Source: a virus
DNA length: 27,478 nucleotides
Strand: one strand, 5' to 3'
Virus record (IMG/VR): IMGVR_UViG_3300007363_000079
Location: 1-27,478 of that record
The translations under genes and the position numbers were made by a program. The notes beneath the pieces are model-generated. The model did no database searches and had not been told where the DNA came from. It saw only the letters and a program-made list of their open reading frames with translations. Within the stretch, counting starts at the first letter, position 1. Every line of letters starts with the position of its first letter. Shown one piece after another: positions 1 through 27,478 of the stretch.

Positions 1-9
1 GCAACTAGC

Positions 10-981
10 ATGGGAGCCGTAGTATCAATTAAGGGCGCCAAGCTGCCGCCAAAGGCAGCGCAGTCCAAAATGGATACGTTGATCGTCACACAAGCGATGG
101 TTAACGGATGGCGCATTCCGAGTTTCCAGCGGCCAATCCGTATCAATTCAAAGGTGGAAGCGGTCGCCGAACAAATCCGGCGCACGGAATCCATTGAAGG
201 CGTGTTGACGCTAGGCGCGATTCGATCGGAGGCGGGCACACTCTACATTGTGGACGGCCAGCACCGCGTCGAGGCGTTCAAGCTGTCCGGCCTAGAAGAA
301 GCAATAGCGGATGTTCGCGTTTGCATCTTCGATGCTTTGGGGGACATGGCGCAGGAGTTCGTCCAGCTCAATTCGTCGCTGGTAAAGATGCGGCCAGATG
401 ACATTTTGCGCGGACTGGAAAACTCTACGGCATCGCTCAAGGCTATCCGCAAGGCGTGCAGCTTCGTCGGATACGATTACATTCGCCGGGGCACTACGAG
501 CCCGATTGTCGGCATGTCTGCGGTGTTGCGTTGCTGGAATGCGGCGACCAGCGAGACACCGAGCCCGAATGGAGGCATCACTACAACCGCATTAGCGGCC
601 AACCTCGACCCGACAGGAACGCAAAATTTAATCGCGTTCCTGTCCACGGCCCATTCAGCATGGGGGCGCGACCCTGAATATTATCGGCTCTGGGGCAATC
701 TCAATCTCAGCCTGTGCATGTGGCTATGGAATAGGCTGGTGATCGATCGCGACCGCTACGGGAATAAGCGGTATGCCATCCTCGATATCCCGACCTTCAA
801 AAAGTGCCTGATGTCATTGTCAGCCGATGGCGATTACGTCGCTTGGCTGCAAGGGCGGATTTTGCGCGACCGCGACCGCAGCCCCGCCTATACGCGCATC
901 AAGAACGTGTTTTCGCGACGCATTGTGGACGAGACCGGCAAGAAGCAATCGCTTCCGTCCCCGGCGTGGGCGTCATCGTAA
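10..981 (+). CDS. DGQHR/ParB-like domain protein
   Basis: Protein of 323 aa with a DGQHR motif at residues 82-86, preceded by a beta-rich stretch (GTLYIV) and followed around residues 117-136 by FVQLNSS and an acidic/basic helix. This layout (xVDGQHR, then F-x-x-L/I-N) is typical of the DGQHR family that includes DndB and is related to the ParB/sulfiredoxin fold. Some members bind or regulate DNA, but the function here is not known. The ATG at 10 has no visible ribosome binding site and the frame is open to the window edge, so the true start may lie upstream. It precedes the DnaA-like gene by 15 bases and is probably the first visible gene of the replication operon. The C-terminal half is not recognised. 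Confidence 0.75.
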   Translation: MGAVVSIKGAKLPPKAAQSKMDTLIVTQAMVNGWRIPSFQRPIRINSKVEAVAEQIRRTESIEGVLTLGAIRSEAGTLYIVDGQHRVEAFKLSGLEEAIADVRVCIFDALGDMAQEFVQLNSSLVKMRPDDILRGLENSTASLKAIRKACSFVGYDYIRRGTTSPIVGMSAVLRCWNAATSETPSPNGGITTTALAANLDPTGTQNLIAFLSTAHSAWGRDPEYYRLWGNLNLSLCMWLWNRLVIDRDRYGNKRYAILDIPTFKKCLMSLSADGDYVAWLQGRILRDRDRSPAYTRIKNVFSRRIVDETGKKQSLPSPAWASS

Positions 982-996
982 CAAGGGGGGTAGCGA

Positions 997-1539
997 ATGG
1001 CATTTGCGGAATTTTCGTCATCGGCTGAACTGATCAAGCACTACAAGCGCGTGCGTGCGCGCATATTCCCGCGCGTTCCGCCGACGATCCGTCAGCCAGC
1101 GAAAGTCGAAATCAAGGCGCTGGCGCTGCCTGCACCCGTTGCAATCGATGCGCCCGCACCCGTCGCGCCGCCTGATCCAGGGCCGTTTATCCCACCACTG
1201 CCGGTCACGCCAGCGATGTTGCGCAAGGAAACGCCATATCCATCCGTCGATCTGATCAAGCGTGTTGTCTCGCACCATTATCAAATCGCGTTGGTCGATT
1301 TGGTTTCCGCGCGGCGCACAAAAGAAATTGTTGAGCCTCGACAGGTCGCCATGTGGCTGGCGCGCAGCATGACCCCGAGCAGTTTGCCGGTCATTGGTCG
1401 CAAATTCGGCAACCGCGATCACACGACGGTTCTGCATGCGTTCAACAAAATCGAGCATCGGCGCCTCAGTAATCCAGAATTTTCCGATCTTCTCGACGCA
1501 CTGCAAGCAACCATCATGGGGGTACACCAATGGCAATGA
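997..1539 (+). CDS. DnaA domain IV-like DNA-binding protein
   Basis: 180 aa. Residues 83-165 match the C-terminal DNA-binding domain of the replication initiator DnaA. The diagnostic part is GRKFGNRDHTTVLHA (134-148), which in DnaA contacts the DnaA box, and the preceding helix has RQVAMWLAR. The AAA+ ATPase domain is absent; residues 40-75 are a Pro/Ala-rich linker and the N-terminus is basic. It therefore cannot act as a full initiator but could bind DnaA-box-like sites, competing with or recruiting host replication proteins, or act as a regulator. A good GGGGGG ribosome binding site lies 8 bases before the ATG. It overlaps the next gene by 10 bases, consistent with one operon. Confidence 0.85.
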   Translation: MAFAEFSSSAELIKHYKRVRARIFPRVPPTIRQPAKVEIKALALPAPVAIDAPAPVAPPDPGPFIPPLPVTPAMLRKETPYPSVDLIKRVVSHHYQIALVDLVSARRTKEIVEPRQVAMWLARSMTPSSLPVIGRKFGNRDHTTVLHAFNKIEHRRLSNPEFSDLLDALQATIMGVHQWQ

Positions 1540-1838
1540 CTCAGGCGGAATCTGAACGGATTATCGCGCTGCATCAGCTGGGGTACAAGGCTGCCGAAAT
1601 TGCGCATTTAATGGGCATGGATCGGTTGCGAGTGCTGCGCCGAATCCAGAATTGGGACATCAAGGGCATCACGCAAAGCCTGCATGCTCTCGGCATCTAT
1701 AACGAGGGAAAGAATATGAAGGTGCCGCCGGAAGTGTTTGCCGAACGCGATCGCCGTCTATCGCTCGCCCCCCGATCTCTCACCGCTGCCATCTGTGGCG
1801 ATCCTCTGCCGGGATATAGCGCGATGGAGCGGCGATGA
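1530..1838 (+). CDS. small helix-turn-helix phage protein
   Basis: 102 aa. Residues 8-40 (IIALHQLGYKAAEIAHLMGM and after) form a clear helix-turn-helix of the type that reads a short DNA site. The C-terminal tail (LTAAICGDPLPGYSAMERR) resembles a tail seen in small proteins of alphaproteobacterial phages, from memory of the family. A GGGGG ribosome binding site precedes the ATG at 1530; the ATG at 1536 is an alternative start. It overlaps the DnaA-like gene upstream and shares ATGA with rusA downstream, so translation is probably coupled. Likely a regulator or accessory replication factor; the precise role is unknown. Confidence 0.75.
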   Translation: MAMTQAESERIIALHQLGYKAAEIAHLMGMDRLRVLRRIQNWDIKGITQSLHALGIYNEGKNMKVPPEVFAERDRRLSLAPRSLTAAICGDPLPGYSAMERR

Positions 1839-2200
1839 TCGTTGTCGATCTACCAGCGCCCCCGAGCGCCAATCACCTTTGGCAGTCCGGCCGCGGCCGT
1901 GTGTATCGCTCGCCAGCCTATCAGGCTTGGCGCGAGGAAGCGGCATGGATGCTCAAGGGCGTTGGCAAGATCGATGGTCCCGTTCGGGTATCAATCTACA
2001 TCACGCCCAAGGGCCGCGGCGACGCCGATAACCGCGTTAAGCCCGTTTTGGATGCGCTGGTCACGGCCGGCGTGATCGAGGGCGACGACAAGCGATATGT
2101 GCGGGCCGTATCCGCTGAATGGTCCACCGATATGGACCTCAAGGGCGTTCGTGTTTGTGTTGCGTCTGCGTCATCTGAAACGCAAGGGCAGCACGGGTAG
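1835..2200 (+). CDS. rusA: RusA-type Holliday junction resolvase
   Basis: 121 aa, the usual RusA length. RusA is a dimeric nuclease that cuts Holliday junctions symmetrically and clears branched phage DNA before packaging. The catalytic block GRGDADNRVKPVLDAL supplies D63, D65 and K69, with D84 in EGDDKRY, matching in spacing the D70, D72, K76 and D91 of the E. coli enzyme. The N-terminus (PPSANHLW) is also typical. The start ATGA overlaps the upstream stop. The protein should act in the cytoplasm on replication or recombination intermediates. Confidence 0.93.
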   Translation: MIVVDLPAPPSANHLWQSGRGRVYRSPAYQAWREEAAWMLKGVGKIDGPVRVSIYITPKGRGDADNRVKPVLDALVTAGVIEGDDKRYVRAVSAEWSTDMDLKGVRVCVASASSETQGQHG

Positions 2201-2203
2201 ATC

Positions 2204-2788
2204 ATGGCGCGCATCCGCACGATCAAGCCAGAGTTTCCGCAATCAGAAACCGTCGGGACGCTCAGCCGCGACGCCCGCCTGCTGTTCATCCAGCTTTGGA
2301 CGATCGCCGACGATGCGGGCCGGGCGCGAGCTGCTGACCGCCTGCTAGCTGGGCAACTATATCCCTACGATGACGACGCGCCACAACTCATCGGGGGGTG
2401 GCTGGCAGAACTCGAAAGCAAGGGGTTTGTGCGCCGATATGAGGTTGATGGGACCAGGTATCTCGATATCCCTACATGGTCCAGGCATCAGCGCATTGAC
2501 AATGCTGGGAAATCCCACATTCCGGAACATCCGGGAAAAGATGTTCGCCGCGAACCGCCGCGGACCGCCGCGAGTGGCGGCGAACCGCCGCTAGTACCTA
2601 GTACCTTGGACCTAGTACCTAGGACCTCCGCGCCTGACGGCGAAGAAAAACAGATTTTGAATTTTAGGAAAGTGGGGGAGGGGAGACCGTCAGGACCGAA
2701 GCACGGTGCCGTGTCGAAAGCCGTGGCACAGTTTACATCCGCCAGGGCACCGCTGACTGGCAAGCCTACGTCGATGACCACCGATTAG
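2204..2788 (+). CDS. phage replication protein, winged-helix N-terminus (frame disrupted)
   Basis: 194 aa in this frame. The N-terminus MARIRTIKPEF and residues 1-110 (RDARLLFIQLW, DDAGRARA, YEVDGTRYLDIPTW, HQRIDNAGKSHIP) match the winged-helix domain of phage replication or replisome-organiser proteins that recognise an origin and load the helicase. From about residue 155 the reading changes to a short tail, while a protein-like C-terminal sequence continues in the neighbouring frame up to 2931. The gene therefore appears frameshifted, either as a mutation, a sequencing error or programmed slippage; G-rich runs at 2674-2683 are candidates. Its middle holds ordered DNA repeats (see the repeat entries). 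It starts 3 bases after rusA. Confidence 0.8.
   Translation: MARIRTIKPEFPQSETVGTLSRDARLLFIQLWTIADDAGRARAADRLLAGQLYPYDDDAPQLIGGWLAELESKGFVRRYEVDGTRYLDIPTWSRHQRIDNAGKSHIPEHPGKDVRREPPRTAASGGEPPLVPSTLDLVPRTSAPDGEEKQILNFRKVGEGRPSGPKHGAVSKAVAQFTSARAPLTGKPTSMTTD
2551..2590 (+). repeat. 10-bp phased repeats (candidate origin part)
   Basis: Four contiguous decamers: CGAACCGCCG (2551), CGGACCGCCG (2561), CGAGTGGCGG (2571) and CGAACCGCCG (2581). Three are nearly identical and one is diverged. They lie at one-helical-turn spacing inside the replication gene and run directly into the 7-bp repeats. The coding meaning is a Pro/Arg/Gly-rich linker, which tolerates repeats. The role as protein binding sites is inferred. 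Confidence 0.6.
2592..2626 (+). repeat. five tandem 7-bp repeats (candidate iterons)
   Basis: Five contiguous heptamers: TAGTACC, TAGTACC, TTGGACC, TAGTACC and TAGGACC. They follow the decamers and are followed at about 2640-2671 by an AT-rich stretch (GAAAAACAGATTTTGAATTT). Initiator-binding repeats next to an AT-rich unwinding region inside the initiator gene is the lambda ori layout. Function as an origin is inferred. Confidence 0.65.
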
Positions 2789-2931
2789 CGGTCGGATGGG
2801 AACCGCAACCCGATCAACACGGCGGCCATTGGTTCAAAATCGCGGGGGCACAGCCGCCACCGTCAAAGCCGCAGCCACGGGCAGGCCCGGCGCCGGCAAA
2901 AACAGAAACCATTGCAGCGGCAGGGGGCTAA
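2668..2931 (+). pseudogene. frame-displaced C-terminal part of the replication protein
   Basis: This frame is open from 2668 to the TAA at 2929-2931 and has no ATG, GTG or TTG start. It reads GTVYIRQGTADWQAYVDDHR, then a Trp-containing stretch ending HGGHWFKIAG and a Pro/Lys-rich tail. Such W-x-A-Y...GGxWF sequences are typical of the C-terminal domain of phage replication proteins of this class (family knowledge). It fits a continuation of the gene at 2204 after a change of frame (-1 or +2) somewhere between 2668 and 2788, giving a whole product of roughly 240 aa. The stop sits 2 bases before the next ATG, as expected for the real end of the upstream gene. Confidence 0.7.
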
Positions 2932-2933
2932 TC

Positions 2934-3506
2934 ATGGCAGCACGTCGGAAACTGCGTCGCGTATCACAACATCACCGCCAGGCGATCGACCGCATACACG
3001 AACGCCTGGCGCAGGACCTCCCGCGAGGCTCGATCACCGCGCCGATCGTGGTGGACGATCCGCACGGTATCGAGACGGGCGAAAAAATCGTCGTTCTGCG
3101 GAGCCTGAGAAATGATCCTATCGCCGCCATGCACGCGCGGGGGCAGGTGGATCAAGCGCAGTTTGCCGCCGCGCGCCATTGGCAGCGCTGTCACGAGCGG
3201 GTCGAGGTTGGCGGGGCCTCTGCCATCGACCCGGCAAAAGAAGCTGTGGACGGAGGGCCGGGCTATCCCGAGCCCCTGACTGACGCCATGCGGCGGGCAG
3301 CGCACGACCTCGCCCGCGCCGGCCGGGCCCTGGGCCAGGAAGGGGAGGCCATTGTGCGCGATGTTCTGGGGGCGGGAATGACGCTGTTGCTGGCGGCGGC
3401 AGCTCGCGGGCTGACGACGGAGCGGGAATTGATCTATTTCGGCGGCCGCTTCCGGGAGGCCCTGGAAACACTAGCCAAGGTGTTCGGCTACACGAACGCC
3501 CGCTAG
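2934..3506 (+). CDS. phage protein resembling DUF6456 proteins
   Basis: 190 aa when started at the ATG at 2934, which has an AGGGGG ribosome binding site and follows the stop at 2929-2931. The same frame is open upstream to 2796, but that part overlaps the real C-terminus of the replication gene. The N-terminus is strongly basic (MAARRKLRRVSQHHR). Then come RNDPIAAMHARGQVDQAQFAAARHWQR, AIDPAKEAVDGG and a helical C-terminus (VLGAGMTLLLAAAARGLT, FREALETLAKVFGY). This order, a basic block, an ARGQ(V/L)-x-A-Q-x-x-A(A/G)-x-x block and a helical end, resembles alphaproteobacterial DUF6456 proteins; the match is from memory. It may be DNA-binding or regulatory. It is the last gene before the IS element. 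Confidence 0.65.
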   Translation: MAARRKLRRVSQHHRQAIDRIHERLAQDLPRGSITAPIVVDDPHGIETGEKIVVLRSLRNDPIAAMHARGQVDQAQFAAARHWQRCHERVEVGGASAIDPAKEAVDGGPGYPEPLTDAMRRAAHDLARAGRALGQEGEAIVRDVLGAGMTLLLAAAARGLTTERELIYFGGRFREALETLAKVFGYTNAR

Positions 3507-3591
3507 GGCTTGACGAAGGCGACGGGTCATGATACACGAATCACCATGTTGCCGATTTGCGCCCGGACGGGGAAACCCGCTTGGGCGTTTT
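3507..3591. other. end of early operon, interrupted by the IS
   Basis: Short non-coding stretch between the early operon and the IS element. A weak stem (AAACCC/GGGcGTTT, 3573-3590) ending in T residues could be the early-operon terminator. If the IS is removed, a frame of only 25 codons from ATG 3529 runs across the insertion point and stops at 5911, too short to call a gene. Confidence 0.3.
3584..3591. repeat. left target site duplication
   Basis: GGCGTTTT directly before the left inverted repeat; an identical copy follows the right end. Length 8 matches the IS1595 family. Confidence 0.9.
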
Positions 3592-3617
3592 CGGCATTAT
3601 AACCTTGACAAAGCGGA
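3592..3617 (+). repeat. left terminal inverted repeat of the IS
   Basis: Reads CGGCATTATAACCTTGACAA followed by AGCGGA. It differs from the right end, read inwards, at two positions. It includes TTGACA (3605-3610), a perfect -35 box pointing inwards, but no good -10 is seen at 16-18 bases. Confidence 0.9.
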
Positions 3618-3621
3618 TAGT

Positions 3622-3843
3622 ATGCCTAGTTGTAAACCCGCATCCGAAGGCCAACAGTCAGAGGGTGCTGGCGCGCCCGAGGTTACGGAAGATATGGTGG
3701 CTGCTGGAGCAGAAGCTTTGCAATCGTTTTTGGAGAGCGGTTCCCTTTCTTATGAGTTCGTTGCCGAGCGGGTGTATATGTCCATGGCCCGTGTATCTGA
3801 TGCAAAAAGCGCTTATTGGCCTCTCGGCGCAGAGCCGGGTTGA
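3622..3843 (+). CDS. small IS passenger protein, unknown function
   Basis: 73 aa from the ATG at 3622, just inside the left inverted repeat, so it could be driven by the inward TTGACA. After a polar N-terminus, the segment VTEDMVAAGAEAL followed by YEFVAERVYMSMA is a two-helix pattern (VTxxMxxAGxxAL...VxxxVYxxM) seen in many small hypothetical proteins of alphaproteobacterial phages and mobile DNA; this is memory of the family. The frame extends upstream to 3529 across the IS boundary, which is why the internal ATG is preferred. It overlaps, tail to tail, the end of the minus-strand passenger at 3683, so one of the two may be longer on paper than in reality. Confidence 0.5.
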   Translation: MPSCKPASEGQQSEGAGAPEVTEDMVAAGAEALQSFLESGSLSYEFVAERVYMSMARVSDAKSAYWPLGAEPG

Positions 3844-4321
3844 TCACATGGCTGATGCGAATGGTGATTTTCAAGCAGTCTAATTGCATCGCAAGCAGGT
3901 CACCGAGAGAAAATAGGTCTTGCTCATATTCGAGCATTGATTTGGCGGTCAACTGATTGGTTATGCGGACGCTCCACGCCTCGTAGGCAAATGAACGATG
4001 GCACATCTTATCCCGCTCAAGACCAATCACATCGAGATGCTGGAGGCATACCTCAATCTCTTTTTTTGTTTTTTGTGTGCGTTTGCTGATCCGAAGCATA
4101 GCTAGGATTCTTGATTTCATGTCGCCGAACCGCATTCCGGCAAAAAGTATCCGGGCCTTATCCTCTTTGAGGCCAGAAAGTTTCCTGCCAAGCTGGTTCA
4201 CTAAACACTCGGCTTGTGCGTAGGATACGATGAACTCGCCTATGGTAGCGTAATAGTCCTTTTCGGATGGTGGCGGCGGATGTGAGCGCGCTTGCTGCGA
4301 CAGGTCAAAGAGTCCAGGCAT
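3683..4321 (-). CDS. IS passenger protein, unknown function
   Basis: 212 aa from the ATG at 4321, chosen because GAAGGA stands 8 bases upstream; the same frame is open further to 4396. The core (residues about 25-125) is helical: YYATIGEFIVSYAQAECLVN, LSGLKEDKARILFAGMRFGD, then IEVCLQHLDVIGLERDKMCH. It resembles hypothetical proteins with an F-x-x-x-V-x-x-[WY]-[AS]-x-[AL]-E helix and ARxIFxGMR motif found near transposons; no function is known. No membrane segment or catalytic motif is visible. The last 50 residues are basic, low in predicted structure and overlap the plus-strand gene at 3622-3843. The gene lies between the inverted repeats and so travels with the IS. Confidence 0.65.
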   Translation of the reverse strand: MPGLFDLSQQARSHPPPPSEKDYYATIGEFIVSYAQAECLVNQLGRKLSGLKEDKARILFAGMRFGDMKSRILAMLRISKRTQKTKKEIEVCLQHLDVIGLERDKMCHRSFAYEAWSVRITNQLTAKSMLEYEQDLFSLGDLLAMQLDCLKITIRISHVINPALRREANKRFLHQIHGPWTYTPARQRTHKKGNRSPKTIAKLLLQQPPYLP

Positions 4322-4520
4322 GGTCAAAGTCCTTCGGCCACAAAGTAAGGATATTGAAATCGCTCCCGACGCTTGGGAGCGATTTGAGCGCGCCATTGAC
4401 GTGGTAGCGAAAAGCCCGCCACAGCACAGGAAGTCTACCGAAACGAATCAGAGGCGCGGCAAGGGTAAAGGCGCCCCTGTGGGCAACCGAAAGAAAAAGC
4501 GCGGAGGATCAGGGAGTTGA
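4320..4520 (+). CDS. small basic IS passenger protein
   Basis: 66 aa. An N-terminal segment IEIAPDAWERFERAIDVVAK is an amphipathic helix, followed by SPPQHR and a highly basic tail (GRGK-like, KKKRGG). Proteins with D-A-W-E-R-F-x-x-A-[VI] and a K-S-P-P-x-H-R end occur widely in alphaproteobacteria without known function; the basic tail suggests nucleic-acid contact. Its ATG shares the CATG at 4319-4322 with the divergent minus-strand passenger. The ribosome binding site is weak. Confidence 0.5.
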   Translation: MVKVLRPQSKDIEIAPDAWERFERAIDVVAKSPPQHRKSTETNQRRGKGKGAPVGNRKKKRGGSGS

Positions 4521-4577
4521 TGCCGCTACACTTTGTAATTGCCGCATCAGCGCGCTTGTGATTCCATGCAAATGGTT

Positions 4578-4613
4578 GGGGCGGCCCCGTTGCCGCTAGA
4601 ACGGGACCGCCCC
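4578..4613 (-). terminator. strong hairpin just 3' of the tRNA-like gene
   Basis: Arms of 14 bp (4578-4591 and 4600-4613; GGGGCGG...CCGCCCC with one G-U pair) around an 8-base loop. It begins one base after the discriminator of the minus-strand tRNA-like gene. There is no U tract, so it may be a processing or stability element rather than an intrinsic terminator. Confidence 0.7.
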
Positions 4614-4614
4614 G

Positions 4615-4688
4615 AGGCTAGGACAGGAATTGAACCTGCGTCTCCCAGATTTCCAGCCCAGGGCGCATAACCATTCTGCCACCTAGCC
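4615..4688 (-). tRNA. tRNA-like gene, Cys-like body with GGA anticodon and enlarged anticodon arm
   Basis: Minus strand, 74 bases including the discriminator, no encoded CCA. The acceptor stem is perfect over 7 bp (GGCTAGG/CCTAGCC). The D arm GCAGAATGGTTATGC has a GCA/TGC stem and the GG of the D loop. The T arm is GCAGG-TTCAATT-CCTGT. These arms and the U discriminator are very close to bacterial tRNA-Cys. The anticodon loop CTGGAAA gives GGA (4652-4654), formally Ser, where tRNA-Cys would have CTGCAAA. The anticodon arm is three bases longer than in tRNA-Cys. One fold has a 6-bp stem with three wobble pairs and a normal 7-base loop; another has a U-U mismatch and an 8-base loop. It lies inside the IS, in transposase orientation, between two hairpins. 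It could be functional, a decoy or decayed. Confidence 0.75.
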
Positions 4689-4696
4689 AGCCTGAT

Positions 4697-4721
4697 CGCC
4701 CCGCCGCCCAACGGCGGGGCG
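4697..4721 (-). repeat. perfect 10-bp hairpin just 5' of the tRNA-like gene
   Basis: CGCCCCGCCG (4697-4706) and CGGCGGGGCG (4712-4721) are exact inverted copies with a 5-base loop. On the minus strand it sits between the transposase stop and the tRNA-like gene, 8 bases before the tRNA 5' end. It may end the transposase mRNA or mark a processing point. Confidence 0.75.
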
Positions 4722-4891
4722 AATCGATTCTGAGCATAGCAAGGTGGATTGTCGCGGCGCGGCCTGCCGGCCCGCGTGTCCACACGTTTTAAGATGTTGG
4801 TGGGCGGGATTGCCAGTATCGCACGCGGCGCACCTTACGTTTGCGGCCGGCGCGTTTCTTGCGCCATCGCAAGAATCGCTTGGCGGCGAAA
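4722..4891. other. region between transposase and tRNA hairpin
   Basis: 170 bases of the IS without a well-supported gene. On the minus strand a frame that begins inside the transposase (ATG 4974) continues to 4789 and encodes a very basic end (AKRFLRWRKKRAGRKRKVRR). It has no obvious ribosome binding site and may be chance. Confidence 0.4.
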
Positions 4892-5842
4892 CTATAGTTC
4901 GGCTGCGTGAGGCCGGCGGTACGTGAGGCGCTTGCCCTGGATGCCTTTGGCGAGCAGCGCCGCACGTTCCCCATCGTTCACACCGAGGGCGATGCGGTTG
5001 TTGTAGCGGAAATCGAATTCCGCGAGATAGCGATGCAGGTGCTTCTCAGCGCAATGCTGGTAGACGCCGCGCATCCCGCGCTTGAACACTGAGAAGTAGC
5101 CTTCGACGGTATTCGTAGTGACATCGCCGCGGGCATATTCGCCAGCGGTATGCACGACGGTTTCGTGTGCTGCGTATCCCTTGCCGACCTGCTTATAGAG
5201 TTTGCTTTCGTCGGTGTGCAGGCGGCTTTCTCGCTTGATGTTCTCGCGCACGATGGTCGCGACCGTGACCTGATCGGCAACCGGAACGTGGAACGTGCGC
5301 ACGCTGCCGCCTCGCTCGACCAAGGCGAGGATCGGGCGATTGTTTAGCACCTTGCGCTTGTAGGGACGGCCCTGGCGCTGCTTGGAGACTTGCGCCTGTG
5401 CAGTCTTGCCGAAGTAAGTTTCGTCGGCCTCGACCACTTGGCCTTCACCGCCCATGGGCTCAAGGCCGCCAGTACGCATTGCCTCGCGGAGGCGGTGCAT
5501 CATGAACCACGTTGATTTGTAGCTGATGCCGAGCATGCGGTGGACCTGATGGGCGCTCACGCCCTTCTTGCTGGCGGTCATCAGGAACAGCGCAGCCAGC
5601 CACTTGGTCAGCGGAATCTTGGAGCGCTCGAAAACGGTTTTCACCGTCACCGTGAATTGCTGGCGGCATTCCTTGCACTGGTAGACGCCAGCGCGGTGCG
5701 CCTCGCCTTCGAGCTTGGTCACGTCATCGCCGGTAACTCCACAGTGCGGGCAAACCGCACCGTTCGGCCACACGCGAGCTTCGAGCCATTCGCGGGCTTT
5801 GGCTTCGTCTTGAAAGATCGGGTTTTTGAGCAGGTCGGCCAT
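4892..5842 (-). CDS. IS1595-family transposase
   Basis: 316 aa, normal family length. It cuts and joins the element ends. Residues 31-59 are the N-terminal zinc ribbon (C31-x2-C34 and C56-x2-C59) expected in this family. The DDE-like core has VEADETYFGK with D140, LHTDES with D211, and the NTVEGYFSVFKRGMRG block (N244, E247), which in this family supplies the last metal ligand. The frame is intact, so the enzyme is probably active. The ATG at 5842 is preceded by a promoter in the right inverted repeat whose predicted transcript start falls at or next to the ATG, so the message may lack a leader. No ribosome binding site is visible. Confidence 0.95.
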   Translation of the reverse strand: MADLLKNPIFQDEAKAREWLEARVWPNGAVCPHCGVTGDDVTKLEGEAHRAGVYQCKECRQQFTVTVKTVFERSKIPLTKWLAALFLMTASKKGVSAHQVHRMLGISYKSTWFMMHRLREAMRTGGLEPMGGEGQVVEADETYFGKTAQAQVSKQRQGRPYKRKVLNNRPILALVERGGSVRTFHVPVADQVTVATIVRENIKRESRLHTDESKLYKQVGKGYAAHETVVHTAGEYARGDVTTNTVEGYFSVFKRGMRGVYQHCAEKHLHRYLAEFDFRYNNRIALGVNDGERAALLAKGIQGKRLTYRRPHAAEL

Positions 5843-5848
5843 GGGCGA

Positions 5849-5877
5849 AATCTAAGCCATGGGGTCTGCTTTGTCAA
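5849..5877 (-). promoter_or_regulatory. outward-end promoter for the transposase
   Basis: On the minus strand TTGACA (5872-5877), a 17-base spacer and TAGATT (5849-5854). The -35 box is part of the right inverted repeat. The expected start of transcription is about 5842, the A of the transposase ATG. Confidence 0.7.
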
Positions 5878-5890
5878 GGTTATAATTCCG
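5865..5890 (-). repeat. right terminal inverted repeat of the IS
   Basis: Read inwards: CGGAATTATAACCTTGACAA then AGCAGA, matching the left end except at two positions. Followed by the second GGCGTTTT copy. Confidence 0.9.
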
Positions 5891-5898
5891 GGCGTTTT
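5891..5898. repeat. right target site duplication
   Basis: GGCGTTTT, identical to 3584-3591, directly after the right inverted repeat. Confidence 0.9.
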
Positions 5899-5923
5899 GC
5901 ATTCCGGTTGTAAACGCCGGAAC

Positions 5924-5973
5924 GGGGCCGACCTGACACACCCCTCCCTGACTCTCCCGAGCGGGTCGGCCCC
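5924..5973 (+). repeat. 10-bp inverted repeat before the late operon
   Basis: GGGGCCGACC (5924-5933) and GGTCGGCCCC (5964-5973) are exact inverted copies with 30 bases between them. It lies in the non-coding gap before the first packaging gene. It could be an operator, a leader hairpin or a terminator of upstream transcription; there is no U tract. Confidence 0.5.
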
Positions 5974-6004
5974 GCACTCATTCGCGTGAAACATCGGAGC
6001 GGCA

Positions 6005-6247
6005 ATGCGCTGTGAAACCTGCCAGGGCGCGGGGATGGTCTCTGGCCTATGGCCAGAGTGGATGCGCGGCCCCTGCTCCGATTGCAACGGCACCGGCATA
6101 GCCCATTGCTGTGACGGACTGAGAGAGCAACCCGAACATGTCGAATCCCCGCGCAATCGGGATCAAGGCCCGACCAATACCCAAGCGCGGCAAGAAACGA
6201 TGGAAGCTCAAGCGCGAGCGCGGCAACCGGGGGCAGGGGAAGCGTAG
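6005..6247 (+). CDS. small CxxCxGxG zinc-finger protein
   Basis: 80 aa. Two DnaJ-type motifs, CETCQGAG (3-10) and CSDCNGTG (24-31), are expected to hold one zinc ion, with HCC at 34-36 as further possible ligands. The rest is polar, with no other domain. DnaJ-like zinc fingers bind unfolded protein in the chaperone, but isolated short ones are common in phages without proven role. A GGAG ribosome binding site stands 5 bases before the ATG. It is the first gene after the inverted repeat and likely heads the packaging operon. Its 3' half is overlapped by another small frame. Confidence 0.65.
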   Translation: MRCETCQGAGMVSGLWPEWMRGPCSDCNGTGIAHCCDGLREQPEHVESPRNRDQGPTNTQARQETMEAQARARQPGAGEA

Positions 6248-6251
6248 GTAG
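6138..6251 (+). CDS. nested small very basic protein
   Basis: 37 aa in a different frame, starting inside the zinc-finger gene and ending 3 bases before the next ATG. About 16 residues are Lys or Arg (KRGKKRWKLKRERG). The composition suggests nucleic-acid binding if it is made. The ribosome binding site is weak. It could be the real gene here with the zinc-finger gene shorter, or a chance frame; the end position fits operon spacing. Confidence 0.4.
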   Translation: MSNPRAIGIKARPIPKRGKKRWKLKRERGNRGQGKRR

Positions 6252-6254
6252 GCT

Positions 6255-6503
6255 ATGGCAGCGCGTAAACGACGCGGCACCACCCATGAAGGATGGGTAG
6301 AAGAAGTCCGCGATAAAATCCGCACCAGTATGCTGGTGAACCGCCTTATAGATCATGGGCTTGGCAAAATCGATTTGAGCCAGACGCAATTGAGGGCCAT
6401 CGAGATTGCGATGCGCAAGACGCTGCCTGATCTGACGGAATCGAAAAACAACACCAACGTATCCGGCAAGCTCGAAATCGGATGGCTGCCGAGCGCCGAA
6501 TAA
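6255..6503 (+). CDS. probable small terminase subunit
   Basis: 82 aa, directly upstream of and overlapping the large terminase by 22 bases. The N-terminus is basic (MAARKRRG). The body is helical, with LSQTQLRAIEIAMRKTLPDL as the strongest segment, which resembles the L-[ST]-x-x-Q-x-x-A-[IA]-x-x-L-[LM]-x-K-x-L-P-D-L pattern of small phage proteins placed before large terminases. The small subunit recognises the packaging site and stimulates the large subunit. The assignment rests mainly on position and that pattern; no direct activity motif is visible. Confidence 0.6.
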   Translation: MAARKRRGTTHEGWVEEVRDKIRTSMLVNRLIDHGLGKIDLSQTQLRAIEIAMRKTLPDLTESKNNTNVSGKLEIGWLPSAE

Positions 6504-7789
6504 TCGAGTACGCCCCCCGTCGCGTATTCCTGCCCTATCATGACCGCACCCAAAGATGGGCTGTCATGGTGGCGCACCGCCGGGCCGGCAAGACCGTCGC
6601 CTGTATCAACGATGTGATTAAGCGGGCTGTCTGCCTGTCTCGACCGCATGGGCGGTTTGCCTATGTCGCACCCTTCCTGGCCCAGGCCAAAGAAGTGGCA
6701 TGGGAATATCTCAAGCGGTTTGCCCTTCCGATCACGGCGGACAAGAACGAGTCCGAATTGTGGATTGAGCTGTTGAACGGCTCCCGCATCCGCATCCATG
6801 GCGCCGACAATCCCGACCGGCTCCGCGGCGCCTATCTCGACGGCGTGGTGCTCGACGAATACGCCGACATGCGGCCATCGGTATGGGGCGAGGTTATCCG
6901 CCCGATGCTCGCCGATCGCCAGGGCTGGGCCACGTTCATCGGCACCCCCAAGGGCCGTAACGAGTTCTTTGATATTTGGGAGCACGCCCAAGCGGATCAC
7001 CGCTGGTTTCATGCGATGCTGCGGGCATCTGAAACCAAGCTGCTACCGGCGGCGGAATTGGAGCTTGCCCGCGGGGACATGACCCCGGAGCAGTACGAAC
7101 AGGAGTTTGAGTGCTCGTTCGAGGCCGCCATTTTGGGCGCATACTTTGGCAAGGAGATTGCCGAGGCTGACCGACAAGGCCGCATCGGTGATGTGCCATA
7201 TGACCCGGCCGTGCCCGTGCATACCGGATGGGACCTTGGCATCGGTGACTCGACGGCCATCTGGTTCTTTCAGGTGGTAGGCAACGAGGTACACTATATC
7301 GACCACTACGAGGCGCACAGCCAGCCATTGGACCATTATATCGCCGTTCTGGCGTCGAAGCCCTATCACTACGGCTATGACTTTCTCCCGCACGATGCCA
7401 AGGCGCGGGAGTTGATATCGGGACGCTCGCGCGTCGAGCACCTGGCCAAGAGCGATCGGCCTGTTCGCGTGCTGCCTCAGACCAAAATCGAGGACGGCAT
7501 CAACGCCGCGCGGCTGGTTATCCCAAAGGCGTGGTTTGACCGCGACAAGTGTGCGGACGGTATCGAGGCGCTGCGCCAGTATCGCGCGGAATTCGACGAA
7601 AAGACTAAGGCGTTCAAGGATCGCCCCCGCCATGATTGGGCCAGCCATTCGGCGGACGGCTTCAAGTCAACCGCCATCGGCTATCGGATCATGACAGCCG
7701 ACGAAGCACCAAAGGACCCGATCGCCGAAATGCTGAAACCCCGCACCCTTAACGATATGCTCGACGATCTAGACCGCGACGATGGCTGA
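6482..7789 (+). CDS. terL: terminase large subunit
   Basis: 435 aa. This motor pumps DNA into the prohead and cuts it. The ATPase half shows the Walker A HRRAGKT (32-38) and Walker B GVVLDE (121-126), followed by the coupling motif FIGTPKGRNEFF (about 159-170). The nuclease half has GWDLGIGDST near residue 250, PHDAK near 305 and DWASHSADGFK near 385, giving the Asp residues of the RNase H-like fold. Length and order are normal. The end overlaps the portal start by 8 bases, as is usual in packaging operons. Confidence 0.96.
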   Translation: MAAERRIIEYAPRRVFLPYHDRTQRWAVMVAHRRAGKTVACINDVIKRAVCLSRPHGRFAYVAPFLAQAKEVAWEYLKRFALPITADKNESELWIELLNGSRIRIHGADNPDRLRGAYLDGVVLDEYADMRPSVWGEVIRPMLADRQGWATFIGTPKGRNEFFDIWEHAQADHRWFHAMLRASETKLLPAAELELARGDMTPEQYEQEFECSFEAAILGAYFGKEIAEADRQGRIGDVPYDPAVPVHTGWDLGIGDSTAIWFFQVVGNEVHYIDHYEAHSQPLDHYIAVLASKPYHYGYDFLPHDAKARELISGRSRVEHLAKSDRPVRVLPQTKIEDGINAARLVIPKAWFDRDKCADGIEALRQYRAEFDEKTKAFKDRPRHDWASHSADGFKSTAIGYRIMTADEAPKDPIAEMLKPRTLNDMLDDLDRDDG

Positions 7790-9875
7790 CAGCGCCAACG
7801 AGCCGCAGGTCGAGCGGACCGACAACAACCCAAAGGACACTGCCACCTTCTGGCAGGTCCAGCTTGGCCTTGCCGACAAGGATCAGCAGGACTGGGAAAA
7901 GGACGCGAAGTCCGTTGTCGATCGCTATCGGGCCGAGCGCAAGCGCGCCAAGAACACGGACAGCCGTTGGTTCAACATCCTCTATTCCAACACCGAGACC
8001 CTGAAATCCTCTTTGTACGGCAAGGCCGCCAAGCCGGATGTACGCAGGCGGTTTGCTGACAAAGACCCGGCAGCCCGCGAGGCTGCCGAAGTCATCGAGC
8101 GTGCGCTGGTCTATGCGGCCGAAGCCTATGACGTGGATCGCTGCATTGAGCCGGCGCTGCACGACTACCTGCTGCCCGGCCGTGGCATCGTGCGCGTCGA
8201 GTACGAGCCCGTCATTAAGGAACGTCCTGCCATCGACCCTGTGACGGCTATGCCGGCCATGGGCGCGGATGGCAAGCCGGTGATGGAGGAGTTTGTCGCG
8301 GATCAAGTCTGCCGCGAGCGCTACGTTTATTGGGGTGACTATCGCCAGTCGCCGGCTCGCACGTTTGATGATGTATGGTGGATCGCCTTCCGCCACATCA
8401 TGACGCGCGATGATCTGCGCGATAACAAGTTTACCAACCCGGCCGCCATCCCGCTCAACTGGTCGCCGAACGCGGATGACAAGCGCCCGGTCCCCGATGA
8501 CCTCAAGCGGGCTGAGGTATGGGAAATATGGGACAAGAGCCGCCGCAAGCGGGTCTGGATCGTCAAGGGTTATGACAAGGCGCTGCGGATCGATGATGAT
8601 CCGTATGGGCTCGAAGATTTCTTCCCGACGCCTGAGCCGCTGGTGTCCGTCATGGATACCGAGACGCTGGTGCCGCGTCCTGAGTATTTCGAGTATCGCG
8701 ACCAGGCGGATGACCTCGACGAAATCGTGGGGCGTATTTCGCGGCTGACACGCGCCCTCAAGCGCCGAGGCGTCTATGATCAGGCGGTGAAGGAGCTAAA
8801 GCGCCTCGCGACGGCGGGCGATAACCAGTTTATTCCGGTCGAGAATTGGGCGGCGTTGTCCACCAAGGGTGGGTTGCAAGCGGCGTTCCAGACTGAGGAC
8901 CTGAGCACGATCGCCGTGGTGCTCAAGGAACTCTATATCCAGCGCGACATGCTGGTGCAGTCCATCTATGAGTTGACCGGCATTGCCGACATCATGCGCG
9001 GGTCATCGGACCCGAACGAGACGCTGGGCGCCCAGCAGCTCAAGGCGCAATTCGGATCCTCGCGGCTCAAGCGCCGGCAGCGCGCGGTGCAGAAGTGGAT
9101 CAGGGATATTTACAAGCTCAAGGCCGAAATCATGGCCGAGCATTTCGAGCCGCAAGTCTTGCAGGAAATGACCGCAATCCAGGTCACGCCGGAAGTGATG
9201 CAAATCCTGCGCTCGGACAAGTTGCGGGCCTACCGCATCGATATCGAGACCGATTCGACGGTGTTCGAGGACGAGGCGGCCGTCAAGCAACAGACCACGG
9301 AAGTCTTGGGCGCCGTCAGTCAATTCCTCCGCGATGGCGTGCCGGCGGCGCAGGCGGCGCCTGAGTTGGTGCCGTTGCTGTTCGAAATGCTTGAGGTTGG
9401 TGTCCGGCAGTTCAAGCGCGGCCGTGCGCTTGAGGACGTGATCGAGCAGACCAAAGAGGCGCTGATGCAGAAGGCACAGCAGCCGCCCCCGCCTGACCCG
9501 AAGATCGTCGAGGCTGAGAAGAAAGCCGAACTTGAGCGTGCCAAGGCTGAGCAGGACGCGCAGATGGCGCAGGCCAAGACGCAAGCCGATCTTGTGATGG
9601 CGCAGGAGAAACACAACCTCGACCTGACCCAGGCCCGCGAGCAGCACCAATTGGCGATGCAAAAGGCACAAATGGATATGGTCAAGACGCTGGTGACAGC
9701 GGCGGCCAAGCCAAGGCCGACTGGCGAGGACGGCGAGGGCGAGACCGAGCAGGAAGGCCCTGACGTGGACAGCCTGCTTGAGAAAATCGCCGCCATGGTT
9801 CAGCCGCCGCAGCCACGTGGAATGCGCGTGGTGAGGGATGAGCAAGGCCGCGTGAGCCATACGGAACCACTATAG
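7782..9875 (+). CDS. portal (head-tail connector) protein
   Basis: 697 aa, in the size range of podovirus portals. Twelve copies form the ring through which DNA enters and leaves the capsid. Features supporting this are its place directly after terL, the N-terminal half with WFNILYSNTETLKSSLYG and YGDYRQSPARTFDDVWWIAF, the helical LTGIADIMRGSSDPNETLGA block near residue 400 typical of portal stems, and a C-terminal coiled coil rich in Ala, Glu, Lys and Gln (about 570-640). A Gly/Glu-rich linker and a short conserved-looking tail end the protein. Confidence 0.92.
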   Translation: MADSANEPQVERTDNNPKDTATFWQVQLGLADKDQQDWEKDAKSVVDRYRAERKRAKNTDSRWFNILYSNTETLKSSLYGKAAKPDVRRRFADKDPAAREAAEVIERALVYAAEAYDVDRCIEPALHDYLLPGRGIVRVEYEPVIKERPAIDPVTAMPAMGADGKPVMEEFVADQVCRERYVYWGDYRQSPARTFDDVWWIAFRHIMTRDDLRDNKFTNPAAIPLNWSPNADDKRPVPDDLKRAEVWEIWDKSRRKRVWIVKGYDKALRIDDDPYGLEDFFPTPEPLVSVMDTETLVPRPEYFEYRDQADDLDEIVGRISRLTRALKRRGVYDQAVKELKRLATAGDNQFIPVENWAALSTKGGLQAAFQTEDLSTIAVVLKELYIQRDMLVQSIYELTGIADIMRGSSDPNETLGAQQLKAQFGSSRLKRRQRAVQKWIRDIYKLKAEIMAEHFEPQVLQEMTAIQVTPEVMQILRSDKLRAYRIDIETDSTVFEDEAAVKQQTTEVLGAVSQFLRDGVPAAQAAPELVPLLFEMLEVGVRQFKRGRALEDVIEQTKEALMQKAQQPPPPDPKIVEAEKKAELERAKAEQDAQMAQAKTQADLVMAQEKHNLDLTQAREQHQLAMQKAQMDMVKTLVTAAAKPRPTGEDGEGETEQEGPDVDSLLEKIAAMVQPPQPRGMRVVRDEQGRVSHTEPL

Positions 9876-9878
9876 CCC

Positions 9879-11147
9879 ATGGCAGTCTCGATCACTCATA
9901 CAACGCAATCGCCCGTAGCGGACGAAGGAGAAGCGGGCATCATCGGCCCGAATGAGTGGAACGAAGCGCATACCCTGACGGGCACGCTTGACGCTGCACA
10001 GATGCCGGCGCTTACGGGCGATATCACGTCGTCGGCGGGATCGGTCGCTACCACGCTGGCGACGGTCAACGGCAACGTCGGGACGTTCGGAAGCGCCACG
10101 CAGGTTGCGCAGGTTACGGCCAACGCTAAGGGCCTGATCACAGCGGTATCGAACGTGACCGTCACGCCAGCGGCTACGTCGATCACTGGTACGGGCGACC
10201 TCACCAAGGCGGACGATACCAACGTCACGCTCACGCTTGGCGGTACGCCAACGGGGGCGCTGCTCAAGGCCACCTCGATCACGGCGGGCTGGACGGGCCA
10301 GCTTGCGGTCACGCGCGGCGGCACGGGGCTGAGCACCACAACGCAGGGGGATATCCTTTACGCGGACGGCGCCAACAGCTTGGCGAAGCTCGCCAAGAGC
10401 ACCACGGCAACGCGCTATCTATCGAACACCGGCACCAGCAACAATCCGGCGTGGTCACAGGTTGACCTAACCAACGGCGTCACGGGGACGCTGCCGGTCA
10501 GCAATGGCGGGACTGGTATCACGTCGCTGGGGAGTGGCGTTGCCACATGGCTTGGAACGCCGTCGAGCGCGAACCTTGCCAGCGCGATTACGGATGAGAC
10601 CGGATCGGGGGCTCTGGTGTTCGGCACGTCGCCGACGCTATCGGGCGCCACACTGTCGGGAACAACCAACGTTAGTGGTGGGCAACTCGCTTTCCCTGCC
10701 TCGCAGTCGGCATCGGCAGACGCGAACACGCTCGACGATTACGAGGAGGGAACCTGGACCCCAGGATTTGATTTCAGCACGACGGGAAACCTGTCGGTTG
10801 TCTATTCTGCACGTGGCGGTGAGTACGTCAAGATCGGGAAGTATGTGTATATCTCTTGGTACATCGTGACTTCGACATACACCTTCACGACATCGGCCGG
10901 GTCCAGCCAACTGACGGGCTTGCCGTTCGCCCCAGGGGTGTTTGGCTTTTCTTATATGGGCTACTGGAACAGCATCAATCTGTCGGCAAACTATACTTCC
11001 ATCGGGCTAAATCTTGGGGAGCCCACGTCAACAAAAGGTGTGTTTTACGAAAGCGGCGATAACGTTGCGGTCGGCACCATGTCTCCTGCCAACTACACCA
11101 CGGGCACCAACCGCAACGAGCGCGGCACCGGCGGGTTTATGGTATGA
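9879..11147 (+). CDS. fiber-like structural protein
   Basis: 422 aa, very rich in Thr, Ser, Gly and Ala. It contains repeated TRGGTG/SNGGTG units (around residues 150 and 210) and LSGATLSGTTNVSGG, the low-complexity beta repeats of phage fibers and collars. A short block DANTLDDYEEGTWTPGFDF (about 281-300) starts a globular C-terminal domain of about 130 aa, a type found at the end of many fiber or appendage proteins. The gene is placed between portal and head genes, so it may be a head fiber or a tail appendage. It overlaps the next gene by ATGA, which suggests that the two products work together. Confidence 0.75.
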   Translation: MAVSITHTTQSPVADEGEAGIIGPNEWNEAHTLTGTLDAAQMPALTGDITSSAGSVATTLATVNGNVGTFGSATQVAQVTANAKGLITAVSNVTVTPAATSITGTGDLTKADDTNVTLTLGGTPTGALLKATSITAGWTGQLAVTRGGTGLSTTTQGDILYADGANSLAKLAKSTTATRYLSNTGTSNNPAWSQVDLTNGVTGTLPVSNGGTGITSLGSGVATWLGTPSSANLASAITDETGSGALVFGTSPTLSGATLSGTTNVSGGQLAFPASQSASADANTLDDYEEGTWTPGFDFSTTGNLSVVYSARGGEYVKIGKYVYISWYIVTSTYTFTTSAGSSQLTGLPFAPGVFGFSYMGYWNSINLSANYTSIGLNLGEPTSTKGVFYESGDNVAVGTMSPANYTTGTNRNERGTGGFMV

Positions 11148-11788
11148 CGAAAACCAGCAAACTGGCTGAGTTCGGTCTCAATCTAGAAAAGAACAACACC
11201 GATCTAAAGATTGATTTGGCATACGAGGTACAATCCGAGGAGCATCTAGTAGGTAGCGCGCAAGGTCGCATCGTCAGCGGGTACTCGACCCCACGCGGGA
11301 TTGAGGAAACCAACGACGAACTTTCCTATTTCCAGGACGCCGAACCACTCAAGCCAGACCACCAAGACTTGCTGGCGGAAGTGCGGAGCCTGCTGCCGGA
11401 TGATCCGCACGTGCCGCCGGCCAATCATTCCGGGAAGTGGACTTGTGTTAACGCTGTGACGGTGGACCCGAAAACGGGACTGATCGGTATTCGATTTGGC
11501 TTGATGTTGGTTATCGGCGGGCAGGAGGTGCCCGGCACAAGGCGCTGGCATCGTTGCGCGCTCGATCCTGACGACGGCTACACCGTCAATGCGGTGGTAT
11601 CGAACATCAATGACGATATCACGCGCCGCCCGACATTGGGCGCGGCTGCGGTTTCAGAAGATCGGCTGCTCCTGCTGGAGCGCGCGGTGTCGACCGTGCA
11701 TGATCCGGCGCTATTGAGCGGCTATCGTGCGGCGAAGGCTGCAAAGGTAGCTAAGGGCATCCTGCCAGGAGCGCGTGTCCTAGCCTGA
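11144..11788 (+). CDS. unknown protein coupled to the fiber-like gene
   Basis: 214 aa, not recognised. It has a mixed alpha/beta pattern, with TGLIGIRFGLMLVIGG as its most hydrophobic stretch, too polar at the edges for a sure membrane segment, and a charged C-terminus. Translation is coupled to the fiber-like gene through ATGA. Small genes directly after fiber genes are often assembly chaperones or capping proteins, and that is one possibility. No catalytic motif is visible. Confidence 0.7.
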   Translation: MTKTSKLAEFGLNLEKNNTDLKIDLAYEVQSEEHLVGSAQGRIVSGYSTPRGIEETNDELSYFQDAEPLKPDHQDLLAEVRSLLPDDPHVPPANHSGKWTCVNAVTVDPKTGLIGIRFGLMLVIGGQEVPGTRRWHRCALDPDDGYTVNAVVSNINDDITRRPTLGAAAVSEDRLLLLERAVSTVHDPALLSGYRAAKAAKVAKGILPGARVLA

Positions 11789-11891
11789 TGCCTGGATCGC
11801 CTGGGCTACACCTCTTATGCATGATTGCTGAGACGGCCGCGGCGGCAATGAGCAATAGAACGGCGGCGGTGAGCATGGTGATCGTGCGCAT
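11751..11891 (-). CDS. possible minus-strand small membrane protein
   Basis: 46 aa from the ATG at 11891: MRTITMLTAAVLLLIAAAAV forms one membrane segment or signal peptide, followed by a short polar tail with two Cys. It fills the only sizable gap (11789-11903) in the plus-strand operon. A TATAAT lies on the minus strand at 11898-11903 and TGGAAA 17 bases further upstream, so a leaderless message is conceivable. There is no ribosome binding site. It may be chance, because GC-rich antisense frames often encode Ala/Leu runs. Confidence 0.3.
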   Translation of the reverse strand: MRTITMLTAAVLLLIAAAAVSAIMHKRCSPGDPGIRLGHALLAGCP

Positions 11892-11903
11892 GGGGGCATT
11901 ATA

Positions 11904-12344
11904 ATGTCCACTATCACCGCTTTCCAGCGCAGCGCGTTTCAGTTCAACGCTTTCCAGATCGGGCCGCGCGCAGAGACACCCAGCACCGCAGCGGGAGGTA
12001 TCCGCGGCTGGGGCTGGTACGCCGACGAACCAAACCCGCGCTATGCCGACCTCAAGGCCAAGCGCGACGCAGAACGCAAGCGCCAACAGGCTCACGAAGA
12101 AGCCCAGCGCCTTGCCGAGGAAATCGCCGCTCGTATTCGCGAGGAGCGGGAACGCGCCAAGATACTAGCGCGGCAACAGGCTGATAGAGAACTCGCCCGG
12201 CTGCTGACCGACCGGCAACTGGCCGATGCGGCGCGTGCATCGCTCTATGGCGCGCCATTGCAGCCATTGGCAATGCCACCGCTCGCGGCCGATGACTATG
12301 ACGACGAGGAGGAAGCGGTCGCGCTTCTGCTGCTGTCACAATGA
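11904..12344 (+). CDS. phage protein with FQ-rich N-terminus and long coiled coil
   Basis: 146 aa. The N-terminus FQRSAFQFNAFQ is a repeated AFQ pattern seen in small structural proteins of alphaproteobacterial phages (family memory). Residues about 45-110 are a charged helix (KAKRDAERKRQQAHEEAQRL and after) likely to form a coiled coil, and the C-terminus is acidic (DDYDDEEEA). It probably belongs to head assembly or to the fiber group by position. A GGGGGC ribosome binding site is present and the stop overlaps the next ATG. Confidence 0.7.
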   Translation: MSTITAFQRSAFQFNAFQIGPRAETPSTAAGGIRGWGWYADEPNPRYADLKAKRDAERKRQQAHEEAQRLAEEIAARIREERERAKILARQQADRELARLLTDRQLADAARASLYGAPLQPLAMPPLAADDYDDEEEAVALLLLSQ

Positions 12345-12601
12345 CCACGTTTGTACTGCGCGACGGGGTGCTGGTTGAAAAACACCTGGCGCCGCCGATG
12401 ACGGCTGGCCGTTCGGCGCACATCATTTCGGACATTGAACCATTCCAGACGCAGGACGGCGTTGCGATCACATCGCGCGCCGATCTTCGCGCCTACGAAC
12501 AGGCCAACGGCGTCCGCCAGGTCGGCACTGATTGGACTGGATCACAGCGCCCCGCATGGTGGGGCGAGCATCGCGCCCGCGAAAAAGCACGCGGGCGATA
12601 A
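12341..12601 (+). CDS. small conserved-type phage head-region protein
   Basis: 86 aa. It begins TTFVLRDGVLVEK, then AHIISDIEPFQTQDGVAITS, SRADLRAYEQANGVRQVG and ends in a basic tail. Small proteins with this order (R-[DN]-G-x-[LV]-V-E-K ... xVISDxxxPxxxx-DG ... S-[KR]-[AS]-x-[LF]-R-x-[AY]) are frequent upstream of scaffold and capsid genes in podoviruses. The function is unknown. It shares ATGA with the upstream stop and is followed 12 bases later by the scaffold candidate, so it is part of the head operon. Confidence 0.75.
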   Translation: MTTFVLRDGVLVEKHLAPPMTAGRSAHIISDIEPFQTQDGVAITSRADLRAYEQANGVRQVGTDWTGSQRPAWWGEHRAREKARGR

Positions 12602-12613
12602 CAGCGAGGATTT

Positions 12614-13756
12614 ATGACGGATACGCAAGCCAGCGGCCTCAGCAATGAGCCTGCCGCGACGGACCTTGATTCCATTCTATTCAACGCCATCGAGGCGAAC
12701 ACGCCGCCCGATGATCCGCCTGCCAAGGCAGCGCCCGAGAATGGCGACGCCGCGGCGACGGATGACAAACCCGACACCAAGGCCGACGCGACCGGCCGTC
12801 TGCATGGCGCAGATGGCAAGTTCGTCCCGAAGGCCAAGACCGAAACTCCCGCAGCCGAGGCCCCCGATCCGGGACATGCCGACGCTGCGACCACGCCCGC
12901 GCCATCACCAGCGATCGAGCCTGCACCCGCTGTGCAGCCCCTTGAGCCGCCGGCACGTTGGACAGCGGACGAAAAGGCCAAATTCGCCGCATGGCCGCGC
13001 GATGTGCAGGAATCTGTCATCGAGCGGTACAAGGGGATGGAGGCCGACTATACGCGCAAGACCCAGGAAGCGGCAGAACTTCGGAGACATGCCGAGCCAA
13101 TCCTGAATGCGGTCAAGCCCTATGAGGGGTATTTGCGCCAGATCGCGCCGACTGTTGGTCAATCCCCTGACCAGCTTATCGGCAGCCTTCTCGGCGCTGA
13201 ATACCAACTCCGCACGGGCGACCCGTATCAGAAGGCTCAGGCCCTCCAACAGATCGCCCAATCCTACGGGATTGATCTTGCGGCTCTCAACCGTGGGGAA
13301 CTCCCGGCAGCGCCGGACCCTCACTATCAGCAATTGCGCCAAGCCTATGGCTCGATCGAGCAGCGGCTATCGCAATACGAACAGTTGATCCAGCAGGAAC
13401 AAGAGCGGCAGACACGCCAGCAAATCGATGCATTCGCCTCCGCGAAGGACGATGCCGGACGGCCCAAGCACCCCCACTTTGAGCGGGTCAGAGGCGTCAT
13501 GGGCCAGATACTCCGCGAAGAACCTGCATTGACGCTGGACGAAGCCTACCAAAAGGCGATCGAGCCCATTCAACAGGCCATCGCCGAGGAGCTGAAAGCC
13601 CGTACCGCACAGGTCGAGCGCCAGCGCCAGGAAGCTCTTGAGAAGGCCAAGAAGGCCGCGCCCGTCAAGTCCACCGGCTCACAGCCGAATGGCGCGACAA
13701 AAGCAGCCGACTTGGATTCTCTCCTGTGGGACCAGATCAACTCTCGTATGGCGTAG
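12614..13756 (+). CDS. probable scaffolding protein
   Basis: 380 aa. It lies immediately before the major capsid gene, the usual place for scaffold. The first 115 residues are a Pro/Ala/Asp-rich disordered region. The rest is helical, with AWPRDVQESVIERYKGMEAD (about 136-155), a Gln-rich coiled coil (about 250-280) and a Lys/Ala/Glu tail. Two similar short motifs, DLDSILFNAIE near the N-terminus and DLDSLLWDQINSRM at the very C-terminus, may be capsid- or portal-binding ends. Scaffolds guide capsid assembly and leave before maturation. A GAGG ribosome binding site precedes the ATG. Confidence 0.8.
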   Translation: MTDTQASGLSNEPAATDLDSILFNAIEANTPPDDPPAKAAPENGDAAATDDKPDTKADATGRLHGADGKFVPKAKTETPAAEAPDPGHADAATTPAPSPAIEPAPAVQPLEPPARWTADEKAKFAAWPRDVQESVIERYKGMEADYTRKTQEAAELRRHAEPILNAVKPYEGYLRQIAPTVGQSPDQLIGSLLGAEYQLRTGDPYQKAQALQQIAQSYGIDLAALNRGELPAAPDPHYQQLRQAYGSIEQRLSQYEQLIQQEQERQTRQQIDAFASAKDDAGRPKHPHFERVRGVMGQILREEPALTLDEAYQKAIEPIQQAIAEELKARTAQVERQRQEALEKAKKAAPVKSTGSQPNGATKAADLDSLLWDQINSRMA

Positions 13757-13809
13757 GGCACTGATCGACGGGCCGGACGGATGGCGCTCAATATCGGAGC
13801 GCATGAGTC

Positions 13810-14766
13810 ATGGCATCGCCTAACTCATCCTTTACCGAGATTGTCACCACGAGCTTGCAGGGTTATTCCGGCCAACTCGCTGACAATGTCACCAACCACA
13901 ACGCCCTGTTGAAGCAGATCAACAAGAAGGGCAACAAGCGCGTCGCCACCGGCCGCAGCATCGTCCAGGAACTCGAATACGCCGAGAACTCGACGGTGAT
14001 GTGGTACTCTGGCGCCGAGACCCTGGACATTTCTCCGTCCGAGACGTTCACCGCTGCCGAGTTCAACTATAAGCAGTTGGCCGGCAACGTGACCATCACG
14101 GGCCTGGAGGAAATCCAGAACTCGGGCAAGGAGGCGGTTCACAACCTCCTCAAGTCGCGCATTCGCAACCTCGAAAAGTCGATGACCAACACCCTGGCCA
14201 CCGCGCTCTATGCAGCGGGCACTGGCTCCAGCGGCAAGGAACTCGGCGGCTTGCAGTTGCTCGTGGCGGACGTGCCGACCAACAGCGTCGGCGGCATTTC
14301 CGGCAACACCTACACGTGGTGGAAGAACTACGTCTATGACTTCTCGGACCAGTCCGAGACGGCTTCGACGGATTCGATCCAGCACGCGATGAACCTCGCA
14401 TGGATCAACACCGTGCGCGGCTCCGACAAGGTGGACATCATCACGTCCGATGCCACCTATTACCTGTACTACCTGGAATCGTTGACGCCGAACCAGCGTT
14501 TCACCGATGACAAGGGTGCAGGCGTCGGCTTCACCAACCTTGTCTATCAGGGCAACGTGCCGGTCATTTATGATGACCAGTGCCCGGCCAATCATATGTA
14601 CTTCCTGAATACGGACTACCTGTTCCTGCGTCCTGCGAAGGGCCGGGAGTTCGTGCCGCTCGGCGAGAAGTCGAGCGTCAACCAGGACGCCATGGTGATG
14701 CCGGTGGTGTGGGCCGGCAACATGACCATCTCGAACCGCAGCCTCCAAGCTGTGATCCTGGCCTAA
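13810..14766 (+). CDS. major capsid protein
   Basis: 318 aa with even codon use and a strong, regular frame. It begins SFTEIVTTSLQGYSGQLADN, has NSTVMWYSGAETLDISPSE and the long helix VHNLLKSRIRNLEKSMTNTL of the HK97-type spine, and ends VVWAGNMTISNRSLQAVI. Position after scaffold and before a decoration-like gene supports the call. It builds the icosahedral shell. GGAG lies 10 bases before the ATG. No N-terminal delta domain is seen, which fits the use of a separate scaffold. Confidence 0.93.
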   Translation: MASPNSSFTEIVTTSLQGYSGQLADNVTNHNALLKQINKKGNKRVATGRSIVQELEYAENSTVMWYSGAETLDISPSETFTAAEFNYKQLAGNVTITGLEEIQNSGKEAVHNLLKSRIRNLEKSMTNTLATALYAAGTGSSGKELGGLQLLVADVPTNSVGGISGNTYTWWKNYVYDFSDQSETASTDSIQHAMNLAWINTVRGSDKVDIITSDATYYLYYLESLTPNQRFTDDKGAGVGFTNLVYQGNVPVIYDDQCPANHMYFLNTDYLFLRPAKGREFVPLGEKSSVNQDAMVMPVVWAGNMTISNRSLQAVILA

Positions 14767-14781
14767 GGAGGGCTGACACAC

Positions 14782-15288
14782 ATGGTCAACACTCACTACG
14801 CGACCGGCAGCACTCTCTCAGTGAAACTGAGCGAGGACGTTGCCACGGCCGACTCCAACCATCCGGTCGGCCAGGTGGTCAAGGGCAACAACGCCAGCGA
14901 ATGGCTGCGCGTTGTCGCCGGTTCGGCCATCGCCCAGTACGATTGCGTTGCGGTCCAGGCGTCTGGCACTGCGGCGCCCGTGACCCATGCGCTGGCCCGA
15001 GCGGGCAACACCATCGGTGTAGCGCAGAACGCCATTACGTCCGGCAATTACGGCTGGGTGGCGATCAACGGTCACGCTCTGCGGGTCAACACCCTCGCGG
15101 CGGAAGGTGTGGGCGTCACGCTCTACACCACCGACACGGCGGGTGCGCTCGCGGACGCGACGGCTTCCGGCTCGGCGGCGACCATCTTCGGTCTGACGCT
15201 GGTCGGCACTGCGTCTGGCACCACGGCGTCCAACGCCGCGGTCATCATGCAGAATCCGGTGGTCCGCAAGACCATCGTGGACGCGTAA
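14782..15288 (+). CDS. capsid decoration-like protein
   Basis: 168 aa of beta-rich, Gly/Ala/Thr-rich sequence. NHPVGQVVKGNNASEWLRVV and YGWVAINGHALRVNTL resemble the short beta-barrel head decoration proteins (DUF2190-like group) that bind the capsid surface and stabilise it. It follows the capsid gene with a strong AGGAGGG ribosome binding site, implying high expression. A terminator hairpin comes right after it. A role in displaying sugars added by the glycosyltransferase next door is possible but unproven. Confidence 0.75.
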   Translation: MVNTHYATGSTLSVKLSEDVATADSNHPVGQVVKGNNASEWLRVVAGSAIAQYDCVAVQASGTAAPVTHALARAGNTIGVAQNAITSGNYGWVAINGHALRVNTLAAEGVGVTLYTTDTAGALADATASGSAATIFGLTLVGTASGTTASNAAVIMQNPVVRKTIVDA

Positions 15289-15315
15289 TCGCACAAGTTC
15301 TCCCGTGCAAACTTG

Positions 15316-15348
15316 GGGAGGGGCAGCAATGCCCCTCCCTCTTTATTT
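15316..15348 (+). terminator. intrinsic terminator after the capsid genes
   Basis: GGGAGGGGCA (15316-15325), loop GCAA, TGCCCCTCCC (15330-15339): a perfect 10-bp stem with a stable tetraloop, followed by TCTTTATTT. It should end or reduce transcription after the abundant head proteins. Confidence 0.88.
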
Positions 15349-15356
15349 GGGGGCCT

Positions 15357-16094
15357 ATGACCGTCAAGCCGTTCAAGGTCTTTATCGGCTTCGATCCGAG
15401 AGAGGCCGCAGCATACGCGGTGGCGCGCGAGAGCATCCGCAAGTTCGATCTGCATCTGTGCATCTATGGCTTGGTGCTGTCGGACTTGCAGAACAGGGGC
15501 CTTTATACGCGGCCCACGTCGCGCCGGCTCGGCAAGCTGTGGGATGACATATCCGGCGCGCACATGAGCACCGAATTTGCGATCTCACGGTTCCTTGTGC
15601 CTGAGATTGTTCGCCGGCAGACGTTGCAATGGTGCCCAGGCGGCTGGGCGCTGTTCATGGATTGCGACATGATGGTTCGGTCCAATCTCTACGAGTTGAA
15701 AGCGCTGCTCGATGACAGCAAGGCTGTGATGTGCGTCAAGCACGATCACCGCCCATCGTTCAACGTCAAGATGGACGGGCAGGTTCAAACCTCATACCCG
15801 CGCAAGAACTGGTCAAGCGTGATGGCGTTCAACTGCGACCATGACGCCAACAAGGCGTTGAATGCGGAAATGGTCAACGCCATGCCGGGTCGCGACCTGC
15901 ACCGCTTCTGCTGGCTGGAGGATGACGAAATCGGCGAGTTGCCGCCGGAATGGAATTATCTGGTCGGCCATACGACCGGCGTTGACTATCCCAAGATCGT
16001 GCATTGGACGGACGGCGGGCCGTGGTTCGATAACTTCCGCAATGTGCCGTTCGCCGATGAATGGTTCGTGCATCTGGAACAGTGGGCGCACTGA
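15357..16094 (+). CDS. GT8-like glycosyltransferase
   Basis: 245 aa from the ATG at 15357, chosen for its GGGGG ribosome binding site; the frame is open much further upstream but overlaps other genes. FIGFDPRE (9-16) is the nucleotide-sugar-binding start, and ALFMDCDMMV (98-107) holds the DxD motif (D102, D104) that binds the metal and UDP-sugar in GT-A enzymes. TEFAISRFLVPEI (72-84) and the C-terminal HTTGVDYPKIVHWTDGGPW are typical of GT8-like phage enzymes. It would transfer a sugar to a protein or glycan in the cytoplasm. Directly followed, with no gap, by the methyltransferase-DUF115 gene. Confidence 0.85.
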   Translation: MTVKPFKVFIGFDPREAAAYAVARESIRKFDLHLCIYGLVLSDLQNRGLYTRPTSRRLGKLWDDISGAHMSTEFAISRFLVPEIVRRQTLQWCPGGWALFMDCDMMVRSNLYELKALLDDSKAVMCVKHDHRPSFNVKMDGQVQTSYPRKNWSSVMAFNCDHDANKALNAEMVNAMPGRDLHRFCWLEDDEIGELPPEWNYLVGHTTGVDYPKIVHWTDGGPWFDNFRNVPFADEWFVHLEQWAH

Positions 16095-17528
16095 ATGCTG
16101 ATTTCGCCGGAGTACCGCGCGTTACAACAGCAACTCCACGCCACACAAGACTATGGCTTTTCGTCGGGGCGCTGGGTGAATGCCGTTCTGTGCGCCAAGG
16201 AAATGGACCATTGCGAAGATATTTTAGATTATGGATGTGGTCAGGGGCGTTTGAAAGCGGCAATTGGCGATTGCGTTCGCGAGTATGACCCGGCCATCCC
16301 CGGCAAGGATTCAGAACCATCCCCGGCCGATCTTGTGGTATGCACAGACGTTCTGGAACACATCGAGCCAGATTGCATCGATAATGTTTTGTTGCATATT
16401 CGCAGCAAAACAAAAAAACGGTTGTTTTTCAACATCGCCCTGCGATCGTCCGAAAAAACGATGGCGGACGGCCGCAATGCTCACCTGATCGTCGAAAGCG
16501 CTTCGTGGTGGCTGGATAGGCTGTCTCCGTATTTTCGGGTTATCGAGTACAAGGAAAGTCCTGGGTTTGAACTTGTCGGGATAGCCCAGCCCATTTCGAT
16601 CATTGGGGAAATCAAGTCCTTTGGGGTCATGAAGGATGAGCGCAACGACCATACCAAGGTCAACGTGCTCAAGACCCCGAAGCGGATACCGGACTATCCG
16701 GTTCGTCCCCATCCGGGAATTGCGCTGATCGCCTGCTATGGCCCATCGCTCAAGAGCACATACAAGGGCATCGAGCAGCAGCGCAAGAAATTAGGTGCCA
16801 CTCTGGTTTCAGTGTCCGGCGCGCATGACTTCCTGCGCAAGCATCGGATCACGCCAGACATCCACGTGGAGTGCGACCCGCGCCCCCACAAGGGCAAGAT
16901 GATGCGCAAGCTATCGCGCAATACCCGCTACTATATGGCGTCATGCTGCCATCCCGACGTGATCGACCAGCTCAAGGGTCAGGACGTAACGCTGTGGCAC
17001 CTGTACAACGGGCCTGAGAGTTTCGAGATACGCAACATTCGCAGCGAGGAAACTGCCGCGATGATACCGGGCGGCGGTTCGGTCGGGCTGCGCACTATAA
17101 CGCTGTTGTATTTTCTCGGCTTCCGCAAGTTTGTGATCCACGGCATGGATTGCTCGTTTGACGGCGACGAACAGCACGCCGGCACGCATTCCGGCAAGGT
17201 GCAGAAGGTCGTTTCAGTCAACCCCGGCTGCAAGATCGGCGACGAACACGTGAAATCGCAGCGATGGTACAGCACGTCGCCCGTGCTGATCTCGTATGCG
17301 AATTACATGCTCAAGGATTTGCGCACCGGCAAATATCCCGGCTGCGAATTTTTCTGGTACGGCGATGGCCTGTTCCAGGAAATGCTGAAAATGCAAAACG
17401 CGCAGCTTGCGGCGATCGACGCCGACGCCAAGGCGCGAGGCATTAATCCCACCTATCAGGAACCGCGCGACTATTTCAGCATGACTGAAAAGGACGTTGC
17501 GCAATTCGAGAAGGAGAATGCCGCTTGA
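16095..17528 (+). CDS. methyltransferase fused to a DUF115/MptE-like domain
   Basis: 477 aa with two domains. Residues about 25-195 are a class I SAM-dependent methyltransferase with ILDYGCGQGRL (43-53) as the SAM-binding glycine loop and VVCTDVLEHIEPD (about 80-92) as its motif IV region. Residues about 205-420 match DUF115/6-hydroxymethylpterin pyrophosphokinase MptE-like proteins: IALIACYGPSL, then ITPDIHVECDP and PGGGSVGLRTITLLYFLGF with FVIHGMDCSF. Such domains occur in motility accessory (Maf) proteins that glycosylate flagellin. The gene follows the glycosyltransferase at once (stop then ATG), so both likely modify the same target. A phage fusion of this kind is uncommon. Confidence 0.82.
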   Translation: MLISPEYRALQQQLHATQDYGFSSGRWVNAVLCAKEMDHCEDILDYGCGQGRLKAAIGDCVREYDPAIPGKDSEPSPADLVVCTDVLEHIEPDCIDNVLLHIRSKTKKRLFFNIALRSSEKTMADGRNAHLIVESASWWLDRLSPYFRVIEYKESPGFELVGIAQPISIIGEIKSFGVMKDERNDHTKVNVLKTPKRIPDYPVRPHPGIALIACYGPSLKSTYKGIEQQRKKLGATLVSVSGAHDFLRKHRITPDIHVECDPRPHKGKMMRKLSRNTRYYMASCCHPDVIDQLKGQDVTLWHLYNGPESFEIRNIRSEETAAMIPGGGSVGLRTITLLYFLGFRKFVIHGMDCSFDGDEQHAGTHSGKVQKVVSVNPGCKIGDEHVKSQRWYSTSPVLISYANYMLKDLRTGKYPGCEFFWYGDGLFQEMLKMQNAQLAAIDADAKARGINPTYQEPRDYFSMTEKDVAQFEKENAA

Positions 17529-18112
17529 GCATGGCCGATTTCACGTTGCCGGAAGTCAAGGCGACGCCGCACGTTGCCAAGTTCTTCCGCAAGGGCGCGC
17601 ACGACTACGTGGAGATTTCGTTTGTCGGCACGAAGGACAACTTTATTCAGCGGGTGCAGCCCGAGCACATGGCGCGCTTCAAGCCAGAGTGGGATGCGTT
17701 CTGCGATGGTCGGCCGCTCACGCGCCGGCCGGGAACGCCGCTGACGGAATGCCCGAACATCAGCGAGGATCGCGCGGAGTTTTACGTCGGCCGCAACATT
17801 CACAACCTCGAAGAACTCGCCGCGCTGTCCGACGCGCAATGCCAGGGCGTCGGCCATGGCGTCATGACCGATCGCAAGAATGCGGCTTTGCTGCTGACGC
17901 ATCGCAAGCACGATGCCCGCGAAAAGGCAACCAAGGCGGTGCAGGACGCAAGCGCCAAGCTCAAGGGCGCGCCGGCCGATGACACGACCGCCAACGAGGT
18001 TGCGGCCCTCAAGGGCGACGTGGCGGAAATCAAGACGGCAATTGCCGCGCTGACTGAAATGCTGATGGCCCGCAAGCCCGGCCGTCCCAAGAAGCAAAAG
18101 GCGGCTGACTGA
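17525..18112 (+). CDS. unknown phage protein with AT-hook-like tail
   Basis: 195 aa from TTG at 17525. This start is preferred to the ATG at 17531 because AAGGAG ends 8 bases before TTG and 14 before ATG, and TTG overlaps the upstream stop. The N-terminal 70 residues (HDYVEISFVGTKDNFIQRVQ, HMARFKPEWDAFCDG) form a compact fold not recognised. The C-terminal third is helical (NEVAALKGDVAEIKTAIAAL) and ends RKPGRPKKQK, close to the AT-hook core GRP, so DNA binding is possible. By place it could be a head or connector accessory protein. Confidence 0.75.
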   Translation: MSMADFTLPEVKATPHVAKFFRKGAHDYVEISFVGTKDNFIQRVQPEHMARFKPEWDAFCDGRPLTRRPGTPLTECPNISEDRAEFYVGRNIHNLEELAALSDAQCQGVGHGVMTDRKNAALLLTHRKHDAREKATKAVQDASAKLKGAPADDTTANEVAALKGDVAEIKTAIAALTEMLMARKPGRPKKQKAAD

Positions 18113-18828
18113 TGGCCTTCACGACGCTCCTCGAAATCTGTTCTCGCGCCTGCGACGAATTGTCGATCGCGCGGCAGACCTCCTATATCGGGAGCGTTAC
18201 CCCGGACGCGCGCACCTTGCTGGCGTGCGCCAATTCTGCCGGCCGCGACCTCATGCGCTCGCATGAATGGAGCTTCCTGCATACGCTCGGCACCATCACC
18301 ACGGCTAACGGCACGTCAAGCTATTCACTGGCGTCCGACTATGACCGGATGATTGCTGATACCGGCTGGGACCGTACCAATGATTGGATGATGGTCGGCC
18401 CTGACACGCCGCAGATCAACCGCTACCTGAATGAGTCCGGCGTGGCGCAGACCGGCCCGCGCAAGCGGTTCCGCCTGGCGGGCACGTCGATCACCATCTG
18501 GCCGACGCCGACCGCGACCGAAACGCTGGTGTACGAATATATCTCGAACAAGTGGGCGCGCTCGGCTTCCAGCACCGCACAGACGGAATTTGCGGCCGAC
18601 ACTGATACGACGCTATTTGATCCGGACCTGATGAAGCTCGAAGTCATCTGGCGGTATCGCAAATCCAAGGGCATGGCGTTCGACGATGCCATGGCGGAAG
18701 CGATGGCGGTTCGGCAAAGCCGCATTGCGGCCGATCAGGGCGGCACCACGCTTGATCTGGCGCCGCGTCCTGGGGCGCAATTCATCGAACTTGAGAACGT
18801 CCCGGACAACAACTGGTCGCTATCCTGA
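18112..18828 (+). CDS. head-tail adaptor (gp11-like tail tubular A) protein
   Basis: 238 aa. It begins TTLLEICSRACDELSIAR, has an Ala-rich helix, RDLMRSHEWSFLHTLGTITT, and later FRLAGTSITIWPTPTATETL and KLEVIWRYRKSKGMAFDDAM. This is the layout of the podovirus adaptor that sits under the portal and joins it to the tail. Its start overlaps the upstream stop (TGATG) and its stop overlaps the next start, placing it in the tail operon just before the tube protein. Confidence 0.85.
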   Translation: MAFTTLLEICSRACDELSIARQTSYIGSVTPDARTLLACANSAGRDLMRSHEWSFLHTLGTITTANGTSSYSLASDYDRMIADTGWDRTNDWMMVGPDTPQINRYLNESGVAQTGPRKRFRLAGTSITIWPTPTATETLVYEYISNKWARSASSTAQTEFAADTDTTLFDPDLMKLEVIWRYRKSKGMAFDDAMAEAMAVRQSRIAADQGGTTLDLAPRPGAQFIELENVPDNNWSLS

Positions 18829-20369
18829 TGGCACGGGCTGCGCGGCGGGCTCAGATCGCGTTCAAGACCATGCCGCCGCCGGTCGGCGGCTGGAACCGTC
18901 GCGACGCCGTGCCGCTGATGGATGAAAAGGACGCTATCCGGCTCGACAACTGGATACCTGATACCAATTCAGTTCATCTGCGGTCGGGCTATTCAAGCCA
19001 TGCGCCGATCGGCGCTACCGCAACGGCGGTGGAAAGCCTGATCCAGTATCCGTCATTGACGCCGGCGAACTCCAAGCTGTTCGCGGCGACGCCCACGACG
19101 ATCTATGACGTGACGGCTGCCGCTACGGCTTCATCTACGGCGGTGGCGGTATCGAGCCTGACCAATGGTCGCTGGCAATCGACCATGATGACCAACACAT
19201 CGGGCACCTATTTGATGATTGCGAACGGGGCCGATGCCCCGCGCAAGTATGATGGCACGACGTGGAGCACGGCGAGCGTTACCGCGACGGGATTGACAAT
19301 CTCTAACATCGTGTCGGTTCACAACCACATGAACCGGCTTTGGCTGATCGAAGAAAACCAGCTTCACGTATGGTATCTGGCGACAAGCGCGATCGCCGGA
19401 ATCCCCGACAAGTTCACGCTACCGTTTCGACGCGGCGGCAAGCTGATGGCGATGGGGTCATGGTCGCGCGATGGCGGCGCCGGGCCGGATGATTTTGCGG
19501 TGTTCATTTCCTCGCGCGGGGAGTGTCTGGTCTATTCCGGCACCGATCCGTCATCAGCCACCACATGGGCGCTGGTCGGCGTCTACAGCATCCCCGAAGT
19601 GATCGGCCGGCGCTGCCTGATCAATGCGGGCTCTGACCTTGGCGTGTTGACCTCGCAAGGGCTCTTGGCGTTGTCGCAGGTGCTTGGCGTGACGGAAGGC
19701 GCGGCCAAGCGAGTGTCGTTTACCGACAAGATCAGCGGGCAATTCCGCGAGCAATACAAGGCCAGCGGGACGGCGTTCGGTTGGCAGTGCATCGAGTATC
19801 CGAAGCAAAACCTGCTGATTATCAATGTACCAATTTCGGAACGCGTGCAGCAGCATCAGTACGTTATGAACATCAATACCGGCGCATGGTGTCGGTTCAC
19901 TGGCATCAATGCCGGCTGCTGGTCGATGCTTGGTGATAACATCTATTTCGGCGGCAATGACGGTGTGGTGTACAAATTCGACACGGGGCACCTGGACGGA
20001 TCGAGCTACATCACCGGCACTGTGCAGTCGGCGTATGGCACGTTCGGTGCTGTGTTCAACAAGATTTTCAAAATGGCGCGGCCGTTGTTCCTGGGGCCAG
20101 CGGGCTACAATCCGCAGGTATCGATCCAGACCAACTACGACGAATCCGAGCCATCTATCAACGTGGTTCAAGCCGCGACCGGCGGCACGCAATGGAATGC
20201 GGCGCAGTGGGATTCGTTCCAGTGGGCCGGCGGTGCGGTGCCGTCACTTGGCTGGCAGGGCGTAGTGGGCGAGGGGCGTGCGGCGTCGGTGGCGTTCGGC
20301 GTCTCCTCGCGCGAGGAAATCGTTTACAACGGGATCGACATTGGCTTTGAACGCGGAAACTATCTCTAA
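18828..20369 (+). CDS. tail tube/nozzle (tubular B or gp10-like) protein
   Basis: 513 aa. The start PPPVGGWNRRDAVPLMDEKD then AIRLDNWIPDTNSVHLRSGY is the common N-terminus of short-tail nozzle or DNA-stabilisation proteins. The body is a beta-propeller-like series (MIANGADAPRKYDGTTWS, DDFAVFISSRGECLVYSGTD, GDNIYFGGNDGVVYKFDTGH). This protein extends the adaptor and forms the tube through which DNA leaves. It overlaps the adaptor gene by one base and its end overlaps the acetyltransferase start. Confidence 0.87.
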   Translation: MARAARRAQIAFKTMPPPVGGWNRRDAVPLMDEKDAIRLDNWIPDTNSVHLRSGYSSHAPIGATATAVESLIQYPSLTPANSKLFAATPTTIYDVTAAATASSTAVAVSSLTNGRWQSTMMTNTSGTYLMIANGADAPRKYDGTTWSTASVTATGLTISNIVSVHNHMNRLWLIEENQLHVWYLATSAIAGIPDKFTLPFRRGGKLMAMGSWSRDGGAGPDDFAVFISSRGECLVYSGTDPSSATTWALVGVYSIPEVIGRRCLINAGSDLGVLTSQGLLALSQVLGVTEGAAKRVSFTDKISGQFREQYKASGTAFGWQCIEYPKQNLLIINVPISERVQQHQYVMNINTGAWCRFTGINAGCWSMLGDNIYFGGNDGVVYKFDTGHLDGSSYITGTVQSAYGTFGAVFNKIFKMARPLFLGPAGYNPQVSIQTNYDESEPSINVVQAATGGTQWNAAQWDSFQWAGGAVPSLGWQGVVGEGRAASVAFGVSSREEIVYNGIDIGFERGNYL

Positions 20370-20835
20370 GCCCGTCATCGTCGGCTCGCTGGTGTTCCAC
20401 GCCGACAATGCGGTTGCGGAGTGGGTCAAGCAGAAAATCCCGCACATGCGAACGCTGGAATGGGAATCCTCCTATTCGGCGATCGGGGTCATTCGGCGCG
20501 GCGAGTTCGTCGGCGGCGTGGTGTTTCACAACTATCGCGGCTTTGACATCCATCTGTCCGCCGCATTCGAACGGGGATGGGCGACGCCGACAACGATCCG
20601 GGACATCGCCGCGTATCCGTTCACGCAGTTGAGCGTCAAGCGCGTAACCGCCATCACCGGCAAAAAGAACAAGCGGGCGCGACGCGCGCTTGGCGCTCTT
20701 GGATTTGAGTTGGAAGGCGTCGCCAAGCGCGGCCTCGACGGTTTCGAGGACGCCATGATTTATGGGCTCCTGCGGGAGCGTTGCAAGTGGGTCAAAGATA
20801 ATGGCAACAGGTTCCAAACCGCCGCCCGCGCCTGA
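20341..20835 (+). CDS. GNAT-family N-acetyltransferase
   Basis: About 164 aa from TTG at 20341 (TTG 20347 or ATG 20278 are alternatives; the latter would add a basic, unlikely leader overlapping the tube gene). The fold is GNAT-like: SSYSAIGVIRRGEFVGGVVF, FDIHLSAAFERGWATPTTIR, then AYPFTQLSVKRVTAITGKKN, KRARRALGALGFELEGVAKR as the acetyl-CoA-binding part, and GFEDAMIYGLLRERC. Such small acetyltransferases are common in the tail region of podoviruses, but their target is unknown. The stop overlaps the following gene, which starts at 20801. Confidence 0.85.
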   Translation: MALNAETISKPVIVGSLVFHADNAVAEWVKQKIPHMRTLEWESSYSAIGVIRRGEFVGGVVFHNYRGFDIHLSAAFERGWATPTTIRDIAAYPFTQLSVKRVTAITGKKNKRARRALGALGFELEGVAKRGLDGFEDAMIYGLLRERCKWVKDNGNRFQTAARA

Positions 20836-21715
20836 TCCGTATCGGACGGCATCGGCTGAAGGCGCTTCGAACGTTCAAACCGCGCTCGGCAATTCCGTAT
20901 TGTCGAATCCGAACGTTGTCGGGCCGACTGGCAGCACGACCTATACGCAGTCGGGCGAGTACCAGACAATCCAATTGCCTGACGGCACCACCACGCAGGT
21001 TCCGCGCTACACGCAGACCAACAAGCTATCAGAGGAACAGCAGCGCCTCTACGACCTCAACACACAGACGCAGGAAAGCATCGGCCGTATCGGCCTCGAC
21101 CAGTCGCGTCGCATCGGCGATCTACTCGGCAGGCCCATGGATTTGTCGGGGCTGCCCGACCTCACCAATGATTTTAGTGCGGACCGCGCGCGTGTCGAAC
21201 AGTCCTTGCGTGACCGGCTGGCGCCGGTCAATCAACGCAACCTCGACGCCGAACGTAATCGCCTGACCAACATGGGCTTTCAGCAGGGCACCGAAGCCTG
21301 GAAAGCCGCGATGGATGACTACAATCGCGGCATCAACGATCAGAACCTTGCGATTACTGGGCATGGCCTTGCTGAGCAGCAGGGCATGTACGGCATGGCG
21401 TCGAACCGGCGCAACCAAGCCTTTCAGGAAATGTTGCAGCAGCGCAATCAGCCAATCAACGAAATTACCGCGCTGTTGTCGGGTTCTCAGGTATCGATGC
21501 CGAATGCGCCAGGATACAACGCGCCGCAGATACAGGGCACGAACATCGGCAGCAACATCTATAATTCTGCCGCGCTCGCCAATCAGCAATGGCAGCAGGA
21601 ACAGCAGTCCAAAAACGCGATGATGGGCGGGCTGTTCGGGCTTGCTGGCACCGCGGCTTTTGGTGGGATGCGCTATGGGATGAATCCCATGGCGTGGGGC
21701 AACACGGGGCGATAA
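20801..21715 (+). CDS. internal virion (ejection) protein candidate 1
   Basis: 304 aa from the ATG at 20801; a frame extension to 20762 is less likely. It is rich in Gln and Asn, with long helices (LSEEQQRLYDLNTQTQESIG, VEQSLRDRLAPVNQRNLDAE, FQEMLQQRNQPINEITALLS) and a C-terminal Gly/Ala/Met segment (MMGGLFGLAGTAAFGGM) that could enter a membrane. This matches the T7 gp14/P22 gp7-type proteins that leave the head first and help form a channel in the host envelope. Placed before two more large internal proteins; function assigned by context and composition. Confidence 0.72.
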   Translation: MATGSKPPPAPDPYRTASAEGASNVQTALGNSVLSNPNVVGPTGSTTYTQSGEYQTIQLPDGTTTQVPRYTQTNKLSEEQQRLYDLNTQTQESIGRIGLDQSRRIGDLLGRPMDLSGLPDLTNDFSADRARVEQSLRDRLAPVNQRNLDAERNRLTNMGFQQGTEAWKAAMDDYNRGINDQNLAITGHGLAEQQGMYGMASNRRNQAFQEMLQQRNQPINEITALLSGSQVSMPNAPGYNAPQIQGTNIGSNIYNSAALANQQWQQEQQSKNAMMGGLFGLAGTAAFGGMRYGMNPMAWGNTGR

Positions 21716-23464
21716 ATGACCAGTGATGCATTGATCCGAGCCCTAACAGGTTCGGCAAAACCCGACGACATCTTTAAGCAGACTTTGATCCGCAACGCGC
21801 TGGATTATTCCCCGGTGCAACATTGGACGCAGGGCGCATCACGTCTGGCGCAGGCCCTCTTGGGCGGTCTGGAAATGCGCAACGACGATCGCAGCGCAGA
21901 AGAAGCCTTGCGCGTTCGCATGAATGCGCCGGGGTTGCAGGACGGCCCGCCTGTAGTGCCCAATGCGATGCCGAGCGTTGCACCGCAAGTAATGCCGCAG
22001 CAACGGCCCCCGGCCGGGCCGGCGCCGCGCGCTCCGATCTTTGCGGACGACGCCACCGCGAACACCCCGCAAGACCGCATCAACCTTGCATTTGGCGCGA
22101 CCCCGCAGGATCGGGAAATTGCCACGCGCACGGTCTTGGGCGAGGCCGCCAATCAGGGGCAGCCCGGAATGAATGCGGTTGCCGACGTGATCCGCAACCG
22201 CGCTGCGGCCGGCGGGTACGGTGGCAACACCATGGGGGCTGTTTCGACGGCGCGCAATCAATTCGAGCCATGGAATACGCCGCAGGGTCGGGCCAGGATG
22301 GCGGCCTATTCGCCTGACAGCGCGATTTATGGACAGGCGCAGGCAGCCGTTGACAGTGCTGGCGTCGGCGCTCGCCCTGATGCGTCAGGCGGCGCGCATT
22401 ATTTCTACGCGCCCCAGGCCCAGGCTGCCTTGGCTCCGGTGGATGGTCGCCCCGTCGTCCCCCCATTTGCTGCGGGCCGCGACCCGACCGCCGTTGTCGG
22501 TGGACATGCCTTCTTTGCTCCGCAGACGCGATTGGCGCAGGCGGGCGGCGTTCCGCCGGTTGGTGGTGGTGCAGCCCCCGAGCCGTCTGCCGCCCCGCCG
22601 GTCGGCAGCCAGCCGCGTTCTGTGGTCGAAATCCCGCCCGAAATCCGCAGCCACATCAACCGGCTTTATGCGACGCGCAACGCCGCCAACATCGCCCAGG
22701 CCGATGCGCTTTATCAGCAATACGCCAAGCCGCGCGAACAGTTCCAGCAGCTTGTGACTCCGCAGGAGCGCGCTGCCGCCGGCATCGATCCGTCCGACAC
22801 CACCCGATATCAGCGTGACGCGCAAGGCAAGATTTCGCCGATCAATCCGCAGCCGTTCCAGGTCAACGTCAATCAGCAGCAGGAAAGCGAGTTTCGCAAG
22901 AATGCCGGCAAGCTGACGGCCGAGCGCTATAACAAAATTGTTGAGGACGGCCACGGCGCGCAAGGAATGGTGGCGGATATCAACGCGCTGCGTGAGCTTG
23001 GCAGCAGAATCGAGCCCGGCAAGACAACGGAACTCAAGGCCGCGCTTGGGCCGTGGGCAGAGGCGGCGGGCATCAAGATTGATAAATTGGACGACATGCA
23101 GGCGTTTAAGGCGATCGTCGCGCGTATGGCGCCGCGGCTTCGCGTGCCAGGGTCCGGTGCTCAGTCAGATTTCGAGTTGCGCCAATTCCTCGAAAGCCTG
23201 CCGTCGCTTGGGAATACCCCTGGCGGCAACGAAATGATCGCCAACACCCTACAAGCGTTGCAGGAGCATAAGATCAAGGCGGCAGAGATTGCAAGCCAAG
23301 CCATGAACGGCGAAATCTCGCAGTCGGAAGCCGACAAGCGCATCCGCGCTCTAGAGGACCCGATGACGCTATGGCGCAGAAGCCGTGGGTCGTCTGCCGT
23401 TGCTCCGCAACGTTCCCCGCAGGATATTGCTGATGAACTGCGACGCCGGGGTCTCATTCGATGA
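21716..23464 (+). CDS. internal virion protein with SleB-type cell-wall hydrolase domain
   Basis: 582 aa. Residues about 133-245 form a SleB/cell wall hydrolase domain: REIATRTVLGEAANQGQPGM with E143 as the likely catalytic Glu, VADVIRNRA, FEPWN and a final GGAHYFYAP. These enzymes cleave the peptidoglycan sugar chain. Proline-rich linkers surround the domain, and the C-terminal half is helical and Gln/Glu-rich. In short-tailed phages a hydrolase carried in the head opens the wall during DNA entry, as with T7 gp16, so this is probably an ejected protein and not the lysis endolysin. Confidence 0.88.
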   Translation: MTSDALIRALTGSAKPDDIFKQTLIRNALDYSPVQHWTQGASRLAQALLGGLEMRNDDRSAEEALRVRMNAPGLQDGPPVVPNAMPSVAPQVMPQQRPPAGPAPRAPIFADDATANTPQDRINLAFGATPQDREIATRTVLGEAANQGQPGMNAVADVIRNRAAAGGYGGNTMGAVSTARNQFEPWNTPQGRARMAAYSPDSAIYGQAQAAVDSAGVGARPDASGGAHYFYAPQAQAALAPVDGRPVVPPFAAGRDPTAVVGGHAFFAPQTRLAQAGGVPPVGGGAAPEPSAAPPVGSQPRSVVEIPPEIRSHINRLYATRNAANIAQADALYQQYAKPREQFQQLVTPQERAAAGIDPSDTTRYQRDAQGKISPINPQPFQVNVNQQQESEFRKNAGKLTAERYNKIVEDGHGAQGMVADINALRELGSRIEPGKTTELKAALGPWAEAAGIKIDKLDDMQAFKAIVARMAPRLRVPGSGAQSDFELRQFLESLPSLGNTPGGNEMIANTLQALQEHKIKAAEIASQAMNGEISQSEADKRIRALEDPMTLWRRSRGSSAVAPQRSPQDIADELRRRGLIR

Positions 23465-25374
23465 GTAACGCTGACCTGCGTTCTATGTCAGATGCGGAAC
23501 TTATCGCGCTCTTTTCCCAAGTGTCTGGCCCGGCTGCTGGCAAAACGCCAGAGGTGCCCGCTGGTGGGCAAGCGCCAACGGGGCTTGGCAACAATCTTGG
23601 CGCCGGTATAGCTGAGGGTTTTGTTGGCATCCCGACCGGCGTTGCCGACCTCGGCAGGCTGGCTGCTACCGGCACGGCTGGAAACACCAATCAGGCCACT
23701 TGGGACGCAATCGAGCGCTGGACCGGCCCACGCCCGCAAGCCAATACCCCATTAGAGAAGGCTGTCCGAACGGTTGGCGAGTTTGGGCCAGGGGCGGCGT
23801 TCGGCCCTGGCGGAATGGCGCGAAAGCTCCTGACTTATGGGGTCATTCCAGGTATAACCTCGGAGTATGCGAAATCCCTTCCTGGGTTTCAGGGGAACGA
23901 GGGGCTTGGCGGGGCAGTCGGAGGCGTTGCCGGGGTCGGCCTTGGAATGGCCGCCAACCGGGGAATCTCCGGTGTCCAAAACATGCTTGCCGGCCGCTCT
24001 GCCGGCCGCGAAATCACTCAAATCCTCGGCCAGCCAGTCGGCTCTGGCGCCGCCAGTCGGCTTGCCGATGCGCTGGTTGGCGACCGCGTTACGCCTATTG
24101 ACGTTATGCAGACGCGCGCCCGCCTGGGCCCTGAGGCGATGTTTATGGATATCAGCGACGGCACCAAGGGCCGCGCAGAAGGACTTGCTAGCATCCCCGG
24201 CCCGCAACGCAACACCATCGTCAACGCGGTCCAAGGACGCACAGAAGGCTTTGATACGGTTACTGGACGACCTAGAGAATTTGGCGGCGCCGGCATCGCC
24301 GAACGAGTACAGCAGACCCTTAATGCGGAAATGGGCCCGACGCAAAACGTCGTCCAACTTGTCGATCGGGTTAACCAAACCGTCGATCGGGTCGCGCGTC
24401 CGCTCTATCAACAAGTCATGGCGGCCCACCAGGTTGTTGACGTACCGGTTACGATCACTCAAAGGCCCGCCGTTCAAGAAGCAATGAGGAATGCGCGAAC
24501 GCTTGCCGCAAACTACGGTGAGACAATCGATATTACTGCGCGTCCTTCATTACAGGCTTGGGACTATGTTAAGAAGGACCTGGATCGGCGCATTAATGCT
24601 TACCAGCGTAGTGGCGGGGCGTCTGAGTTAAGCAGCGCCGACAAGGCAGACATGGGCGGGTTGATGGATGCCCGTCGCGCCCTGGTGCAACATCTTGATC
24701 AGGTCACTAACGGTGCTTATCAGCAGGCCCGGCAAGTTGCCGCTCACAAGTTCGAGTTGCGCGAGGCGTTGGATTTTGGGCGGGACGCTTACAGCAGCAA
24801 GATGCTGCCAGAAGAGTTCGCGGCGGAAGTTCAGCAAATGTCACTGCCGCAGCGTGCAATGGTTGCCGCTGGATTCCGCAGGGAACTGGAAAAACTGATT
24901 GGCTCGGCCTCAAACGAGGGCATAAGATCGCGCACAGCATTGATGCCCGACAATGTAATGCAGAAGGTAGAGACCCTTTTCGGGCCAGATGCCGCTCGCG
25001 AGATTGGCCGACGCATCGAAGCTGAAACCTCGTTTCAGTTGGCGAAGAACAAAATTCTTGGGGGTTCGCCGACAATCCCGCGCAGTGAACAAATCAAGGA
25101 TATCAAGGACCCTGATCCAACCAACAGAATGCAATACAGCGTGACGGGCCTGCCCTATTGGCTTGGTGGCAAAGTGTTCGATTATGCCCGCAGCGCGGCG
25201 CAAGGGCTGCCTGCCACGCGGCAGCAAATGGCCAATGTGCTGACAACAACCGGGAACAACATCGACCCGGTGGCGGAAGCCCTCATGAGGCTGGGCGATC
25301 GCCGCACGATGAACTCTGCCGCCGTTGGCAACAAGGCCACTGCACTCGCCAATGCCCTTCTGTCGGGGCGCTAG
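23461..25374 (+). CDS. large internal virion (ejection) protein candidate 2
   Basis: 637 aa. A short acidic N-terminus (SMSDAELIALFSQVSG) is followed by a Gly/Ala/Pro-rich part with two weakly hydrophobic Gly-rich stretches (about 115-175: AFGPGGMARKLL, GGAVGGVAGVGLGMAANRG) and then long helices (residues about 300-560). The SMSDAEL start resembles similar starts in other large podovirus ejection proteins. It overlaps the hydrolase gene by 4 bases. No enzyme motif is seen, and its size and place fit the third ejection protein. Its stop shares CTAG with a minus-strand small frame. Confidence 0.72.
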   Translation: MSNADLRSMSDAELIALFSQVSGPAAGKTPEVPAGGQAPTGLGNNLGAGIAEGFVGIPTGVADLGRLAATGTAGNTNQATWDAIERWTGPRPQANTPLEKAVRTVGEFGPGAAFGPGGMARKLLTYGVIPGITSEYAKSLPGFQGNEGLGGAVGGVAGVGLGMAANRGISGVQNMLAGRSAGREITQILGQPVGSGAASRLADALVGDRVTPIDVMQTRARLGPEAMFMDISDGTKGRAEGLASIPGPQRNTIVNAVQGRTEGFDTVTGRPREFGGAGIAERVQQTLNAEMGPTQNVVQLVDRVNQTVDRVARPLYQQVMAAHQVVDVPVTITQRPAVQEAMRNARTLAANYGETIDITARPSLQAWDYVKKDLDRRINAYQRSGGASELSSADKADMGGLMDARRALVQHLDQVTNGAYQQARQVAAHKFELREALDFGRDAYSSKMLPEEFAAEVQQMSLPQRAMVAAGFRRELEKLIGSASNEGIRSRTALMPDNVMQKVETLFGPDAAREIGRRIEAETSFQLAKNKILGGSPTIPRSEQIKDIKDPDPTNRMQYSVTGLPYWLGGKVFDYARSAAQGLPATRQQMANVLTTTGNNIDPVAEALMRLGDRRTMNSAAVGNKATALANALLSGR

Positions 25375-25520
25375 TTGCCCAGGGCGGCGGCGATAATGCC
25401 CAGCACTAAGCTGACTGCGACCAAGACGCTACCAGCCAGAAATATCGCCTCAAAAGTGGATACCTGGCTGCACGTCACGTAGCCAAATAGCTGACACCAC
25501 CACAGCGCAAGACCTTGCAT
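25371..25520 (-). CDS. possible minus-strand single-span membrane protein
   Basis: 49 aa from the ATG at 25520, with GGAGGG 10 bases upstream. The C-terminal 27 residues (FEAIFLAGSVLVAVSLVLGI and after) form one clear membrane helix. The N-terminus has WW and two Cys. It sits in the only long gap between late genes and its stop overlaps that of the ejection gene. The 5' part carries the plus-strand terminator. Holin- or spanin-like use is conceivable but not shown; it could also be a chance frame. Confidence 0.4.
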   Translation of the reverse strand: MQGLALWWCQLFGYVTCSQVSTFEAIFLAGSVLVAVSLVLGIIAAALGN

Positions 25521-25525
25521 GACCG

Positions 25526-25550
25526 GCCCGCCCTCCCTGGCGGGTCTTTT
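25526..25550 (+). terminator. intrinsic terminator before the tail fiber gene
   Basis: CCCGCC (25527-25532), 6-base loop, GGCGGG (25539-25544), then TCTTTT. It ends the long operon of tail and internal proteins 20 bases before the fiber gene start. Confidence 0.82.
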
Positions 25551-25569
25551 GATTCTATAGGAGACGCCG

Positions 25570-26691
25570 ATGGCCTTCAACGGGTCAGGTACCCACGTCC
25601 GGGTCTATAACTGGGTTCAAGACCTGGCCAACACCATCCCCGTCACGGCCTCCCGCGTGGACGGAGAGGCCGATGATTTCTCGACGGCCCTGACCAACAC
25701 CATCTGCCGGGACGGCCAATCGACCACGACCGCGCGCATTCCCTTTGCGGCGGGAACGTCATCGTTCGCGGGCTCTACGTCATCGGTGGCCTATGGCCAG
25801 ACGGGCGACAATAACACGGGGGTTTATTTTCCGGCGACCGATCAATGGGGCATCGCGGCCGGCGGGACGGGCACGCTCACCAGCACGTCGGCGAAGGTCA
25901 CGGTTGCCGTTGCGATGGATTGCAGCGGTGTGGTGGCGCCCACGTCATCGGATGGCGCTGCGCTCGGATCGACCACGCAGATGTGGTCTGATCTGTTCCT
26001 CGCGTCCGGCGCTGTCATCAACTTCAATAACGGCGATGTGACGCTCACGCATTCCGCGAATACGCTTGCCTTTGCCGGGGCATCGTCGGGGTATTCGTTC
26101 GACGCGGCGGTGACAGTATCGAGCGGCGGCGCTGCCATCACCGGCAATTCCACCGTGACGGGAACGCTCGGCGTATCGTCCGACTTCGCGGTGAACACCA
26201 ACAAGTTCACGGTGACGGCATCAAGCGGGAATACGGCGGTCGCTGGTACGCTGGCGGTCACGGGGGCGGTGACGCTGACAAGTTCGGTGTCGGCTGCGTC
26301 GATTGCCGGCAGCATGGTTGCCACACAAGCGCAGATGGAGACGGCATCGGCCACCGATCTGGTGGTGACTCCTGGCCGCCAGCACCATCACCCCGGCATG
26401 GCGAAAGCGTGGGGCATCATCAATTCGTCGGCGACGGTGCAAAGCAGCTATGGCATCAGCAGCGCGACCAAGGGCGGCACTGGCAATTTTACGTTCAATT
26501 TCTCAACTAGTTTCTCGGCGACGGATAGTTACGTCGTGTTTGCAACGGCGCAGATTGCTGCCGGAGGTGATCTGTACTGCTGCGTTTTGACCAAGACCAC
26601 CAGTTCATGCCAAGTCACCGTTTCGGATGCAGCCGGAATTCGAGTTGACCCCAATCGGCTGATGATTGTCGCGTTCGGCGACTTCGCATAG
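25570..26691 (+). CDS. tail fiber protein
   Basis: 373 aa. The N-terminus HVRVYNWVQDLANTIPVTAS and RVDGEADDFSTALTN is the virion-attachment start of many alphaproteobacterial podovirus fibers. The middle is a Ser/Thr/Gly/Ala repeat region, and the C-terminal domain (from GRQHHHPGMAKAWGIINSSA, then KGGTGNFTFNFSTSFSATDS) is a widespread fiber-tip domain. It binds the host surface. Ribosome binding site AGGAGA 7 bases upstream. No C-type lectin or variable repeat is evident. Confidence 0.86.
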   Translation: MAFNGSGTHVRVYNWVQDLANTIPVTASRVDGEADDFSTALTNTICRDGQSTTTARIPFAAGTSSFAGSTSSVAYGQTGDNNTGVYFPATDQWGIAAGGTGTLTSTSAKVTVAVAMDCSGVVAPTSSDGAALGSTTQMWSDLFLASGAVINFNNGDVTLTHSANTLAFAGASSGYSFDAAVTVSSGGAAITGNSTVTGTLGVSSDFAVNTNKFTVTASSGNTAVAGTLAVTGAVTLTSSVSAASIAGSMVATQAQMETASATDLVVTPGRQHHHPGMAKAWGIINSSATVQSSYGISSATKGGTGNFTFNFSTSFSATDSYVVFATAQIAAGGDLYCCVLTKTTSSCQVTVSDAAGIRVDPNRLMIVAFGDFA

Positions 26692-26699
26692 CGCGCCCC

Positions 26700-26906
26700 A
26701 TGTACCTCCTGCTGATTATCACCCTCGCCACGGGGGCCATAGAGATTCGGCAAGAGGCCTCATTCCGCAGTCACGACGATTGCACCCGCTACATGCGCCA
26801 GCGCCTTGAACGCCTCGACATACGCCGGGGCAATAGCGTTGTCGCGTGTCTGCCATCCGATCAATTCGACGGCGCCTTGCGCCTGATGTTCGGGAGCCGG
26901 TCATGA
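26700..26906 (+). CDS. small secreted or membrane-anchored protein
   Basis: 68 aa. MYLLLIITLATGAIEIR gives a short hydrophobic N-terminus, perhaps a signal peptide. The rest is polar and contains two Cys, spaced as in small periplasmic disulfide proteins (HDDCTRYM, SVVACLPS). A repressor, superinfection or lysis role would be guesswork. It starts 9 bases after the fiber stop and its own stop overlaps the next start (ATGA). Confidence 0.65.
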   Translation: MYLLLIITLATGAIEIRQEASFRSHDDCTRYMRQRLERLDIRRGNSVVACLPSDQFDGALRLMFGSRS

Positions 26907-27220
26907 ATCAGAACGAAAACGCTTTGGCGGTCGGAATCTATTTCGTTGTCGTGTTCCTGACGCTTCTCGGCATCTGGATTGCCGGGACAACGGCAGTGCG
27001 GGGGCATTCGTTCTATGACCCCTATTGCTGTAGCGGACAGGACTGCGAGCCGATCGACGACAAGCGCGTGCAGCTTGTCGAGGGCGGCTACCTGCTCGAC
27101 GGCAAATTTCACATTCCGCACGACCAGGCCCGGCAGGCTCCGGACGGCAACTATCACGCCTGTTTCTGGCCGAACGCCGACACGCTGCGGTGCTTCTACA
27201 AGCCGATGTTGGGGAGCTAG
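26903..27220 (+). CDS. membrane-anchored Cys-rich protein of unknown function
   Basis: 105 aa from ATG 26903; an upstream ATG at 26846 in the same frame overlaps the previous gene. Residues 8-26 (ALAVGIYFVVVFLTLLGIWI) are a membrane anchor or signal. The exported part contains FYDPYCCSGQDCEPIDDKRV, GGYLLDGKFHIPHDQARQAP and ends HACFWPNADTLRCFYKP. This CCxxxDC...C...C pattern occurs in unnamed proteins of Hyphomicrobiales and their phages (family memory) and suggests disulfides in the periplasm. It may take part in lysis or surface exclusion; no proof. Confidence 0.72.
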   Translation: MNQNENALAVGIYFVVVFLTLLGIWIAGTTAVRGHSFYDPYCCSGQDCEPIDDKRVQLVEGGYLLDGKFHIPHDQARQAPDGNYHACFWPNADTLRCFYKPMLGS

Positions 27221-27478
27221 ATGGCGTCCCTTGCTGACATTCTTGCTGGCAACTACCAGCCGCAATTTCCGCAGTCGCCGCGGTTGTCGGAAATGCTGAT
27301 GCCGCAACCGGCCGCGCCCTGGCCGTCGCAAGCCACGCCATCAGAGTCGGATCAAGCGCAAGCTGCCCGTGACGCATGGGCGGCTCGGTTATCTCAGGGG
27401 CAGAGGCCTCCGGGCGGCCGGCCCGATGGCCCGATGCTTGATTTCGTGCAGTCTGCGATATTCCCGCAGACGCCGCTT
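27221..27478 (+). CDS. truncated gene at window edge, Pro/Gln-rich N-terminus
   Basis: 86 codons, open at the end of the window. It starts one base after the preceding TAG (MASLADILAGNYQPQFPQSP) and is rich in Pro, Ala, Gln and Ser, with DGPMLDFVQSAIFPQTPL near the break. The composition is like a virion protein or the linker of a longer lysis or ejection protein. Nothing more can be said without the rest. Confidence 0.65.
   Translation, partial: MASLADILAGNYQPQFPQSPRLSEMLMPQPAAPWPSQATPSESDQAQAARDAWAARLSQGQRPPGGRPDGPMLDFVQSAIFPQTPL

What the first reader, a model, noticed from the sequence alone, without database searches (positions are those of the whole stretch)
4615..4688. Cys-like tRNA with a GGA anticodon and an enlarged anticodon arm
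The acceptor, D and T arms and the U discriminator look like bacterial tRNA-Cys, but the anticodon loop reads CTGGAAA (GGA, Ser) in place of CTGCAAA. The arm between position 26 and the variable loop has three extra bases. Either a 6-bp stem rich in wobbles or an 8-base loop results. If charged with Cys it would place Cys at Ser codons UCC/UCU, or it may read four bases, act as a decoy or be a non-decoding RNA. Being a passenger of a transposon makes it stranger.
Basis: partly seen in the sequence, partly recalled or inferred. Interest (0 to 1): 0.78.

Follow-up and report, generated by a model that had tools for sequence, protein, structure and literature searches.

The report
Transposon-borne tRNA-Cys with wrong anticodon
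A jumping gene inside a bacterial virus carries a complete tRNA gene built like the cysteine tRNA but with a serine-reading anticodon on an enlarged arm, and another such jumping gene carries two tRNAs whose anticodon contradicts their body, which suggests, but does not prove, that these elements can spread RNAs that misread the genetic code.

Summary
The tRNA at 4615-4688 (-) passes Rfam (48.9 bits); its nearest relatives are tRNA-Cys(GCA), yet its anticodon is GGA and its anticodon arm carries three extra bases. It lies between the 26-bp inverted repeats of an IS1595-family element (3592-5890, 8-bp target duplication GGCGTTTT), so it is transposon cargo.

One relative was found in 84,980 genomes (L043): also tRNA-Cys-like with GGA, sharing CUGGAAAUCUGG, in a 0.7-kb island between 56-bp direct repeats. 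The pair shows seven double-sided changes and 97.6% of paired cells intact, so neither looks like a decayed copy. It favours a 6-bp stem (or 9-nt loop) over an 8-nt loop.

Of 75 IS1595 elements delimited by both ends, three others contain tRNA sequences. L128 holds a tRNA-Leu body with a UUA (ochre) anticodon and a tRNA-Arg body with ACC. tRNAs are not clearly enriched in these elements; the oddity is the mismatch, which also occurs in a phage tRNA outside an element.

Most likely this is an anticodon-shifted, suppressor-type tRNA gene, weakly charged with Cys. A non-decoding decoy or slow decay remains possible. Charging and expression are untested.

The parts
4615..4688 (-). tRNA gene: tRNA-Cys body, GGA anticodon, enlarged anticodon arm, U73, no encoded CCA
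   Evidence: ARAGORN, Rfam RF00005 48.9 bits, model R1
4652..4654 (-). anticodon GGA (in loop CUGGAAA)
   Evidence: sequence; same loop in L043
4644..4663 (-). enlarged anticodon arm: 6-bp wobble-rich stem (or 5 bp with a 9-nt loop)
4697..4721 (-). strong hairpin 8 nt upstream of the tRNA
   Evidence: fold about -27 kcal/mol
4578..4613 (-). strong hairpin directly downstream of the tRNA, no T run
   Evidence: fold about -33 kcal/mol for the stretch
3592..5890 (.). IS1595-family element that contains the tRNA
   Evidence: inverted repeats, target duplication, transposase
3592..3617 (.). terminal inverted repeat
5865..5890 (.). terminal inverted repeat
3584..3591 (.). target-site duplication GGCGTTTT, first copy
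5891..5898 (.). target-site duplication GGCGTTTT, second copy
4892..5842 (-). IS1595 transposase, 316 aa, with zinc ribbon
   Evidence: PF12762 E 3e-34, PF12760 E 3e-11
4320..4520 (+). small basic passenger protein pB, 66 aa
   Evidence: homologues in other IS1595 elements: L008, L026, L078, L085 and others
3683..4318 (-). passenger protein pA, about 211 aa, motif RDKMCH (HEPN-like Rx4H); start inferred
   Evidence: distant relative in L027 with RNEIVH; no Pfam, PADLOC or PHROG family
3622..3843 (+). possible passenger protein pC, 73 aa
   Evidence: ORF; a similar-looking ORF at the same place in L027, not tested by alignment

Best explanation
An IS1595-family transposon, now sitting in a phage genome, carries as cargo a complete tRNA gene that descends from tRNA-Cys but has the serine anticodon GGA on an anticodon arm enlarged by an added pair of bases. 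It is best read as an anticodon-shifted (suppressor or missense type) tRNA: transcribed, cut out by the host's tRNA-processing enzymes, given CCA, charged at a low level (most likely with Cys, as U73 and the ordinary tRNA-Cys acceptor end G1-C72, G2-C71, C3-G70 are kept), and reading UCU/UCC codons inefficiently. Shown: cloverleaf, tRNA-Cys ancestry, anticodon, enlarged arm, position inside the transposon, one relative in another mobile island, and another IS1595 element with two tRNAs whose anticodon contradicts their body. Inferred: transcription, processing, charging, decoding and any benefit.
For: Intact cloverleaf in Rfam terms; tRNA-Cys is the nearest ordinary tRNA. Window and L043 share GGA and the enlarged arm and differ by seven double-sided changes with 97.6% of cells paired. 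Loop bases C32, U33, A37, A38 are those of a decoding loop (sequence). U73 is a major Cys determinant (PMC9976931). IS1595 element L128 carries a tRNA-Leu body with UUA and a tRNA-Arg body with ACC inside its ends; bacterial LeuRS does not rely on the anticodon, so at least that one should be chargeable. Natural mistranslating tRNAs exist (tRNA-ProX; PMC11415595).
Against: GCA is the other major Cys determinant and is lost. SerRS expects a long variable arm, which is absent. The arm is wobble-rich and a base pair too long. A15-C48 is not a standard Levitt pair in the window copy. No promoter was recognised directly upstream. Only two members are known, and they are no closer to each other overall (51 of 74) than to ordinary tRNA-Cys. 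An aminoacyl-tRNA synthetase partner, as in tRNA-ProX, is missing.
Confidence: 0.4

Rival explanations
1. Non-decoding tRNA or decoy: the RNA keeps the outer form of a tRNA, so that tRNA enzymes act on it, but its altered anticodon arm keeps it off the ribosome or makes it bait for, or resistant to, nucleases that cut anticodon loops. The neighbouring passenger pA, with an Rx4H motif as in HEPN ribonucleases, could be its partner.
For: The oddities and all indels are in the anticodon arm, while acceptor, D and T arms are intact. pA and its distant relative in L027 both have the motif.
Against: HEPN assignment rests on a motif only; the structure model is unusable (pLDDT 43.5). L027 has pA without the tRNA, and L043 has the tRNA with a ribbon-helix-helix gene instead. 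L128's tRNAs have ordinary-sized anticodon arms.
Confidence: 0.25
2. Captured host or phage tRNA in slow decay: a tRNA gene was picked up with the cargo and is drifting without function.
For: Two other IS1595 elements hold clearly damaged tRNA sequences, L017 and L220. tRNAs are not clearly enriched in cargo (5 in 124 kb inside, 10 in roughly 460 kb outside). Wobble-rich arm, A15-C48 and no encoded CCA in the window copy.
Against: All acceptor, D and T pairs are intact. In a random-substitution test from an ordinary tRNA-Cys, 6 to 10 changes left all 15 of these pairs intact in only 7 to 1% of trials; the window differs from its nearest tRNA-Cys by 8 body changes, several of them paired. A second, independent mobile copy has the same GGA arm.
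Confidence: 0.25
3. RNA-processing signal: the tRNA form is used only to have RNase P and the 3' enzymes cut the transposon transcript, setting the end of the transposase mRNA; the anticodon is irrelevant.
For: Same strand as, and directly after, the transposase; hairpins on both sides, also in L043. In L128 the two tRNAs flank a small gene on the same strand.
Against: The tRNAs of L128 and L017 are on the strand opposite to the transposase. Most IS1595 elements do without a tRNA.
Confidence: 0.07
4. tRNA fragment or attachment-site remnant of an integrative element, as described for falsely annotated prokaryotic tRNAs (PMC9897764).
For: Such remnants are a common source of odd extra tRNA calls.
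Against: The gene is complete with all arms paired, and it lies inside a transposon delimited by inverted repeats and a target duplication, not at an attachment site.
Confidence: 0.02

Closest known systems
Alphaproteobacterial tRNA-Cys(GCA)
   Same: Acceptor end, D arm, T arm, U73; best covariance-model matches
   Different: Anticodon GGA, three extra bases in the anticodon arm, no encoded CCA, transposon-borne
tRNA-ProX of Streptomyces and Kitasatospora (PMC11415595)
   Same: A body of one identity with the anticodon of another; expected to mistranslate
   Different: Pro body, A34, ordinary arm, chromosomal, encoded with its own ProRSx; no synthetase here
selC* tRNA-Cys and allo-tRNAs (PMC7609411)
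   Same: Non-canonical tRNAs of bacteria; selC* has Cys identity; both have longer anticodon stems
   Different: Those also have longer acceptor branches and long variable arms, which are ordinary here
IS1595-family elements with passenger genes
   Same: Transposase domains, inverted repeats, 8-bp target duplication, small passenger proteins
   Different: A tRNA among the passengers; no report of this was found in the searched library
Phage-borne tRNAs
   Same: tRNA gene on a phage genome
   Different: Brought in by a transposon; identity mismatch between body and anticodon

Membership tests
Bacterial tRNA-Cys | Closest in sequence and structure to tRNA-Cys among bacterial tRNAs | tested here: met
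Bacterial tRNA-Cys | Discriminator U73 | tested here: met
   sequence, window 4615
Bacterial tRNA-Cys | Anticodon GCA | tested here: not met
   GGA
Bacterial tRNA-Cys | 5-bp anticodon stem, 21 nt between base 26 and T stem | tested here: not met
   24 nt
Bacterial tRNA-Cys | Charged by CysRS | not testable with these tools
   needs biochemistry
Bacterial tRNA-Ser | Ser anticodon (GGA) | tested here: met
Bacterial tRNA-Ser | Long variable arm (class II) | tested here: not met
   4-nt variable loop
Natural mistranslating tRNAs (tRNA-ProX type) | Body of one identity with the anticodon of another | tested here: met
Natural mistranslating tRNAs (tRNA-ProX type) | Co-encoded dedicated synthetase | tested here: not met
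   none among the ORFs of the element
Natural mistranslating tRNAs (tRNA-ProX type) | Charged and mistranslates | not testable with these tools
   needs reporter and mass spectrometry
allo-tRNA / selC* tRNA-Cys | Extended acceptor branch and long variable arm | tested here: not met
   7-bp acceptor, 5-bp T stem, 4-nt variable loop
IS1595 family | IS1595 (ISXO2-like) transposase with zinc ribbon | tested here: met
IS1595 family | Terminal inverted repeats and 8-bp target duplication | tested here: met
IS1595 family | Assignment to an ISfinder subgroup | not tested
   ISfinder is not available here
HEPN ribonuclease (passenger pA) | HEPN fold with an Rx4-6H motif | tested here: inconclusive
   motif present; no profile match; model pLDDT 43.5

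The most novel reading that the evidence does not exclude
IS1595-type transposons of phages and alphaproteobacteria act as carriers of anticodon-shifted tRNAs (Cys body with GGA, Leu body with ochre UUA, Arg body with ACC): mobile missense and nonsense suppressors that alter codon meaning locally in whichever phage or host receives them.
Probability: 0.25. Interest if true: 0.9.

Novelty: new variant of a known kind. Interest (0 to 1): 0.7.

Why it matters
Natural mistranslating tRNAs are known mainly as chromosomal genes, and tRNA cargo in insertion sequences did not appear in the literature searched. If these tRNAs are charged and used, transposons could move code-altering tRNAs between phages and bacteria, which bears on why phages carry tRNAs, on the evolution of codon reassignment, and on tRNA scaffolds for code engineering. 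If they are decoys or decaying cargo, they still give a concrete set for testing how tRNA bodies tolerate anticodon shifts.

Tried and rejected
Searched the element or the tRNA in plasmids, phages, viral contigs and genomes: one relative only. The enlarged-gap hits are a different, amber-type phage tRNA with an ordinary 5-bp arm; the extra pattern hits are not tRNAs. Looked for the same tRNA in related IS1595 elements: absent. A lowered ARAGORN threshold gave many false tRNAs, so only default-threshold calls are used. Passenger pA as a HEPN toxin: motif only, structure model unusable, so no fold search was run. Excess of substitutions in the anticodon arm over the body: at best borderline (p 0.025 and 0.04 against two of eight references), not used as support. 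Enrichment of tRNAs in IS1595 cargo: not claimed. Attachment-site fragment: rejected by the anatomy.

Full report
What is there. The window is a 27,478-base IMG/VR virus record, a phage by its terminase, portal and capsid genes. At 4615-4688 on the minus strand lies a complete tRNA: ARAGORN names it Ser(GGA) and Rfam's tRNA model gives 48.9 bits. It sits between 26-bp inverted repeats (3592-3617 and 5865-5890) flanked by GGCGTTTT on both sides. Between those repeats are an IS1595 transposase, the tRNA and small passenger ORFs.

Ancestry. A covariance model built from the tRNA and its one relative (R1) was run against 41 and 385 alphaproteobacterial genomes. The matches at 63-76 bits that were checked are all ordinary tRNA-Cys(GCA), 24 of 24; the next matches in the first set score 46.5 bits or less. 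The window and L043 score 99 and 96 because the model was built from them. The tRNA is thus tRNA-Cys-derived, with anticodon GGA, U73 and no encoded CCA.

The anticodon arm. Between base 26 and the T stem there are 24 nt instead of 21. The relative L043 was the single hit of a pattern search over 84,980 genomes, on a contig titled Oceanobacillus whose genes look alphaproteobacterial (my reading). The same genome has an ordinary tRNA-Cys elsewhere. Both GGA tRNAs share CUGGAAAUCUGG. In both, one base is added on each side of the loop (31a and 38a), G.U in the window and C x U in L043, so the arm reads as 6 bp with a 7-nt loop or 5 bp with a 9-nt loop; the window has one further base on the 5' side. 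Counted on the two sequences, 97.6% of cells pair and seven pairs are changed on both sides; slid controls give 26-52% and at most two. The arm without a bulged U gives 95.1% and six. With two sequences this is suggestive, not a family-level proof. The two tRNAs are no more alike overall (51 of 74) than each is to ordinary tRNA-Cys; common descent of the arm is inferred from its shared oddities.

The L043 island. The tRNA lies between 56-bp, 95% identical direct repeats of the 3' end of a protein gene, 715 bp apart, beside a ribbon-helix-helix gene, and is followed by a standard terminator. In both the window and L043 a strong hairpin stands a few bases upstream and another downstream of the tRNA.

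Other IS1595 elements. 75 elements, window included, were delimited by both ends, with 124 kb of cargo. With ARAGORN at its default threshold three others hold tRNA sequences inside their ends. L128 (target duplication GGAAAATG) has two: a class II tRNA whose 20 best matches are all tRNA-Leu (17 UAA, 3 CAA) but whose anticodon is UUA, reading the stop codon UAA, and one whose 20 best matches are all tRNA-Arg but whose anticodon is ACC. L017 has a degenerate tRNA-like sequence with an 8-nt loop, and L220 a tRNA-Leu(CAA) with a broken acceptor end. Outside the elements ten tRNAs were found in roughly 460 kb, so tRNAs are not clearly enriched in the cargo. What stands out is that all three well-formed cargo tRNAs have an anticodon that contradicts the body. 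One phage tRNA outside an element, in L004, shows the same (Arg-like body, GCU), so the mismatch may be a trait of these phages and not of the transposon.

Passengers. A small basic protein (pB) recurs in other IS1595 elements. pA has a distant relative in L027 in a like position, and both have an Rx4H motif; a HEPN fold could not be confirmed.

How it most likely works. The tRNA keeps what tRNA enzymes need, including U73 and the ordinary tRNA-Cys acceptor end, and a loop with C32, U33, A37 and A38. CysRS, however, also needs GCA (PMC9976931), SerRS expects a long variable arm (general knowledge of class II tRNAs), and the arm is wobble-rich. The best single reading is a weakly charged, weakly decoding anticodon-shifted tRNA (0.4). 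A non-decoding decoy and slow decay of a captured gene are close rivals (0.25 each). L128's tRNA-Leu(UUA) is the better candidate for an active suppressor, because bacterial LeuRS does not depend on the anticodon.

Comparison and novelty. tRNA-ProX (PMC11415595) is the nearest known kind in what it would do; allo-tRNAs and selC* tRNA-Cys (PMC7609411) differ in architecture. No report of tRNA cargo in insertion sequences was found in the open-licence library, which holds only part of the literature. Filed as a new variant of a known kind.

Noticed in passing
L128:7651-7732 (-): tRNA-Leu body with UUA anticodon (reads the stop UAA) inside an IS1595 element (5935-8821) in a phage contig; Rfam 57.6 bits; 20 of 20 best matches are tRNA-Leu.
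   Followed up: yes
L128:7117-7189 (-): tRNA-Arg body with ACC anticodon in the same element; Rfam 56.7 bits; 20 of 20 best matches are tRNA-Arg.
   Followed up: yes
L017:5810-5885 (-): Degenerate tRNA-like sequence with an 8-nt anticodon loop inside an IS1595 element (3287-6602) in another phage contig; Rfam 27.9 bits, just below the gathering score.
   Followed up: partly
L004:9755-9828 (+): Phage tRNA with an Arg-like body and a GCU (Ser) anticodon, 0.5 kb outside the IS1595 element most like the window's; a hairpin precedes it too.
   Followed up: partly
L220:4063-4150 (+): tRNA-Leu(CAA) with a broken acceptor end near one end of an IS1595 element.
   Followed up: partly
L036 / L043 (contig WNWL01000003.1): Record titled Oceanobacillus sp. 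HTM 045, but genes and tRNA-Cys look alphaproteobacterial: probably mislabelled or mixed assembly.
   Followed up: no
window 997-1539: Phage protein with a DnaA C-terminal DNA-binding domain (PF08299, E 3.5e-28).
   Followed up: no
window 16095-17528: Phage protein with an MptE-like domain (PF01973) and a weak methyltransferase match.
   Followed up: no
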